Assembly (NCBI GenBank): GCA_013391845.1
Contig: CP058414.1
Coordinates: 372,001-436,000, forward strand
Direction of reading: 5' to 3'
DNA: 64,000 nt
Source of the DNA: Pseudoalteromonas shioyasakiensis
GTDB lineage: Bacteria > Pseudomonadota > Gammaproteobacteria > Enterobacterales > Alteromonadaceae
In this document: positions 1 to 64,000 of the stretch, in pieces
Position numbering within the stretch: the stretch's first letter is position 1
How the letters are laid out: every line of letters starts with the position of its first letter
Program-made: the position numbers and the translations under genes
Notes under the pieces: model-generated
The model's database searches: none
Seen by the model: the letters and a program-made list of their open reading frames with translations, nothing else
Told to the model about the DNA's origin: nothing

Positions 1-2277
1 CCAAAAGTCGCGCCACTTACTCTGGCTGTATCACTTGCATTAGCAGGTGTCAGTGCTCAAGCGGCAGAACAAGCCGAACCTGCAGCAAAAAAAGGGGAAC
101 TAGAACGTATTCAGGTAACAGCGCGTAAAACCGTTGAAAACCTGCAAGAAGTTCCTGTTGCTGTAACTTCAGTTGGTGCTGAAGAGCTTGCAGAAAACGG
201 TATCGTCGTTATGACCGAAGTTCAGCAGTTCTCGCCAAATACCACCTTGCAAGCAAGCCGTGGTACTAACTCTACAATTACTGCGTTTATTCGTGGTGTA
301 GGTCAGCAAGACCCATTGTGGGGTTATGAGCCGGGTGTTGGTATCTATATTGATGATGTCTATCTTGCTCGCCCACAAGGTGCGGTGCTTGACCTTCTTG
401 ATGTGCAACAAATCGAAGTATTACGTGGTCCACAAGGTACGCTTTACGGTAAAAATACCATTGGTGGTGCAATTAAATACGTCACCAAAGAAATGAGCGG
501 TGATGCAACTTTAAATATACAAGGCACTGTAGGTAGCTATAACCAAAAAGATTTAAAAATTACTGGTCAACTGCCAATTATTGACGAAAAACTCTATGTA
601 GGTTTTGGTTTTGCAACACTTAATCGTGATGGTTTTGGTGAGTTTTTAACATCAGCTCTTGATAACCAAGACCGCGAAAACTACAACAAAGACGTTACCG
701 CAGCTCGTGTTACTTTAGAATACACGCCTACTGATGACCTATTTTTCCGTTTTGCGTGGGATAAAACAGAAGATAAATCTAACGCGAAAGGTGGCTACCG
801 CTTACTTCCTAGCCTACTAACAGATGCACCAGTTCCAGACAGTGTGTATGACTCATACACCAGCTTACCAACATGGAACAAAGTTGAACTAGAAGGCTAC
901 AGCTTAACTGCTCGTTGGGATATGACTGACAGCACGAGCATAAAATACATAGGCTCAAGCCGAGAGAGCTACTCACCAACTAATATCGACTTTGATAATA
1001 CGTCGTTGCCGATTTTCGATGTACCCGCTATTTACGATGATGAACAAACTACTCACGAATTACAGCTAAACCATCAAGGTGATAACTACAAATTTGTATC
1101 TGGCCTTTACTATTACGATGGTGAATCATGTGGCCAGTTTGAGGCAATTTTAGGTATCTTAGGTCAAAGCTTAGGCGCTCCTGGCCTCACTCGTGAAGTT
1201 AGTGGTTGTAGTAACTCAAATAGTAAAGCTGCGTATATTCAAGGTAGCTATGACTTTAATGATCAATGGTCAATGACATTGGGTGCACGTTACACCAAAG
1301 ACAAAAAAGAGGCGCTTGTTAACAACGGCCTAATTTTTGACATTGTATATCCAGAATCAGGTTGGATCCCTGGTTATACTCGCCCAGAAGGTCAACTCGT
1401 ACCAACCGTACTAGATGATGAAGAAGAATGGTCACGCTTCACACCACGTGCTGGTGTTGAATATCAGTATTCAAACGACATCATGTTCTTTGCAAGTTAT
1501 GCGCAAGGCTTTAAGTCAGGTACTTTCAACCCGCGAGCAACAACCGCAGAGCCTGCAGCAAAACCTGAAATCGTTGATTCATTCGAAATCGGTATGAAGA
1601 GTGAGTGGAATAATAACTTACGTGCGAACGTAACCTTGTTCACCCTTGATCATAAAGACCGTCAGTATATTTCGGTGTTACCGGGAGACAGTGCATCTGA
1701 TCTAAACCAACGCTTAGGTAACATTGGTGAATCAACCTCAGATGGTATCGAACTTGAACTTAACTACGTAGCCACAGAATCACTAAGCTTTGATGCATCA
1801 ATTGGCTATATAGACAGTAGCTTTGATAACGTAATTGATTACGACCCTGAAACAGGTGAGGCATTCGACAAATCAGATCGCTTCACAGTATCAAACACGC
1901 CAGATTTGACCTTCAATCTAGGTGCGACCTATCGCATGTACACAGAAATGGGTGATTTTGTAGTAAATGGTAACTACTACCACCGAGGCGACTACGCTCT
2001 ATTCGAAGAAGATAGCCTACTCACTCAAGATGCTTACGGTATCTTTAACATGGGCATTACTTGGTACAGCACAGACGGTCACTGGACTGCTGGTCTTTAC
2101 GGCAAAAACTTAACGGATGAAGAGTACATGATTGGTGGTTACCAATTCGTAGCACCTGATCCAACAGATCCAACTGATACGAGCAAATACACCCCTGGTT
2201 TAGGTGGTGATAATACGCTAATCGGTTACTACGGCGACCCTCGCACTGTTGCCTTCACTGTTGGTTACCGTTTCTAA
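1..2277 (+). CDS. TonB-dependent outer-membrane receptor (5' end cut by window)
   Basis: The frame is open from base 1, so the start codon lies upstream of the window; the first in-frame ATG at 211 is internal. The visible product begins with the end of a signal peptide (ALAGVSAQAAEQAEPAAKK) and then a TonB box-like stretch (ERIQVTARK). A plug domain follows (RGVGQQDPLWGYEPGVGIYIDDVYLAR, about residues 100-130, with LRGPQGTLYGKNTIGGAI just after). The rest has beta-barrel character and ends with the terminal aromatic signature GYRF. Receptors of this type carry large ligands such as iron chelates or oligosaccharides across the outer membrane using TonB/ExbBD energy. The ligand cannot be told from the sequence. 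A NarL-type regulator follows on the same strand, which may be linked to it. Confidence 0.93.
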   Translation, partial: PKVAPLTLAVSLALAGVSAQAAEQAEPAAKKGELERIQVTARKTVENLQEVPVAVTSVGAEELAENGIVVMTEVQQFSPNTTLQASRGTNSTITAFIRGVGQQDPLWGYEPGVGIYIDDVYLARPQGAVLDLLDVQQIEVLRGPQGTLYGKNTIGGAIKYVTKEMSGDATLNIQGTVGSYNQKDLKITGQLPIIDEKLYVGFGFATLNRDGFGEFLTSALDNQDRENYNKDVTAARVTLEYTPTDDLFFRFAWDKTEDKSNAKGGYRLLPSLLTDAPVPDSVYDSYTSLPTWNKVELEGYSLTARWDMTDSTSIKYIGSSRESYSPTNIDFDNTSLPIFDVPAIYDDEQTTHELQLNHQGDNYKFVSGLYYYDGESCGQFEAILGILGQSLGAPGLTREVSGCSNSNSKAAYIQGSYDFNDQWSMTLGARYTKDKKEALVNNGLIFDIVYPESGWIPGYTRPEGQLVPTVLDDEEEWSRFTPRAGVEYQYSNDIMFFASYAQGFKSGTFNPRATTAEPAAKPEIVDSFEIGMKSEWNNNLRANVTLFTLDHKDRQYISVLPGDSASDLNQRLGNIGESTSDGIELELNYVATESLSFDASIGYIDSSFDNVIDYDPETGEAFDKSDRFTVSNTPDLTFNLGATYRMYTEMGDFVVNGNYYHRGDYALFEEDSLLTQDAYGIFNMGITWYSTDGHWTAGLYGKNLTDEEYMIGGYQFVAPDPTDPTDTSKYTPGLGGDNTLIGYYGDPRTVAFTVGYRF

Positions 2278-2303
2278 AAAAGAACCTAAATCCTTGTGTG
2301 AGA

Positions 2304-2338
2304 AAGGTTTGTCTGAAACTTCCCTTCAGGCAAACCTT
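2304..2338 (+). terminator. Hairpin between the TonB receptor and the regulator
   Basis: AAGGTTTG at 2304-2311 pairs with CAAACCTT at 2331-2338, and CTGAA/TTCAG extends the stem inward. The tail is only weakly T-rich (GTTTC). It may be an intrinsic or partial terminator allowing some read-through into the regulator gene. Confidence 0.5.
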
Positions 2339-2389
2339 GTTTCAAAGCGCAAAATCACTTATAACATAACGCATTGGAGAATAGAGGGA

Positions 2390-3052
2390 ATGTCTTTAGC
2401 TGTGAACACTATAATCGCCGATGATCACCCGTTATTTAGAAGTGCACTGCGTCAAGCCGCCGCGACATCAGTGCCCGAAGAACATATTAAAGAAACAAGT
2501 GACATTGATGGCTTGTTCGCACTATTAAATGCACATCCTGAAATTGAACTGATATTCTTAGACCTAACTATTCCAGGTGCAAATGGCCTACAAGCCCTTT
2601 CGCAATTACGAAATCACTACCCAGATATCTTAGTGATTATGGTCTCTGCCAATGAAACCCCCGCCATAATCAAACAAGCCATGAGTCTTGGCGCTGCAGG
2701 CTATATTCCTAAGTCATCTTCTTTAGATGTCATCAGTGAAGCAATTAGCCATGTATTAAATGGCGACACTTGGCTACCACCCGAAGTTGATTTAACCGAT
2801 GTAGTGATAAACGACGAACAAAGCGAATTTGCTCGCAATCTTGAAAAGCTTACACCACAGCAATATCGCGTATTGGCGATGATTGCCGACGGTTTATTGA
2901 ATAAACAAATCGCTTTTGAAATGTCGATTCAAGAAACTACTATCAAGCAGCATGTTTCAGCGATTTTACGCAAGCTTAATGTTTATAACCGCACCCAAGC
3001 GGGCATTTTGTTTAATCAACTTTCACAGGTTGGCAAAATCGAAGAAAGCTAA
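2390..3052 (+). CDS. NarL/FixJ-family response regulator
   Basis: The product is 220 residues when started at the ATG at 2390, which has a GGAG-containing region at 2376-2379. The frame is open further upstream, but that extension overlaps the receptor gene and has no domain character. The receiver domain (about 6-125) has the acidic pair DD11-12, phospho-acceptor Asp58 in IFLDLTIPG, and Lys108 in GYIPKSS. A LuxR-type helix-turn-helix (about 155-210, LTPQQYRVLAMIADGLLNKQ) should bind DNA. No partner histidine kinase is adjacent, so it is an orphan regulator here. Its position 112 bases behind the TonB receptor gene suggests control of, or co-expression with, that receptor, but this is inference. 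Confidence 0.9.
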   Translation: MSLAVNTIIADDHPLFRSALRQAAATSVPEEHIKETSDIDGLFALLNAHPEIELIFLDLTIPGANGLQALSQLRNHYPDILVIMVSANETPAIIKQAMSLGAAGYIPKSSSLDVISEAISHVLNGDTWLPPEVDLTDVVINDEQSEFARNLEKLTPQQYRVLAMIADGLLNKQIAFEMSIQETTIKQHVSAILRKLNVYNRTQAGILFNQLSQVGKIEES

Positions 3053-3065
3053 TTTAAGCTTTCAC

Positions 3066-3106
3066 TCCCAGTTTTAATTTGAAATTCCCATAAGTGGGAA
3101 TTCCCA
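3066..3106. promoter_or_regulatory. Probable enhancer (UAS) for the sigma-54 activator, upstream of the serine hydrolase gene
   Basis: The palindrome TCCCATAAGTGGGA lies at 3086-3099. An extra TCCCA half-site begins at 3066 and a CCCA at 3103-3106. The same arrangement occurs upstream of the ABC operon (TCCCAAAAGTGGGA at 4759-4772, half-site from 4738). The palindrome centre is about 61 bases upstream of the -24 GG in both places. This fits the binding site of the NtrC-family regulator encoded at 9415-10791; the assignment is inference. Confidence 0.7.
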
Positions 3107-3150
3107 AACCAAGAAAAAAATAAAAACTATAAATTTCAAAACATTAAACA

Positions 3151-3167
3151 TTGGCATACTCCTCGCT
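3151..3167 (+). promoter_or_regulatory. Sigma-54 (-24/-12) promoter of the serine hydrolase gene
   Basis: TTGGCATACTCCTCGCT has GG at 3153-3154 and GC at 3165-3166, separated by exactly ten bases as required for RpoN promoters. The predicted start of transcription is about 3177, some 37 bases ahead of the ATG. The motif is nearly identical to the one at 4825-4841. Confidence 0.78.
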
Positions 3168-3213
3168 TTAGTGCTCACATCAAAACTATCTAAGTAAAAA
3201 ATAATAGATAAAA

Positions 3214-4719
3214 ATGAACACTAAGGACAACATCGTGTACACAGCTTGCAAAAAACTAGCAAAAAAATTAATTCTTCCGACCATAACACTGCTATCAGCC
3301 AGTTTCTGCGCCTTTTCTGCACATGCAGATGAGCTTGACCAATGGGTGGTTGAGTTAATGCAAAAAAGAAATATTCCAGGGCTACAACTCGCCGTCGTTC
3401 GAGATAATAAAGTAACTAAAGTTGCCAGCTACGGAGTTGCAAATATTGAAGATAATATCGCCGTTGATGGCAACACTTTATTTGCCATTAATTCTGCAAC
3501 AAAAGCTTTTGTTGGTGTGGCGCTGATGCAGCTTGTTGAGCAAAAGAAATTAGATCTTAATGCGCCTATAGGCACTTATCTGCCAGAATTGCCAACTGAG
3601 TGGCACGCTATATCAACCAGAAAGTTAATGAGCCATACATCAGGCTTACCTGACATAATAAAAGGTGAAGTTGCTGATTTAATCTCAGATCAAGGACCCG
3701 ATGATGCATGGCAACTAGTTCAAACCAAGCCATTAGAATTCGAAACAGGCACTCGCTTTAAATACAACCAAACAAATTACGTTATTATTGGTAAGTTAAT
3801 TAACAAACTATCGGGGATGCCATTTCAGCAATTTATCGAAAAAAACCAATTACAGCAGGCTGAAATGAGCAGAACACTTGAAGCGGGCTTTAATAACCTC
3901 AACAATGCTGTAAAGCACTCAGCAAGACGATACGAAAATCAAGGCGATGAACTGTTCAACTCAAGAGAAGCCATTTTTTCTGAAATGTTACAAACCGCCG
4001 CAGGCATGGCATCAACAGCAGTAGAATTGGCAAATTGGCTAATCGCTTTACAAACAAATCAATTTATTAGTGAAGACAGTATACAGCAAATGTGGACTCC
4101 GACTCGCCTAAAAAGCGGTCACACTCAAGGCTTCAATCAACGTTTAAACGGCTACAGTCTTGGCTGGCCTGTTATGGACCGAGAAGAGCATCCTGCATTA
4201 GCCGCTGTGGGTGGTAACAGGGCTGGTATCTTTGTTTACCCAGAAGATAATATGTCAATTGTGATCTTAACCAACTTAATGGGTGCAATGCCATCGCAAT
4301 TTGTAGATGAAATTGCTGGCTTTTATATTCCAGAGATGAAACAAGAGAATGGCTTTGGCCTGCCCAAAAATATAAAACGCTTATGGCAAGTTCTTGAAGT
4401 ACAAGGCTACGAAAATGCAATTGCGGCTGCGGATCAATTAAGCAAAGAAAAGAAGATTCAATTTGCTGAAAACGATATTAACTTATGGGGTTATTCGCTT
4501 ATCAACCAAGACAAACTCAATGAAGCATTAGCGGTTTTTAAGCTTAACACACACCTTTACCCTAATAGTTACAATACCTTTGATAGCCTAGCAGAAGCGT
4601 ACTGGTATCTCGGTAACCTTAAACAAGCAATAGCCAACTATAACCAAGTACTCAAGCTTAAACCTGATAACGCACATGCTAAAAAGCAACTGGCTAAACT
4701 TGCAGAATTAACCCAGTAA
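3214..4719 (+). CDS. Secreted serine hydrolase of the beta-lactamase/class C family with C-terminal TPRs
   Basis: The product has 501 residues. A hydrophobic signal peptide is followed by a likely cleavage site after AHA (about residue 38). The serine-hydrolase domain (about 40-380) has the SxxK motif SATK at 94-97 with nucleophile Ser94. The second motif is YNQ at 184-186 in place of the usual YSN/YAN. The third is a VGGN-type segment rather than HxG. The last 110 residues form two or more TPR-like helices, for example NSYNTFDSLAEAYWYLG. Family members act as peptidases, esterases or D-amino-acid hydrolases in the periplasm; the substrate here is unknown. The gene has its own sigma-54 promoter that matches that of the ABC operon downstream, so hydrolase and transporter are probably induced together. 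True beta-lactamase activity is unlikely given the altered motifs. Confidence 0.88.
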   Translation: MNTKDNIVYTACKKLAKKLILPTITLLSASFCAFSAHADELDQWVVELMQKRNIPGLQLAVVRDNKVTKVASYGVANIEDNIAVDGNTLFAINSATKAFVGVALMQLVEQKKLDLNAPIGTYLPELPTEWHAISTRKLMSHTSGLPDIIKGEVADLISDQGPDDAWQLVQTKPLEFETGTRFKYNQTNYVIIGKLINKLSGMPFQQFIEKNQLQQAEMSRTLEAGFNNLNNAVKHSARRYENQGDELFNSREAIFSEMLQTAAGMASTAVELANWLIALQTNQFISEDSIQQMWTPTRLKSGHTQGFNQRLNGYSLGWPVMDREEHPALAAVGGNRAGIFVYPEDNMSIVILTNLMGAMPSQFVDEIAGFYIPEMKQENGFGLPKNIKRLWQVLEVQGYENAIAAADQLSKEKKIQFAENDINLWGYSLINQDKLNEALAVFKLNTHLYPNSYNTFDSLAEAYWYLGNLKQAIANYNQVLKLKPDNAHAKKQLAKLAELTQ

Positions 4720-4737
4720 ACACTGCATTATAGTTTG

Positions 4738-4779
4738 TCCCACTTTTGATTTTATTAATCCCAAAAGTGGGAAAGCCCA
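4738..4779. promoter_or_regulatory. Probable enhancer (UAS) for the sigma-54 activator, upstream of the ABC operon
   Basis: A perfect inverted repeat pairs TCCCACTTTTG (4738-4748) with CAAAAGTGGGA (4762-4772). Nested within it is the short palindrome TCCCAAAAGTGGGA (4759-4772), which matches the site at 3086-3099 at all but one position. The long arms could also form an RNA hairpin ending the upstream gene, but there is no clear T tract, so an operator is favoured. Confidence 0.7.
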
Positions 4780-4824
4780 CCTAATCAAAAAATTAAAAAA
4801 CGATAAAAATCAATAAATTAAACC

Positions 4825-4841
4825 TTGGCACGTTCCTCGCT
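4825..4841 (+). promoter_or_regulatory. Sigma-54 (-24/-12) promoter of the ABC transporter operon
   Basis: TTGGCACGTTCCTCGCT matches the RpoN consensus very well, with GG at 4827-4828 and GC at 4839-4840. The predicted transcript starts near 4851, about 30 bases ahead of the adaptor ATG. Confidence 0.82.
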
Positions 4842-4880
4842 TTTGTGTTGCTAAACTTACAACGCAATGAAATATAGCCA

Positions 4881-6158
4881 ATGGATTTAGACAGCACTCT
4901 AAAACGTAAACCTCAGCAATCAAAAGCTAAAAAATGGCTTATTGGTGCAGCTATTAGCGTGTCAGCGCTTGGCGCTATAATGGTTTATCAATGGGCGACA
5001 CCCACAGTAGTTTCTGCAAGCCAATTGCAAATAGCAACCGTAGAACAAGCCGATTTTGTAGTAAAAATACGTGGCTTTGGCCGTTTAAAACCGAAGTATC
5101 AACGCTATTTAACCAATACTGACACCGCAATGGTCGAAGCTATCCACGTTTACCCCGGCACTATTGTTAACAAAAACACGGTGATTTTAAGCCTAGTAAA
5201 CCCTCAGCAAGCGCAGCGTTTATCGGTCGCTCGGCTAGAACTCGCTCGCCAAAAAGCCAGTGTTAATGAGCAAAAAATTAACCAGCAAAGTGAGCTACTT
5301 GAACGCCAAGCGAATCTCGCCATTTTAAAAAGTGAGCTACAAAGCGCAGAGCTTAGAGTCGATGCCGAAAGTAAACTGATCGAACAAGGAATTGTTTCAA
5401 GCCTAGATTATAAACGAAGCATGCTAAACGTTGCACAGCTTACAGAGCGCGTAAGTATCGAGCAGCAACGCCTCGCTCAGCTCAAAGAAATGCACTTACA
5501 ACGTAGCAAAATACAGCAAGAGCTATTAAGCCAATTTGAGCTTAATTATCAAGTTGAGCAACACGCTTTTGATCAGCTGCAAATAACGGCAGGTATCGAT
5601 GGCATGCTACAAGAATTGAATGTTGAACTTGGTCAGAACCTAGTGCCGGGCACCCGCCTTGCTGTGGTTGGCTCAAACAAAGCACTAAAAGCAGAGCTGA
5701 GTGTGAAGCAAGCTGATGCCGAAAAAGTGGCACTCAATATGGCAGCAAAAGTAAACACCTTTAGCCAAGCAAGCCACGGTGAAGTTGATGCCAAAGTCAC
5801 CCGAATTGACCCTATCGTTACCGATGGTCGGGTGATTATTGAACTTGATTTACAAGGCACACTGCCTGCCAATGCCCGCCCAGATTTAAGCATTGAAGGC
5901 TATGTTGTTAGCAACATTATTCCCGATGCGTTAACCATTAACGTGCCGCAAAAAGCGCAAGCACACAGCGAAGCCACGCTATTTAAACTTAATCCAAATA
6001 CCCAGTTAGCAACGCCAACGAATATCGAATTTGGTACACTCAGTGACAATCAAATTCAACTTTTGAGCGGTGCCACCGTGGGCGAACAGCTGATCATTTC
6101 TGACCTTTCTAAATGGCAGCATTTGGCAACAATAAAAATCGAACAGGACAGCTTATGA
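4881..6158 (+). CDS. MacA/HlyD-like periplasmic adaptor of an ABC efflux system
   Basis: The product has 425 residues. One N-terminal membrane anchor (about 19-39, WLIGAAISVSALGAIMVYQW) is followed by a lipoyl/barrel-sandwich half, then a long glutamine-rich coiled-coil hairpin (about 105-225). The second lipoyl half begins near LQITAGIDGMLQELNVELGQ, and beta-barrel and membrane-proximal domains follow. Such adaptors link an inner-membrane ABC transporter to an outer-membrane channel or activate its ATPase. The gene is first in an operon whose next ATG overlaps its stop (ATGA at 6155-6158). No TolC gene lies nearby, so a genomic TolC elsewhere is presumed. Confidence 0.9.
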   Translation: MDLDSTLKRKPQQSKAKKWLIGAAISVSALGAIMVYQWATPTVVSASQLQIATVEQADFVVKIRGFGRLKPKYQRYLTNTDTAMVEAIHVYPGTIVNKNTVILSLVNPQQAQRLSVARLELARQKASVNEQKINQQSELLERQANLAILKSELQSAELRVDAESKLIEQGIVSSLDYKRSMLNVAQLTERVSIEQQRLAQLKEMHLQRSKIQQELLSQFELNYQVEQHAFDQLQITAGIDGMLQELNVELGQNLVPGTRLAVVGSNKALKAELSVKQADAEKVALNMAAKVNTFSQASHGEVDAKVTRIDPIVTDGRVIIELDLQGTLPANARPDLSIEGYVVSNIIPDALTINVPQKAQAHSEATLFKLNPNTQLATPTNIEFGTLSDNQIQLLSGATVGEQLIISDLSKWQHLATIKIEQDSL

Positions 6159-6907
6159 AAACCAACACGCTTATCTCATTAAACAAAATCGCCAAAGTTT
6201 ATCGCGGCCAAAATGTTGAAACCTATGCATTAAAAGACATCAGCCTGAATATTAACCAGGGTGACTATATTTGCATTAGCGGCCCATCTGGCTGTGGTAA
6301 ATCGACGTTGCTGTCATTACTAGGCTTACTAGATAGCCCAACTGCTGGCGACTATTTCATTAAAGAAGTCGACACAAAAACCCTCGATATGGATCAGCAA
6401 GCTGAACTTAGAAACCTTCACATTGGTTTTATATTTCAGTCGTTTAACCTAATTGATGAATTATCGGTGTTTGACAACGTGGCACTGCCGCTCACTTACC
6501 GAGAGCCAGCCATGAGCCCGAGCGAAATAGAGCTTGCGGTAAAACAAGCCCTTGATGAAGTTGAAATGGGCCACCGTGCTCAGCATAAACCAAACCAATT
6601 ATCTGGTGGTCAACAACAGCGTATTGCCATTGCCCGCGCATTGGCTGGCAAGCCAAGCATTTTATTGTTGGATGAGCCAACCGGTAACTTAGATTCAAAA
6701 AATGGTGATGCTGTCATGGACTTGCTCGATGAGCTAAATAAAAAAGGCACCACGATTTGTATGGTAACCCATGACTTACGTTATGCCGGGCGCGCTAAAA
6801 CGCAACTTAAATTGTTAGATGGTGAAATTGTTTCCTACTCTGAAGCTCGCCAAGCACCTAGCAGCGACACTGCTGAGCAAGTTCTCGAAAGCGCCGAGGT
6901 GATGTGA
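6155..6907 (+). CDS. MacB/LolD-type ABC transporter ATPase
   Basis: The ATG at 6155 overlaps the adaptor stop by four bases and gives a 250-residue protein; a longer in-frame extension lies wholly inside the adaptor gene. All ABC motifs are present. Walker A is GPSGCGKST at 43-51 and the Q-loop is FIFQSFNLI. The signature is LSGGQQQR at 149-156, Walker B is ILLLDEP at 169-175, and the switch His is in VTHD at 206. This family powers FtsX-like permeases that do not themselves move substrate through the membrane but transmit mechanical work to the periplasm. It should dimerise and bind the permease encoded next. Confidence 0.95.
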   Translation: MKTNTLISLNKIAKVYRGQNVETYALKDISLNINQGDYICISGPSGCGKSTLLSLLGLLDSPTAGDYFIKEVDTKTLDMDQQAELRNLHIGFIFQSFNLIDELSVFDNVALPLTYREPAMSPSEIELAVKQALDEVEMGHRAQHKPNQLSGGQQQRIAIARALAGKPSILLLDEPTGNLDSKNGDAVMDLLDELNKKGTTICMVTHDLRYAGRAKTQLKLLDGEIVSYSEARQAPSSDTAEQVLESAEVM

Positions 6908-9357
6908 TGAAATTAACCAAAACACGCGCCCAATTAAGCTTAGCGTGGGCATCATTAATGAATGCACCGGGCTTTGTCACTGCGGTTATCGCAACGCTTG
7001 CTTTAACACTGGCCACCTTGTTTGTGGTGCTTAGCCTTGTTAACAGCTACTTTTTAAAGCCCCTTGATGTGTACGATGAAAGACGCATGGTGGTGGTTGA
7101 GCAATCACTTACCTATGATGACTATGATGCTACTGGCTTTCAAAGCTATCAGTCGATGGTGCATTGGCTTAAGCATAATCAAAGCTTTGAACAAAGTATG
7201 ATGATCAATGCAGGTGAGCAAATTTTTGCAAACCTTGATGGCGAACCGAAAGAGCCTGTGCTGTATGTTGGCGGCAACTATTTTGACTTATTAAACACGC
7301 CATTTTTAATGGGACAAGGTTTTGACCTTGGAGAAACGCTAGAAACTCCTGATGACCGGGTTGTTATATCTGCTAACTTCTGGCGCAAACATTACAACAG
7401 CGACCCGAACATTATTGGTAAAACACTCTCAGTCATGGCTGGTGAAACCAATTATGTTCACCGTATCGTCGGTGTTGTTGATGACTCATTCAGCCCACCT
7501 TACATGTTTAAAGCAAGTGATGTTGAAGTGTGGTTTCCATCCAGTGCTGACCGCCGTTTCTTTCACAATGACGATTGGCAAAGCCCATGGACAAACACGT
7601 TCAAAAACCTAAAACTAATTGCTGTTTTAAAGCCTGGGGTCACCATAGATCAAGTTAAAGTCGATTTAAAACAGCAAATTGATACGGTTAAATCAGAATG
7701 GCTAAACAACGGGGGGATCACCGATGTAAAACCTGAAGTAACCCCTTATCGTGACGTTGAGCTGGGTAATAACGATGACTTAAGCTTGATGATGTTAGCC
7801 GGTGCGGTAGGGCTACTGATTATTGCAGTACTTAATGTAAGCACTTTGTTCTTCTCACGCGCTCTTGCGCAACATAAAACCCTCGCCTTGCAGGCGGTGT
7901 TAGGTGCAAAACGCAGCACGCTATTTAAAAGTATCTTTTTACAATCACTGATTTTAATGACCTTATCAGTAAGCATTGCGCTGTTTTTATCGGTATGGGG
8001 CATACGTTTATTTAAAGTATTGGCAGAAGGGCGTTTACCACTGGTGAATAGCTTAGCCGTTGATACCACGTTAGTTATTGTTGCCATTATACTGTGTATT
8101 GCTCTTGCTTATATTTTCTCTGTAATTACAGCACGTTTGGTAAATTACAAAACCCTAAATACGCAAATGCAAAACAGTGGTAAAGGCGGTGTTTCGCAGG
8201 TATCTGGCCGTACAGTGCGTATTTTAATTGGCTCACAAATGTTTGTTGCCGCGCTGCTTGTTAGCTTTTCAGTGATGGTAGTCAGTAAAGCCATGGGCAC
8301 GATTAACCGCCCACTCGGTAGTGATACCGAAAACCTGTATTTTGCTAACCTTTTCCAGCCAAATAATCAAATGTCATTGGCTGAGCGCTACGAACACATG
8401 CTGCAATACAAGCAGGTTTTGCTTGATAGCCAAGGCATTGATGATGTTGCCCTGGGTCACAGCCCTGTTTCGCAAAGACAAAACGCCAACACCTTGACTG
8501 ATGTAAACGGTAAAAGCTCCGTTTTCTTCCCTAGTCAGTGGGTAGGGCCTGATTACTTTGCTTTAGTTAACACCAAAATTCTCGCCGGCCGCACCTTTAC
8601 TGAACAAGCAATACGAGGTGAAACCAACGAAATACTGGTATCAGTCAGCGTGGCAGAGAACTTATTACCAGGCCAAGACTATAGAAATATTATCGGCAAG
8701 AGCTACCAAGGCTTAGAAGAAAAGATGTATGAAGTGGTGGGTGTAACCGAAGATTTTAATCACCCTAAATACTACGATGAATCGTTTGGTCGTCACATTT
8801 GGTGGCCTGCAACACCGTATAGCTACATGTTTACTATCAAAGCTTCTGAAGGCGTTAAGCTGACTAATAAACAAATACTTAATACGCTAAAAGAAAAGAA
8901 CAGCGACTTAACCATGTGGCAGTTTAATGACCTGCAACAAGAGTACGACAATTTACTGTATATGAGCCGACTGACAGTGGTTCTGTGTAGTACCTTAGCG
9001 CTATTTACTCTATTATTAGCAGCAATCGGTATTTTTGGGGTACTGAGCTACAACCTGGGTCTACGCCGTTATGAGTTTGGTATTCGTATGGCATTAGGTG
9101 CGAAAAAAGCGCGCTTATTCAAGCTAATGAGTGTTGAAGCTATTATCCCTGTGCTCATTGGCTTTGCGGTTGCTCTCGCCGCGGTAATGGTGGGTTTTTA
9201 CATGTTACAAGGACAGCTAATGTCATGGCTGATACTTGATGTAAGACTGCAATTACTCGCTTGGAGTATTACCTTATGTATTGCGCTATTCGCTTGCTTT
9301 AGACCTTTGGTTTTACTGCTTAAAGCAAAACCTATGGCCGCACTACGTAACGATTAA
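6907..9357 (+). CDS. MacB/FtsX-family ABC transporter permease
   Basis: The product has 816 residues from the ATG at 6907, which overlaps the ATPase stop (TGATG) and has AGGTGA a few bases upstream; a GTG at 6904 is possible but too close to that ribosome site. Topology is a membrane helix at about 17-40, a large periplasmic MacB_PCD domain (about 45-275), and an FtsX block of three helices around 290-420. A second periplasmic domain and a second FtsX block (about 690-815, ending in KAKPMAALRND) follow. This duplicated architecture is common in Gram-negative multidrug and peptide efflux or envelope-stress systems. The substrate is unknown. It is coupled to a two-component system encoded immediately downstream. 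Confidence 0.93.
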   Translation: MKLTKTRAQLSLAWASLMNAPGFVTAVIATLALTLATLFVVLSLVNSYFLKPLDVYDERRMVVVEQSLTYDDYDATGFQSYQSMVHWLKHNQSFEQSMMINAGEQIFANLDGEPKEPVLYVGGNYFDLLNTPFLMGQGFDLGETLETPDDRVVISANFWRKHYNSDPNIIGKTLSVMAGETNYVHRIVGVVDDSFSPPYMFKASDVEVWFPSSADRRFFHNDDWQSPWTNTFKNLKLIAVLKPGVTIDQVKVDLKQQIDTVKSEWLNNGGITDVKPEVTPYRDVELGNNDDLSLMMLAGAVGLLIIAVLNVSTLFFSRALAQHKTLALQAVLGAKRSTLFKSIFLQSLILMTLSVSIALFLSVWGIRLFKVLAEGRLPLVNSLAVDTTLVIVAIILCIALAYIFSVITARLVNYKTLNTQMQNSGKGGVSQVSGRTVRILIGSQMFVAALLVSFSVMVVSKAMGTINRPLGSDTENLYFANLFQPNNQMSLAERYEHMLQYKQVLLDSQGIDDVALGHSPVSQRQNANTLTDVNGKSSVFFPSQWVGPDYFALVNTKILAGRTFTEQAIRGETNEILVSVSVAENLLPGQDYRNIIGKSYQGLEEKMYEVVGVTEDFNHPKYYDESFGRHIWWPATPYSYMFTIKASEGVKLTNKQILNTLKEKNSDLTMWQFNDLQQEYDNLLYMSRLTVVLCSTLALFTLLLAAIGIFGVLSYNLGLRRYEFGIRMALGAKKARLFKLMSVEAIIPVLIGFAVALAAVMVGFYMLQGQLMSWLILDVRLQLLAWSITLCIALFACFRPLVLLLKAKPMAALRND

Positions 9358-9368
9358 CAGCACAAAAT

Positions 9369-9390
9369 GGTGGCTTAAATTTAAGCCACC
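9369..9390. repeat. Perfect 22-bp palindrome inside the ABC-regulator operon
   Basis: GGTGGCTTAAA followed by its exact reverse complement lies in the 57-base gap between the permease and the response-regulator gene. As RNA it would be a strong hairpin without a T tract. It might lower or stabilise downstream expression. Confidence 0.6.
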
Positions 9391-9414
9391 TCAACAGGAT
9401 AATAAGAAAACATC

Positions 9415-10791
9415 ATGGACAAAATCTTAGTCATAGACGATCAAGCTGATGTACGTCTGGCTGCTACTGTTGCATTACAACAACTGGGCTTATATTGCCT
9501 TGAGGCCGAAGGCCCTGAACATGCCCTTGAGTTATTAAAATCAGAGCACATTAGCCTGATTTTGCTCGACATGAACTACAAGCTCGACACCACCTCAGGT
9601 GAAGAAGGGTTACGCTTTTTAAAGCAACTAAATCAATTAGGATCGACCATACCTGTCATTGTGATGACCGCTTGGGCTAGCATTGATGTTGCCGTTAAAG
9701 CCATGCAATTAGGGGCTGTCGACTTTGTTGAAAAGCCATGGAATAACTTACGCTTAACCGCCGTTGTGCAACAACAACTCAAGCTCAAGCAAAGTAATCA
9801 CGACAACGCGTGTTTAAAGGCGCTTACCAGTGACACACAAGCACATTACATAGCTAAATCAGAAATCATGCAACTGTTGCTTGCCAAAGCTGAGCGCGCA
9901 GCAAAAACCGATGCCAGCATTTTAATTACCGGCGAAAATGGTACAGGCAAAAGCTTATTAGCACATTATATTCATAAGCATTCTCTCAGATGTGATAAAC
10001 GCTATGTAAGCGTGAATATTGGCGCTATTGCGCCAACGCTATTCGAAAGTGAATTATTTGGCCATAAAAAAGGCTCTTTTACTGATGCCAAAGAAGACCG
10101 CTTAGGGCGTTTTGAAATTGCCGAAGGCGGCACCTTATTTTTAGACGAAATTGCGACTTTAAGCCTTGAGCTGCAAAGTAAAATGCTCCGCGTGCTAGAA
10201 AGCAAAGAGTTTGAAGTGCTAGGCTCAAGCCAAACCAAAACCGCCGATGTTCGCATTATTTCTGCCACCAATAGTGAATTAGCTACGGCCATTGAGCAGG
10301 GTGAGTTCCGCCGTGACTTATTATTTAGACTCAATACCATTGAACTGCACATTCCACCGCTTCGCGACAGAAAAGACGACATCGCCCCCTTGGCAGAACA
10401 CTTATTATTGGTGCATGGTAAAAAATACCAACGTGCAAATATGGCGCTAAGTCCTGATGCTCTAAACGCGCTAAAAAACTACAGCTGGCCTGGTAATATT
10501 CGTGAGCTAAGCCACTGCATTGAACGCGCGGTGATCATGAGCGATAACAACAATATTCAAGCCAATGACCTCATTTTAGATCAACCAAGTTGCGAGCAAA
10601 CGAATAGTAATGCTGAACAAGCCTTGCCACTATTGCCCCTTGAAGAGCTTGAAAAACAAATGATTCAAAAAGCGCTGCTGCAATTTAATGGTAATGTTAT
10701 CGCCGCAGGAGAATTTTTAGGATTAAGTAAATCGGCGATTTATCGTCGCATTGATAAACATCAGCTCGATTTAAAAGAAGTAGAACGCTAA
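9415..10791 (+). CDS. NtrC-family sigma-54-dependent response regulator
   Basis: The product has 458 residues. The N-terminal receiver domain has acidic DD8-9, phospho-acceptor Asp52 (LLDMNYKLD) and Lys107 in VEKPW. The AAA+ domain (about 145-380) has Walker A GENGTGKS (173-180) and Walker B LFLDEIATL (241-249). The sigma-54 contact loop reads GSFTDA at 220-225 instead of GAFTGA. A C-terminal Fis-type helix-turn-helix is seen (about 415-455, GNVIAAGEFLGLSKSAIYRRI). It should drive RpoN-dependent transcription from the two -24/-12 promoters upstream in this window, giving positive autoregulation because it is in the same operon. The cognate kinase gene starts at the next base. Confidence 0.93.
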   Translation: MDKILVIDDQADVRLAATVALQQLGLYCLEAEGPEHALELLKSEHISLILLDMNYKLDTTSGEEGLRFLKQLNQLGSTIPVIVMTAWASIDVAVKAMQLGAVDFVEKPWNNLRLTAVVQQQLKLKQSNHDNACLKALTSDTQAHYIAKSEIMQLLLAKAERAAKTDASILITGENGTGKSLLAHYIHKHSLRCDKRYVSVNIGAIAPTLFESELFGHKKGSFTDAKEDRLGRFEIAEGGTLFLDEIATLSLELQSKMLRVLESKEFEVLGSSQTKTADVRIISATNSELATAIEQGEFRRDLLFRLNTIELHIPPLRDRKDDIAPLAEHLLLVHGKKYQRANMALSPDALNALKNYSWPGNIRELSHCIERAVIMSDNNNIQANDLILDQPSCEQTNSNAEQALPLLPLEELEKQMIQKALLQFNGNVIAAGEFLGLSKSAIYRRIDKHQLDLKEVER

Positions 10792-12072
10792 ATGAGTAGC
10801 AAGTTGTCGTTAGAGCAGCGTATTCGACGCTATTTTTTTATGGTTATAGCGGTGCTATTTACGCTTGGTATTGCCCTTTCGCTCAGCTTAAAACTAGATT
10901 GGTTTGCCAGTATTAGCCTATTATTGCCGTTTATCGGGATAAGCGCTTTTGCTTTAATTAAAAGCTACCGCGTGATCATCGATGTGATTGAACGCTTTGG
11001 TCTGCAACTAGATGCACTGGCAAATGACGAAAGTAATAGTTGGCATTTAGCGTCTTATCAAAGTGGACGAGTCGCAGCGCTTAAGCAAGATTTTGCCAAG
11101 CTCAGCAATAAAATAGCCAAAAATAAGCGCCATTATATGCAAACAGAAGAGTTTGTGTTTGAGTTTGCCAGCATGCTGGACTTACCCATCGTTATACTAG
11201 ACCCCCATGGCTTGATTTACTTTAGTAATAAGGCGTTTAAAAACAGTATTATCCATCGCCAGATTGAAGGTAAATCGGCCAGCGACTTAGGCATTGCCCT
11301 GCATGATGGCGAATGGCAACAAAACAACGACTCACTGTTTAAACAACGCTTTCAAATCTCATCGCAGACTTTTTGGCGGACCGGCAAAAACTTTGAATTA
11401 CTGACCTTCTTTTCAATTGAGCAACAGCTTCGCGATAATGAACAACTTGTTTGGCAACGGTTAATTCGAGTGTTAAATCATGAAGTGCGTAACTCACTCA
11501 CGCCGATTTATTCAATGAGTCAATCATTGCAAACCCTTAAGCGCCAAGGACAAATTAGCAGTCACGATGATCTCGCCCAAGATATGCTGCAAGTTATAGA
11601 AAAACGCGCTCAGCACTTGCTTGATTTTGTAGCCAGTTACAGTGCGTTTGCCAAGCTACCCCCCGCACAAAAACAGACCATCAGTAGCGAGCAACTAAAC
11701 ACACGTTTAAGCGCTATATTTCCTGAACTAGTGATAAATAGCAGTGAAGAATTATATGTTGATGCCGACTTAGGCCAGCTAGAACAAGCATTGATCAACC
11801 TGATAAAAAATGCCTTTGAAGCAGGCAGCAATTCAGCCCCTAGCCTCACTTGGTCAAGGCAAGGTGATAGCTTAAATATTGCAATTAGCGACCAAGGTTG
11901 TGGTATTCAAAACCCTGATAACTTGTTCGTGCCATTTTACTCAACCAAAGCAAATGGCACAGGTATAGGGCTTGTGATCACCCGAGAACTTGTGCGCAAC
12001 CAAGGTTTTGAGTTATCGATAAACTCAAAACCCCAGCAAGGCACAGAAGCTAACATCACCGTACCTACTTAA
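10792..12072 (+). CDS. Membrane sensor histidine kinase partnered with the NtrC-type regulator
   Basis: The product has 426 residues, and its ATG follows the regulator stop without a gap. Two adjacent N-terminal membrane helices (about 14-37 and 39-57) have almost no periplasmic loop, so it probably senses an intramembrane or cytoplasmic cue. A PAS-like segment (about 125-175, LPIVILDPHGLIYFSNKAF) follows. The dimerisation helix has phospho-acceptor His230 in LNHEVRNSLTPI. The ATPase domain has N-box LINLIKNAFEAG, G1 box SDQGCGI and G2 box GTGIGLVI. The short loop between helices resembles kinases that respond to ABC-transporter state, but that parallel is inference. Confidence 0.92.
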   Translation: MSSKLSLEQRIRRYFFMVIAVLFTLGIALSLSLKLDWFASISLLLPFIGISAFALIKSYRVIIDVIERFGLQLDALANDESNSWHLASYQSGRVAALKQDFAKLSNKIAKNKRHYMQTEEFVFEFASMLDLPIVILDPHGLIYFSNKAFKNSIIHRQIEGKSASDLGIALHDGEWQQNNDSLFKQRFQISSQTFWRTGKNFELLTFFSIEQQLRDNEQLVWQRLIRVLNHEVRNSLTPIYSMSQSLQTLKRQGQISSHDDLAQDMLQVIEKRAQHLLDFVASYSAFAKLPPAQKQTISSEQLNTRLSAIFPELVINSSEELYVDADLGQLEQALINLIKNAFEAGSNSAPSLTWSRQGDSLNIAISDQGCGIQNPDNLFVPFYSTKANGTGIGLVITRELVRNQGFELSINSKPQQGTEANITVPT

Positions 12073-12172
12073 GCAACGAAAAAGGTTAGTACTTTAAACA
12101 AAAACAACAGATTGTTGCGCTTATAAAAAAACCACGCTATGTTTATTTTTTAAACTACGGAAGGTCATAAAA

Positions 12173-13342
12173 ATGAAAAACGCCATAAAACCCATCGTAT
12201 TAGCAACATCACTTATTCTAGTTACAGCCTGTAATTCAACGGCCCCTATTAATAAAACAGCAACGACAGCTATTAACCAAGAAAAATTTAGCCAATTTCA
12301 TCAGTACGATGAAAAATCAAATATCACCCTTGAGTACACTGACTACGGGCAAATATTAAATGCCTCAGTGATTGATTTAGGTATGTCAGACCGCTATCGC
12401 ATTTCACAAAACACAACCAAAATTGGCACCCGGTTGTCGTCGAACCCAAAACCGTCGACTGCAACAGAAGCAAACCGCTTTTATTATGATTCGTACAAAA
12501 AGAATCCTCAGATGAAGCAAGACTTGCAAATAGTGCAAGAAAATATGGCCGACCTGCCAAACAAAATTAATTTAAGTAACTTACCAAAATCAGAGTTACT
12601 CGCTTACTGGCTCAACCTCTATAACGTGACGGTACTCAATGAATTAGTGCAGCAGTACCCTGTTAAAAACCTGACCAAGTTATTAAACGAAGAACCAAAT
12701 TTTTTTGATAAGCCACGCTTTAACTTTAATGGTAACCAGTATTCATTAAACGATATTGAGTACAACATTGTTGCACCGCTATTTAACAATGACCCGCTAT
12801 TAATATATGGCTACTACCGTGGCTACATTGGCAGCCCAAACTTGCTTGACCACCCATATACAGCAAAAAATGTGTTTACCGCCCTGACCACCAATGCAGT
12901 GCAATTTGTAAATTCAAACCGCGGTAGTGTGATAGGTAACCATAGCACTCGAGTTTCTTCTTTATACCTTGAAAAGAAAAACTATTTTCCTAACTTTGAA
13001 GAAGATTTAGCTGACCACCTTCAATCGTTAGTAATTCAAGAGCCAGATAAAGACCAAGTTGTGCAAAACCTCTCTTTTAGTATCGATAACTACGATATTA
13101 CCGACATTCTAGGTAGCGATGTTGAATATGGTGGAGGTAACGCGACTGTCGCCGATCCGAGTATAGTAGCAGAGGGCTTCGATACTAATTTTGTTACTTA
13201 TGGTGAAAACTTAACCAAAGAAGTCGGCCATGTAAGCCCGTTACGCCGCGAGATTTTGCAAAAAATCACGCAAAAATACTATGAAGCAAATACTCGCGTT
13301 GAAATAAAAGACTTACCAACTAAAGAGTCTGAAGATAAATAA
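12173..13342 (+). CDS. DUF547 lipoprotein, copy 1
   Basis: The product has 389 residues. The N-terminus is a lipoprotein signal with lipobox LVTAC, so it should be anchored in a membrane facing the periplasm or surface. The body carries a DUF547 region (about 130-290). It includes LPKSELLAYWLNLYNVTVLN, then SLNDIEYNIV and YYRGYIGSPNL. DUF547 has no assigned reaction that I know. A ribosome site GGAAGG precedes the ATG. The next gene is a close paralogue, including the untranslated leader and the terminator, so the pair comes from a recent tandem duplication. The C-terminal 35 residues differ more than the core. Confidence 0.85.
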   Translation: MKNAIKPIVLATSLILVTACNSTAPINKTATTAINQEKFSQFHQYDEKSNITLEYTDYGQILNASVIDLGMSDRYRISQNTTKIGTRLSSNPKPSTATEANRFYYDSYKKNPQMKQDLQIVQENMADLPNKINLSNLPKSELLAYWLNLYNVTVLNELVQQYPVKNLTKLLNEEPNFFDKPRFNFNGNQYSLNDIEYNIVAPLFNNDPLLIYGYYRGYIGSPNLLDHPYTAKNVFTALTTNAVQFVNSNRGSVIGNHSTRVSSLYLEKKNYFPNFEEDLADHLQSLVIQEPDKDQVVQNLSFSIDNYDITDILGSDVEYGGGNATVADPSIVAEGFDTNFVTYGENLTKEVGHVSPLRREILQKITQKYYEANTRVEIKDLPTKESEDK

Positions 13343-13351
13343 TATAAACCT

Positions 13352-13376
13352 AAAGCGGCTCGCTATGAGCCGCTTT
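13352..13376 (+). terminator. Terminator of DUF547 copy 1
   Basis: AAAGCGGCTC pairs with GAGCCGCTTT around a five-base loop, followed by AATC. A related hairpin follows copy 2. Confidence 0.7.
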
Positions 13377-13523
13377 AATCCCCCTGAAATACCCAACTAA
13401 AACACTTAGCAAAACCGCAATAGCCAACTTTAAGTCTTGTTTTTTCTGTGTTAATTACCTGGATATTGCCAATTTAAAGTAAAAGTAATATGTTTATTTT
13501 CTGTACTAAGGAAGGTGGTAAAA

Positions 13524-14690
13524 ATGAAAAGCGCTATAAAGACCATCGCATTAACAACATCACTTATTTTGGTAACGGCCTGTAATTCAACGGCTCCTAT
13601 TAATAAAACAGCCATCACAGCAATTAACCAAGAAAAATTTAGCCAATTTCATCAGTATGATGAAAACTCAAACATTACTCTTGATTACGCTGGCTATGGG
13701 CAAATATTAAGTGCTTCGGTCATTGATTTAGGCATGTCTGACCGCTACCGCATCACCTCACACACCACGACGATTGGTACACATTTATCATCCAACCCTA
13801 AACCTTCAACAGCAACAGAAGCAAACCGCTTTTATTATGATTCATATAAAGACAATCCTAAAATGAGGCAAGCCTTGCAGGTCATACAAAAAAATATGGC
13901 CGACCTGCCAAATAAGATTAACTTGAGTAACTTGCCAAAGTCTGAACTGCTCGCTTACTGGTTCAATCTTTATAACGTGACGGTACTCAATGAGTTAGTC
14001 CAGCAGTACCCAGTAAAAAACTTATCTAAGCTAATAAACGAAGAGCCAAGTTTTTTTGATAAGCCACGCTTTAACTTTAACGGTAACCAGTATTCATTAA
14101 ACGATATAGAGTACAACATTGTTGCACCGCTATTTAACAATGACCCGCTATTAATATATGGCTATTACCGTGGTTATATTGGTAGCCCAAATTTACTTAA
14201 CTACCCATATACAGCGAAAAATGTATTTACCGCCCTGACTAACAATGCAGTGCAATTTGTAAATTCAAATCGAGGCAGTGTTATTGATACTCATAGCACA
14301 CGTGTTTCTTCGTTATACCTTGAAAAGAAAAACTACTTCCCTAACTTTGAAGAAGACTTAGCTGACCATCTTCAATCATTAGTTATTCAAGAACCAGATA
14401 AAGACCAAGTTGTGCAAAACCTCTCTTTTAGTATCGATAATTACGATATTACCGATATTTTAGGTACCGATGTTGCTTATGGTGGAGGTAATGCAGTTGT
14501 TGTCGATCCTAGTATTGTGGCACTGGGCTGGGATAAAACATTTACTACCCATGGTAACCACTTAACTAAAGCTGGCACCGTAAGCACATTACGCCGCGAA
14601 ATTTTGAAAAAAATCACGCAAAAATACTATGAAGTAAATAGTCGCGTTGAAATAAAAGACTTACCAGCTAAAGAGTCTGAAGATAAATAA
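13524..14690 (+). CDS. DUF547 lipoprotein, copy 2
   Basis: The product has 388 residues when started at the ATG at 13524, which aligns with the start of copy 1. A GTG nine bases upstream is possible but sits in the ribosome-binding stretch GGAAGG. Lipobox LVTAC and the DUF547 core are the same as in copy 1, with scattered substitutions. Examples are YDEN for YDEK, GTDVAYGG for GSDVEYGG, and a changed block near VALGWDKTFTTHG. Both copies keep full reading frames, so both are probably used. The function is unknown. Confidence 0.85.
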   Translation: MKSAIKTIALTTSLILVTACNSTAPINKTAITAINQEKFSQFHQYDENSNITLDYAGYGQILSASVIDLGMSDRYRITSHTTTIGTHLSSNPKPSTATEANRFYYDSYKDNPKMRQALQVIQKNMADLPNKINLSNLPKSELLAYWFNLYNVTVLNELVQQYPVKNLSKLINEEPSFFDKPRFNFNGNQYSLNDIEYNIVAPLFNNDPLLIYGYYRGYIGSPNLLNYPYTAKNVFTALTNNAVQFVNSNRGSVIDTHSTRVSSLYLEKKNYFPNFEEDLADHLQSLVIQEPDKDQVVQNLSFSIDNYDITDILGTDVAYGGGNAVVVDPSIVALGWDKTFTTHGNHLTKAGTVSTLRREILKKITQKYYEVNSRVEIKDLPAKESEDK

Positions 14691-14700
14691 TATAACCCAA

Positions 14701-14723
14701 AAGCGGCTCGCCATGGGCCGCTT
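14701..14723 (+). terminator. Hairpin after DUF547 copy 2
   Basis: AAGCGGC at 14701-14707 pairs with GCCGCTT at 14717-14723. No T tract follows, so termination may be weak. It is the degenerate counterpart of the hairpin at 13352-13376. Confidence 0.5.
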
Positions 14724-14834
14724 AGACTCACCTCTTCCTACGAGACCTACCTATAAATATTTAATTTTTATTTGGCTCATGCCGTGAAATTCAGTAATTT
14801 GTCATATAAAACTAAACGTAATTAGAAAATAACA

Positions 14835-17807
14835 ATGAAATGGATGCACTTACAACTTAAGGTACTGGCTGTTTTTTTATTCTTTGTGAGCTGCTTTGCA
14901 GCCGCTGAAGATTATCAGGTTGCACCTGCAGCTAACTGGGTAAAACAACATAAGTTACTAACCCCTGAGATTCCTCGAGACCAAATAAAAGACGGGACTT
15001 TCTACCTGATGCTCGACACTCAGCTTCAGGTATCTGAACAAGCCCCACAGCAACGCTTTAATCGCACTGTAATGCAGGCAGTCAATCAGTCTGGGGTTGA
15101 TTATATTAGCCAGCTAAATATTGATTTTGACCCAAACTACCAATCTCTTACGCTCAATAGTTTAGGCATTATTCGTGACGGCCAATATATAGATAAACTA
15201 AATAGTGCCGAGCTTCAGGTGTTACAGCGCGAGACCGACTTAGCAAGTCGTATATACAATGGCACCTTAAGCCTAAATGTCATTATTGATGATATGCGGG
15301 TCATGGATATTTTAGATTACAGCTATACGGTTTCGGGCAGTAACCCGGTTTATCAGCACTTCAGCACCATGCGTACACTTAATTGGTCTGTGCCGATAGT
15401 GCAGCAATTTATGCGGGTAAAGTGGCAAAAGCCTTCGCCCTTATATATCAACTTTATGAATGGTGAGTCGCCAGTTACTAAAACCAAGCTAGATACGGGT
15501 TTTGACTACCAAATTAGCCAACACAATGAGCCGACCCTTAGCTCTGCAAGCGAAGTACCGCATTGGTATTCGCCTTACAAGGAAGTGTATTTTTCTGAAG
15601 TAAATAATTGGCAAGAGGTAGTCAATTGGTCGTTACCTTTGTACCAATCAGCCATCGAAGTAAGCCCTGCTATTGAAACAATTGCTCGTCAGATTAAGTT
15701 TCAACATGCCGACTTAGAGTCTCAAATTGTGGCTGCCCTACGCTTTAGCCAAGACGAAGTACGTTATTTGGGCCTAGAAATGGGCACCAACTCGCACCAG
15801 CCTACTCCCGCATCAGAAACCTTGGCACTGCGCTATGGCGACTGTAAAGACAAAACCGTCTTGCTCATTTCTTTACTTAAAGCGCTCGGCGTAGAGGCTC
15901 ACCCTGCTTTAGTTAACACTGAAGACAGAAAACGTACTGCTAGCTTACCGGTCTCCCCTAGTTTATTTGACCATGTCATTGTCACCTTAGAGCACCAAGG
16001 TAAACGCTATTGGCTTGATCCAACCATTTCGTATCAGCGCGGCGATTTAGAACATTTAGCTCAACCGAACTACGATGTCGCGTTAATCATAAAGCAAGGT
16101 GAGACAGGCTTTACAGATATGTTCACAGAGCCTGCCCTAAAACGCATACAGGTTTTTGATAGTTATCAGATCCCAGAAGGTATTGATGAGCCAGTTAGTT
16201 TCTCAACTCAATATAAATACGGCGACTTTGAAGCAATTAGCCGCCGCAGCTCAATCGCTGAAAACAGCTTAAAAAGCATAGAAGATGATTACCGCGAATA
16301 TTATCAAGATACCTACAAAGGCTTACAAACAGCCAAACCTATGCTGGTTGAATCTCCAAAGGACACCGGTCAGCTAATTACCAATGAGCACTATACTATT
16401 GATAACTTTTGGCGACCTAAGGGTAATGATTTTCAAAACGACTTTTACGCCAGTGAAATTCAAAACTCAGTTTATAAGCCGGAACAGCGAGAACGTAACA
16501 ATGCACCAATATGGTTTCGTTACCCAAATAATATCGAAACAACCATAAAGGTTACGTTTACGGATACTAATTGGCAGTTTAATGATGAGCAGGTCACAGT
16601 CGACAACCCATTTTTTCATCTCGAAAAACGCGTGACATTTAAAGACTCGATGTTGACCTTATACTTTGATTACAGTGCGAAACAAGATCATATTCCAGCC
16701 GATCAAATAGACCTTTACCTAAGCGAGCGTAAAAAACTCAATAACGCGACCCATTACGGCATCATTAAATACGGCACAAATAGCGCCACAACCACACCAG
16801 CGGATGACGAAACCAACTGGTATAGCGTTTTTATTTTAAGTTACTTGGCGGCAATCATCTTTTTCATCGCGGCTTGGCGTATAGAAGCAAGTAACCGCCC
16901 AGTTTTTGCTGAGCAACAGTTCTACCCTGTCAGTAACAGTAAGTTTGTTATTTACAGCTTATTGAGCTTAGGAATATTCATTCACTACTGGAGCTATCGC
17001 AACTGGAAAGCGATAAAAGAGCAGCAACAAAGCCATATTATGCCGATTGCCCGAGGGATATTCGCACCACTGTTTTTTATTCCGTTGTTACTTGAACTTT
17101 GCAAGCACAGCGAACAAACCTTTGGCAAAAATAAGATCATGCCCGTCGCGGTTGGGTTCGCGTTATGGCTGGCGATTATCATTTCTGAAGTCGTAAGCTA
17201 TAACTGGGAATATGGTACTTGGCTGTTTTTAGTTATACCTATTCTATGGTTGCCACTGGTTAATTACATTCAAAACCTCAAGCAACCACAGCAGGCTCTT
17301 GAGTACCACTCTCAGTGGCGAGCGAGGCAGGTTATGATTTCGATATTCATGTTGCCTTGGCTATTTTATGGCTTAATTTATGAGCTATATTTGTTGCCAA
17401 GTTCAACCATAGTAACCGGTGATAAGCTTTGGTCTTATCAAGTTAACTTTTTAAAAAGAAAAGAAATTATTCCTGCTAACGAGAATGTACATTATTTTTA
17501 TAGTGACGCATTTTTCGATTTTAAAACTGATGGAAACGGCATCACAGAAAACACCATTTTTAGTTACTGGGAAAATGAGCAAGGTGTGCTCGAAAAAGAT
17601 CAACGCCGCTTTAGTGACATTAAAGAGATCAACGTTGATTATGCTAAAAGCGCCCTACTAACCTCTACGCTAACGGTCATTGACCACAATGGCGATGAAA
17701 TGCTGTTATTTTTGAGCCATGAAGATGACTTAGATAAGAAGTTTGTCGCTGAGGTAGAGCGCTTAATTAAAGCTAATACCCCAGCAACTGAGCAAAACGC
17801 AGATTAA
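14835..17807 (+). CDS. DUF3857 and transglutaminase-like membrane protein
   Basis: The product has 990 residues. A signal peptide (about 1-24) is followed by a DUF3857 domain (about 60-225). A transglutaminase-like core then shows a complete triad: Cys337 in YGDCKDKT, His380 in FDHVIV and Asp395 in YWLDPT. The C-terminal third has several membrane segments (about 660-680, 700-720, 745-765, 775-795, 835-855), followed by a cytoplasmic tail. The family is widespread in marine Gammaproteobacteria and Bacteroidetes, and a protease or protein-modifying activity is supposed but not settled. Its end overlaps the convergent kinase gene by four bases (17804-17807). Confidence 0.87.
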   Translation: MKWMHLQLKVLAVFLFFVSCFAAAEDYQVAPAANWVKQHKLLTPEIPRDQIKDGTFYLMLDTQLQVSEQAPQQRFNRTVMQAVNQSGVDYISQLNIDFDPNYQSLTLNSLGIIRDGQYIDKLNSAELQVLQRETDLASRIYNGTLSLNVIIDDMRVMDILDYSYTVSGSNPVYQHFSTMRTLNWSVPIVQQFMRVKWQKPSPLYINFMNGESPVTKTKLDTGFDYQISQHNEPTLSSASEVPHWYSPYKEVYFSEVNNWQEVVNWSLPLYQSAIEVSPAIETIARQIKFQHADLESQIVAALRFSQDEVRYLGLEMGTNSHQPTPASETLALRYGDCKDKTVLLISLLKALGVEAHPALVNTEDRKRTASLPVSPSLFDHVIVTLEHQGKRYWLDPTISYQRGDLEHLAQPNYDVALIIKQGETGFTDMFTEPALKRIQVFDSYQIPEGIDEPVSFSTQYKYGDFEAISRRSSIAENSLKSIEDDYREYYQDTYKGLQTAKPMLVESPKDTGQLITNEHYTIDNFWRPKGNDFQNDFYASEIQNSVYKPEQRERNNAPIWFRYPNNIETTIKVTFTDTNWQFNDEQVTVDNPFFHLEKRVTFKDSMLTLYFDYSAKQDHIPADQIDLYLSERKKLNNATHYGIIKYGTNSATTTPADDETNWYSVFILSYLAAIIFFIAAWRIEASNRPVFAEQQFYPVSNSKFVIYSLLSLGIFIHYWSYRNWKAIKEQQQSHIMPIARGIFAPLFFIPLLLELCKHSEQTFGKNKIMPVAVGFALWLAIIISEVVSYNWEYGTWLFLVIPILWLPLVNYIQNLKQPQQALEYHSQWRARQVMISIFMLPWLFYGLIYELYLLPSSTIVTGDKLWSYQVNFLKRKEIIPANENVHYFYSDAFFDFKTDGNGITENTIFSYWENEQGVLEKDQRRFSDIKEINVDYAKSALLTSTLTVIDHNGDEMLLFLSHEDDLDKKFVAEVERLIKANTPATEQNAD

Positions 17808-20800
17808 GTCAGTCGCTTAATCATGCGTTTTAAAGCGGGCGCTTTCAGAGGCTTATAAAGCAATGGATAGCCCGCATCGAGCACTAACTCGCGTATTCCT
17901 TCGTCATGATTCGCGGTATTAACGATGGCAGGTAAGCGTGTTAGTGCAGCTTGCTCAATCACTTCAAGGCCCGTTACCCCATCATCAAGCTGATAATCAA
18001 TAATCAACAATTGCGGCAGGGCTTGGCTTGCCTTTAACTGCTCAAGCTCCGCTAAGTTAGTGGCCGTTGATATTTCGCAGCCCCAATTTTCGAGTAACTG
18101 CTTTAATGCCTCTAATACGTTTCGGTCGTTATCAAGCAGCCAAATGCGCAATTGCCCCAGCTCTGTTTCTTGTGATGCCTCTGCCCCTTTCGCTTGCGCT
18201 GGCGCAGCGCTCACTTTACAAGGCAGAGTGAGGGTAAATTGCGTGCCTTTACCAAGCTCAGATCCCATCACTAAGGGGATCTTAAGTAAGTCACATATAC
18301 GTTTAGTGATTGCCAACCCTAAGCCTAAACCCTCGGCGCTTGGTTTTGCGCCAAGCTGTTTAAACTCTTGGAAAATAGTTTGTTGATCGCTCGATGCAAT
18401 ACCAATTCCTGTGTCTTCAACAATAAAGGATACATGGTCGTCGTCGTACTGCATTTTTAAGCGCACTTCACCTTGCTCAGTATAACGAATCGCATTACTC
18501 AAAAGGTTACGCAGCACTCGTCGCAGCAGCGCTTTGTCGGTATGCAAGCGCACATCGCAGGTTTCAATAATAAACTTTAAGCCTTTTTCGCGGGCAAGGG
18601 CTTCGTAGTCATTACGCAGCGGCTCAACCAACGAGCTGGCAGCAAACTCACTCATTTGTACTTTAAACGAGCCTGAATCGAGCTTGGTTAACTCTAAAAT
18701 ACTCGATAACAACTCTTCGGCACTGCCCAGTGAATTCTTAATATTCATCGCTAGCTCTTTAAGTTCAGTATCTTGGGCTTTTTCATTCATTAAAGAACAA
18801 AACAAGCTCGCAGCATTGAAAGGTTGTAGTAAATCATGGCTGGCAGCGGCAAAAAAGCGCGTTTTACTGACCGTTGCTTGCTCCGCCACTTGCTTTGCCA
18901 TCGACAACTCTTGGTTTGCTTGGGTCAGAGCTAAGGTGCGTGCCGCTACTTTTTCTTCAAGGCTAACATTTGCTTCGGTTAACGCTTTTTGTTGTTTTAC
19001 GAACTCGGTGATGTCGGTATAGGTTGTTACAAAGCCGCCACCAGGCAGTGGGTTACCTTGCATTTCAAACACACGCCCATCATTGTGCGAGCGCTGATAT
19101 TTATAAGCACTACCTTGGCGTAAATAAGCTAAGCGTTTTTCGACTTCGCTGGTCATGCTCTCACCGCTAAATAAGCCGCGCTCGGCATTAAATCGAATAA
19201 TATCAGCTACTGGGCGGCCAATGTATAAAGCATCGTCAGGATAAGCGAACATGCTTTTATAACCCTGGTTCCAAGCAACAAGACGCAGCTCACTATCAAC
19301 CACACTAATCCCTTGTTGAATATTTTCGATTGTTGACTGCAATAAATCACGATTAAACTTAAGTACTTGGCTCGCTTCATCAACAAATTCAGCAACCTGC
19401 TCTAAAGGCTGACGCTGCTCATTTTTAGCCACATCTAAAATAAGCCGTGCTGATGCTCCCCCAATCACCGCTGACATCTCGCGCTCAACTAATAGCTCTA
19501 ACTCAACATTGGCAGGACGCTTCCACTTACTTTTATCATCCGGAAAGTAATGATTTACCAAAGACTGTGCAGCTTCTTTTTCGGCAAATCGCTGCATTAG
19601 CGCGCCTAAGTCATGGTAACTCAAAGGCTGTAGATGATTACTCACTCGAGAATCACTAAGCTGAGAAACAAACTTATTGCTCTGCAAACGCTCAGCCAAA
19701 GTTGCACGACTAAATAACGGCACTAGGAAATACACTAAACAGTTCGCACCTAACGATAACAGTAGCGCCTGGCTGATGCTTTCCATACCTAAAGAGAATA
19801 AATCAGTAGGTGCTAACCAGCTTATTCCCCAAGGTCCATTCTCAAGCCATAAGCTATCGCTACCTAAACCTCCAGCGATATTCGGCAGTAAAAGTGTGTA
19901 ACCCCAAATAATAAAGCCGCTCAAAATCCCCAGTTGCGCACCACGACACGATGCTTGTCGCCACCATAAGCCAATGATCATGGCCGGTGAAAATTGCGCG
20001 ACTAAGGTAAACGACATCAAACCCACATTTGCAAGGGTTGTGCTTTCACCCAGCACTCGGTGAGTAAAATAACTAAGCAATAAAATCAATACGATAACGA
20101 TTTTACGCGCATGTAATAGGTTGTTTTTATCAAGCCCGCGGCTACTCGATGTAAGTTGAGAGCGGCGTAAAATAAACTGGTTAATAAAGTCATTGGTGAT
20201 CATCACTGAAAGCACAATTGATGACACTATCACCATACTGGTTGCCGCTGAAAAGCCACCTAAAAAGGCTAATAACGCCACAAAGGCATCATCAGCTGCC
20301 ATAGGTAAAGCTAATACAAAGGTGTCGTAACCGACTTCTTGGCCTTGAAAGTAAATTAATCCGGCGTATGCAATCGGTAGAATAAACAGATTAATGAGTA
20401 ATAGATAAATCGGAAATAGCCAACGTGCCGAGGCCAGTTCTTTATCGTTATTTTTTTCGATAAAGCTCATGTGGAATTGTCTTGGCAAACATAAGGTCGC
20501 CAAAATACCGAGTAAAGTATGGGCAACATACACATAGGTTGGACTTTGCGTGGCAGCCACTTGCTGATCAATATTTAGATCTCGGGCTTTTTCAAACAGT
20601 GCTACAGGACTGTCGAACAAAGCAAAACAAACATACAAACCCACCGCTAAAAACGCCAATAACTTAACCACTGACTCAAAAGCAATACTGGCTATCAGGC
20701 CTGGGTTATGCTCACTGGGTTTTAAGCGCCGAGCACCGAACAAAATAGCAAAAAGTGCCAACACGATGGTGATATAAAAAGTACTATCGGCCCACACTTC

Positions 20801-21253
20801 GTGGCTTTGCATCATTGAGCGGTTAGTTAGTAAATTAATACTTTGTGCAGTTGCACTTAGCTGTAAAGAGATATAGGGCACAATCGCAATCACTGAAATA
20901 AGTGAAATTAGCCCAGATAAGCTAGACGACTGACCATATCGCGTAGCGATAAAATCAGCCATCGAGGTTATTTTTTGTTGCCTACAAATATGCGCTATAC
21001 GGCAATACACTTGCCAACCAAAAATAAATAGCAAAATGGTGCCGGCATAGGTCGGTGCCAACCACCAGCCGTTATACGCAGCTTGTGCGGTAGTACCAAA
21101 AAACGCCCATGAAGTGCAATACACCCCAAGAGACAAACCATAGGTTAACCCTTTGAAGGGTAATACTTTTCTTTTATCAGCCCACCCAGCAACCGCAAAT
21201 AAAATTGCCAGATACACAATTGCAAGAAGGCTTATTGACCAAATTGAGAACAT
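17804..21253 (-). CDS. CbrA-like hybrid sensor kinase with sodium/solute symporter domain
   Basis: The product has 1149 residues. The N-terminal half (about 1-500) is an SSS-family symporter domain with about thirteen membrane helices. A linker with a PAS domain (about 645-755, STIENIQQGISVVDSELRLV) and a coiled coil follow. The kinase core has His806 in FFAAASHDLLQPFN, the ATPase boxes LLRNLLSNAIRYTEQG, VEDTGIGI and GLGLGLAI, and a C-terminal receiver with Asp1086 in LIIDYQLDDG. Relatives such as CbrA of Pseudomonas couple amino-acid or carboxylate sensing and transport to gene control. No partner regulator lies next to it. The stop overlaps the convergent gene at 17807. Confidence 0.9.
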   Translation of the reverse strand: MFSIWSISLLAIVYLAILFAVAGWADKRKVLPFKGLTYGLSLGVYCTSWAFFGTTAQAAYNGWWLAPTYAGTILLFIFGWQVYCRIAHICRQQKITSMADFIATRYGQSSSLSGLISLISVIAIVPYISLQLSATAQSINLLTNRSMMQSHEVWADSTFYITIVLALFAILFGARRLKPSEHNPGLIASIAFESVVKLLAFLAVGLYVCFALFDSPVALFEKARDLNIDQQVAATQSPTYVYVAHTLLGILATLCLPRQFHMSFIEKNNDKELASARWLFPIYLLLINLFILPIAYAGLIYFQGQEVGYDTFVLALPMAADDAFVALLAFLGGFSAATSMVIVSSIVLSVMITNDFINQFILRRSQLTSSSRGLDKNNLLHARKIVIVLILLLSYFTHRVLGESTTLANVGLMSFTLVAQFSPAMIIGLWWRQASCRGAQLGILSGFIIWGYTLLLPNIAGGLGSDSLWLENGPWGISWLAPTDLFSLGMESISQALLLSLGANCLVYFLVPLFSRATLAERLQSNKFVSQLSDSRVSNHLQPLSYHDLGALMQRFAEKEAAQSLVNHYFPDDKSKWKRPANVELELLVEREMSAVIGGASARLILDVAKNEQRQPLEQVAEFVDEASQVLKFNRDLLQSTIENIQQGISVVDSELRLVAWNQGYKSMFAYPDDALYIGRPVADIIRFNAERGLFSGESMTSEVEKRLAYLRQGSAYKYQRSHNDGRVFEMQGNPLPGGGFVTTYTDITEFVKQQKALTEANVSLEEKVAARTLALTQANQELSMAKQVAEQATVSKTRFFAAASHDLLQPFNAASLFCSLMNEKAQDTELKELAMNIKNSLGSAEELLSSILELTKLDSGSFKVQMSEFAASSLVEPLRNDYEALAREKGLKFIIETCDVRLHTDKALLRRVLRNLLSNAIRYTEQGEVRLKMQYDDDHVSFIVEDTGIGIASSDQQTIFQEFKQLGAKPSAEGLGLGLAITKRICDLLKIPLVMGSELGKGTQFTLTLPCKVSAAPAQAKGAEASQETELGQLRIWLLDNDRNVLEALKQLLENWGCEISTATNLAELEQLKASQALPQLLIIDYQLDDGVTGLEVIEQAALTRLPAIVNTANHDEGIRELVLDAGYPLLYKPLKAPALKRMIKRLT

Positions 21254-21368
21254 CGTATGTGATTATTTTAATTGTTATAGCCCCCAGCATAGTTTTTATT
21301 GCTAGTAATTTACAGCCTAACTTTAGTGCTAATGCACTGTATTACAGAAGGTTAAAAAACAGACACAA

Positions 21369-21387
21369 AGAAATGAGAATTATTTTC
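21369..21387 (+). promoter_or_regulatory. Weak Fur-box-like site upstream of the small RNA promoter
   Basis: Thirteen of 19 positions agree with the Fur consensus GATAATGATAATCATTATC. It lies just upstream of the -35 element at 21397. A second, better site overlaps the -10. Either may also affect the divergent kinase gene starting at 21253. Confidence 0.4.
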
Positions 21388-21396
21388 AATTGGGTA

Positions 21397-21425
21397 TTGA
21401 CAGATATTCAAATCTAATTGATAAT
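21397..21425 (+). promoter_or_regulatory. Strong sigma-70 promoter for the RyhB-like RNA
   Basis: TTGACA at 21397-21402 and GATAAT at 21420-21425 are separated by 17 bases, which is close to the ideal promoter. Transcription should start at about 21432. No credible protein gene lies downstream before the terminator at 21619-21644. Confidence 0.75.
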
Positions 21426-21432
21426 CAATATC
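21414..21432 (+). promoter_or_regulatory. Fur-box-like operator overlapping the -10 of the RyhB-like RNA
   Basis: CTAATTGATAATCAATATC agrees with the Fur consensus at 14 of 19 positions and covers the -10 element and the start site. Iron-loaded Fur bound here would block transcription. Confidence 0.6.
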
Positions 21433-21644
21433 AACAAGACAACGAAGTACTTGTTCGGAATAAACTGATTTGTTTCTCGACCCTGAAACACGTGTGGCCC
21501 ACGATAAAGCTAAGATCGCCTGTTGCTAATCGCAACGCCCCTTGATGTTGGCAACAGGTGGTCGCCCTACTATTTTACTTGCTACATTGCTCATATCGGT
21601 GACGGTAGATATGAAACTAAAAAAGCCCTTATAGGGCTTTTTTT
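21432..21644 (+). ncRNA. Candidate Fur-repressed small RNA of the RyhB type
   Basis: A consensus-like promoter overlapped by a Fur-box-like site is followed by about 210 bases without a believable ORF, ending in a strong intrinsic terminator with seven T. The segment ACATTGCTCA at 21584-21593, followed by TAT, matches the conserved seed region of Escherichia coli RyhB (ACATTGCTCACAT). The length agrees with Vibrio RyhB, which is over 200 nucleotides and longer than the 90-nucleotide enterobacterial form. Internally, CCTGTTGC (21519-21526) can pair with GCAACAGG (21551-21558). RyhB acts with Hfq to repress iron-using proteins under iron limitation. The identity is inferred from a ten-base match plus context, so it remains a candidate. 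Confidence 0.65.
21619..21644. terminator. Bidirectional terminator between the small RNA and ylqF
   Basis: AAAAAAGCCCT, TAT, AGGGCTTTTTTT. The stem has A and T tracts on both sides, so it can end the plus-strand RNA and the minus-strand ylqF message. Confidence 0.88.
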
Positions 21645-21669
21645 ATGTCTAAAACAAAAGGACGAGTTA

Positions 21670-22623
21670 TTAACGGCGGTTTTTACGCGCACGCGCTCGG
21701 CGTTGCTTTTTTTCTTCTTCTTTAGCTGCTTTTTTAGCCTCAGCAGCAGCGCGAAGCTGAGCAACCATTTGCTCTTCTTCTTCTCGCATAGCCGGGGTTT
21801 CCATGGTAATACGGCCAATAATGCCATCGCGTAATTCATTAATAAGAATTTCAGACATTTTGTAAGTATCGATTTGATTACCACCGCGGATACAGCCACG
21901 CTTTTTACCTGCCATTTCAACAAACTCCCAGTCAGACTCTGGTAGCTCATCAATTTTATAACGGCTTTTTAAAAGCTCTGGGTATGCATGCAATAAATAT
22001 TCAGCGGTGTAACTTGCCACTTCTTCATAATCGATAGCGGTATCACGAATTGCACCGGTTGCACCTAAACGATAACCAGAGTTTTCGTTCTCTACTTTAG
22101 GCCATAACATACCCGGCGTGTCGTAAAGCATAATACCATCGTCAAGCTTAATACGTTGCTGCGCTTTTGTTACCGCAGGCTCATTGCCTGTTTTTGCCAC
22201 AATACGGCCAGCTAAAGTATTAATAAGTGTTGATTTACCAACATTTGGAATACCCATGATCATGGCTTTAATTTGTTTATCGGCACCCACTTTATGAGGC
22301 ACTAATTTTTTACAAAGCTCATTAATACGGTGCACTTCACCTGCTTTATCATTACCAAAATCAATCGCTTTCACACCACTTTGCTGCTCAAAGTAGTCTT
22401 TCCAAGCTTGCGTTAACTTAGGATCAGCCAAGTCCGCCTTATTCATGATTTTGATCACCGGCTTATCGCCACGCAGCGCAGTAACCATTGGGTTTTCACT
22501 ACTATAAGGAATACGGGCATCAAGTACCTCAATGATCACATCCATCTGTGGCATGATTTCTTTAATTTCGTTGCGGGCTTTGTTCATGTGACCCGGGAAC
22601 CACTGTATTCCTGCTCTACTCAT
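21670..22623 (-). CDS. ylqF: Ribosome biogenesis GTPase YlqF/RbgA
   Basis: The product has 317 residues. It has the circularly permuted GTPase order typical of this family. The G4 motif NKAD (61-64) comes before G1 GIPNVGKS (124-131) and G3 DTPG (168-171). The N-terminus IQWFPGHMNKARNEI is diagnostic. A basic, alanine/glutamate-rich tail (EEEKKQRRARARKNRR) likely contacts RNA. The protein assists late assembly of the large ribosomal subunit. It appears to be transcribed alone and ends at the shared terminator 21619-21644. Confidence 0.95.
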   Translation of the reverse strand: MSRAGIQWFPGHMNKARNEIKEIMPQMDVIIEVLDARIPYSSENPMVTALRGDKPVIKIMNKADLADPKLTQAWKDYFEQQSGVKAIDFGNDKAGEVHRINELCKKLVPHKVGADKQIKAMIMGIPNVGKSTLINTLAGRIVAKTGNEPAVTKAQQRIKLDDGIMLYDTPGMLWPKVENENSGYRLGATGAIRDTAIDYEEVASYTAEYLLHAYPELLKSRYKIDELPESDWEFVEMAGKKRGCIRGGNQIDTYKMSEILINELRDGIIGRITMETPAMREEEEQMVAQLRAAAEAKKAAKEEEKKQRRARARKNRR

Positions 22624-22731
22624 TAGATTATTAAGCTCTTTATTTTAAAGGCTAACGCCATGGGGATTTTGCTGATAGGTATAGTTTACTACATCAAGCA
22701 GGATTGTTTAAAAATAAAATCACGCCTTCCA

Positions 22732-23958
22732 TCACCACGAAAGACGAGCGACTACATGCGCTGTATCTGCATGCAGTGAGAATGACCAACCATTGCGCTC
22801 ACATAAGCGTTGCACAATACCTAAACCTAAGCCATAGCCGTGAGAAGCTGTTTCAGTCGCCGTATGCTGGGCATCACCGCCACTGAACTGATTGGTGATT
22901 AATAATTCATGCTCTTTAATCAAAATTGCAATCGGTACTTGTCCTGCAAGGGTATGCTCAAACGCATTTCGCACCAGGTTATTAACCGCAATAGAAAATG
23001 CCTGTGCATGCCCATAAATTATGGGGTTGGCAAGCTCATCAAGTTCAACACCAACGAGTTTACCGTTTAACAAATAGCGTTGCTGCTCTACTGCTTTTCT
23101 TACCAGTGGCATTACTAAAAACTGCTCATCATACAAGCCATCATCAGTTTCACGGGCAAGACACAAAAACATTTCGATCATTTTATTCATGTCGTATGTT
23201 GCCCGCCTTACACGATCTATCACCTTCATATCGGCAGGAGTCAATTGGCTTTGTTCTAAAAGCTCTAGGGCGCCGGTAATGACTGTCACTGGCGTGCGCA
23301 ATTCATGGCTTGCTGAGTCTGTAAAATAGCGTTCTCTTGCGATGAATGCACTAACTCGCTCAAAAGCCTGCTCTATTGTACTTGCGAGCATGCCAACTTC
23401 ATCATTTGTATATCGGTTAGCATCTATACGCTTGTAATCTTCGTTTGATAATTGCTCAGGATCAATGTCGGCCACAGCTTTAGCAAGTTGAGTTACGGGA
23501 GCCAAAGCTCGACGCATCACAACAATTCCAAGCCCAAAGCCTAGTAACCCCAATGTTCCTACAAGGCTGCTAATAATGAATAATAACCACCAATCCTCTG
23601 ACGAAGAAGCCTCAATCTGCGCGACATCAAACACTACAAACCCATGTGACTGCTCATTACCTGTATCAATAACGGCAACATGTAATTCTTCGCTATCAAA
23701 TTCATACAACCCAACTGCTGGATTTGTTTGCGCCCACGTTTGAAGTGATTGAGGTAAGTTATCTACTTTATCGTACGCCTTAAGATTTGTAGTAATGGCA
23801 GGGTAGTTATCTGATGCAACTTGCAATTGCTGGGTTAGCACTCGATCTTCACTCAATCTTATTGCAGCAAAGAAAGCAAAACCCCATGCAATACTCAGCA
23901 CAGCCACACACATTGCAAATGCGATAGCGACACGTTTGTGCAAACTATGCCGATACAT
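22732..23958 (-). CDS. Sensor histidine kinase of the OmpR-type two-component pair
   Basis: The product has 408 residues. A first membrane helix (about 12-33), a periplasmic sensor of about 90 residues, and a second helix (about 124-148) lead into a HAMP region. The dimerisation helix has His218 in SASHELRTPVTVITG. The ATPase domain is short: NNLVRNAFEHT forms the N-box and GYGLGLGIVQRL the G2 box, while the G1 region ITNQFSGGDAQ is unusual and lacks the normal DxGxG. This is seen in several kinases of the QseC-related group. Its ATG shares one base with the regulator stop (TAATG). It is third in an operon after a TonB receptor and the regulator. Confidence 0.9.
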   Translation of the reverse strand: MYRHSLHKRVAIAFAMCVAVLSIAWGFAFFAAIRLSEDRVLTQQLQVASDNYPAITTNLKAYDKVDNLPQSLQTWAQTNPAVGLYEFDSEELHVAVIDTGNEQSHGFVVFDVAQIEASSSEDWWLLFIISSLVGTLGLLGFGLGIVVMRRALAPVTQLAKAVADIDPEQLSNEDYKRIDANRYTNDEVGMLASTIEQAFERVSAFIARERYFTDSASHELRTPVTVITGALELLEQSQLTPADMKVIDRVRRATYDMNKMIEMFLCLARETDDGLYDEQFLVMPLVRKAVEQQRYLLNGKLVGVELDELANPIIYGHAQAFSIAVNNLVRNAFEHTLAGQVPIAILIKEHELLITNQFSGGDAQHTATETASHGYGLGLGIVQRLCERNGWSFSLHADTAHVVARLSW

Positions 23959-24662
23959 TATTGGAAGTCCTTTGCAATTCGATAGCCGATACGGTGCACA
24001 GTATGAATCAATGGCGTATCAAATGGTTTATCAATTGCCTGTCTTAACTTGTACATGTGCGAACGAAGCGCATCACCATCAGGAGGCTCATCTGCCCATA
24101 ATAAAGTTTCGAGACTATCGCGTGTAACAACAGAAGGAGATACCTCCATTAACCGCTGCAATAACTTCATACTTGCAGGATTAAGCTCAATAAGCTGGCC
24201 AGCACGATATACTTGCAAGGTGGACTTATTCATCGTTAGATCAGACACAGTCAATACTTTGTTGGTATTGCCGTGACTCCGCTTATAAAGAGCTTGCAGG
24301 CGCACATGTAACTCTTGCAATGCGAATGGCTTTACCAAATAATCGTCGGCTCCTACTGCAAATCCTCTCAGTTTATCATCAAGCGTGTCTCTCGCAGTGA
24401 GCATAAGTACAGGTGTTTCAACGTCAGCTTCAGCTCGCAACTTTTGACAAAAGTGTAAGCCATCCATCCCTGGAAGCATTAGGTCTAAAACAATGACATC
24501 AAACTTGTTGTTCATCGCTAGTTGCATTGCACTTATACCGTCATAAGCAAAGTCCAAGAGATAACTGTGCCTTTCTAGATACGCAGCAATATTCGCACTA
24601 ATGTCACGGTTATCTTCAACAATCAAAGCTCTGATCGGCTCAGTATTCAAAGCATCTAGCAT
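23958..24662 (-). CDS. OmpR/PhoB-family response regulator
   Basis: The product has 234 residues. The receiver domain has phospho-acceptor Asp60 in VIVLDLMLPG, acidic residues ED16-17 and Lys110 in YLVKPFALQ. The C-terminal winged helix (about 135-232) ends with the typical HTVHRIGYRIAKDF. The ATG has a good AAGGA ribosome site overlapping the end of the upstream TonB receptor gene, nine bases away, so the three genes form one transcription unit. It probably regulates the receptor operon in response to the kinase. Confidence 0.93.
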   Translation of the reverse strand: MLDALNTEPIRALIVEDNRDISANIAAYLERHSYLLDFAYDGISAMQLAMNNKFDVIVLDLMLPGMDGLHFCQKLRAEADVETPVLMLTARDTLDDKLRGFAVGADDYLVKPFALQELHVRLQALYKRSHGNTNKVLTVSDLTMNKSTLQVYRAGQLIELNPASMKLLQRLMEVSPSVVTRDSLETLLWADEPPDGDALRSHMYKLRQAIDKPFDTPLIHTVHRIGYRIAKDFQ

Positions 24663-24671
24663 TTTTATTCC

Positions 24672-27056
24672 TTACCAAGCGTAATCAAATCGCAACCCGA
24701 TCAGCGGTTCAGCTTCGCTATCGTCAACGACTTCAATTCCTCGGCGGTAATCAAACTCAGTGTCATCAGCTGATGAAGCTGCCGTGACATTTATAACATC
24801 AAGAAAGGCGGTAACATCAATAGGACCAAAGGCACGTCGGTAATCTACACGAACATTCAATGAGCCTGATCCTTCTTTGCGGCCAACATTACGCTCTATA
24901 ATTTCCTTAGAGTAACGTAAAGGCTGTCCTGGCCCCAAAACATCTTCATGTACAATAAATATGTCATCTGGTCTGCCAGAAAGGTATTTATATCGTCCAG
25001 CAAGCTTCCAACGGTCACTTATCTCCCATGTCAGCCCTAACGTGGCAACATGTTCACGACTAAATTCAGCAGCTACGTCACCAAAACCATCCTTTCGGTC
25101 TACGACCGCATCATTGTAAGAATAGGTTGCACTGGCGTAAAGACCTTCGAAAATAGTAGCATTAAGCACAAAATCAGCACCATATGAAGTACCATCACCA
25201 TCATTTGCATAAGTTCCACTGGTACGGTCTAGGTCAACCACTAAGTTGCTAAGCTGCTGATAATAAACTTCCGTTAGTAATGACCAGTTGGCATTAGGGA
25301 AATATTTAAAGCCAACACTCGTATGGGTTATTTTTTCAGTTTTAAGATTATTAGTCTCGTTAGCCGCGAGTTCTAAATATCGCGGTGACTGATGAAATAA
25401 CCCCGCCGTTGCAAAATACCTTATCTTTTGACTTGGCATCCAGTTAATGCTGAATCGAGGTGATATAAAACTTTCATCAGCAAACCCATCTCGTTCAAAT
25501 CGTAAACCTGTACCAAAATCCCAATCACCCATTTCAAAAATTTGTTCTATATAGCCTGCATAGTTTACTTCTTTCAAAGACGTGACTGAATTAAGGCTTT
25601 CAGGTGTTAGTACAATAAACTTTTGCTGTGAGTCAGGTCTATAATCGTCACTATCATAAACAAACCGATTCCATTCACCATCTAAAAATGTGCTGTAATC
25701 TAGTTCAATTTGCGTAATTCGGGCACCGACGCTCAACATCCCTAATTGATTTTCTACCTCAAAATCACTTCTCCAACCAATTTCTGTTTCACCTTCAGAT
25801 ATAGTAATAATGTCTTCTCGACTAGGGTATTCAGAAGCTGGCGTTCCCTCGGGCACAAGATCTGGATAAGCCTCACCTTCAGAGCTCAATTTATCACTTT
25901 TTCGGTAGTAAACTTTATTAGTCAAAACAGCGGTTTCACCAAGCAACGTGGTCAATGTTAAACCATACAGGTCACTATCTTGCTCGGCATTTTGCAATGC
26001 AGTATCTTCAAAATTAGGTGATTCAGAAACATGCTCAACGCCACGAGTATATTTCTCATGCGTATCCATGAGTAACACTTCAAAAGTGTTATTTTGATTA
26101 ATGGGTATCACTGATTTAAAAATAATATCCCTTAAAACAGGTTCACCAATATCTAGCTCTTCGATAGTTTCAAACAAGGCACCAAAATCTAGCCGCCTTG
26201 CAGAAAAAAGCATAGTTGCTTCATCAGTGATATTTATAGGGCCGTCATAACCAACTTCATAACCAGCAAGGTCGTAGCGAAAACTTGCAGATGGGCTAGG
26301 GTTACCATCGGCCACTTCTAGCTTCAGCAAAGATCCTGCACGACCACCATAAGCTGCTTGCCACCCGCCGGGGGAAAATTCTGCTCCATTTATTACATTT
26401 GGGGCAAATATAGAAAAGCGACCACCGCCTCCTATATCTTCCTCTTCACCTAACGTCGCATCAAAGTGAATAGCTTTATCAAAAGGAAAATCATCAACAA
26501 AGAGTAAATTATCTCTTGGGCCTCGACCACGCACACTAAAACTTGCAAATTCACTGTCAGATGCGACACCTGGCAATCCATCTAGAGAAAGTAGTGGATC
26601 TGCACCTCCTCCCACGGCACTTCGCAGAGATTCTCTGTCGAGATAGGTGCTAGAACCTGAAGTAAATGTATCAGCTTGTTGGGCTCTTACTTCAACTACC
26701 TCTATGGCTTGTTCTCTAAGGTCAAATTCAACCTTCGTATTTTTTCGTGTTACAACGCGAATACTTGGTTCGTATAAAGCCGCAAAACCACTTTTTGTAA
26801 TCTTTATTGAGTAAAGGCCCGGATCGAGTTGTTCAACAACAATACGCCCTTGTAGATCAGTTTGTAAGGTTTGTATTGCAGAGGTTTCTCGTTTCTTAAG
26901 TATGACTTGTGCGTTTGGAAGTGGTCGATCTGTAGTCTGATTTTTGACAATAACCGTTATTGCCCCCGGCTCTTCTACTGCGTAAGAGTAAAATGCCAAA
27001 CTACTCAACAATAGCCATGCAAGTGACCAGAGTATCTGTCTAAATTGTTCTCTCAT
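24672..27056 (-). CDS. TonB-dependent receptor with carboxypeptidase-like regulatory domain
   Basis: I start the gene at the ATG at 27056 (MREQFRQILW), which is preceded by GAGGG and followed by a clear signal peptide ending near YSYAVEE; an upstream extension to 27107 adds 17 charged residues without a role. The product is 794 residues. After the signal comes a beta-sandwich CarboxypepD_reg-like domain (about 32-110, LPNAQVILKKRET) and then the plug (LREQAIEVVEVRAQQADTF onward, RGRGPRDNLLFVDDFP). A long barrel ends in GLRFDYAW. Receptors with this extra N-terminal domain are common for peptides and polysaccharides. It is co-transcribed with an OmpR-type two-component system, an uncommon linkage for a TonB receptor. 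Confidence 0.9.
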   Translation of the reverse strand: MREQFRQILWSLAWLLLSSLAFYSYAVEEPGAITVIVKNQTTDRPLPNAQVILKKRETSAIQTLQTDLQGRIVVEQLDPGLYSIKITKSGFAALYEPSIRVVTRKNTKVEFDLREQAIEVVEVRAQQADTFTSGSSTYLDRESLRSAVGGGADPLLSLDGLPGVASDSEFASFSVRGRGPRDNLLFVDDFPFDKAIHFDATLGEEEDIGGGGRFSIFAPNVINGAEFSPGGWQAAYGGRAGSLLKLEVADGNPSPSASFRYDLAGYEVGYDGPINITDEATMLFSARRLDFGALFETIEELDIGEPVLRDIIFKSVIPINQNNTFEVLLMDTHEKYTRGVEHVSESPNFEDTALQNAEQDSDLYGLTLTTLLGETAVLTNKVYYRKSDKLSSEGEAYPDLVPEGTPASEYPSREDIITISEGETEIGWRSDFEVENQLGMLSVGARITQIELDYSTFLDGEWNRFVYDSDDYRPDSQQKFIVLTPESLNSVTSLKEVNYAGYIEQIFEMGDWDFGTGLRFERDGFADESFISPRFSINWMPSQKIRYFATAGLFHQSPRYLELAANETNNLKTEKITHTSVGFKYFPNANWSLLTEVYYQQLSNLVVDLDRTSGTYANDGDGTSYGADFVLNATIFEGLYASATYSYNDAVVDRKDGFGDVAAEFSREHVATLGLTWEISDRWKLAGRYKYLSGRPDDIFIVHEDVLGPGQPLRYSKEIIERNVGRKEGSGSLNVRVDYRRAFGPIDVTAFLDVINVTAASSADDTEFDYRRGIEVVDDSEAEPLIGLRFDYAW

Positions 27057-27178
27057 AATTGCGTCCCTCTTGGCATCAACCATGATCTTGATTTCAATAA
27101 CTTGCACATACTTTCATCCTCCCAAATAGCCCTAATTATTGAATTCGAGTTAATCAACTTTAGACGTTAGCAAAGTAA

Positions 27179-27194
27179 ATGTGACTAAAATGTC
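27179..27194. repeat. Small inverted repeat upstream of the TonB receptor operon
   Basis: GTGAC and GTCAC flank TAAAAT in the divergent region between the TonB receptor operon and yaeQ. It might be an operator. Otherwise the 272-base region 27057-27328 shows only a likely -10 (TATAAT at 27296-27301) for yaeQ. Confidence 0.3.
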
Positions 27195-27328
27195 ACCGAA
27201 GTAATTTGGGTTTACGAATACCGCTTGTGATAATAAATAAGGATTAACCTAGAGTTTCGCTGGAGATATTTAAGTGTCGGTAAGATTAATTGCGCTATAA
27301 TGACGCAAATTTTTTCAAGTAAGCAATT

Positions 27329-27865
27329 ATGGCTCTTAAATCAACCATTATTAAAGCGCAATTATCGCTAAGCGATATGGACCGCCACATTTATCAAGAT
27401 TTCAATTTAACACTGGCACAACACCCATCAGAAACCGAACAACGCTTGATGATCCGCTTGTTAGCTTTTGCACTTAATGCTCGTGAAGGATTAGAGTTTA
27501 CGAAAGGTTTATGCGCAGATGACGAGCCTGAGCTTTGGCACATTAACTACAGCGAAGAAATTGAATTATGGATTGAGCTTGGACTACCTGACGAAAAGCG
27601 CTTGAAAAAAGCCTGCAATAAAGCCAAGCAAGTTATTTTGTATACTTACGGTGAAAATAACCAAGCAATTTGGTGGCAAAAACATCAGCCTAAGTTGTAT
27701 GATTTTAAAAACTTGAGTATTTTTAGTCTCGATTATGCTGCTACTCAGGCATTAGCAGAGTTAGCCGATCGCAATATTAAGCTCACCATCACAGTTCAAG
27801 ATGGCGAAGTATGGGTTAGCTCAGATACAGCAAATATCGAAATTAAACCGCAACAGTTAATGTAA
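27329..27865 (+). CDS. yaeQ: YaeQ family protein
   Basis: The product has 178 residues and matches YaeQ along its length. Recognisable segments are MALKSTIIKAQLSLSDMDRH at the N-terminus, HPSETEQRLMIRLLAFAL, and ELWIELGLPDEKRLKKAC. YaeQ has a PD-(D/E)XK nuclease-like fold in structural studies, but its physiological role is unsettled; an old link to haemolysin expression was through RfaH suppression. The next gene begins eight bases downstream, so the two are likely an operon. Confidence 0.92.
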   Translation: MALKSTIIKAQLSLSDMDRHIYQDFNLTLAQHPSETEQRLMIRLLAFALNAREGLEFTKGLCADDEPELWHINYSEEIELWIELGLPDEKRLKKACNKAKQVILYTYGENNQAIWWQKHQPKLYDFKNLSIFSLDYAATQALAELADRNIKLTITVQDGEVWVSSDTANIEIKPQQLM

Positions 27866-27873
27866 GGAATGCG

Positions 27874-28479
27874 ATGGCAATTAGGCAGGTTGTAGTATTA
27901 CACGGACTTTATATGTCGGGCTTTGTGATGCGTCCACTGTGCGCGCGCCTTGAAAAGTCAGGTTTAAAAATACTCAATTTGACCTATAACACGCTCTCTC
28001 CCGATAGAGCGGCAATTTTCGATAAGATTGATCGCTTTATCGGTGGTAAGCCGACCGCCTTAGTTTGCCATTCTATGGGCGGCTTGGTTGCTCGCGCTTA
28101 CTTAGAGGCCAATTCTCTTCAAAGTCGCCATGTCGAAAAGGTGATCACCTTAGGCACCCCGCATAAAGGCAGTCATATTGCTAAGCAAATGCAGCAAAAG
28201 GGCTTTGAAATGCTGTTAAAAAACAGTGTGGAATTTTTATTATCAGAGAATGGGGATTGGCCGTTTGATGCCAAGCTTTATAGTATTGCAGGCGATTTAC
28301 CAATAGGTCTAATGCCGCTTATTGCCAAAGGTAGTATCTCTGATGGTACGGTGTTGATGGATGAAACTAAGCTCCATGGCATGGCAGAACACAAGGTGTT
28401 TCATTTAAGTCACACCAGTATGATCTACTCACGCCAAGTGATGGATTACATTATTAAGCTTATAAATCAAAGTGAGTGA
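27874..28479 (+). CDS. Alpha/beta hydrolase (lipase-like)
   Basis: The product has 201 residues and no signal peptide. The oxyanion-region motif HGLYMSG (10-16) and the nucleophile elbow CHSMGG with Ser67 are clear. The other triad members are likely Asp near ISDGTV and His in LSHTSMIYS. Short PGAP1/LipA-like hydrolases of this kind are found across Gammaproteobacteria; substrates are not known. It follows yaeQ with AAGGA before the ATG. Confidence 0.88.
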   Translation: MAIRQVVVLHGLYMSGFVMRPLCARLEKSGLKILNLTYNTLSPDRAAIFDKIDRFIGGKPTALVCHSMGGLVARAYLEANSLQSRHVEKVITLGTPHKGSHIAKQMQQKGFEMLLKNSVEFLLSENGDWPFDAKLYSIAGDLPIGLMPLIAKGSISDGTVLMDETKLHGMAEHKVFHLSHTSMIYSRQVMDYIIKLINQSE

Positions 28480-28483
28480 TACT

Positions 28484-28693
28484 TTAATCTTCAGCACTTG
28501 CAGCCACTTTATATGAGATTAAAACGATGATCCCTAAGATCAGTGGCACAGGTGCAGCAATGTAGCCAAAGGTATCAAAGTTTGCGAAGCTAGCCCCAGC
28601 TAGATGACCTACCAAACCGATAACAAATGCAAGTAATGCAATCACTACAACAACTATTTCAGCTTTGCTTTCTTTAACTGTTTTACCGTCCAT
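28484..28693 (-). CDS. Small membrane protein, unknown function
   Basis: I place the start at the ATG at 28693, with AGGAG seven bases upstream, giving 69 residues (MDGKTVKESKAE). An extension to 28765 has no ribosome site. A charged cytoplasmic-looking N-terminus precedes two membrane helices (about 12-34 and 42-63). It lies convergent to the hydrolase gene, with stops almost touching. I do not recognise a family. Confidence 0.7.
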   Translation of the reverse strand: MDGKTVKESKAEIVVVVIALLAFVIGLVGHLAGASFANFDTFGYIAAPVPLILGIIVLISYKVAASAED

Positions 28694-29057
28694 TTTTCTT
28701 CTCCTGGTTAAATGCGGTAAAGTCATTATGCGCTTCTGGTTCGTTGATTTTTTGACCCAAATCAAATTCTAAATCAGCGTGTTTGTAAGCAGATGCAAAC
28801 CTTGTTTTAGATCATACTTTCTGCCTAATTTTTGGATATTTATTAAATAAGGTAGATTTTTTGCTCAGTTGCCCCAAGTCTATATAAAAGTAATTCAAAG
28901 TTATGTTGATAGTGCATAAATGGACAAAACAAACCTTTGATAGTTAAAACCTATCACTGTGTTCGAATTAAACCATTTTACAGATTAATCAAGATGACTA
29001 ATACTTAACGTCAAGCACTAGCAAGTTAACACTTAACGGTTTTTTAAGGAGCAATCT
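28694..29057. other. Non-coding region upstream of dps
   Basis: This 364-base AT-rich stretch separates the small membrane protein gene from dps. Apart from the OxyR-like site at 28939-28955 and a GGAG ribosome site at about 29048, I see no gene or RNA structure in it. Confidence 0.6.
28939..28955. promoter_or_regulatory. OxyR-like half-operator upstream of dps
   Basis: ATAGTTAAAACCTAT at 28940-28954 fits the OxyR element ATAGnTnnnAnCTAT at every fixed position. The second element expected seven bases away is not conserved. It lies about 110 bases ahead of the dps ATG, a plausible place for activation of dps by peroxide. Confidence 0.5.
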
Positions 29058-29531
29058 ATGTCACAGGTAAATGCAATTGGTTTAAACAGCGCAAAAAGTG
29101 AAGACATCGTAAATTCACTAAACTCTTTACTAAGCTGCTACCAAATTCAATATATGAACGCACGCGGCTTTCATTGGAATATCAAAGGTCGTAACTTTTT
29201 TGAATTACACCTTAAATTTGAAGAAATTTATAACTTACTACTTGAGAAAGTAGATGAAATTGCAGAGCGTATTTTAACTTTAGGTGGTACACCTGTACAT
29301 GCATTCTCTGAGTACATCGAAGATAGCAAGATTAGTGAAGCAAAAAACATCACTGAAGGCACTGCTGCAGTAGAAAATCTATTAGCAGGTTACAGCACGC
29401 TTATCCAAATGCAGCGTGAAATCTTAGCACAAGCAGGTGATGCAGACGACGAAGGTACAGCATCATTAATGGGAGATTACATCAAAGAACAAGAGAAACT
29501 TGTTTGGATGCTAAAAGCTTACCTTGATTAA
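29058..29531 (+). CDS. dps: Dps family DNA-binding ferritin-like protein
   Basis: The product has 157 residues. The intersubunit ferroxidase site is complete: His39 (GFHW), His51, Asp66 and Glu70, with the standard spacing. Dps forms a 12-subunit shell that oxidises Fe(II) with hydrogen peroxide and stores iron, protecting DNA. The N-terminus is short and not lysine-rich, so DNA binding may be weak. A GGAG ribosome site precedes the ATG. It appears monocistronic, ending at the terminator 29549-29575, with an OxyR-like site upstream. Confidence 0.95.
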   Translation: MSQVNAIGLNSAKSEDIVNSLNSLLSCYQIQYMNARGFHWNIKGRNFFELHLKFEEIYNLLLEKVDEIAERILTLGGTPVHAFSEYIEDSKISEAKNITEGTAAVENLLAGYSTLIQMQREILAQAGDADDEGTASLMGDYIKEQEKLVWMLKAYLD

Positions 29532-29548
29532 TATTCTGAATTGACACG

Positions 29549-29575
29549 AAAAAGCCCTCAAATGAGGGCTTTTTT
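29549..29575. terminator. Bidirectional terminator after dps
   Basis: AAAAAGCCCTCA, AA, TGAGGGCTTTTTT. The A and T tracts on both flanks let it serve dps and the convergent gene ending at 29590. Confidence 0.88.
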
Positions 29576-29589
29576 ATATTCAGAAGGTA

Positions 29590-29991
29590 TTACTTTAACC
29601 ACTTTCTTAAATTATCGTACTCGGGTCTTGCTTGAAAAAAGCTTTCAGCATCTGGGTGAAAATTAATATCCATCTCTACACCTGACCAAACGGTTTCTAA
29701 CAAATTGCGAGCAATAATATTTGCTTTAATATAGTCAACACGTTTGTAACCCCGCGCTTTTACGGCCTGAAAGTAAGCCCTTGCAATCTCAATACTATCA
29801 GCAGTCGCTAATTCAAATTGCTCCAAATTAACCACGGCATACTGAATTGAATGTTCAGGGTATTTCATGATTTCTTGACCAACTTCGATACTAAATGAAG
29901 CAACAGCTTCTTTGTTAAAGCTGCCACTAATTTCCACATAAATCACCGGCGGCTCAACAAAATAACGCCAATCACCATGGGCTTTAAACAT
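29590..29991 (-). CDS. Small cytoplasmic protein, possible STAS-like fold
   Basis: The start at 29991 (MFKAHGDW) has a strong AGGGGTGAG site; the upstream TTG/ATG options reach 30012 without one. The product is 133 residues, with no signal or membrane segment. The alternating pattern (VIYVEISGSFNKEAV, IQYAVVNLEQFELATADS) resembles STAS/SpoIIAA-like domains, but no conserved phospho-site is obvious. The function is unknown. Confidence 0.72.
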   Translation of the reverse strand: MFKAHGDWRYFVEPPVIYVEISGSFNKEAVASFSIEVGQEIMKYPEHSIQYAVVNLEQFELATADSIEIARAYFQAVKARGYKRVDYIKANIIARNLLETVWSGVEMDINFHPDAESFFQARPEYDNLRKWLK

Positions 29992-30058
29992 GCTCACCCC
30001 TTTGAAATACAACTTAAGTTTTATGCTTATAGCATCTATTCACTTATTTATCTAAGTC

Positions 30059-32137
30059 TTAATTTGGTAATAAAGCAATAAAAAATGCCATTTCTAATGC
30101 CTTTTCTTCAAGACTTTTAAAGCGTCCCGATGCACCACCATGACCTGCATCCATGTCGGTTTTGAACACCAAGATGTTGTCATCGGTTTTAAATTCACGC
30201 AGCTTTGCGACCCACTTCATTGGCTCCCAATATTGTACTTGAGAGTCATGGAATCCGGTGGTGACGAGAATATTAGGATAAGCCTGGGACTCGATATTAT
30301 CGTAGGGCGAATAGGCTTTAATCACATCATAAAACGCCGGGTCATTTGGATTCCCCCACTCGTCATACTCATTCGTTGTAAGTGGAATACTCTCATCAAG
30401 CATAGTGGTTAACACATCTAAAAATGGCACATGGCAACCTATCCCTAAATAAAGCTCAGGCGCTTGGTTGACCACAGCTCCCATTAGCAAACCACCAGCA
30501 CTACCGCCCGATGCAAATACTTTATGCGGGTGTGCATAGCCTTGCTCAGTAAGCGTACGAGTAACATCAATAAAGTCACTAAAGCTATTTTGCTTATGTT
30601 GCTTCTTTCCTTGCTCATACCAATGGCGACCTAGCATTTCTCCACCACGAATATGGGCAATCGCATAAACAAAGCCACGGTCTAGTAAGCTTAATGAGCT
30701 ACTTGAAAAGCTAGGATCAATGGTAATACCGTAGGCACCATAGCCATACTGTAACAGCGGGTTCGTGCCATTTTTATTAAATTGATCAATACGGTAAACC
30801 AATGACACTGGCACTTGCTCACCATCTCTTGCTCTAACCATTAAACGTTCTGAGCGATAATGCTCTGGGTTAAAATCCCCAAGCACTTGCTGTTGTTTTA
30901 ATAAGGTTTTGTTTCCTGTTTTTAAATCAACATCATACAAAGAGCCCGGTGTTGTTAAGCTTGAATAATAAATACGTGCAGAGCTCACATTCGGCTCAGG
31001 GTTCATTGCAATTGCAGCATAATAACAAGGGTCATCAAACTCTAACGTTAAGCGCTGAGCATGCTGATTGACCACCACAAAACGTGTTTGACCTAGCTCT
31101 CGTTCTGTAAGAATAAGGAAATTATCAAAAATCTCGACCCCTTCTAACAACACGTTTTCACGATGTGGAGTATGCTCTTGCCAACGCGTTTTATCGGCAA
31201 TAGTGCTTTGCGTTGCAGTCATTAAGCGAAAGTTTTTCGCTTGCCAGTTCGTCACAATATAGAAGGTATCACCCAGTTTATCGACATCAAATTCATGGCC
31301 TTCTTCGCGTGGCATTAATGCGCTGAATTCACGCTCTGGGTTATTAGCGTCAAGCACCCACATATCATTTGTTTCTGTGGTCGCAAGATCAATAATAATT
31401 AGGCTTTCATCACGGCTTTTTCCTAGTCCCATAAAGAAGCTTTTATCTTGCTCTTCGTATACAAGTACGTCATTTGCTTGTGGCGTACCTAAAACATGGC
31501 GGTAAACTTGAAAACCCAACAGGGTTTGTAGGTCCTTTTTCACATAAAAAACTGTTTTATTATCATTAGCCCACACCACTTGACCTTCGGTATTTTCGAG
31601 AACATCGCTAAACATTTCACCACTGGCGATATTTTTAAAACGCACAGTATAAATACGGCGGCCCTCAGTATCTTCAGAATAGGCAAGTAGCTGCTCGTCT
31701 GGGCTAATTGCAACCTCGCCTAGTTCATAAAATTCGTAGTCAGCGGCTAATTGGTTTACATCTAACAATAACTGCTTATCACGCGCTTCAATTGAACTGC
31801 TGCGATAATGACGTGCATATTCATCATCGCCACGTACTTCTGAGTGATACCAATATTTGCCATCTTTCACGGGTACCGTGTTGTCATCTTTTACAATACG
31901 GCCTTTTAACTCATTGAATAACTGCTCACGAAGTGGTTTTATGTCGGCTAGTTGCTTATCGCAATAGTCATTTTCAGCATTTAAATGCGCTAATACATCT
32001 GTATTTTCACGCTCATCATCACGCATCCAATAATAATTATCGGTGCGCGTCAGTTGGTGAGTAGTTAATTGGTGTGGCTGTTTTTTTGCAACAGGAGGGT
32101 GCGCTAATAAAGACAAAGAATACGAATTTGACGACAC
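30059..32137 (-). CDS. ptrB: Oligopeptidase B (S9A serine peptidase)
   Basis: The product has 692 residues, typical for the family. An N-terminal beta-propeller (about 80-420) gates a C-terminal alpha/beta-hydrolase domain. The nucleophile is Ser546 in SGGSAGGLL. The Asp is expected near FHDSQVQYWEP, and the His is in MDAGHGGASGRF. The motif PLLQYGYGAYG is characteristic. The enzyme cleaves small peptides after basic residues in the cytoplasm. There is no signal peptide. No operon partner is evident. Confidence 0.94.
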   Translation of the reverse strand: MSSNSYSLSLLAHPPVAKKQPHQLTTHQLTRTDNYYWMRDDERENTDVLAHLNAENDYCDKQLADIKPLREQLFNELKGRIVKDDNTVPVKDGKYWYHSEVRGDDEYARHYRSSSIEARDKQLLLDVNQLAADYEFYELGEVAISPDEQLLAYSEDTEGRRIYTVRFKNIASGEMFSDVLENTEGQVVWANDNKTVFYVKKDLQTLLGFQVYRHVLGTPQANDVLVYEEQDKSFFMGLGKSRDESLIIIDLATTETNDMWVLDANNPEREFSALMPREEGHEFDVDKLGDTFYIVTNWQAKNFRLMTATQSTIADKTRWQEHTPHRENVLLEGVEIFDNFLILTERELGQTRFVVVNQHAQRLTLEFDDPCYYAAIAMNPEPNVSSARIYYSSLTTPGSLYDVDLKTGNKTLLKQQQVLGDFNPEHYRSERLMVRARDGEQVPVSLVYRIDQFNKNGTNPLLQYGYGAYGITIDPSFSSSSLSLLDRGFVYAIAHIRGGEMLGRHWYEQGKKQHKQNSFSDFIDVTRTLTEQGYAHPHKVFASGGSAGGLLMGAVVNQAPELYLGIGCHVPFLDVLTTMLDESIPLTTNEYDEWGNPNDPAFYDVIKAYSPYDNIESQAYPNILVTTGFHDSQVQYWEPMKWVAKLREFKTDDNILVFKTDMDAGHGGASGRFKSLEEKALEMAFFIALLPN

Positions 32138-32183
32138 AAGAAAAAACCAAAATAAAAAACGAATTGCTGGCAGTTTATCACAG

Positions 32184-32352
32184 AATTATACCAATCAGCT
32201 TAATTAAGTAGTCTATTTTGAGGCAATAAAACCTCGTTGATAACAAGGCAAAAATTTCGTTATTTAGTTGTTCTAAATGAGAAATTTTTAACGCAGTTAG
32301 CGGCAGGTTTAATCCCTCAAAATGATTAAGTATTATTGCGGGTTGGTATTAA
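32184..32352. mobile_element. MITE-like foldback repeat
   Basis: The ends are imperfect inverted repeats, ATACCAATCAG at the left (32188 onward) and ATACCAACCCG read inward from the right (ending 32349). Nested pairs continue inward. TTTTGAGG at 32216-32223 pairs with CCTCAAAA at 32315-32322. AAAAATTTC at 32250-32258 pairs with GAAATTTTT at 32281-32289. No ORF is present. The element sits between ptrB and a terminator. It looks like a small non-autonomous transposon or dispersed palindromic element of Alteromonadales. I found no second copy in the window. Confidence 0.6.
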
Positions 32353-32378
32353 AAAAGCCCACTCAAATTGAGTGGGCT
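32351..32378 (-). terminator. Terminator of the GbpA-like gene
   Basis: On the minus strand AGCCCACTCAA pairs with TTGAGTGGGCT, followed by TTTTT. A second small hairpin, AATGCTA/TAGCATT at 32383-32399, lies between it and the gene. Confidence 0.85.
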
Positions 32379-32427
32379 AAGCAATGCTAAAATAGCATTT
32401 AGGGGGAAACTTTTAATGCGCTACTTG

Positions 32428-32997
32428 CTAATGCGATACTTGTTGCCAAGCCATAGCCCAGCTTTTTCCTACACCCGGTTCAAATAGCGGATTGTGTGAA
32501 TCTTTAACACGACAAAACTCGCTAAATGGCCATGGTTTACACATATAAATATGGCCTGTTTTGGGCTGTAGAACTTTAACACCCGCACTGTAATCGCTGC
32601 ATGCTTGTGGGTATACATAGTCGTAATCTTGTAGACTATCTTGCACTCGCTCTTTACATTTTGCGATGCAATTAAACGCCACTTTCACATGCGTAATGCC
32701 CGAGCCTTCAAGGGCATAAATTTGGTTTGAACGGTACGCAACCACTAAACCTTGTTCAGTCATTTTGCCCGCTTTTACTAGCGGAATATGCACGTTTATA
32801 TGCTCAGCAACAGAACGTGGCCAATTATGAGGCTCACCCTGATCGGCACTGCTGATCGGGTATTCGAATGATAAATCGACTAGCTCTCCTTGCATGTCAT
32901 AAAAGGTCACAATCACCCTATCACCAACAAACAGTTGGGTATGATGATTCAAGCAACCAATCGGCAACCACTTCCCGGAGGCCATTGACGTATGCAT
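32428..32997 (-). CDS. GbpA-like chitin-binding protein lacking LPMO domain and signal peptide
   Basis: The product has 189 residues from the ATG at 32997 (AGGGTGA lies about 10 bases upstream; TTG at 33003 is an alternative). Residues about 8-108 match the second domain of Vibrio GbpA (LFVGDRVIVTFYDMQGE, EHIN, KAGK, NQIYALEGSGITHVKV). Residues 124-187 match a CBM73 chitin-binding module (YDYVYP, YSAGVKVL, HIYMCKPWPF, EPGVGKSWAMAW). The N-terminal AA10 lytic polysaccharide monooxygenase domain, the signal peptide and the third GbpA domain are absent. The product should stay in the cytoplasm, so this may be the remnant of a deleted gbpA. A cyclic-di-GMP riboswitch in the leader, as at gbpA of Vibrio cholerae, supports that origin. 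Confidence 0.75.
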   Translation of the reverse strand: MHTSMASGKWLPIGCLNHHTQLFVGDRVIVTFYDMQGELVDLSFEYPISSADQGEPHNWPRSVAEHINVHIPLVKAGKMTEQGLVVAYRSNQIYALEGSGITHVKVAFNCIAKCKERVQDSLQDYDYVYPQACSDYSAGVKVLQPKTGHIYMCKPWPFSEFCRVKDSHNPLFEPGVGKSWAMAWQQVSH

Positions 32998-33094
32998 AAA
33001 CAAAATATCACCCTAAGAACAACTAATAGGTATTATCCAACAACCGAACAAAAAATACTTTTAGTTTGAGGCAAGTGAACCAAAGCACTAGATT

Positions 33095-33180
33095 ATGTGC
33101 TTATCAGCGGCCCCGCTATCATAGTATAAAACCTTAGACCGGAAACTTTGCGTCCTAACCTTTCAGTTAGTTTGCCAAAA
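33095..33180 (-). ncRNA. Cyclic-di-GMP class I (GEMM-I) riboswitch
   Basis: Read on the minus strand, the leader of the GbpA-like gene contains the GEMM-I core in order. It has GGCAAAC (33176-33170), a P2 stem CTAACT/GGTTAG capped by a GAAA tetraloop (33164-33161), and GGACGCAAAG (33156-33147). A tetraloop-receptor segment TTTCCGGTCTAAGG (33145-33132) and then TAGCGGGG (33118-33111) complete it. These match the Vibrio cholerae Vc2 aptamer closely, with compensating changes in P2. The expression platform is not clear; an AGCAC/GTGCT hairpin follows just downstream. Confidence 0.9.
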
Positions 33181-33278
33181 ACAAGATTGAGTATAATCGT
33201 GACCGAATCACAAATCAAACAAAAGAATGTAACCAAACATCTTATATAGCAAATAGTTACTAGAAATGCATGAGATAC

Positions 33279-33306
33279 AAAAAAGCCAACCGCTTGGTTG
33301 GCTTTT
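33279..33306 (-). terminator. Terminator of the RND operon
   Basis: GCCAACC pairs with GGTTGGC around GCTT. Read on the minus strand it ends in TTTTTT, directly after the RND gene stop at 33322. The rest of 33181-33278 holds the probable promoter of the riboswitch transcript but no clear -35/-10 pair that I would defend. Confidence 0.85.
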
Positions 33307-33321
33307 AAACTGATGAGACTT

Positions 33322-36300
33322 TTAATCTCTTGCTAGATTTCTTCTGGTCACTACTCTGTGGCCTGCACGGAATATATTCAAGAAGCCATTACCTATATCA
33401 CTCATAACAATATACAAACAAGGTACTAGTACTAAAGTGATTAGAGTTGCAAACATAACCGCAAAACCAAGTGCGACAGCCATCGGAATTACAAATTTAG
33501 CTTGCAGACTAGTTTCGAACATAATTGGTAAGACACCGGCAAAGGTTGTAATTGAAGTCAGGGTGATTGCCCTAAAACGCGCACAACCTGCTTCAATAAC
33601 CGCTTGGCGAGTTGAAATACCTTCGCGGCGTGCTTGGTTCACAAAGTCGGTCATAACTAACGAGTCATTAATTACAACACCCGCTGCAGCAATCAAGCCA
33701 AAGCCTGACATCAAGCTAATATCTAAGCCAAACCAGAAGTGGCCCCAAATAGCACCAGTTAAGCTAAATGGAATAACCGACATAACAATAAGAGGTTGTG
33801 AATAGCTTTTAAGCGGCACTGCAAGCAAGATATACACTAAAATCATACCGCCTATGAAGAACATGATTTGCTCGTTAGCTTGCGCTTGTTGTTCTTCAAT
33901 AGAACCACCTAGCTCAGTTTTAACTGATGGGTATTCTTCTTTTAACTGCGGTAATAAGTTCTCATCAACTTGCTTAACAACTTCACCCGGTTCAATCGCT
34001 TCTTCATCGATACTGCCGTAGATATACACAGTACGATAGCCACCTTCACGGCGAATATAGCTAATACCAGGTTTTTCGTTCAGTTCAACAACATCACCTA
34101 GCATCACCTCTTGGCCGGCAGGCGTTGTAATCACGGCATGCTTTAATGATGCAAACGCTTCACGGGTTAGTTTAGGGTAACGAACCATGACACGCACTTC
34201 TTCGCCGCGACGAATAACACGTTGTGCTTCACCACCATAGAAGCTTGCGCCTACTTGGTTAGCAATGTTGGCAAGGTCTAAACCTAGATCGTATGCCACA
34301 GGTTTTAAGCTTAATTGTACTTCTTTGCTCGCCGGATCGATGGTCGAACTAATATCAAACAAGCCTTTTTGCTGTTGTAATAGTTGGATAAAACGACGAC
34401 CAGCATCATTTAAGGTATCGATATCTGGGCCGTACAGTAAGTAACCAAACTCACCATCCATACCACCACCATTCACGTCATCGTAAATTTGCAGTGATTT
34501 CACGCCAGGGATACTTGGCATTTGTTCACGCCAACGACGAGATAATTCAAACGCGTTGTACGGACGCAAATCTTCGTCTACCAGCGGAGCAAGTAACTGT
34601 GCTTCAGTACGACCTTGGTTGAACACTAAGATATCGCGAATAAGCTTTTGACCAAATTCTCGCTCTGTCTCTTGATCTACTTTTTGCACCATGGCTTCTA
34701 TGTCACGAATAGCATTGATTGTTTGTATATCAGATGCATTTTCATTCATTTCTAGGCGAATTTGCGGGAAGTCATGAGGTACTTTTGGTGTTGGCACCAC
34801 TCGCACTTGGTTTGATGAAATTAAGCCAAACGTCAAAATCAATAAACCGATAAATGCAAATAGAACAAACCAACGCCACTCTACACAAAGCTCAATAAAA
34901 CGTTTATATGGACCATTAACAAAGCTAAAGAAACGTTTGTTAAAACGAGCTCGCCAGCTATTGGGGTTAATTGGTGGAAACTTAGTATGAGCAATGTGAG
35001 CGGGTAAAATAAGTTTCGATTCAATCAAACTAAATATTAGGCACAAAATTACCACAACCGCGATACCGAAGAAGAATGCGCTCTCTGGTCCACTTGATAA
35101 TGTAAATGGTGCGAACACGGCAATTGTTGTTAAAACACCAAATGTTGCCGGGGTAGCAACACGCTTTGCGCCATTTACCACGTTCACAACACCACCGCCT
35201 TTTTTCTCAATTTCGGTATAGGCGCTCTCTCCTATTACTATGGCATCGTCGACCACGATCCCGAGTACCATAATAAAGGCAAATAACGACACGATATTAA
35301 TACTGATACCAAATAATGGCATCATCATCATTGCACCTAAGAAACACACAGGTAAACCAATCATTACCCAAAGTGCTAGCTTAAAGCGTAAAAAGATAGA
35401 CAACATAATGGCAACCAAGATAGCACCTTGAATTAGGTTGGTTTTCATCATGTCTAAACGTGCGTTAAGGTAGTAGGTCATGTCCATTAATGGCTCTAGA
35501 CGTAGACCCGCTGGTAACTCTTTATTCTTTTGTTCGATAAACGCTTTAACCGAATCAGCAACCGGGATCATATTTTGTTCTTTGGTTGCTTTTACTGATA
35601 AATAAACGGCATTTTCACCATTAAATTTAAAGTAACGCTCACCTTCAATGAATTGGTCTTTGATTACAGCAATATCGTTTAACAGCACTTTAGCGCCATT
35701 AGCACCAATTTTTACTGGGATCTGGCGGAAACTCATCACCGTTATAATATTGGTTTTCAACGCGCACCGAGATAATACCTGCGTCAGTACGTAATTGACC
35801 TGCTGAAATATTAGCAGAGTAACGACGCACAGCACTGGCCACATCACTCAGTGTAAGGTTGTATTGACGCAGAGAGTCAGGATCGATTTCTATCGCAATT
35901 TCATCGAGTGGTACATCATTTTGTACAAGTGATACATTTGATAATTGCAGTAATTCATCTTCAATTCTGTTTGCAACTGGCTTTAGCTCAGTAAGCGGAA
36001 TATCACCAACGAGCGTCATACCGATCACGTCCTGGCGAAATTCAACCTGGCTGATGGTGACAGGCTCCATTCCCGCAGGGAAAGTAGCAATACTGTCTAC
36101 ACGTAGTTTCACTTTATCGAGAACATCAGTAAGTTCTGCGTCAGTGTTGATCTCTAAACTCGCACGGCCACTATTTCGAAACGAGCGATATACACCACGC
36201 TTAATCTCGGTAACGTCTTTTAGTGACTCTTCAATTTTGATCAGAATACTTTCTTCAATTTCCTGTGGCGAAGCACCCGGATAATTGGCCTGTACTTCAA

Positions 36301-36460
36301 TATAGTTAATTTCAACATTCGGGAACATCTGGCGTTGAATAGTGAAATAACTAATAATCCCCATGATGATGATAAACACCATCATTAAGTTCGCAGCGAC
36401 CGAGTTATTGGCAAAATAGGCAATAAGGCCAGACTGTTTTTCTGTGTTTGTATCAGTCAT
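33322..36460 (-). pseudogene. RND efflux permease, frameshifted
   Basis: Two reading frames together encode one RND inner-membrane pump of about 1046 residues. The N-terminal part (36460 to about 35732) has the first membrane helix and the PN1 porter domain and reads to VENQYYNGDEF. It then runs out of frame to a stop at 35699. The rest resumes with FRQIPVKIGANGAKVLL in the other frame and continues to 33322 with all remaining helices and docking domains (for example GIVVDDAIVIGE). One extra base in the short run at 35727-35731 explains the break. The pump is of the heavy-metal/multidrug superfamily, and the partner adaptor is upstream. Unless the base is a sequencing error, the protein is probably inactive. 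Confidence 0.85.
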
Positions 36461-36469
36461 AATGCTACC

Positions 36470-37642
36470 TTAAAGCTTTTCAACCGCTGCAGTTTCTGCA
36501 TCGCTTGTCATTTCTTTCATACCAGCAATCTTCACTTCCATACCCTCTTGAGGATACTCAGGTAAAGTAAGAACCAACTGGTCATTCACTTCAAGGCCAT
36601 CACTAATATAAAAGTACTCACCTTCTTCACGTACTACGGTTACTTTGCGTGGTTCAAGTTTATTCTCATCGTTAACAATCCACACTGTTTGGTTGTTCAC
36701 CAAAGACTGCGGTAAACGGTAGATGTTTTGTAATGTTGCACCAGCAAAGTTAACTTGTACGTAAGAACCAAATTTAATTGGTTGCACGTCGTGCTTTAAG
36801 CCATATGGGTCATCAACACGAACTACTAGGTTGCTCATACGAGTCGCGTTATCAACAACACCTAAGTCACGATCAATTTCAGCTTCACGAGTAAAGCTGT
36901 TTAATCCTTTATTGATAATGGTCGCTTTTACGCCTTTTAAGCGTTTTGGTAAAAATACACTATCGAAACCAGCGATTGGTACGATGATTTCTGCGCTTTC
37001 AATATTATTAATTTCAGCAACTTGGCTGCCCACATTAATGTATTGACCGACACCTATTTCACGGCTAATCACAAGTGCATCATAAGGTGCTTTCACTTCG
37101 CAGCGAGCAAGGTCACGCTCGGCACGTTTTAATGCAGCTTGCGCTGATTTAACAGCGGCTTGCGCGCTTAACACTTGAGGTTTACGTAGGAATAAGTCAG
37201 TGCGCTCACGTTCTGGGTAACGTCTTGCTTCATCTTCTGCTACTTTAGCTTGTGCTTGCTCTTCAATCAGTGCCGCTTGAGCACTGGCAAGTGCTGCTTC
37301 AGCTTGTAGTACAGCCGCTTCGTAGTTATCTTTTTCGATGGTGAATAACACTTCACCGCGAGCTACGATACCACCAGCAACAAAGTTTGGATGCCAGCTC
37401 GTTACTTCACCTGCCACTTGCGAGGCAATCAAAGTACTTTCTAGCGGTTTAACTTCGCCGTAACTGTTAATGATCACTTGATGATCATCGCTTGCTACTG
37501 GCTCAACCTGCACCAAAGGACGCACATCAACTACATCCTTGTCTTTAGGCTCTTGAGCAATAGCGTTGATTGCCATAAAACCAGCAACACCAACAATTAA
37601 TGCAACAAATGGTAAGATCCATTTTAATAAACTTGTGCGCAT
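36470..37642 (-). CDS. RND efflux periplasmic adaptor (membrane fusion protein)
   Basis: The product has 390 residues. A membrane anchor (about 8-27) is followed by the first lipoyl half (VINSYGEVKPLESTLIASQV). An alanine-rich coiled-coil hairpin comes next (about 105-180, AALASAQAALIEEQAQAKVA). The second lipoyl half (CEVKAPYDALVISREIGVGQ), a beta-barrel and a membrane-proximal domain follow. It should bridge the RND pump to an outer-membrane channel. The pump gene starts nine bases after its stop, so they form an operon. The pump is frameshifted, so the adaptor may have lost its partner. Confidence 0.92.
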   Translation of the reverse strand: MRTSLLKWILPFVALIVGVAGFMAINAIAQEPKDKDVVDVRPLVQVEPVASDDHQVIINSYGEVKPLESTLIASQVAGEVTSWHPNFVAGGIVARGEVLFTIEKDNYEAAVLQAEAALASAQAALIEEQAQAKVAEDEARRYPERERTDLFLRKPQVLSAQAAVKSAQAALKRAERDLARCEVKAPYDALVISREIGVGQYINVGSQVAEINNIESAEIIVPIAGFDSVFLPKRLKGVKATIINKGLNSFTREAEIDRDLGVVDNATRMSNLVVRVDDPYGLKHDVQPIKFGSYVQVNFAGATLQNIYRLPQSLVNNQTVWIVNDENKLEPRKVTVVREEGEYFYISDGLEVNDQLVLTLPEYPQEGMEVKIAGMKEMTSDAETAAVEKL

Positions 37643-37907
37643 AACTTACACCTATAATATTTTAACTGGCTCTATCATACCAAAGCTGACAGAAACATTA
37701 ATGCGACATTTGTAAGGAACTGTTACAAAAACGGTTAAATAAAAAATATAAATCAGAAAAATGACTTAAGAACAATTTGTTACAAACAAAACAAAAGAAA
37801 TATCAAAAACTTACAACCATACTTTCACACTTGTTAACAAATGACCTTTTATCAAAGAGTTAATTCATTAAACTTGATTGAGAAATAATTAAAGGAACGA
37901 GTTAACA

Positions 37908-40418
37908 ATGAAAATAACAAACATTGCGCTGGCACTAAGCCTAGCACTTGCCATGAATGGCCACGCAGCCGAAGCTAAAAAAGAAGAAAAAAAGCCAAAG
38001 ACGCTGGCTGAAATGATCAAAGATAAAAGCGAGTTTGCTGGTGTTTTCAGCATTTACCAAGATGCGAAAACGGGCGACAACTTAATGGTGATCGACCAAT
38101 CACAACTAGATACCCCGTTTGTGTATTTTGCTCACACGGTCGATGGTGTTACTGATGCAGGTCACTTCAGAGGGGCATACCGCGAGACAAAGCTCATTGA
38201 GTTTCGTAAGTATTTTGACCGTATCGACATTATTAGCAAAACGCCACGCTATAAATTTGATGAAAGCTCTGCCCTAGCACGATCTGCTGATGCCAATATT
38301 AGCGAAGCTGTACTTGCTAGTATCAAAATTGAAAAAGAAGAAGATGGTAAAATCGCATTTAATGTTGATAAGCTATTTTTAAGTGAAGCACTTCATAAAG
38401 TGTCACCTTGGTCGAACCCAAAAGATAAAAATGCAAGCAAACGCTTTAAACTTGGTAAATTAGATGACAAAAAATCACGAATTGTTAAGCAACGACCTTA
38501 TCCAAATAATCTAGATGTTGTGGTTGATTACGTATTTTCTAATGCCAACCCAACAGTACGAGGTTCAAACGCCGTAAGCGATCCTCGTAATGTTTCAATT
38601 AAAGTACAGCATTCATTTGTCGCGTTACCAAAAAATGATTATCAAGCTCGCCAAGATGACGCGCGTATTGGTTATTTCACTAACGAATTCGACAATATGA
38701 CATCCGCTGATTGGGCACCTTATGAAGATGTAATCAAACGCTGGGACTTACAAAAGAAAGACCCAACAGCGGCACTTTCTGAGCCAGTTAAACCTATTAC
38801 TTGGTGGATTGAAAATACCACGCCAGTTGAGTGGCGAGACACTATTCGTGATGCAGTGCTCGCGTGGAATAGCTCATTTGAAAAAGCGGGCTTTAAAAAC
38901 GCCATTGAAGTAAAAGTTCAACCTGATGACGCTGATTGGGATGCAGGCGATATTAACTACAACGTATTACGTTGGACTGCATCACCACGCCCACCATTTG
39001 GCGGTTATGGTCCTGCTCTTGCAAACCCATTAACTGGTGAGATCTTAGGTTCTGACATCATGTTAGAGTATGTTTTCATGAAAAACCGTTGGATGTACGA
39101 CACCTTATATACCCAAGGTGCAGCCACGCTTGAAACTAGCCAAAGCAGCACAGAATTACATTGCTCACTAGGTCACAGCATTCAAGAAAACATGTTACTT
39201 GCAAAAGGCTTAGGCACAGGTGCAAGCATTGAAGACAAAGAGATTTTACGTCAAGGTTTAACTCAGCTCGTTTTACACGAAGTGGGCCATACCCTTGGTC
39301 TTAACCACAATATGAAATCATCTATCTTGTGGGATGAAAAAGAAGTTCACGATAAGAGTAAAACGCAAGGTATCGTAACGGGGTCAGTTATGGACTATGC
39401 CCCAGCAAATATCGCCCCTATTGGCATGCAGCAAGGTGATATCTTCCAAACAAAACCAGGCCCTTATGATGATTGGGCAATTGAATATGGCTATAGCCAA
39501 GCTTTAGCTGATAAAGCCGCTGAGCAGCAGCGTCTTGAAAAAATTCTCGCTCGCTCGTCAGAGCATGCTTTAGCTTTTGGTAATGATGCTGATGATATGC
39601 GTGCCCCAGGCCGCCATATCGACCCACGTGTAATGATTGGTGATATGTCATCTAATCCTGCCGCTTATGCTGATGATCGCATGGAGCTTATCAATAAGTT
39701 ATTTACTGAGCTTAAAGACAAAGCCACTGTTAATGGTGAGTCATACCAACAGCTTGTTACCTCCGCGAACATTTTATTTAGAAGCTACAGAACACAAGCC
39801 GGCGTAGTATCTCGTCAAATTGGTGGTGTTTATGTAGAACGTAATGTGGTGGGCGATGACAAAAATGGCGCACCATTTACGCCAGTGCCACTTGAGCGCC
39901 AGCAACATGCAATGCAAGTGTTAGCCGACAAAGTATTCTCGCCCAATGTACTTGCTAACATGCAACCGCTTTATAACTACCTGCTACAGCAACGTCGTGG
40001 TTTTAATCATTACGGTAAAAATGAAGACCCTAAACCACATGGCATGATTTTAGGCATGCAAAAGCTGGTACTAGCTCAGTTATTACACCCGGCTGTAATG
40101 CTGCGAATTTCAGACAGTGCAATGTATGGCAACGAGTACTCACTTAATCAATTTATGAATGACTTAACGGCAAGCATTTTTGTAGATAGCAAAAAAGCAA
40201 ATACTCTAAGTCACAATCTACAAGTTGAATATGTGAATCAGCTAATCGCGATTGCTGGTTTAGGTAAAGCGAGTAAGCACGACAACCTAGCCAAAGCTGC
40301 CGCGCTTTATCAGTTAAATCAAATTGCTGATATGAGCGTGCCATGGGGTGCAGACACCGCAGCAAAAGCGCATAAGCAATATATCGATCGCTTAATTAGT
40401 AAAGCCCTCGAAGCATAA
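37908..40418 (+). CDS. Secreted zinc metalloprotease (DUF5117/DUF4953 family)
   Basis: The product has 836 residues. A signal peptide (about 1-21) ends near GHAAEA. A DUF5117-like domain (about 70-270) leads to a zincin domain. The zinc motif HEVGHTLGLNH is at 457-467 (ligands His457, His461, His467; catalytic Glu458). It is followed by a Met-turn GSVMDYAP, which places it among the metzincins. The C-terminal 300 residues are helical (DUF4953 region). Such proteins are exported and are common in marine bacteria and Bacteroidetes; substrates are unknown. An AAGGA site precedes the ATG. It is divergent from the RND operon across 265 AT-rich bases in which I see no clear operator. Confidence 0.9.
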   Translation: MKITNIALALSLALAMNGHAAEAKKEEKKPKTLAEMIKDKSEFAGVFSIYQDAKTGDNLMVIDQSQLDTPFVYFAHTVDGVTDAGHFRGAYRETKLIEFRKYFDRIDIISKTPRYKFDESSALARSADANISEAVLASIKIEKEEDGKIAFNVDKLFLSEALHKVSPWSNPKDKNASKRFKLGKLDDKKSRIVKQRPYPNNLDVVVDYVFSNANPTVRGSNAVSDPRNVSIKVQHSFVALPKNDYQARQDDARIGYFTNEFDNMTSADWAPYEDVIKRWDLQKKDPTAALSEPVKPITWWIENTTPVEWRDTIRDAVLAWNSSFEKAGFKNAIEVKVQPDDADWDAGDINYNVLRWTASPRPPFGGYGPALANPLTGEILGSDIMLEYVFMKNRWMYDTLYTQGAATLETSQSSTELHCSLGHSIQENMLLAKGLGTGASIEDKEILRQGLTQLVLHEVGHTLGLNHNMKSSILWDEKEVHDKSKTQGIVTGSVMDYAPANIAPIGMQQGDIFQTKPGPYDDWAIEYGYSQALADKAAEQQRLEKILARSSEHALAFGNDADDMRAPGRHIDPRVMIGDMSSNPAAYADDRMELINKLFTELKDKATVNGESYQQLVTSANILFRSYRTQAGVVSRQIGGVYVERNVVGDDKNGAPFTPVPLERQQHAMQVLADKVFSPNVLANMQPLYNYLLQQRRGFNHYGKNEDPKPHGMILGMQKLVLAQLLHPAVMLRISDSAMYGNEYSLNQFMNDLTASIFVDSKKANTLSHNLQVEYVNQLIAIAGLGKASKHDNLAKAAALYQLNQIADMSVPWGADTAAKAHKQYIDRLISKALEA

Positions 40419-40430
40419 GTAAAACAACAC

Positions 40431-40464
40431 AAAAAAGGCTGCCAATTGGCAGCCTTTTGTTTTT
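40431..40464. terminator. Bidirectional terminator after the metalloprotease gene
   Basis: AAAAAAGGCTGCCAATTGGC is followed by AGCCTTTTGTTTTT. The perfect stem serves the plus-strand protease gene and the minus-strand PQ-loop gene. Confidence 0.87.
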
Positions 40465-40471
40465 AGGTAAT

Positions 40472-41086
40472 TTAAGCCATTGCTGGGCGCGATTTATAAT
40501 ACTGAATACAACCTAATTGAGCGGCATTAGTTAGTAAAATCATTACAAAGGTCAGTATGTGAGACACGCTCGGTGTGGCCATTGAAAGCTCGGCAGCGAG
40601 GCCGCAGCTACCTGCAACAAATTGCAGACTAAAATAACGAGCACTTAAATTACTAATATTACCGCTTTTGATGGTTTTATAAGTTTGCGGCATAACACGA
40701 ATAGAGCTCATCACTAAACCCACATAGGTTAGCCAGTTCAGCACCGTTGCTGTTTCATAATGAGGGTTAAGCAACAAACTAAAAGGCACGACCGACATGG
40801 CTAATAACCCGGCTAGTTGCATACGTTGCTTTCGCGCAGCATTGTAACGAACAAAGTAATAAAGAATCACACCACTTAGCATGCCTGTTACAACAAACGG
40901 CATGGCCATGTAAAAACGCTGGAAATACAGGTTAAAGGTGATGAAATACAAGCTTTGCGCGACACCAAAGCTCATCATTAACAGCGAAACGCCCGACACA
41001 CTGCGATTTTTACGGATCTTATTTAAAAGCGGATAAAAGCTAAACGCCAAAATAAAGCATGAAATAATCGGCAAAAAGTGCGCCAA
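40472..41086 (-). CDS. PQ-loop/SWEET-like membrane protein
   Basis: The product has 204 residues with about seven membrane helices. Two PQ-loop-like repeats are visible: YPLLNKIRKNRSVSGVSL near residue 19, and MPQTYKTIKSGNISNLSARY near residue 131. The start appears to be TTG at 41086, because the good ribosome site GAGAGAGG sits six bases upstream and no ATG occurs before the second helix. PQ-loop proteins include small-solute and sugar carriers; the substrate here is not known. Confidence 0.8.
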   Translation of the reverse strand: MAHFLPIISCFILAFSFYPLLNKIRKNRSVSGVSLLMMSFGVAQSLYFITFNLYFQRFYMAMPFVVTGMLSGVILYYFVRYNAARKQRMQLAGLLAMSVVPFSLLLNPHYETATVLNWLTYVGLVMSSIRVMPQTYKTIKSGNISNLSARYFSLQFVAGSCGLAAELSMATPSVSHILTFVMILLTNAAQLGCIQYYKSRPAMA

Positions 41087-41357
41087 AACAGACCTCTCTC
41101 GTTACAATTTAGTTAATAAGTTAGCAGTTTATAAATCGCCCATAAAATCAAGGTAAACATTTGTTTTTTAAGCAATTTAAAAGAGTGCGGCATTGTAATG
41201 AGAGAATATTAGAATGCAATTAAGAATAAAAAATAAACAACAGTCTATTGGCAAGATATCCATACAGGCTGTTTAGAACTGATGACACTAATTACTAACT
41301 TGAATAATCAAAGTTAACTGGGTAAATTGATTAAATAGCACTCAATAGGGTAAAGCC

Positions 41358-42495
41358 ATGAAGTCAGTTTTATATGCACTTGTTTTGAGTGCCTTTTTAG
41401 TTGGATGTAAGAGTACGAAACAACCTACGCCACCGCCTAGTGTGGGCAGCTTACTCAACGCCGCACATTTTACTCAAGTTGAACTAAGCGACCCTGAGCT
41501 ATTTACACTCCCTGCGGATGAGCAAAAACGTTTTCTTGATTATTTTACCAAACGTCAAGGTGGTGATTTTAGAGATGACCAAATCCTTTATCACTATTTA
41601 GAAAAGAAGCTCACCAATTTTAATTACTTTAGTGCCACACTCAATGCCCAGCAGACTCTTCAAGGTCATCAAGGTAACTGTATTAGCTTGGCAATTTTGA
41701 CCCATGCATATGCTCAACTAGCAGGACTTCAAACGGGCTTTCAAGCGGTCTCAAGTGAGCCTGTTTATAGCAAACAAAATAACATAGTGTATGTGTCAGG
41801 GCACTTTCGCACCAAAGTCTACGCCCCTTTAAATGAGGACGATAATTACTTGGTGCCGCCAGGTACTGTCATTGATTACTTTCCTGCTCGCGGCAGTTTT
41901 TACTCTGGCCGAGCTGAGTTAAAAGACTTAATTAGCCGTTATTACAGCAACTTGGCTGCAAAAGCATTGGCCTTGCAACAATTCGATTTAAGCTACAGCT
42001 ATATATTAAAAGCCAATGAATACACCCCAAATGCTGCATCACTTTATAATCTAGCTGCCGTATTACATCGCCAATCGGGTGATTTAGCTGGAGCAAAACA
42101 TATTTATCAAACAGCAATGCAGTATGGCTTTAGCGATACGAATTTACTACATAATTACGCAGTTTCTGGCCGAGCAACTTAATGATCAGGTTTTGGCAGA
42201 GCAACTCAATTCACAGTTAGCGATGCTTGAACAAGATCCATTCGAGTTACTGGCAACGGCAATTAACGCCCGTAACAATGGTAAGCTTTACAAGGCAAAA
42301 CAACAGCTCGAAGACGCGATTGCATTAGCCCCTTATTTATCTGAACCCTATATAGAGTTAGCGATTATTAGTTATCAGCAAGGAAATGAACAAAGCAGTA
42401 AAGAATGGCTAGAAAAAGCCATTGAGATAGAAAATAAAGACGAAAAGCTAGCGCTATACCACGCCAAGCTTTTCGCCTTAAAAGACCAACACTAG
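41358..42495 (+). pseudogene. TPR lipoprotein with transglutaminase-like domain, frameshifted
   Basis: Two frames form one protein. The first (41358-42182) has lipobox LVGC with Cys17. A transglutaminase-like region with Cys108 in GNCISLAILTHAYAQLAGL follows, then TPR-like helices, ending out of frame after LLHNYAV. The second frame continues with LAEQLNDQVLAEQLNSQ through more TPRs (DAIALAPYLSEPYIELAI) to 42495. One extra T in the TTT at 42163-42165 would restore NYAV-LAEQL. The truncated first part could still be made as a 274-residue lipoprotein. The function is unknown. Confidence 0.75.
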
Positions 42496-42496
42496 G

Positions 42497-45319
42497 CTAT
42501 AACGAGTAATAGAAGCTTAGCCAAGCCCGTAAATCATTTTCAAAGTCGTCGCCTTCTACCCGGGCGACGCCAAAATCAAGGTTTACATCGTTCAAACCTG
42601 CAGGCCCCATACCAAAGCTAAAGTCTCCTCGCCATTTTAGCCCGTAACTTTGTGCATAAACTCGGTTATCGACTTGATGCTGTTGGTAGTAAAGCCAAGG
42701 TAATGAATCTTTGTAACTAATACCCCCGCCATAGCCTTTATAGCGGTTACCTAATTGGCTAATAAACGGAAGCTCAGGGGCAACAACAAAGCCGCTTTGC
42801 GTGTCTTTATTAATTAAGTTTGACTCATATCCTCCAAGCGTAAGGTTACTGTCATCGCGATATTGCTGAGCAAAATTAACATAAACAGGAATATCAAAGG
42901 CATAACCGCTCAATACTGTGGCAAAGTTATAGCCCTGCCAATTATTCGAGTCAGCATCACCGGATAGCCACTCGGCACTTACAGACTGAGCAAAACCATA
43001 TCGTTGTCTGTCATGTTGCCATTTTTGTTCAAGTCCAAACTTTAACCATTGATCATCACCTTTACTAAAATCACTGTAGTTATAGCTCAAACTCGGTGTA
43101 ATACTGAGCTGCTGAAACTGCAACGGGTAGCTCATGGCAAAATGTGCCCCTGTATTACTTATGTTCAGCGACGTTTGTGAATGGTACTGTTTTGCTGATT
43201 CGAGGTCGTAATCAAATAGCAGCGCTTTAAATTTTAAATCAAACGCAGAATACTTAGCGGCCGCGAACATCCCTTCTAGTGCTTTGTCATGTAAATCAGC
43301 ACTATAGCCGGCTTGTAAATCGAGCTGTTTCAAGAAATCACTACTTTTCAGGCCAAGGGTAAGAAGCGATGATGAAGCCGAATAATACTGAGATGCCAAC
43401 GAAAAGGTTGGTTTTTGCTGCCATATATCATAATTGATTGGCTCAGTTGGGCTTTGCGGGTAGATTTTCGCCTCAGGTAATACTTCGCTCGTTACCTGTC
43501 CTCGCGGTGGCGCTGCACTTTTAGCAAATTCAACAACCTCTAATCCTTGTGGTTGCTCAGCAAAATGCTTGATATTCGGCCCTTGTGCAGTGATCGATAA
43601 ATACAAAAGTTCACCATTATGCATTGCCATTGGGTGCGCAACAGCTTCTTGGCCTTGTGTTAATTGGCGTAGTGAATTGCTATTAAGATCATAATGATAC
43701 AAATCGAGAGCTTTATTTTTACCCGCGACAAAATAAATCCCTTTGCCATCTGCTTGCCAATTAGGTTGTGACACATATTGATAGCCTGCGGGCATAGGCA
43801 CAGCGAGTGATTGCTGAGAGCTCACATCTTGTATATACAACTGCCAATTGGCATTCAATGTCGCTTTTAAATAAGCAAGTTGAGTTTTATTAGGGCTTAG
43901 TAATGGGTAGTCATAAACCGTTTCTAGGCTTTTCTCAAATAAAGGCGTAGCGACACCCGTATTGAGGTCAAGGCGCACTAGCTCTGAGAAGCCATGCTTA
44001 GTTTGCTCAGCATAAACAGTTTGCCCGTTATCACTGATACTAAAGCGGCGAAGCCCTGCATGATGCGTCAATGCGCTCACTTTTCCTGTGTCGATATCAT
44101 AGCGGTATAGATCAGAAATACCTTGAATAGAGCCTTTAGCAACGGTTGTTGTGGCTGTGAAAAACAGTGTATTTTCATCTAACCACTGCGGGTTTTTTAT
44201 ACCCCGCCTATTAATTTGGTGAAGCACGTGTTTTTGCTTACGCTTAAAAACACTGGGGGCTTGATCAGCAATATCGACGGGATCATCATCAAGTAACGCT
44301 TGTTGCTGCTTTGCAAAATCATCGGCAGCCTGTTGATTGTCACCAGTACTGTAAATAACTAAACGCGTTTCACCATCTTTGTTTCGCTCAACGATGGCAA
44401 GCTTACTGTTATCTAAACTTAAAACAGGGTTCGAAGCATATAATTCAAGCTCTAACCAAAGCTTGCTTGTAAGTGCTTGCTCACTTACTTCTTTAGCCAT
44501 TGCTTTATAGGTATACTCGGCAATAAAACGACGATAGAGACGCTCAGGAGAATTACCAAATACACCGCTGAAGGCTTCATTAAAATCACGCGATTTAACT
44601 GCTTGCATACGCGTCCAAACTGCATCAAGGGTTTGCGGTGAATGATTCTCTTCAAGCCAAGCAAGAAAGCGAGAGCCTATTAAATAAGCCATTGAGCCAG
44701 CTAAAAAACCCCCTTCGGTACTATTTAACTGGCTATATCGGGGCAATGCACCCTGCTGTGCAAATTCAACTAGTATTGCCTCTGATAGATTATCGTATAA
44801 ACGGCCTCGGCCTGTCATTTTCGACTCAAGTAAGGTTGCATATCCTTCTGCAGCCCAGCGCGGCATGTCACTTTCGATTAAATCATAAATATCCCAACTA
44901 TCGCGAATAGCTTGGCGCAAATCGCTACGAGTCGGTTGAGCAAGGTGCACTAAATGAATATATTCGTGCAAAATCAATAACTGCTGCCAGCTATCGGTGT
45001 TAGAAATCACGGTGTCAGATTGCGGAGGCGTTGTAAACAAGGCCATTAAAGGCTTATTCGTCACCGGCAAAGCGAACCCATTAGAAGCATTAAACGGGTC
45101 GAAAACCAGCACATCGACTACTTCATCAAGGGCACGGTTTTGCTGCTTTAATACCTTATCGCGAACAATTTCAAGCTCTGTAGCAGCAGAGCGTGCCCAT
45201 TGTTGATTCTCAGTACTAAAATGCACGTTAAAGTGTTCAGTATGAATAGTTTGCCAAGTCTCTTGGCTTGAGGCATGGCCAGCGGCAAGTAACGCCACTG
45301 ATAACAGAGCTTTTTTCAT
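42497..45319 (-). CDS. Peptidase MA-like/TolB-propeller protein, probably outer membrane
   Basis: The product has 940 residues from the ATG at 45319 (AAGGA upstream; a GTG at 45322 adds one residue). A signal peptide (about 1-19, ending HASSQE) leads to a gluzincin-like domain with the zinc motif HEYIH at 118-122. A TolB/WD40-like propeller with repeats such as LSPNKTQLAYLKA and YRYDIDTGKVSALTHH follows (about 290-600). The C-terminal 300 residues alternate like a beta-barrel and end in FYYSL. It may be a surface-exposed metalloprotease. The substrate is unknown. Confidence 0.8.
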   Translation of the reverse strand: MKKALLSVALLAAGHASSQETWQTIHTEHFNVHFSTENQQWARSAATELEIVRDKVLKQQNRALDEVVDVLVFDPFNASNGFALPVTNKPLMALFTTPPQSDTVISNTDSWQQLLILHEYIHLVHLAQPTRSDLRQAIRDSWDIYDLIESDMPRWAAEGYATLLESKMTGRGRLYDNLSEAILVEFAQQGALPRYSQLNSTEGGFLAGSMAYLIGSRFLAWLEENHSPQTLDAVWTRMQAVKSRDFNEAFSGVFGNSPERLYRRFIAEYTYKAMAKEVSEQALTSKLWLELELYASNPVLSLDNSKLAIVERNKDGETRLVIYSTGDNQQAADDFAKQQQALLDDDPVDIADQAPSVFKRKQKHVLHQINRRGIKNPQWLDENTLFFTATTTVAKGSIQGISDLYRYDIDTGKVSALTHHAGLRRFSISDNGQTVYAEQTKHGFSELVRLDLNTGVATPLFEKSLETVYDYPLLSPNKTQLAYLKATLNANWQLYIQDVSSQQSLAVPMPAGYQYVSQPNWQADGKGIYFVAGKNKALDLYHYDLNSNSLRQLTQGQEAVAHPMAMHNGELLYLSITAQGPNIKHFAEQPQGLEVVEFAKSAAPPRGQVTSEVLPEAKIYPQSPTEPINYDIWQQKPTFSLASQYYSASSSLLTLGLKSSDFLKQLDLQAGYSADLHDKALEGMFAAAKYSAFDLKFKALLFDYDLESAKQYHSQTSLNISNTGAHFAMSYPLQFQQLSITPSLSYNYSDFSKGDDQWLKFGLEQKWQHDRQRYGFAQSVSAEWLSGDADSNNWQGYNFATVLSGYAFDIPVYVNFAQQYRDDSNLTLGGYESNLINKDTQSGFVVAPELPFISQLGNRYKGYGGGISYKDSLPWLYYQQHQVDNRVYAQSYGLKWRGDFSFGMGPAGLNDVNLDFGVARVEGDDFENDLRAWLSFYYSL

Positions 45320-45404
45320 CACAATCCTTGATTAGCAAGTTGCTTAATTTAAGAATTAGTATGCGATGCTTTTTTAAAAGGCTGAAGTTAAAAAGTGTAA
45401 GAAA

Positions 45405-45647
45405 TTACTCGATTTTAATCGGGCGAACCAAGTCTAACAATTGATAAATAATAAAAATAGTCACGGCAAACATCAGGCTGCTTCTTAATGCACCGATCCC
45501 CGCGATGACTAAAGCCGCGGTTACAAGTAACGCTATTACTGTAACAGCGACACTCACACACAAGCCTTTACACTCTTGCTGAGAACGTGCATAACACAGT
45601 AAGGCAACAACACCTGAAATAGCTAAAATAGGTAGAAAATAAATCAT
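45405..45647 (-). CDS. Small hydrophobic membrane protein
   Basis: The product is 80 residues with three membrane helices (about 2-20, 29-52 and 56-74). The ribosome site is weak, but the frame sits alone in its gap and its composition is typical of membrane proteins. I recognise no family. Confidence 0.5.
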   Translation of the reverse strand: MIYFLPILAISGVVALLCYARSQQECKGLCVSVAVTVIALLVTAALVIAGIGALRSSLMFAVTIFIIYQLLDLVRPIKIE

Positions 45648-45725
45648 TGAGCACCGTAGTTATTAACGTTGCGTTAGTATACCTCAATAACAATACGAAT
45701 CAACGGTATTGATAATTATTTTCAT

Positions 45726-47258
45726 TTAGAGCCAGTTACGCTCGACACCTTCGATTTCATATAGCGCAAAATCAGTAAACCGCTCAGCCAACTCAGCTTT
45801 TAAGTAAGGCATTGATACTGAACCAGAAGCCAGTTGTATATACAAGCTCTTAAGCTGCGATCTTCGCATTAAGTAAGTACTAGTTGTTGTGACGCTTTGC
45901 GCTTTGTAGATTTCAAAAACACGATATTGAACACCCAACATGCCCGTTTTAAATACAGCGAAGAAACGACCGTCGTGTTGATACATTGCCATACCGGTTT
46001 TTTGATAACTTAAAAACACACCGAGCATCAAAGTTAGTCCAACCGCAACACTCCAAAGCATCGTAGCAGCATCAAATAAGCTATTGAGAATTAGTGCTGA
46101 AAGTATGGTTGGCAACATAACATATAAAAGCGTATTTTTATAAAGTAAAGCCCGCTCAGGCTTAATAAAGTTAAGCGCCGTTAAATCAACAAACCAAGGA
46201 AATAACCAACGACACACAACTTGTATTTGCTCTTTAGTTAATACCGGCATTACTAAAGTTTGTTTACTTTTATGTGCGGCAACCCCTGCGGCCATACCGC
46301 CACTACTCACTTGTGGGCAAATTAAGGTAAAGCGATTAAGTAGCCGAGCAATAATATTTTGTTTAATTTGCACACTTTGAATTTTCGAAACACTTATCGA
46401 GAGTTGCTGACGCTCAAATAAACCAGCTACACGCTTAAATTTATCATCCTGAAAATAGAGCTGAAAATTAAAAAAGCGCACTAAAGCCATAACAACAGAC
46501 AGTAAAATGGCACACAAAACAATTGTGATGACCATAATTAACACGGCTATTGCAGCAGCACTACCAACAAAGGCAGCTTGCTCATTCAGTATGGCCTCTA
46601 GGCGATTTATAATGGTTTTTTCGAGATACTCAAAAATCACATTCATAAATGGGGCAAGTGCAGCCAATGCTAAAATTGCCATGTTCGACATCAAACCAAA
46701 TTTAGCAATTTCACCATTGCTGATCGTTAAGCTTTGCTGCTTGTCTGTTGCTTCACTCTGCTCAATAGGCTGCAGATCTTCTTGTTGTAACTGAGCTTTA
46801 AATGCCATGACTTGTTCGCGCACTTGCTCGGCATAGCTAAGCTTTACTCCCGGGATCACAGCTTCTTGAGCACTACTCCCAGCTGCATCAAAAATACAAT
46901 TAACTAAATTAACCGGCTGAAAATAAAAAGGCTCAGCAATATTTACGTTTTGCACTCGAGCAAACTTTAAGGTTAATCGCTCTTTTTTAAACACTCCTTT
47001 ATTTAGCAGTATTTCGTTGTCATCAGTAATTCGGTATTTAAAATTACGGTAATAAGCAAAGGCATACAGCACTAAAACTACAGAGGCTGCGGCAACTGCT
47101 ATTTGCCCCCAAAACAGCTTTTGCTCAACTTGCGTGACAAATAACACTAAAATTGGCAGTAAGTTAAGTAAGCCATCTTTTATAAAGCGCAGTGCAAAAT
47201 GAACAATAAAATACAGTAGTGCCCATGGCGACACGCGTTGCCATTGTTGATTACTCAT
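45726..47258 (-). CDS. PH-domain (bPH2, YdbT-like) membrane protein
   Basis: The ATG at 47258 overlaps the stop of the preceding gene by eight bases and gives 510 residues; a longer frame to 47324 lies inside that gene. Repeated bacterial PH-like domains alternate with paired membrane helices (KYRITDDNEILLNKGVFKKERLTL, then FQDDKFKRVAGLFERQQLSI). This is the layout of YdbT of Bacillus. YdbS/YdbT pairs have been linked to resistance against some bacteriocins in Bacillus; whether that applies here is not known. Confidence 0.88.
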   Translation of the reverse strand: MSNQQWQRVSPWALLYFIVHFALRFIKDGLLNLLPILVLFVTQVEQKLFWGQIAVAAASVVLVLYAFAYYRNFKYRITDDNEILLNKGVFKKERLTLKFARVQNVNIAEPFYFQPVNLVNCIFDAAGSSAQEAVIPGVKLSYAEQVREQVMAFKAQLQQEDLQPIEQSEATDKQQSLTISNGEIAKFGLMSNMAILALAALAPFMNVIFEYLEKTIINRLEAILNEQAAFVGSAAAIAVLIMVITIVLCAILLSVVMALVRFFNFQLYFQDDKFKRVAGLFERQQLSISVSKIQSVQIKQNIIARLLNRFTLICPQVSSGGMAAGVAAHKSKQTLVMPVLTKEQIQVVCRWLFPWFVDLTALNFIKPERALLYKNTLLYVMLPTILSALILNSLFDAATMLWSVAVGLTLMLGVFLSYQKTGMAMYQHDGRFFAVFKTGMLGVQYRVFEIYKAQSVTTTSTYLMRRSQLKSLYIQLASGSVSMPYLKAELAERFTDFALYEIEGVERNWL

Positions 47259-47784
47259 CGGCAAGCTCATTATCTTGAGTTGTTGTATTATCACCATAAC
47301 TTTGCACGAACTGTCGGACATCATTACATTGTTCGTCAGTTAAACCACTGATATGTAAATCAGCACTCATGCCACCGGCACTGTAGAGTCTAAGTGTTGC
47401 CAAGCCTAACTTTCGTTCAATTGGACCGCGATGAATTTCGGTGTGTTGCACGCGAGAAATAGGTAATAAGGTGATTTGTTGCCAAATTAAACCTCGCTTA
47501 AAAGCGATATCGTGCTCTCTTACTGCAACTCCTTTGGCGCGTATACTGTAGAGGTTGTAAACCATTGATAGGATTACCAGCAATGGCAAAACCAGCAGCC
47601 AAGGTGTAGCAATAGCTTCGCTAACGGCTGGATTAAAATGCCGTACAGCTATAATCACAGCCATGAGAGGCACATAAAACAGCAACCAATTTAGTTGTAC
47701 ATGCCATATCGCATTATCTGCAAGTGGTTGGAATTGAATAGTTTGATGCTTTGGAAGGGTTTCTATTTGTTGATTACTAAACAC
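47251..47784 (-). CDS. PH-domain (bPH2, YdbS-like) membrane protein
   Basis: The product has 177 residues with two membrane helices (about 28-46 and 52-73). A single bacterial PH-like domain follows (AVREHDIAFKRGLIWQQITL, LPISRVQHTEIHRGP). It overlaps the YdbT-like gene by eight bases, so the two proteins are translated together and probably form a complex. Confidence 0.9.
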   Translation of the reverse strand: MFSNQQIETLPKHQTIQFQPLADNAIWHVQLNWLLFYVPLMAVIIAVRHFNPAVSEAIATPWLLVLPLLVILSMVYNLYSIRAKGVAVREHDIAFKRGLIWQQITLLPISRVQHTEIHRGPIERKLGLATLRLYSAGGMSADLHISGLTDEQCNDVRQFVQSYGDNTTTQDNELADE

Positions 47785-47798
47785 GGTAATTCCTTGTA

Positions 47799-47819
47799 AA
47801 GGCCAGCGGTGCCGGCCTT
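47799..47819 (-). terminator. Hairpin between the mutarotase gene and the PH-domain operon
   Basis: AAGGCC at 47799-47804 pairs with GGCCTT at 47814-47819. No T tract is seen, so it may only partly separate the two units. Confidence 0.45.
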
Positions 47820-47852
47820 ACGTGCTAACACTGAGTTGTTATATGTTATAAA

Positions 47853-48704
47853 TTATACCCAGCGTAGTTTTGTTGCAAGTGTGTGGCTTGCTCCAGGTGC
47901 AAGTTCAACACTGTCATCAAGGACATTAGCCGCTTCTAAACACAGCATTACGTGGTATTCGTCATCAGCAAAATTAGAAAGGCGTTTTGATTTATCAATC
48001 CAAGGATTCCAAAGCACACACGATGTTGAGTTTTCGCGTCCCACTTCAATAATGCCATCAGGTGTGATGATACGCTGAGTATCTTTCGCTTCGGTGTAAA
48101 CCATGTCTGTTTCACGAGCGAACGACACTAATTCATTCTGCTCAAATGGACCTTCAGCAAATTCAATGTATTTCGCACCTTGCAAACCATCTACTTTAGT
48201 TTCTTCAATTGCAGGTGTTGGGAAATACGTGTGCAGTGCTTGAGTAAACTGTACAGTTTGGTTATCTAAGTTAGTGGTTGTTAAACGCAGTTCTAAACTA
48301 GAGGTTAATATAAACTCAGCTAACAACTTAGTTTTATAAGGCCAATACTTTTCATCAACTTGCGTCATCGGCAGCGACAAACTGATATAAATAGAATCGT
48401 CTTGCTCTTTCACTTCTTCTGCGCGCCACAAACTTGTGCGAGCAACACCATGAGCAGGCCAGCCTTCATGTTGGCTTACTCCGAACCATGGCCAACAAAT
48501 CGGAATACCACCTCGCACACCTTTGCCTTCTTGGTAATCTTCTAGTTCAGAGACCCATAATAATGGCTTTTTATCGGTTGGCGTGAACTCAGTGATCTGC
48601 GCACCTTGCAGAAAAATAGTTGCGCTACAAAACTCACTAGCAACTTTAATAAATTCAAGCCCGGTTTCACTTTGCTCAATCGTAACTGATGGCGATAACT
48701 TCAT
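47853..48704 (-). CDS. yeaD: D-hexose-6-phosphate mutarotase (YeaD-like)
   Basis: The product has 283 residues from the ATG at 48704 (MKLSPSVTIEQ); an in-frame ATG at 48716 adds four residues and cannot be excluded. The aldose-1-epimerase fold is shown by the segments GGIPICWPWFGVSQHEGWPAHG and, later, TYFPTPAIEETKVDGLQG. It should interconvert the anomers of glucose-6-phosphate and related sugars in the cytoplasm. There is no linked sugar gene. Confidence 0.92.
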   Translation of the reverse strand: MKLSPSVTIEQSETGLEFIKVASEFCSATIFLQGAQITEFTPTDKKPLLWVSELEDYQEGKGVRGGIPICWPWFGVSQHEGWPAHGVARTSLWRAEEVKEQDDSIYISLSLPMTQVDEKYWPYKTKLLAEFILTSSLELRLTTTNLDNQTVQFTQALHTYFPTPAIEETKVDGLQGAKYIEFAEGPFEQNELVSFARETDMVYTEAKDTQRIITPDGIIEVGRENSTSCVLWNPWIDKSKRLSNFADDEYHVMLCLEAANVLDDSVELAPGASHTLATKLRWV

Positions 48705-49032
48705 AATTCGTCCCATTTAATGAAAGAAAAATCCACCATACCCAATGCAGTGGCTATTAGTAAATAATATTTAGTTATTTGTATGAATTGTTTTACTACA
48801 AAGTGATGATGTCACCTCGAGTAGCATTTTAAGTATTAACAACAATTACTCCATCTAATTTTTAAACTTTACCTTTTAATTTCTACTCTAATTAATCACC
48901 AAACACGATAATAAGCATTATCGCCGAAAATTATAAGCTACATAGTTATTATTTATTTGAACTCAATTTATTAGATGTGTAATATTTCGCGATTGCGGTT
49001 GCCTCATGCCGCCTTTTTTAAGAGACAGAAAC
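48705..49032. other. Divergent intergenic region with a possible MarR operator
   Basis: The 328 bases are AT-rich. The palindrome CGATAAT-AAGC-ATTATCG at 48906-48923 lies about 110 bases before the MarR gene and is a candidate operator. Nothing else is recognised. Confidence 0.4.
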
Positions 49033-49518
49033 ATGCAAAAGTATGACGAGTTATTAGTGTCGCTGCGTAAAGTGATCAGAGCCATCGACCTTCATTCAAA
49101 ACAGCTCAACAAAACCTCAGGCCTAACCGGCCCACAATTACTTATCATGAATGAGGTTGCACAAACCGATGGTATTACCGCCAGCCGCATCGCACAAAAT
49201 GTAAACTTAAGCCCGGCTACGGTTACCAATATATTAGATCGTATAGAAAACCGTAATCTGATCACTCGTGTGCGTAGCCAATTAGACAAGCGTCGAGTTA
49301 GTTTGCATCTAACAGAAGCGGGAGAACAGCTACTAGAGCAAGCACCTCAGCCATTGCAAGAGCACTTCATCGAAAAGTTCTCAGCACTAGAAGAGTGGGA
49401 GCAAAGTTTACTACTATCATCAATGCAACGCATTGCTGCAATGATGGATGCAGATCAACTCGATGCTTCACCGCTGCTTGAGGTTGGCGCAATCACCAAG
49501 ACATTAGAAGCACAGTAA
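49033..49518 (+). CDS. MarR-family transcriptional regulator
   Basis: The ATG at 49033 (MQKYDELL) gives 161 residues; an earlier ATG at 49006 adds nine residues (MPPFLRDRN) and lacks a ribosome site. The winged helix is typical, with recognition helix SPATVTNILDRIENRNLITR followed by the wing SQLDKRRVSLHLTEAG. MarR proteins usually repress neighbouring genes and release on binding a small ligand. The porin gene 105 bases downstream is a possible target. Confidence 0.9.
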   Translation: MQKYDELLVSLRKVIRAIDLHSKQLNKTSGLTGPQLLIMNEVAQTDGITASRIAQNVNLSPATVTNILDRIENRNLITRVRSQLDKRRVSLHLTEAGEQLLEQAPQPLQEHFIEKFSALEEWEQSLLLSSMQRIAAMMDADQLDASPLLEVGAITKTLEAQ

Positions 49519-49623
49519 AAATTAAAACTGATTGATTAATATTAATTTTCTGTGTCTAGGCTTGGGTTCAGCCTGAATATCAACTATTCTTAACAGTACC
49601 CATTCCAACACTAGCGAAAATTC

Positions 49624-50943
49624 ATGCTTAAACTATCAAAGTTAGCCCTTGCTATAGCCTTGGGCACAACTTCAAGTCTTAGTCAGGCATCTGAAATTGA
49701 TGACCTTCAAGAACAACTGCAATTACTGAAACAGCAAATGCAGCAACTGCAAAGCAAACTAGATGCTGCCGAAGCAAAATCGCAGCAACAAGCCGAGAAA
49801 CAAGCGCAGATTGATGCACAAGTAGCAAAACAACAAAAGCAACTTGAGCAGCAAACAGCGGCCGTAGAAGCACCTAAAAAAGAATCTGGCATTAAAGTCG
49901 GTGGGGCTGTACGTACCAACTTCAGCCATACGTCGTATAACGATGGCAATAAAAACCGCGGTGGTGACTTCGATTTTGACATTTTCAGGCTAAATTTTGC
50001 AGGCGATGTCGGTGATGTACAGCTTAACGCTGAGATCCGTTTTTTCGATTACATGACCGCAGTTAAGTATGCCTATGCAGCCTATGACTTTGCCGAAGAC
50101 TGGCAGGTGCAGGCAGGTATTACCAAAGTGCCTTTTGGTAACTGGCCTTATAACTCACACAACTACTTCTTTGGCACCACTTATTATATTGGTCTTGAAG
50201 ATGACCATGACCTGGGTGTGCTATTCAAACGCAAAATTGCTGACAACTGGCAAATTGACCTTGGCTTTTTCAAAAATGATGAACTAGGTGGCGTTGACGG
50301 CTATGTGGACGACAGAAGCGACCGTTACTCATACGACGTAGTGGGTTTCCGCTCTGCAGGTGAAGGTGTATACGCCGAACCAACCAATGCGATTGGTGAG
50401 TACAACACCTTCTCTGGTCGTTATGGTTATCACTTTGAGCATGATGGCGGCACCACCGAGCTAGGTGTTTCAGCCTTATCTGGCGGCTTACATGATGGTG
50501 AAGATAAAGCTGGCGACTACTACGCTTGGGCTGTGCACTTAAACAGCACAATTGGTCCATGGAATTTCCAACTTCAGCATGGTGAATATAACTACGATAT
50601 CGACAACGTCGACCGTATGGCCGTGGGTGCTTATGCGTTTTACGATAGTATTGCCGCAGAAGCGACCATGACTAATGCTAATATCGCTTACAGCCTTCCT
50701 GTAGAATGGGGTCCGGTAACAAACCTACAGTTTTACAATGACTACGGCATTATTTATGACAAGTCAGACAACAGCGAAGATACATGGATGAATGTAACCG
50801 GTGTATCTGTTGCTGCAGGCGGCTTATTCACTTACTTTGATTTTGTACAAGCGAAAAACCAACCATTCGTTGGTGGTTCAATTGCTGGCGACAGCGATGA
50901 GACTGAAACCCGCTTCAATATCAATATAGGTTATTATTTCTAA
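49624..50943 (+). CDS. Porin (Porin_O_P-like) with N-terminal coiled coil
   Basis: The product has 439 residues. A signal peptide (ends SQAS, about residue 23) is followed by a glutamine-rich coiled coil (about 25-80), which probably binds peptidoglycan or forms a trimer stalk. A 16-strand-like beta-barrel then runs to the terminal phenylalanine (INIGYYF). The family includes phosphate-selective and other anion porins. The substrate is not determined. A strong terminator follows at 50981. Confidence 0.88.
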   Translation: MLKLSKLALAIALGTTSSLSQASEIDDLQEQLQLLKQQMQQLQSKLDAAEAKSQQQAEKQAQIDAQVAKQQKQLEQQTAAVEAPKKESGIKVGGAVRTNFSHTSYNDGNKNRGGDFDFDIFRLNFAGDVGDVQLNAEIRFFDYMTAVKYAYAAYDFAEDWQVQAGITKVPFGNWPYNSHNYFFGTTYYIGLEDDHDLGVLFKRKIADNWQIDLGFFKNDELGGVDGYVDDRSDRYSYDVVGFRSAGEGVYAEPTNAIGEYNTFSGRYGYHFEHDGGTTELGVSALSGGLHDGEDKAGDYYAWAVHLNSTIGPWNFQLQHGEYNYDIDNVDRMAVGAYAFYDSIAAEATMTNANIAYSLPVEWGPVTNLQFYNDYGIIYDKSDNSEDTWMNVTGVSVAAGGLFTYFDFVQAKNQPFVGGSIAGDSDETETRFNINIGYYF

Positions 50944-50980
50944 TAGTAATATACCCGCTTAATTTAGCGAGCTATTTAGG

Positions 50981-51010
50981 GGCAAGGAGATGTTCTCCTT
51001 GCCTTTCTTT
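50981..51010 (+). terminator. Terminator of the porin gene
   Basis: GGCAAGGAGA pairs with TCTCCTTGCC around TGT, followed by TTTCTTT. Confidence 0.87.
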
Positions 51011-51153
51011 ACTTTACTCAAAAACTCACAATAATTTCACGATCTTCTTAGATTGAGTAATAACTAGCTTAATTTATACCTTACTCCTTGATAGCCACTA
51101 TGCTCATATTTCAGGTCCGTTCTGTACCTTTGCAAGCACGTTTTTCTGGCTAT

Positions 51154-51172
51154 ATAAATGTAAATCATTATT
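51154..51172 (+). promoter_or_regulatory. Fur-box-like site ahead of the heme-oxygenase remnant
   Basis: ATAAATGTAAATCATTATT has 13 of 19 matches to the Fur consensus, including a perfect AATCATTAT half. A true Fur-controlled promoter may have served the now broken gene and DUF454. Confidence 0.5.
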
Positions 51173-51209
51173 ATATTGCGCCATTCTAAACATGTTTTAT
51201 TGACAAAAG

Positions 51210-51454
51210 CTGTATGTAATTGAAGGATCACAATTTTCTGCAGCTACATTAGGCAAACAAGTTGAAGCTGAGCTAAAGTTAAATAATCAACGTGGTGCAC
51301 GCTACCTTGCTAAGCCAGTGAATACTCTAAAGGCTGTCAACTAAGTCATCTTATTGATAGCCTTGAGCTCTGTGAACAGCAACAAGCCACTTTGTTAGAG
51401 GGTGCCGAGCAAGCACTGCAACGATTTAAGTTTTATCAGGCCCAACTTTATTGA
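51210..51454 (+). pseudogene. Heme oxygenase remnant
   Basis: The first frame, from 51210, reads LYVIEGSQFSAATLGKQVE, which resembles the YVLEGSTLGG segment near the heme pocket of bacterial biliverdin-producing heme oxygenases. It stops at TAA 51342-51344. A second frame from about 51344 reads HLIDSLELCEQQQATLLEGA and then EQALQRFKFYQAQLY, like the C-terminal helix of the family. It stops at 51452-51454. The N-terminal half, including the proximal histidine region, is missing and the middle is shortened. The stop overlaps the ATG of the next gene (TGATG), so it was once translationally coupled to DUF454. Confidence 0.55.
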
Positions 51455-51951
51455 TGAATGTGAAAGCGGCGTTTACCGCCTATAAAAATGGCTGCTATCA
51501 ATTACTCGGGTTATTGATGGTGGGTTTAGGTATCATAGGTATTGCATTACCTGTGATGCCTACAACTATCTTTTTTATACTAGCATTGGCGTGCTTTACC
51601 CGCTCATCACCTAAGCTCTCTGCCTGGCTGCTACACCATCCAAAGTACGGCCAGCCTCTGAGGTTTTGGCAAGAACATAAGGTTGTTCCTACTCGTGCTA
51701 AGTTCTTAGCTGGTTTTGGTATGGCTATCGGGTATGCTTTTTTACTACAAAGTGCCGCACCAATTTGGGTGATGTACTTAGTGGCAGTAATTGAATTGAG
51801 CGTGTTAGCCTATTTAATTAATCGCCCCTCTGCACCAAAAAAATCAACACTCTTACAAGTTAAACTGACTACACACACCGGTTTAATGCTGCTTGCCTGT
51901 TTTCTCAGTTCGCAACTTGCTGTAGTTGCTTATCTCGCTATTCATTTCTAA
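51454..51951 (+). CDS. DUF454 (YbaN-like) inner-membrane protein
   Basis: The product has 165 residues from the ATG at 51454, which overlaps the stop of the heme-oxygenase remnant. The family motif GLGIIGIALPVMPTTIFFIL near residue 20 is clear, followed by FTRSSPKLSAWLLHHPKYG. There are about four membrane helices. The function of YbaN proteins is unknown. In this setting it appears iron or heme linked. Confidence 0.88.
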   Translation: MNVKAAFTAYKNGCYQLLGLLMVGLGIIGIALPVMPTTIFFILALACFTRSSPKLSAWLLHHPKYGQPLRFWQEHKVVPTRAKFLAGFGMAIGYAFLLQSAAPIWVMYLVAVIELSVLAYLINRPSAPKKSTLLQVKLTTHTGLMLLACFLSSQLAVVAYLAIHF

Positions 51952-51989
51952 AACAAAGAAATGTAAAGAACGTAAACACGCTTGTTATT

Positions 51990-52008
51990 GGTAATGCAAA
52001 TCATTATC
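51990..52008 (+). promoter_or_regulatory. Fur box upstream of the PepSY/DUF2271/DUF4198 operon
   Basis: GGTAATGCAAATCATTATC agrees with the Fur consensus at 16 of 19 positions. It lies 32 bases ahead of the first ATG of the operon, in or just below the promoter. Confidence 0.75.
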
Positions 52009-52039
52009 ATGCCTGTATCTTTAACGAATAAACCGCATT

Positions 52040-52672
52040 ATGTTCTCATTTAACAAACGTAGCTTTTATAGCGTTAGCCGCGCCTTACACATATACCTTT
52101 CAACGGCCTTATTCTTTTTACTTATTTTATTTTGTGTCAGCGGCATCATTCTTAATCACGTTAGTTGGCTCGAAAATGATAAACATAATGGTCAGAACCA
52201 ACTACTTGTTTCTGCAAAGTTATTCGAAAAAGCACAAGCTAATCTCGACACGTTACCGAGCCTATACCTTGAAATAGAACAGTACATGCAGCAGCAATTT
52301 TCACTTAGTAATGTAAAAAGTATTGAGTGGGAAAAAGAAGATGCGTTAGTAATGCTCGACTATCCGCTGCCAGCAGGCTTTGCTTACGCCGAAATCGATT
52401 TTCAAACGGGCGAGCTCAATATTGATTATCAAACCGGCGGCTTTATGAGTCTGATTGGCGACCTACACAAAGGCCGCCATACAGGTAAAGCATGGAGCTG
52501 GGTCATTGATATCTCAGCTGTTTTGATGATTCTGTTTGCCATCACCGGATTAATTATTCTCTTTCAAAACCGTAAAAAACGGGCCGCAGGCCTTTGGTTA
52601 ACGCTTCTTGGTGTTGCCACGCCTTTGGTCATTTATCTAGTTTGGGTGCCTCAACTTAAAGGAGTATCTTAA
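52040..52672 (+). CDS. PepSY-associated membrane protein
   Basis: The product has 210 residues. An N-terminal membrane helix (about 17-38), a periplasmic PepSY-like region and two C-terminal helices (about 150-177 and 187-205, with the family segment DLHKGRHTGKAWSWVIDISA) are visible. Such proteins accompany iron or siderophore uptake genes and may reduce or move ferric compounds; the role is not proven. Its stop overlaps the next ATG (TAATG). Confidence 0.87.
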   Translation: MFSFNKRSFYSVSRALHIYLSTALFFLLILFCVSGIILNHVSWLENDKHNGQNQLLVSAKLFEKAQANLDTLPSLYLEIEQYMQQQFSLSNVKSIEWEKEDALVMLDYPLPAGFAYAEIDFQTGELNIDYQTGGFMSLIGDLHKGRHTGKAWSWVIDISAVLMILFAITGLIILFQNRKKRAAGLWLTLLGVATPLVIYLVWVPQLKGVS

Positions 52673-53172
52673 TGAAACAAGCCCACTTAATCGCAGCTCT
52701 ACTAATTGGCTGTTTATTCAGCCCACTGAGCTTTGCAAAAGATCCCAACCTCACCGTTGAGTTCACTTTACCTGAGCTAGATGTTTCTCCATATCATCGC
52801 CCTTACGTGGCGCTATGGCTAGAAACACCTGAACGTAAACACGTTACCACTATTGCACTTTGGGTCGAAAAAGCTGAATGGTTTAAAGACTTACGTCAGT
52901 GGTGGCGAAAAGCAGGTCGTAGCAACGACAGCTTTGATGGTGTAACAGGTGCAACAAAACGCCCAGGCACTTACACCATTGAGTGGCAAGGTAAAGATTT
53001 AAAAGGTAATCCAGTTAAACCTGGTAGCTACCTGCTTAATGTTGAAGTTGTACGTGAGGAAGGTGGCCGAGATTACACCCGCGTTGAAATCGACTTAACG
53101 AAAGACGGCAAAGTCACAATTAAAGGCGAAAAAGAGTTCGCGACTAGCTTTGTTACCATTACCAGTAATTAA
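52672..53172 (+). CDS. DUF2271 periplasmic protein
   Basis: The product has 166 residues. It has a signal peptide (about 1-22, ending SFAKD) and a beta-sandwich-like DUF2271 body (VALWLETPERKHVTTIALWV, FDGVTGATKRPG, YLLNVEVVREEGG). It is translated from the overlapping stop/start with the PepSY gene. The function is not known, but in many Gammaproteobacteria this trio is under Fur control. Confidence 0.9.
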   Translation: MKQAHLIAALLIGCLFSPLSFAKDPNLTVEFTLPELDVSPYHRPYVALWLETPERKHVTTIALWVEKAEWFKDLRQWWRKAGRSNDSFDGVTGATKRPGTYTIEWQGKDLKGNPVKPGSYLLNVEVVREEGGRDYTRVEIDLTKDGKVTIKGEKEFATSFVTITSN

Positions 53173-53181
53173 GGACAAACA

Positions 53182-54024
53182 ATGAAATTAAAATTATTAA
53201 AAACGGCGCTGATTGGCGCAGTAACCTTCACAGCACTTGCCTCTGGCTATGCACAAGCACACGCCCGTTGGTTAATGCCATCTCACACTTCTTTATCTGG
53301 TGAGAAAACTCACTATGTGATGATCGATGCCAGTATTTCGAATGAGTTGTTTAGCCCAGATAAAGCATACCGCCCGAAAGAAAAAGGCGCAGAGTATGAC
53401 GACAACTTATTAATTGCCCTTGCTCCAAATGGTAAGCCGGTTAAAGAAACGATCCGCGCATACTACTTAAAACGCAAAAACTCAGCGGCAGTGAGTTTAT
53501 CTCAAGACGGTACTTACCATATTGCTATGCAGCAAAAACCAATGCTAATGACTTTCTATAAAGACAAAGATGGCAACCGTGGCCGTGTGTTCGCAGGTAA
53601 AAAAGAAGCAGACCTACCAGCAGGCGCAACCGATGTACGCACTGTAAAATCAATCGCAACGGTTGATACTTTTGTAAGCCGTAATGGTACTTCTAAGCCA
53701 ACATTGCTTGGTCAAGGTTTAGAAATTTCAGGCCCAACTCACCCGAACGATCTATTTGCTGGTGAAGAAGCTAAGTTCCAATTATTAATGGATGGCAAAC
53801 CAGCCGCTGACGTTGAGCTTGCTATTGTTCGTGGTAGTGCACGCTATCGCAATGAGCGTGACGAAGTGAAAGTAACAACCGATAAAAAAGGCTTCTTTAC
53901 TGTGACATTCGCTCATGCCGATATGTATCTGATTGAAGCATCTGTTGATCAAAAACCAACAGAGGCCGATATCGATAATGTACGCTACTCATTATTCACA
54001 ACGCTTGAAGTGGCGCCTGAGTAG
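53182..54024 (+). CDS. DUF4198 periplasmic protein
   Basis: The product has 280 residues. A signal peptide ends near AQAHARW; after cleavage the mature N-terminus would carry a His (HARW), a usual metal-binding feature of the DUF4198/NikK-like group. An Ig-like domain follows (ANGKPVKETIRAYY, LLMDGKPAADVELAIVRG, KGFFTVTFAHADMYLIEA). It is third in the Fur-linked operon and probably binds metal for the uptake system. The metal is not known. Confidence 0.9.
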   Translation: MKLKLLKTALIGAVTFTALASGYAQAHARWLMPSHTSLSGEKTHYVMIDASISNELFSPDKAYRPKEKGAEYDDNLLIALAPNGKPVKETIRAYYLKRKNSAAVSLSQDGTYHIAMQQKPMLMTFYKDKDGNRGRVFAGKKEADLPAGATDVRTVKSIATVDTFVSRNGTSKPTLLGQGLEISGPTHPNDLFAGEEAKFQLLMDGKPAADVELAIVRGSARYRNERDEVKVTTDKKGFFTVTFAHADMYLIEASVDQKPTEADIDNVRYSLFTTLEVAPE

Positions 54025-54030
54025 TTTGCT

Positions 54031-54056
54031 AATTAGGCCTTAAAATTGGCCTAATT
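54031..54056. terminator. Convergent hairpin after the DUF4198 gene
   Basis: AATTAGGCC at 54031-54039 pairs with GGCCTAATT at 54048-54056. It overlaps the stop codon of the minus-strand gene. No long T tract is present. Confidence 0.5.
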
Positions 54057-54587
54057 CGACTTTCGAGGAAGGCGGTAGTCAACAGTGTGATCGCAGCTAC
54101 CGTCTTTCTCGCAATCATTAACCCCATCACCATCGACATCCCAGCTTGGGTGCATGCCTTTTAATGTACTTTTTACGACGCTAATATCGGCAGTAAATTC
54201 ACTTTGCTCATCACGGCGCGCGGCATTGCGCATCAAAAAGACCCGAATCACATAATCGCCATCATCAGAGATTTTAATCTCAGCATGATCACCTTTTACC
54301 GGGCCAACAAACAAAGCAGTTGGGTTGCCTTTTGGTAAAATATTAAAGTAGTTGCTTGAATTTGATGGAGCAAAATCAACCGTTAAGGTAGTGCCTTTAT
54401 TAAGGTTAATTTGATATTCCAGCATCTCATAACCTTTAATTGTGTCTTTAACTTGCCAGCTTTGCTGCACCGCAATATCTGAAGCTAGCAACTCATAATG
54501 ACGACTATTTGGTAAATTTTGTTCAGCAAACACCAAGCTACTTGTAGCCACCGAAAAACAAAACCCTATCAATAACAACAACTTCAT
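54051..54587 (-). CDS. Secreted protein with calcium-binding-like motif, unknown function
   Basis: The product has 178 residues from the ATG at 54587 (AGAGG upstream). A signal peptide (about 1-22, ending VFAEQ) is followed by a beta-rich domain resembling pre-peptidase C-terminal or bacterial Ig-like folds (DDGDYVIRVFLMRNAA). Near the C-terminus, DVDGDGVNDCEKDGSCD has the spacing of a thrombospondin type 3/EF-hand-like calcium loop. It is convergent with the iron operon. I do not recognise a specific family. Confidence 0.78.
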   Translation of the reverse strand: MKLLLLIGFCFSVATSSLVFAEQNLPNSRHYELLASDIAVQQSWQVKDTIKGYEMLEYQINLNKGTTLTVDFAPSNSSNYFNILPKGNPTALFVGPVKGDHAEIKISDDGDYVIRVFLMRNAARRDEQSEFTADISVVKSTLKGMHPSWDVDGDGVNDCEKDGSCDHTVDYRLPRKSN

Positions 54588-54715
54588 ATTCAACCTCTTT
54601 TTGGATTCTTTTTTAGAGAATGATAAATGCTGATTTTACAATTTTTAATTCTTTTAAAGTGAACTTATAGTTACTCCATCGCAGACACACTGCTTAACGA
54701 AACAGGATACCTACT

Positions 54716-55141
54716 ATGAAACTTTTTACTTTAATCTCAGCTCAACCACACTTACAAAATATTAGCACTTTATTGGCACGTATTGGTTTATCGGCCATCT
54801 TTTTACTAACCGGCTTTAGCAAAATAGAGTTTTTCGATGCTACAGCGCAATATATGAGTAGTGTCGGTTTACCAGAGTTCTTACTGCCGTTTGTGATTGC
54901 CTTTGAAATTGTTGGCGGATTATTTATTTTACTAGGCTTTTTAACACAACTAACCGCTGTCGCTTTTGCTGGTTTCAGCCTAGTTAGTGCTTTGTTATTC
55001 CACTTTCAACTTGATGATCAAATGCAATTTTTAATGTTCTACAAAAACATTGCAATGGCAGGCGGCTTTTTAGCATTAGCCAGTGTTGGTGCAGGCAAAA
55101 TCAGCCTAGATCAACTAGTGTTAAAACGTAGTCAGGCTTAA
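54716..55141 (+). CDS. DoxX family membrane protein
   Basis: The product has 141 residues with four membrane helices. The DoxX signature LLARIGLSAIFLLTGFSKIE is near residue 20. Such proteins occur beside pirins and are linked to redox balance in some bacteria. A strong hairpin terminator separates it from the pirin gene. Confidence 0.9.
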   Translation: MKLFTLISAQPHLQNISTLLARIGLSAIFLLTGFSKIEFFDATAQYMSSVGLPEFLLPFVIAFEIVGGLFILLGFLTQLTAVAFAGFSLVSALLFHFQLDDQMQFLMFYKNIAMAGGFLALASVGAGKISLDQLVLKRSQA

Positions 55142-55150
55142 CATTTATCC

Positions 55151-55187
55151 CAGCCAATAACCTAGGTTGTTGGCTGAATTTGTTTTT
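55151..55187 (+). terminator. Terminator between DoxX and pirin
   Basis: CAGCCAATAACC pairs with GGTTGTTGGCTG, and the tail is AATTTGTTTTT. The T tract makes this a convincing intrinsic terminator. Confidence 0.8.
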
Positions 55188-55201
55188 AAGAGGGCGCGAA
55201 T

Positions 55202-56068
55202 ATGGCAACGTTATTAACAGCAACCAGCCATGATATTGGTGGGCTCGATGTAAAACGCATCTTGCCTCATTTTGACAAAAAAATGGTTGGCCCATTTATC
55301 TTTTTTGACCACATGGGACCAAATCACTTTCCTCGCGGTGAGGGCATAAATGTGAAGCCTCACCCTCATATTGGCCTATCAACGCTCACTTATTTATTTA
55401 CGGGCAGTATTTACCATCGCGATTCGCTAGGTAATAGCCTGCAAATAGAACCCGGCGATGTTAACTGGATGACCGCAGGTCGCGGGATAGTGCACTCAGA
55501 AAGAGAAAGCCTTGAAGTGCGGGCGAGCGAGCACGACATCAATGGTCTGCAATGCTGGGTTGCTTTACCTGAGAGTATAACCGAAATAGCACCGCGTTTT
55601 GAACATATCAAAAAACAGCAATTGCCTGAGAAAATCGAAAAAGGCGTGCTGATGAGACTCATTGTCGGTGATGCCTATGGCTTAAGCTCCCCTGTGAAAA
55701 GCTACTCACCGATGTTTTATGTCGATACGGTAGCAGAGCAAGGTAGCCATATAACTAAACCGCATCCTCATCATGAAACCGCAGTGTATGTTATTTATGG
55801 TGAAATTAGTGTGGGTGATACGCGCTATACCCAAGGCGACTTTGTACTACTTGATGACAGCGAACACGAAATAACGACTCTGGTGCACAGCCGCTTTATT
55901 TTACTCGGTGGCAGTAAATTCAATAAAGTCCCGTATTTACACTGGAATTTTGTTGCTTACAGCAAAGAGCGCATCGAGCAAGCAAAACAAGATTGGCAAG
56001 CACAGCGTTTTGCTAAAATCCCCGGTGATGAGCTTGAGTATATTGAGTTGCCCTCACCTAAAAAGTAA
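55202..56068 (+). CDS. Pirin family protein
   Basis: The product has 288 residues with two cupin domains. The N-terminal cupin keeps the metal-ligand segments FDHMGPNHF, KPHPHIGLSTLTYL and VHSERE. Pirins bind iron and may act as quercetinases or redox sensors. The enzyme reaction here is not established. GAGGG precedes the ATG at a good distance. A LysR regulator follows. Confidence 0.93.
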   Translation: MATLLTATSHDIGGLDVKRILPHFDKKMVGPFIFFDHMGPNHFPRGEGINVKPHPHIGLSTLTYLFTGSIYHRDSLGNSLQIEPGDVNWMTAGRGIVHSERESLEVRASEHDINGLQCWVALPESITEIAPRFEHIKKQQLPEKIEKGVLMRLIVGDAYGLSSPVKSYSPMFYVDTVAEQGSHITKPHPHHETAVYVIYGEISVGDTRYTQGDFVLLDDSEHEITTLVHSRFILLGGSKFNKVPYLHWNFVAYSKERIEQAKQDWQAQRFAKIPGDELEYIELPSPKK

Positions 56069-56122
56069 ACTTTTTCAGTATTTACAGGTACTATTAGGTA
56101 GTTAAGTAAGCAAAGGAACATC

Positions 56123-57010
56123 ATGCTAAGAATTACGTTAGAACAGTGGCGCATGTTTCGTGCTGTTGTCGAATTTGGGGGCTTTAACCAAGCCTCACAA
56201 GGCATTCATAAAAGCCAATCAAGTATTCATAATGCTGTTGGCAAAATTGAATCTGCACTCGATGTAAAGTTATTCAGCATTCAAGGCCGCAAAACCGTGC
56301 TCACTGAAGCTGGTGAAATGATGCTACGCCGTGCCAATTACTTACTTGATGAAGCCGCAAAAGTTGAGGCAATAGGCCAGACGTTAGGTGAAGGCATCGA
56401 AAGCAAATTACGAATTGCTGTTGATGCTATTTTCCCACAGCAATTGCTTTATAAAGTGCTTAACGATACCTCGTCACAATACCCGCAACTGCGTATTGAA
56501 CTCCATGAGTCTGTGCTGATGGGGGGGAATGAACTGCTCGAAAACGATCAGGTTGATATTGCTATTACCGGCTTTCCAATTGCGGCAAACTTTCACGAAG
56601 AATTATGTGATATTGAGTTTATTGCCGTTGCACACCCAGATCACCCTTTGCATGCAATAGAGCGTGAAATAACCCTCGAAGATTTAAAATCACACCGCCA
56701 AATTGTTGTCCGCGATTCAGCCAATAAACACAAGCAAGATGGTGGATGGTTAGGTGCCGATCAGCGCTGGACGGTAACTCATTTGCGCACTTCTATTGAT
56801 ATGATCAGTAATGGACTTGGCTTTGCGTGGTTGCCAAAAATAGCAATAGAAAAACACCTTGCGGCGAGGCAAATGAAAGCACTTAATTTAACCCATAACA
56901 GTAGTCGCAGCGCTAAGTTACACTTGCTCTTTAAAGATGGTGATAAGCTTGGTCCAGCAGCACGCGCTTTCCTTGGAGAATTGCGTTACCAAGTGATGGA
57001 GAACCTATAG
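56123..57010 (+). CDS. LysR-family transcriptional regulator
   Basis: The product has 295 residues. An N-terminal winged helix (about 5-64, FRAVVEFGGFNQASQGIHKSQ) is followed by the periplasmic-binding-like effector domain. It has an AAGGA site. It lies 54 bases after the pirin gene on the same strand and may control DoxX and pirin. Its stop overlaps the convergent SMP-30 gene by six bases. Confidence 0.92.
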   Translation: MLRITLEQWRMFRAVVEFGGFNQASQGIHKSQSSIHNAVGKIESALDVKLFSIQGRKTVLTEAGEMMLRRANYLLDEAAKVEAIGQTLGEGIESKLRIAVDAIFPQQLLYKVLNDTSSQYPQLRIELHESVLMGGNELLENDQVDIAITGFPIAANFHEELCDIEFIAVAHPDHPLHAIEREITLEDLKSHRQIVVRDSANKHKQDGGWLGADQRWTVTHLRTSIDMISNGLGFAWLPKIAIEKHLAARQMKALNLTHNSSRSAKLHLLFKDGDKLGPAARAFLGELRYQVMENL

Positions 57011-57880
57011 TTTCAGGGGCGTTTCAGCAATGCCTTTAACGCCCGGCTCGAGAATAAACACGCCACCACTGTGCGGGTAATCAGCGAGAACTGAGTCCTC
57101 CAGACCCACTGCAGCGGTAGTCACAGCTAAATGCATTAGCTCCTCGCCAACAAATGCGACACTCGTAACACGCGGTGCGGGCAAGCGAATAAACTGCACC
57201 TGCTCGCCGCTTGGTGAAAAACGATAAACGCCATAGCCATTCCAAGCGGCTACCCATAAATGGTCTTCGTTATCAACGGTCATGCCATCTGGAAAGCCCA
57301 TACTTTCACTAAAGCGAATAAACTCTTGTTTATCAGAAAGCTCGCCCTGCTTATTCAGAACAAAACGATAGATAGTTTGTTTATCTGAGTCAGTAGAATA
57401 TAGAAAATAGCCATTTTTACTCACCGCAGGGCCATTGCTGATGGTGTAGTTATGATCAACAGAAATCGGAGCTTGCCCATGTCCAAAACGATATAACTTA
57501 CCACTATTGGTTTGCTCTTGAGAGTCCATAGAGCCAAAAAAACCAAAGCCTTGGCGAGAGGTTTTGCCATCGTTTAAACGATTTTGTGAGGGTTCATGGT
57601 CTATTGAATAAAGTAGTTCGCGGCTGAAATTTTCACTACAAAGTTTATAAATACCTTTGGCAAAGCCTGCAACTAGTTCACCCTGCTCGGTTTCCATAAC
57701 CCAGCAAATAGGCTCTGGCATGGAAAACTGACTAACTCGCATTGATTGGCAATCTAAGCGAAACAAGCGCTGCCCTAAAATATCTACCCAAAATAAGCAG
57801 TTATGTGCTTTTGCAAAATAGGCCCCTTCGCCTAATTGGCACTGGCTAGAAATAATCATTTTGATGGTGTCATCGAGCAT
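57005..57880 (-). CDS. SMP-30/gluconolactonase family protein, probable sugar lactonase
   Basis: The product has 291 residues from the ATG at 57880; a GTG at 57889 is an alternative start. A six-bladed propeller is shown by LGEGAYFAKAHNCLFWVDI (first blade), NRLNDGKTSRQGFGFFGSMD, ISNGPAVSKNGYFLYSTDS and MGFPDGMTVDNEDHLWVAAW. The Glu, Asn and Asp metal ligands of the family are present. It likely opens a sugar lactone made by the SDR dehydrogenase encoded nearby. Cytoplasmic. Confidence 0.88.
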   Translation of the reverse strand: MLDDTIKMIISSQCQLGEGAYFAKAHNCLFWVDILGQRLFRLDCQSMRVSQFSMPEPICWVMETEQGELVAGFAKGIYKLCSENFSRELLYSIDHEPSQNRLNDGKTSRQGFGFFGSMDSQEQTNSGKLYRFGHGQAPISVDHNYTISNGPAVSKNGYFLYSTDSDKQTIYRFVLNKQGELSDKQEFIRFSESMGFPDGMTVDNEDHLWVAAWNGYGVYRFSPSGEQVQFIRLPAPRVTSVAFVGEELMHLAVTTAAVGLEDSVLADYPHSGGVFILEPGVKGIAETPLKL

Positions 57881-57916
57881 TGGCTTCACTACACGAACAG
57901 CTGAACTATTCTCATT

Positions 57917-58624
57917 CTATCTATGTATGAAAATAAGTGCTAGGCCAGATAACCCCGCAACGAGTAAGATTATGCCGCGAATGGCCTTCTCGTTGAGGTT
58001 ATTGTTAATCACAAACGACAAGCCCCAGCCAATTAAAATTGCTGGCAAACAAAAAAAGAATAGCTTTACATCAGTCATATCGGCGGAACCTGTAAGCATC
58101 AATACGATAATGCCAAACAGGTTTATAAACACGAAAAATGCACTCAAGTTAGCTTTAATTTTTTCTTTATCTTCAGCTTGGTAGAGTAGCCCCATTGGTG
58201 CACCTCCTGCAGAAGTTGTGGTACCCAAAAAGCCCGACGACATTGATGCTAGTAAACTAGTAATTGTTGAGATTTTCGGTTTCATACCTATGATAGACAA
58301 AGCCACCACCACCAAAATACTCACCCCTAGCAGAAGCTGATACTGCTTTGCATTGACATACCACATCACGACAGCAGCTAAAATGACACCTATAGCACCG
58401 CCAATAATAGATATACCAGTTTGCTTCATGTCTATCGCGCCACGGTGCTTAATCATTAATACCGACGTTAAAAACAGCGCATTCAAAATCATTGGCCCAG
58501 GCACCAGATCTGGCATTAGCCAGTAAAGCACAGGCACACATAACATTCCTAAACCAAAGCCAATAACACTTTGTAGGCAAGCACCAATAATCAGAATTAA
58601 ATAAACAAGTACAAAGTCGGTCAA
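57917..58624 (-). CDS. TauE/SafE-family membrane exporter
   Basis: The product has 235 residues with about seven or eight membrane helices. The family repeat is seen as ACLQSVIGFGLGMLCVPVL (N-terminal) and LLASMSSGFLGTTTSAGGAPMGL (middle). Members carry small anions such as sulfite, sulfoacetate or organic acids. In this locus it might move a sugar acid; that is inference. It precedes the SMP-30 gene in the same direction with a short gap. Confidence 0.85.
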   Translation of the reverse strand: MTDFVLVYLILIIGACLQSVIGFGLGMLCVPVLYWLMPDLVPGPMILNALFLTSVLMIKHRGAIDMKQTGISIIGGAIGVILAAVVMWYVNAKQYQLLLGVSILVVVALSIIGMKPKISTITSLLASMSSGFLGTTTSAGGAPMGLLYQAEDKEKIKANLSAFFVFINLFGIIVLMLTGSADMTDVKLFFFCLPAILIGWGLSFVINNNLNEKAIRGIILLVAGLSGLALIFIHR

Positions 58625-58751
58625 ACTTTCTTACCACCTTCCTAAGTATGAGCTCTGCTGAGCCTAAATCGTATATTTTATTATTATAGTATCATTTTAA
58701 TTATGTAAAATTTTTATTTCACGCTAGTCATTTTGTTATCGTTTCGCAAGA

Positions 58752-59531
58752 TTATGTCCAACCCGCATCCACTATCAATGATTGTGCAGTCATCATACAG
58801 CTGTCATCTGCGGCCAAAAATAGCGCGGCATTCACTACATGGTCTGGTTGAATAGTTTCGTTAATACACTGACTTAAACGAACATCTTCAATCATTTCTG
58901 GGGTTAGCCAATGCGTAATCTGGCGCTCTGTCATCACCCAACCTGGTACCAGTGAGTTCACACGAATATTATCTTTACCATATGAAGCAGCTAATGAACG
59001 GGTTAAACCTTCAATACCCGCTTTTGCGGTTGTGTAGGCTGGCATGCCGGTCTGCTTAATACGCCAGCTTACCGACCCCATATTGATAATGCTACCACCG
59101 CCTAAACGCTGCATCTGCTCAACCACTGCTTGAGATGAAAAGAAACACGGGCGTAAGTTAACTGCAAACTTGTCTTCCCAATATTTCACATCCATATTCT
59201 CTGCAGCATGACGAGTGTCATCGGCTGCGTTATTAATTAACACACCAATATCACCTTGCTGCTGGCGAGTTTGCTCAATGGCCGCTTTTAAAGCTTCAAC
59301 ATCACGTATATCACAATGGATAAATTGTGGGTCAAATTCATATTTACCAGCTAATTTTGCGCACAACGCATCGCTTTGCTCAGTTGCAATATCAACAAAG
59401 GTGACTTTCGCGCCCTGCTCGCAGAACCGCCTTACCATTACTTCACCAATTCCCGATGCACCGCCAGTAATAAACACACTCTTACCAGCAAGGCTTGGGT
59501 AAACTGTTTTTAGCTCGTTTGAATTTGGCAT
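58752..59531 (-). CDS. Short-chain dehydrogenase/reductase, probable aldose 1-dehydrogenase
   Basis: The product has 259 residues. The NAD(P) motif TGGASGIG is at 22-29 and NNAAD near 100. The catalytic set is Ser153, Tyr166 and Lys170. With the SMP-30 lactonase, a sugar symporter and two GH43 enzymes nearby, oxidation of an aldose such as L-arabinose to its lactone is likely. The later dehydratase and aldehyde dehydrogenase genes are not in the window. Confidence 0.9.
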   Translation of the reverse strand: MPNSNELKTVYPSLAGKSVFITGGASGIGEVMVRRFCEQGAKVTFVDIATEQSDALCAKLAGKYEFDPQFIHCDIRDVEALKAAIEQTRQQQGDIGVLINNAADDTRHAAENMDVKYWEDKFAVNLRPCFFSSQAVVEQMQRLGGGSIINMGSVSWRIKQTGMPAYTTAKAGIEGLTRSLAASYGKDNIRVNSLVPGWVMTERQITHWLTPEMIEDVRLSQCINETIQPDHVVNAALFLAADDSCMMTAQSLIVDAGWT

Positions 59532-59577
59532 TATAACCTTATGTTTTAAAAGTCATTACAACGTAAAGAAGCGATAC

Positions 59578-60300
59578 TTATTGAGCCGCTTCTTTATCAG
59601 CGATTTCTTTTTCAATAAACGCCATTGCTTCATCAATCATGTACGTCATCATGTTTTTAGCACGCTCAGGATCGCCGCTCGCAATTGCGTTATACACTTT
59701 AAAGTGCTCCTCAGCGATGGCCTTTTTATTGCCTTTAGCTGGCGTAGTATGCTGAATACTCACGTGCAGCGCTGTGCGAATAAAATCACGTAATTGGTAG
59801 AAAAAACGGTTACCACTGGCATGTAAAATTGCCGTGTGAAATGCAAGATCAGGCTCATGCATCACGCCTTCAGGCTCTTCTGCCGCAGCTTGCATTTTAT
59901 CTAGTGCCATTTTAATTTCTGCAATTGCCGCTTGGTCGCCTTTTCTTGCTGCAAGTGCTGCTGCTTGAGGTTCGATAGCCAAGCGCACTTGTAAGAATTC
60001 TTTAAGTACGTAAAGTGAAGGGCTGCTTTCTAGTAACCATTTTAATACGCTTGTGTCGTATAAGTTCCAGTTCTCCGCCGATTCAACACGAATACCTTGT
60101 CGTGGACGAGAAGAAATCAGTCCTTTTGCAGCAAGCATTTTCACTGCTTCACGGACAGCTGTGCGGCTAATACCATACACTTCACATAGTTGTGCTTCAG
60201 TTGGTAGCCCCGTTTCAGTGTTATAATCACCAACAATAATTGCTTTACCGAGCTCATTGGTAACTTGTTGTGATAAGTTTAAATTTTCTAAACGCGCCAT
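59578..60300 (-). CDS. FadR-type GntR-family regulator
   Basis: The product has 240 residues. A winged helix (about 8-75, TEAQLCEVYGISRTAVREAV) is followed by an all-helical FCD ligand domain (about 95-220). It is divergent from the symporter gene and precedes the SDR gene. Most likely it represses this sugar locus until a pathway intermediate binds. Confidence 0.92.
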   Translation of the reverse strand: MARLENLNLSQQVTNELGKAIIVGDYNTETGLPTEAQLCEVYGISRTAVREAVKMLAAKGLISSRPRQGIRVESAENWNLYDTSVLKWLLESSPSLYVLKEFLQVRLAIEPQAAALAARKGDQAAIAEIKMALDKMQAAAEEPEGVMHEPDLAFHTAILHASGNRFFYQLRDFIRTALHVSIQHTTPAKGNKKAIAEEHFKVYNAIASGDPERAKNMMTYMIDEAMAFIEKEIADKEAAQ

Positions 60301-60561
60301 GTGTGTTCCTCAAAAGATCTGAGTAATATGATACATCTATAAAGCTATTCCGTCATCCTGCAAATAATCTATTAAAATCAATAGCAAACAAAAAACAACC
60401 TAATACAAGTATCTAAAATTCACACAGTATAGTCACCATTTAGAACACAGACTGTCACCTTATTTTAACAAATCTCTTTCACTCGGCCTATTTATAATAT
60501 AATATTTTTATTCAACAATTATAAAGCTAAACTCTCTTTTCAAAATTAGGTGGAACACACG
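60301..60561. promoter_or_regulatory. Divergent regulatory region of the sugar locus
   Basis: The 261-base AT-rich region between the FadR-type regulator and the symporter genes must hold both promoters. The segment ATGATACAT lies 25-35 bases ahead of the regulator start, and ATGATAC recurs, inverted, near 58697. TTATAAT and ATTATAA at roughly 60491-60525 form a loose inverted repeat. No operator is certain. Confidence 0.35.
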
Positions 60562-62190
60562 ATGGTCGAACTAAGTACCTTAGACTGGGCAGTGCTAGCA
60601 GGATTTTTTGTCCTGTTACTTGGCGTTGTCGTGATGTCTATGCGACAAAAAGAAGAAGACACCGCTGATTACTTTTTAGCGGGTCGTAATGCAAGTTGGT
60701 TAGTGATTGGTGCCTCTATTTTCGCATCAAACATTGGCTCAGAACATTTAGTGGGTCTTTCAGGTTCAGGTGCACAATCGGGTATGGCACTAGCTCACTG
60801 GGAGATGCAATCGTGGATCATTCTACTACTCGGTTGGATTTTCGTGCCTTTCTATTGGAGTAGTAAAGTCTACACCATGCCTGAATTCTTAGAGCGCCGC
60901 TTTAACTCTAAATCACGTACTTTCTTATCTGTAATCTCATTGATTAGCTATGTATTAACCAAGGTCGCAGTAACGGTTTATGCCGGCGGTATCGCATTTA
61001 AAACAATCTTAGGTATTGAGAGTATTTGGGGTATCGATTTCTTCTGGATCTCAGCCATTGGCCTTGTAGTGATCACGGGTATTTATACGGTGCTTGGTGG
61101 TATGAAAGCCATTATGTGGACCTCTGTGTTGCAAACTCCGGTGCTCATTATTGGCTCCTTAGTCATACTCGTTGTTGGTCTAGATAAAGTAGGTGGCTGG
61201 GCAGAAGTTGAGCGTATCAACGATGCTAATATGCATCTTATTCGTAGTGCTTCAGATGCTGAGTTCCCTTGGCCTGGCATTGTATTTGGTTCATTCATTA
61301 TTGGTTTTTGGTATTGGTGTACCGACCAATACATCGTACAACGTGTTTTATCTGCAAAAGGCATTAAAGAAGCACGTCGCGGTACCATGTTAGCCGGTTA
61401 CTTAAAATTACTTCCTGTATTTATCTTCTTAGTGCCGGGCATGATTGCATACGCATTGAATGTTAAAGGTATTATTAGCTATGACAGTGCTGACCAAGCA
61501 TTCCCAACTTTAGTTGCTGAGCTATTACCAGCTGGTGTTAAGGGGATTGTAATTGGTGGTTTAGTAGCAGCCCTTATGAGTTCTTTAGCATCATTATTTA
61601 ATTCGTCAGCGACCTTGTTCACGATTGATTTCTATAAAAAATTCAAACCTGAATCATCTGAGAGGCACCTTCTTAAAGTAGGCCGTATTGCCACTATCGT
61701 TATTGTTATATTAGGCCTTCTGTGGATACCCGTCATGAGTTTAATAGCCGATGTGCTTTATGAATACTTGCAAAGTGTGCAGTCTCTTATTGCACCGGGA
61801 ATTGCAGCAGTATTCTTACTAGGTTTATGCAGTAAACGCATCACTCCAACTGCTGGTTTTGTGGGTTTAGTATCAGGTTTTGTGCTTGGTATGATCCGCT
61901 TAGTGTTGCTGCCATTTAAAGATGATTTAACAGGTTCATCATTTGCGTGGATCACCACGATGAACTGGTTATATTACTGTATTCTGCTATTTGTCGTGGT
62001 CGTTGCGATTATGATTGTGGTGAGTATTTTCACCAAGCAAGCAGACGAAGAACAATTGAAAGGTCTTACTTTCTCAAGCCTAGATAAAGCAACGATGAAA
62101 GAAGTAGCTGCTGGCTTAGATAAGTGGGATTACATTCATACCGCGGGTATTATTGGTATTACTGCCTTTATTTACTACCGCTTCTGGTAA
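60562..62190 (+). CDS. SGLT-type sodium/sugar symporter
   Basis: The product has 542 residues from the ATG at 60562, with AGGTGG upstream; a GTG at 60550 would add four residues. There are about fourteen membrane helices. Recognisable segments, close to vSGLT of Vibrio, are TADYFLAGRNASWLVIGASIF, SNIGSEHLVGLSGSGAQSGM, YTMPEFLERRFNSKSRTFL, and GLVAALMSSLASLFNSSATLF. It should import a monosaccharide with sodium, in keeping with the adjacent GH43 glycosidases and sugar-oxidation genes. Confidence 0.93.
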   Translation: MVELSTLDWAVLAGFFVLLLGVVVMSMRQKEEDTADYFLAGRNASWLVIGASIFASNIGSEHLVGLSGSGAQSGMALAHWEMQSWIILLLGWIFVPFYWSSKVYTMPEFLERRFNSKSRTFLSVISLISYVLTKVAVTVYAGGIAFKTILGIESIWGIDFFWISAIGLVVITGIYTVLGGMKAIMWTSVLQTPVLIIGSLVILVVGLDKVGGWAEVERINDANMHLIRSASDAEFPWPGIVFGSFIIGFWYWCTDQYIVQRVLSAKGIKEARRGTMLAGYLKLLPVFIFLVPGMIAYALNVKGIISYDSADQAFPTLVAELLPAGVKGIVIGGLVAALMSSLASLFNSSATLFTIDFYKKFKPESSERHLLKVGRIATIVIVILGLLWIPVMSLIADVLYEYLQSVQSLIAPGIAAVFLLGLCSKRITPTAGFVGLVSGFVLGMIRLVLLPFKDDLTGSSFAWITTMNWLYYCILLFVVVVAIMIVVSIFTKQADEEQLKGLTFSSLDKATMKEVAAGLDKWDYIHTAGIIGITAFIYYRFW

Positions 62191-62210
62191 TCGTTCGTTC
62201 CCAAAGTTGT

Positions 62211-62237
62211 AGGGCGCCAATTGGCGCCCTTTTTTTA
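62211..62237 (+). terminator. Terminator of the symporter gene
   Basis: A perfect 20-base palindrome, AGGGCGCCAA and its complement, is followed by seven T. Confidence 0.9.
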
Positions 62238-62244
62238 AAAATTT

Positions 62245-63273
62245 TTAATCGGCGAGTTCTGGTGAGAACACTGGAAAACCGTTTTTATCCCACGTAATAA
62301 TGCGTGCTCGCGCATGGCGATTTGGGTCTGTCAGTGGTGTGCCTTTCAGCTCTTTATAGTCACGACTGTGATAAATCATTAAATCGGTTACACCATCTTC
62401 AGCTTTTACAAAACTGTTGTGCCCAGGGCCAAAACGACCTAACTCAGCATTGGTGGTGAACACCGGCTCAGCCTTTTTATGCCAACTAGCAGGATCAAGC
62501 AAATCAGCATTCACATCTGCCCATAGCAAGCCCATCGCATATCGATGATCGGTGGCACTGGCTGAATACGTGACAAATATTTTATCACCATGGGTGATGA
62601 CTGCAGCACCTTCGTTTACCTTGTAGCCTTGCACTTCCCAATCAAGGGTTGGCTCTGTAATCGCGATAATGGGTTCTTTAATTGATGTTGGTGAGTCCAT
62701 TTCAGCTAACCATAAAGCAGAGTTATAAGTTGCAGGCTGGTTCTGCTGCGCCCAAATCATATAACGCTTACCCTTGTGCGTGAAACTTGTGGCATCAAGC
62801 GAAAAACTATCAAGGTGGCTGGTTACTTGCCCCATTTCTTGCCACTCACCTTGCATCGGATTAGCACTGTCGTTTTTAAGCGCATACATACGAATACTGA
62901 ACGGCTTTTCGATATCACCTGCGGCGAAGTAGATATACCAACTGCCATCAATCTGATGTAGCTCAGGGGCCCAAATATTGACACTCATTGGGCCTTTATC
63001 GCGCTTTTGCCAAATAACTTTCGGCTCTGCTAATTTTAAATCGTTTAAACGACAAGCTTGGCGCAGCTCAATTTCATCAAATTTCGGCGAACTACCAATA
63101 AACGTGTAACAACCACTTTTATCATCACGAACTAACCATGGATCAGCACGTTTGAGTACAATGGGGTTATCAATTGGCGCAAGAGTCTTGCTACTATTAG
63201 CATCAGCAAAGGCTGACAATGACGAGGCGCTTAACGCACTAACAAGCGTTAGCCGAGATATTTTTTTGAGCAT
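62245..63273 (-). CDS. Secreted glycoside hydrolase family 43 enzyme
   Basis: The product has 342 residues from the ATG at 63273 (AGGA upstream); a frame extension to 63348 has no signal. A signal peptide (about 1-23, ending SAFADA) leads to a five-bladed propeller. The likely catalytic base is Asp44 (KRADPWLV), the modulator Asp160 (SLDATSF), and the acid Glu221 (VNEGAAV). Family members act on alpha-L-arabinofuranosyl or beta-xylosyl links. The neighbour is an arabinanase-like GH43, so arabinose-containing polymer breakdown is likely. Confidence 0.88.
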   Translation of the reverse strand: MLKKISRLTLVSALSASSLSAFADANSSKTLAPIDNPIVLKRADPWLVRDDKSGCYTFIGSSPKFDEIELRQACRLNDLKLAEPKVIWQKRDKGPMSVNIWAPELHQIDGSWYIYFAAGDIEKPFSIRMYALKNDSANPMQGEWQEMGQVTSHLDSFSLDATSFTHKGKRYMIWAQQNQPATYNSALWLAEMDSPTSIKEPIIAITEPTLDWEVQGYKVNEGAAVITHGDKIFVTYSASATDHRYAMGLLWADVNADLLDPASWHKKAEPVFTTNAELGRFGPGHNSFVKAEDGVTDLMIYHSRDYKELKGTPLTDPNRHARARIITWDKNGFPVFSPELAD

Positions 63274-63376
63274 AATGTGTCCTGTATTTCGTCTCGATTT
63301 TATTGTTAATATTGTATTACATATTATATAGTAGCTGAATGAACACAAGAGTTAAAACAACAAAAGGTATTCAAGC

Positions 63377-64000
63377 ATGAGACTCGTAAGTAACGTGACA
63401 CAAGCGATGAAGTGGCTTTCAACAGGGCTACTTTTTTCTGCCGCAGCCGTATCTGCAAAGCAAGTTGAAGTACACGATCCGGTCATGGCCAAAGAAGGTG
63501 ACACGTATTATGTATTTAGCACAGGCCCTGGCATTACCTATTATGAATCGAAAGATTTAACCAACTGGAAACTCACAGGTCGCGTTTTTAAAGATGAGCC
63601 AAGTTGGGCAAAGCGTGTTTCCCCTAATTTCGGGGGCCACTTATGGGCACCCGATGTGTACGAGAAAAATGGTAAATTTTACCTTTATTATTCAGTCTCT
63701 GCATTTGGCAAAAACACCTCTGCAATTGGTGTAACGGTTAACGAAACCCTTGACCCAGCCTCACCTGATTACAAGTGGATTGACTACGGTATTGTGGTTG
63801 AATCAGTACCAGAGCGTGACGATTGGAACGCTATCGACCCTGCGGTTATCGTAGATGAAAAGGGTACACCGTGGATGAGCTTCGGTTCGTTTTGGGGGGG
63901 CTTAAAGCTAGTACAACTTGATGATGACATGGTTCGCTTAGCAAAGCCTGAAAAATGGTACCACATTGCGAGTCGTCCAAACACGGAGCATGGTCCGATT
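63377..64000 (+). CDS. GH43 endo-arabinanase-like enzyme (3' end cut by window)
   Basis: The open frame starts at the ATG at 63377 (AAAGG upstream) and runs without a stop to the last base, giving 208 residues. A signal peptide (about 1-27) is followed by VHDPVMAKEGDTYYVF with base Asp34, and by FGGHLWAPDVYEKNGKFYLY. Asp154 in NAIDPAVIVDE is the modulator. The acid Glu is expected just beyond HGPI at the window edge. The pattern resembles GH43 arabinan endo-1,5-alpha-L-arabinosidases. Confidence 0.88.
   Translation, partial: MRLVSNVTQAMKWLSTGLLFSAAAVSAKQVEVHDPVMAKEGDTYYVFSTGPGITYYESKDLTNWKLTGRVFKDEPSWAKRVSPNFGGHLWAPDVYEKNGKFYLYYSVSAFGKNTSAIGVTVNETLDPASPDYKWIDYGIVVESVPERDDWNAIDPAVIVDEKGTPWMSFGSFWGGLKLVQLDDDMVRLAKPEKWYHIASRPNTEHGPI

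Follow-up and report, generated by a model that had tools for sequence, protein, structure and literature searches.

A conserved, putatively Fur-repressed small RNA element of Pseudoalteromonas with RyhB-like predicted targets

The window analysed here, a 64,000-nucleotide stretch of the Pseudoalteromonas shioyasakiensis genome, carries between two minus-strand genes a short region in which Fur-box-like sites, a promoter, several predicted RNA hairpins around a linear segment, and a terminator follow one another (Table 1). The flanking genes encode a CbrA-like hybrid histidine kinase and a GTPase which we take to be ylqF, the name given in the initial annotation of this DNA.

Table 1. Features of the candidate small RNA locus and its flanking genes (window positions).
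Feature	Position	Strand	Remarks
CbrA-like hybrid histidine kinase	17804..21253	-	PAS, HisKA, HATPase, receiver; SSF below cut-off
Upstream Fur-box-like site AAATGAGAATTATTTTCAATT	21371..21391	+	best 19-mer 21369-21387, 13/19
Sigma-70 type promoter TTGACA-17-GATAAT	21397..21425	+	hexamers 21397-21402 and 21420-21425
Fur-box-like site covering the -10	21414..21432	+	14/19, best match at the locus
Predicted sRNA transcript, ~213 nt	21432..21644	+	extent predicted from promoter and terminator
Hairpin with C-rich loop CTCGACCC	21472..21489	+	loop 21476-21483
Long hairpin with conserved CGCCCCTT loop	21514..21563	+	loop 21536-21543; covariation
Linear seed TTTTACTTGCTACATTGCTCA	21573..21593	+	includes ACATTGCTCA (21584-21593)
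Core hairpin CATATC-GGTGACGGTA-GATATG	21592..21613	+	loop 21598-21607
Intrinsic terminator	21619..21644	+	stem-loop 21619-21643, then T run
YlqF-type GTPase	21670..22623	-	MMR_HSR1

The element is not peculiar to this strain. A DNA search of 60 genomes returned matches in 37 of them: 35 belong to Pseudoalteromonas, which was represented by 36 genomes, and the matches in the two from outside the genus are short. The sole Pseudoalteromonas genome with no match (G015) is an assembly of about 180 contigs, in which the covariance model found nothing above 24.7 bits. From the 35 genomes we extracted 88 distinct copies, often in tandem, choosing them by likeness to the 36-nt core (at most 6 substitutions in 36) and counting copies identical across 230 bases once. 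At the main locus, defined by the best DNA match, this filter finds one copy in 14 genomes, two in 7, three in 11 and none in 3; one array (L024) includes a fourth, indel-bearing copy that the filter missed. Second-locus copies number one in 20 genomes, two in 2, three in 1 and none in 12. Such tandem arrays are not visible from a single window. Nine records of replicons of 0.79-0.92 Mb, listed as plasmids, each hold one copy, under which no feature is annotated in a gene table that omits RNA genes. Strain Bsw20308, for example, carries a copy on its 0.9-Mb replicon. The exact core pattern occurs in at least 120 stretches of the genome collection, and all 80 of those listed belong to Pseudoalteromonas. 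The GTPase gene lies within about 1.5 kb of the element in 23 of 32 main-locus stretches and the kinase gene in 9 of 32, so that the kinase is no fixed partner of the sRNA.

The promoter agrees with the consensus at 11 of 12 positions, and the other signals previously proposed around it (a Fur-box-like sequence of 14/19 on the -10, a weaker one upstream, and a strong intrinsic terminator) were all recovered where Table 1 places them. Taken by itself this promoter is within chance, since the interval 21000-22000 holds two promoter-like sites against 2.9 expected from shuffles. Single Fur-box-like scores at this locus are also unremarkable by themselves, as the 64 kb contain 9 sites of at least 14/19 and 26 of at least 13/19 when one strand is scored. 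As 84 of the 88 copies had passed a promoter pattern, their hexamer identities are partly a matter of choice, and we give those of the 61 main-locus copies, which were aligned without promoter selection. TTGACA is present in 54 of these and GATAAT in 58, with mean pairwise identities of 95% and 97% (36% for the first eight bases of the spacer). The upstream Fur site has a mean pairwise identity of 80%, against 19% farther upstream; the figures are 0.80 for the 9 bases before the -10, 0.91 for the 12 bases after it, and 0.40 at 21438-21465, downstream of the promoter. A Fur-like site of at least 13/19 covers the -10 in 76 of the 84 promoter-bearing copies (2.3% of shuffles) and precedes the -35 in 54 of them (2.5% of shuffles). 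Sequence and conservation thus point to a Fur operator at the promoter, as in the class of iron-sparing, Fur-regulated sRNAs. The terminator was reported by the terminator scan on the minus strand only, and the same stem read on the plus strand precedes a run of T. Its letters differ between copies with the GC stem and the T run kept (an uninterrupted run of six T is absent from 2 of the 88 copies).

Transcription would start at 21432, seven bases past the -10, where CAACAA, the first six bases of the predicted RNA, is invariant in 32 aligned type-I copies. The resulting length is, as the initial annotation had remarked, like that of Vibrio RyhB, for which PMC2964681 gives 215 nt in Vibrio cholerae. 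The fold of 21432-21644 has an energy of -67.3 kcal/mol (z = -5.2), and none of 200 shuffles is equally stable. Its 5' part contains two C-rich loops: the first, CTCGACCC, is exact in 42 of the 61 copies at the main locus and in 14 of the 27 at second loci, and the CGCCCCT loop of the long hairpin is common at the main locus (57 of 61 copies) and rare at second loci (5 of 27), where many copies do not keep the C-rich loops. As a side observation, these loops might bind ribosome-binding sites, as in FsrA-type RNAs.

Covariation was scored on 32 full-length sequences, a chosen part of the 60 type-I copies. In the long hairpin, 10 of the 12 counted pairs show changes on both sides (a two-pair helix predicted within the seed was omitted from the pair count). 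For the long hairpin and core stem together, 92% of cells are paired, falling to at most 40% once the partners are slid; the covariation score is reached by 0 of 500 shuffles, and 12 of 500 have as many double-changed pairs, with the caveat that kindred sequences can outscore shuffles even where there is no structure. All of 300 cells are paired in the core hairpin stem, five of whose pairs are invariant and one double-changed in 3 of 50 rows. In a fold of the sequence on its own, the core loop is unpaired with probabilities of 0.85-1.00 and the RyhB-like segment is partly paired. The 36-nt core has an identity of 0.97 in 84 copies, which is partly by choice because copies were picked for likeness to it; the seed and loop are kept, but both the terminator loop and what follows it drift. 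The last base of the core loop is U rather than A in 22 of the 88 copies, which shortens the match to sodB described below.

The targets that we tested are the three classic RyhB targets sodB, sdhC and acnB. Read together with its closing base, the core loop is perfectly complementary to CTACCGTCA in sodB (codons 5-7), a site that was found by inspection, with no prior prediction. Alignment of 29 Pseudoalteromonas sodB genes gives 130 invariant residues, 67 of which have at least four codons; five of these 67 use a single codon in 29/29 genes, and codons 5, 6 and 7 account for three of them (chance 2.1e-4). Nowhere outside codons 4-7 do four or more consecutive positions each use a single codon. 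The site is retained in G015, although the element was not found in that fragmented assembly. In a family-wide sample of SOD genes (start motif recognised at 27 of 29 loci, two unscored) the loop-complementary site is present in one extra Pseudoalteromonas gene and in 0 of 26 from other genera; residue 7 of those 26 is Ala, Pro or Glu, never Ser, so that the absence of the site is partly an amino-acid difference. The sodB 10-mer exceeds the longest perfect complement (9) among 209 background genes, and it spans +13 to +22, at the outer limit of the stretch in which pairing is known to block initiation. In E. coli, RyhB pairs with the sodB start region through its seed; at the Pseudoalteromonas sodB start regions inspected, no complement of ACATTGCTCA was found. 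From the sequences, sodB appears to be met through the loop rather than through the RyhB seed.

In sdhC, GCAAGTAA, the complement of TTACTTGC, stands ahead of the GTG start in 29/29 genomes, preceded by GTGRGCAA in 19/29. Codons 2-10 of sdhC are nearly frozen too, so the conservation of the leader is not specific to pairing and this case is weaker. In acnB, for which the start motif was found at 22 of the 25 loci given from 30 fetched, CGTCACC, the complement of the core loop, sits shortly before the Shine-Dalgarno sequence in 21/22 genes (the exception is G-U compatible), and a second segment able to pair with AUUGCUC, by a loose pattern, occurs in 17/22. Duplex energies are only moderately unusual and would not convince alone: energies as low are reached in the genome itself by 8 (sodB), 10 (sdhC) and 13 (acnB) of 209 background genes, and 3, 12 and 30 of 500 shuffled cores, respectively, do as well. 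It is conservation that carries the case, complementarity near the start of iron-enzyme mRNAs, a feature of the functional class, being kept in 29/29 genes for sodB, 29/29 for sdhC and 21/22 for acnB. Complementarity to sodB, sdh and acn, where pairing was originally suggested, is in this sense present for all three, except that in sodB it is to the loop, within codons 5-7, and not to ACATTGCTCA at the start.

Beyond these genes, the start region of a gene that reads as IscU-like (L397:5896-6280, minus strand) gives one of the lowest energies with the core, -26.3 kcal/mol, and is a possible further target. Complements of the linear seed with at most 3 mismatches occur at 33 places in the genome, namely the element, 23 places in TTAGCAAG repeats and nine others; eight of the nine were inspected as targets, and none has a plausible start at a distance of 60 bases or less. 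Long complements of the loop region are limited, in the same genome, to the element and one place with 3 mismatches. The 8-base repeat TTAGCAAG forms arrays at G000:C1:3192883, 3233240 and 3397521 that are possibly variable in length.

We consider it probable, at roughly 0.8, that the element encodes a Fur-repressed, trans-acting, iron-sparing sRNA that pairs with the sodB, acnB and sdhC mRNAs. When iron is plentiful, Fur bound at the two operators, one of them over the -10, would keep the sRNA gene off; on iron starvation, an RNA of about 210 nt would be made. Its apical loop GGUGACGGUA would pair with codons 5-7 of sodB and with a stretch immediately before the acnB ribosome-binding site, and the sdhC leader would be bound by the linear seed UUACUUGC...AUUGCUCA, presumably all with a need for Hfq. 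Pairing would block translation and expose the target mRNAs to decay, and multiple copies may raise the dose of the sRNA.

How this RNA relates to RyhB itself is a separate matter. The segment ACATTGCTCA is, as first noted, identical to E. coli RyhB: it is found exactly in the annotated ryhB of MG1655, which contains ACATTGCTCACAT, and it is intact in 87 of the 88 copies. Against the RyhB core ACATTGCTCACATTGCTTCC, the Pseudoalteromonas core matches exactly over ACATTGCTCA and at 12 of 13 positions across ACATTGCTCAyAT. None of the 4227 Rfam families matches the element at its gathering score, and a search of a 416-base region at E values up to 10 gave 17 weak matches, many of them on the terminator, with the RyhB model RF00057 (gathering score 55 bits) not among them. 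In the whole genome the best of seven weak RF00057 places reaches 21.2 bits and is elsewhere than the element.

The element could be a strongly diverged true ortholog of RyhB that left its usual locus, gained a 5' domain and moved its sodB contact from the seed to the loop, a possibility that we take seriously but hold to be somewhat doubtful. For such descent speak the same type of regulator, the overlapping predicted targets, and the alignment of TTGCT-ACATTGCT to RyhB TTGCTCACATTGCT with one gap, which 9 of 2000 shuffled cores equal in score. The distribution of RyhB is also suggestive: among 197 genomes of the order, RF00057 scores above its cut-off in 47 and matches at E values up to 0.001 in 69, and none of the 69 falls in the family of Pseudoalteromonas, of which at least 14 members were sampled. 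Some weak RF00057 matches elsewhere in the order (L414-L418 and L428, in two other families) form tandem, RyhB-like arrays too. Against it, besides the lack of an RF00057 match here, the model built from the Pseudoalteromonas copies (R1) scores no higher than 33.7 bits outside the genus when 196 genomes of the family and 394 of the order are searched with Infernal's stricter filters; R1 is near to a sequence model because the structure used for it missed the terminator. Two R1 hits outside the genus were rejected, L199 because it reads as antisense to a signal peptide and L207 as a probable chance match. Orthology through a common gene neighbourhood was considered and discarded, as neither the kinase of the window nor ylqF has a homolog, at E values up to 1e-5, in any of seven RyhB loci from other families. 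One of the seven (L432) gives a single response-regulator hit to the window, and in five the same large polymerase-like ORF, polA by reading, lies beside RyhB. Moreover, a short common segment could have arisen by convergence on similar targets.

Given the lack of both an RF00057 match and a common neighbourhood, membership of RF00057 is unsupported. The failure of the model is nonetheless compatible with descent, because Shewanella RyhB was also missed by BLAST and by the Rfam model and was found through its locus, core and Fur box, according to PMC2964681. As regards the RyhB-type sRNA of the initial annotation, a RyhB-like function, predicted from genome comparison, is well supported, but not membership of the RyhB family, and the element seems to be either a new relative of RyhB or an RNA that resembles it.

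The remaining explanations fare less well. That this is a Fur-regulated sRNA with another job, such as controlling genes for iron uptake or the envelope, with the matches to sodB, sdhC and acnB secondary, could be argued from the conserved C-rich loops CTCGACCC and CGCCCCTT, which could bind other ribosome-binding sites, and from the background genes that pair as well as the three targets; we find it improbable in view of the frozen sodB codons, which match the loop and do not occur in the sampled genes of other genera. That the region is a translated short ORF or a dual-function mRNA is very unlikely. Although short ORFs do overlap 21369-21644, the many indels, of many lengths, upstream of the core among the 32 aligned full-length copies argue against a conserved ORF, as does an RNA stem with compensatory changes. 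A mobile or structural DNA repeat, which the tandem and dispersed copies might suggest, can hardly be reconciled with main-locus copies that keep promoter and operator as the adjoining sequence drifts, nor with the absence of any exact core-pattern match in a collection of viral contigs.

For a Fur-repressed, iron-sparing sRNA, a wider reading, whose chances we judge to be even, is that of a genus-specific family of iron-starvation RNAs that targets sodB by a contact between loop and coding sequence, has frozen the synonymous codons of sodB at this contact throughout the genus, has its dose tuned by tandem copy number and second loci, and has replaced, or is a remodelled form of, RyhB in a family in which RyhB was searched for and not detected. 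The genus is common in the sea, and if this is right its likely iron-sparing regulator is now named, together with an example of how an sRNA can limit the codons used by one of its targets and a natural series of one to four tandem copies for the study of sRNA dosage. The element also bears on the question of whether RyhB-like RNAs have evolved more than once or have diverged past recognition.

Comparison with known systems gives a mixed picture. PrrF1 and PrrF2 of Pseudomonas are tandem, Fur-regulated, iron-sparing sRNAs, whereas the Pseudoalteromonas element has up to four tandem copies as well as second loci; the PrrF covariance model is not among the 17 weak Rfam matches at the element, which gives no ground for placing it in that family. 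BrrF, HrrF, IsrR, NrrF and FsrA are likewise sRNAs that respond to iron and repress iron enzymes, and FsrA too is C-rich; at the level of Rfam the element is set apart from these five in that no family matches it at gathering score. With RyhB (RF00057) it shares the Fur-box promoter, the ACATTGCTCA segment, the terminator and the predicted targets sodB, sdh and acn. It differs from RyhB in that its second TTGCT unit is offset by one base, its predicted sodB contact is a hairpin loop pairing within the coding sequence, and it has a covarying 5' hairpin with a C-rich loop. Shewanella RyhB, as described in PMC2964681, is 168 nt long, has two tandem copies in one species, adjoins the ortholog of a Vibrio ryhB neighbour, is reported to align with the enterobacterial core, and had no effect on TCA-cycle genes; its tandem copies and its escape from the Rfam model resemble what we see in Pseudoalteromonas. 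The intergenic Csr sRNAs Pf1, Pf2 and Pf3 of Pseudoalteromonas fuliginea are sponges with 9 to 25 GGA motifs (PMC9927453 and PMC11882849), while 21432-21644 has one GGA, unlike a CsrB-type RNA. Our searches of openly licensed literature gave no description of an iron-responsive sRNA in Pseudoalteromonas, nor of this RNA under Alteromonadales.

Some other features of the window may be recorded. Its best Fur-box match, 16/19 with one strand scored, is at 51990-52008, upstream of a set of PepSY_TM, DUF2271 and DUF4198 genes (52040-54024) that we presume to be iron-related. A ferritin-like gene, Dps-type by reading, is found at 29058-29531. The window's only Rfam match at gathering score is a c-di-GMP-I riboswitch at 33103-33186 on the minus strand (67.8 bits, gathering score 35), downstream of which, at 32428-33003, lies a gene with a GbpA_2 domain.
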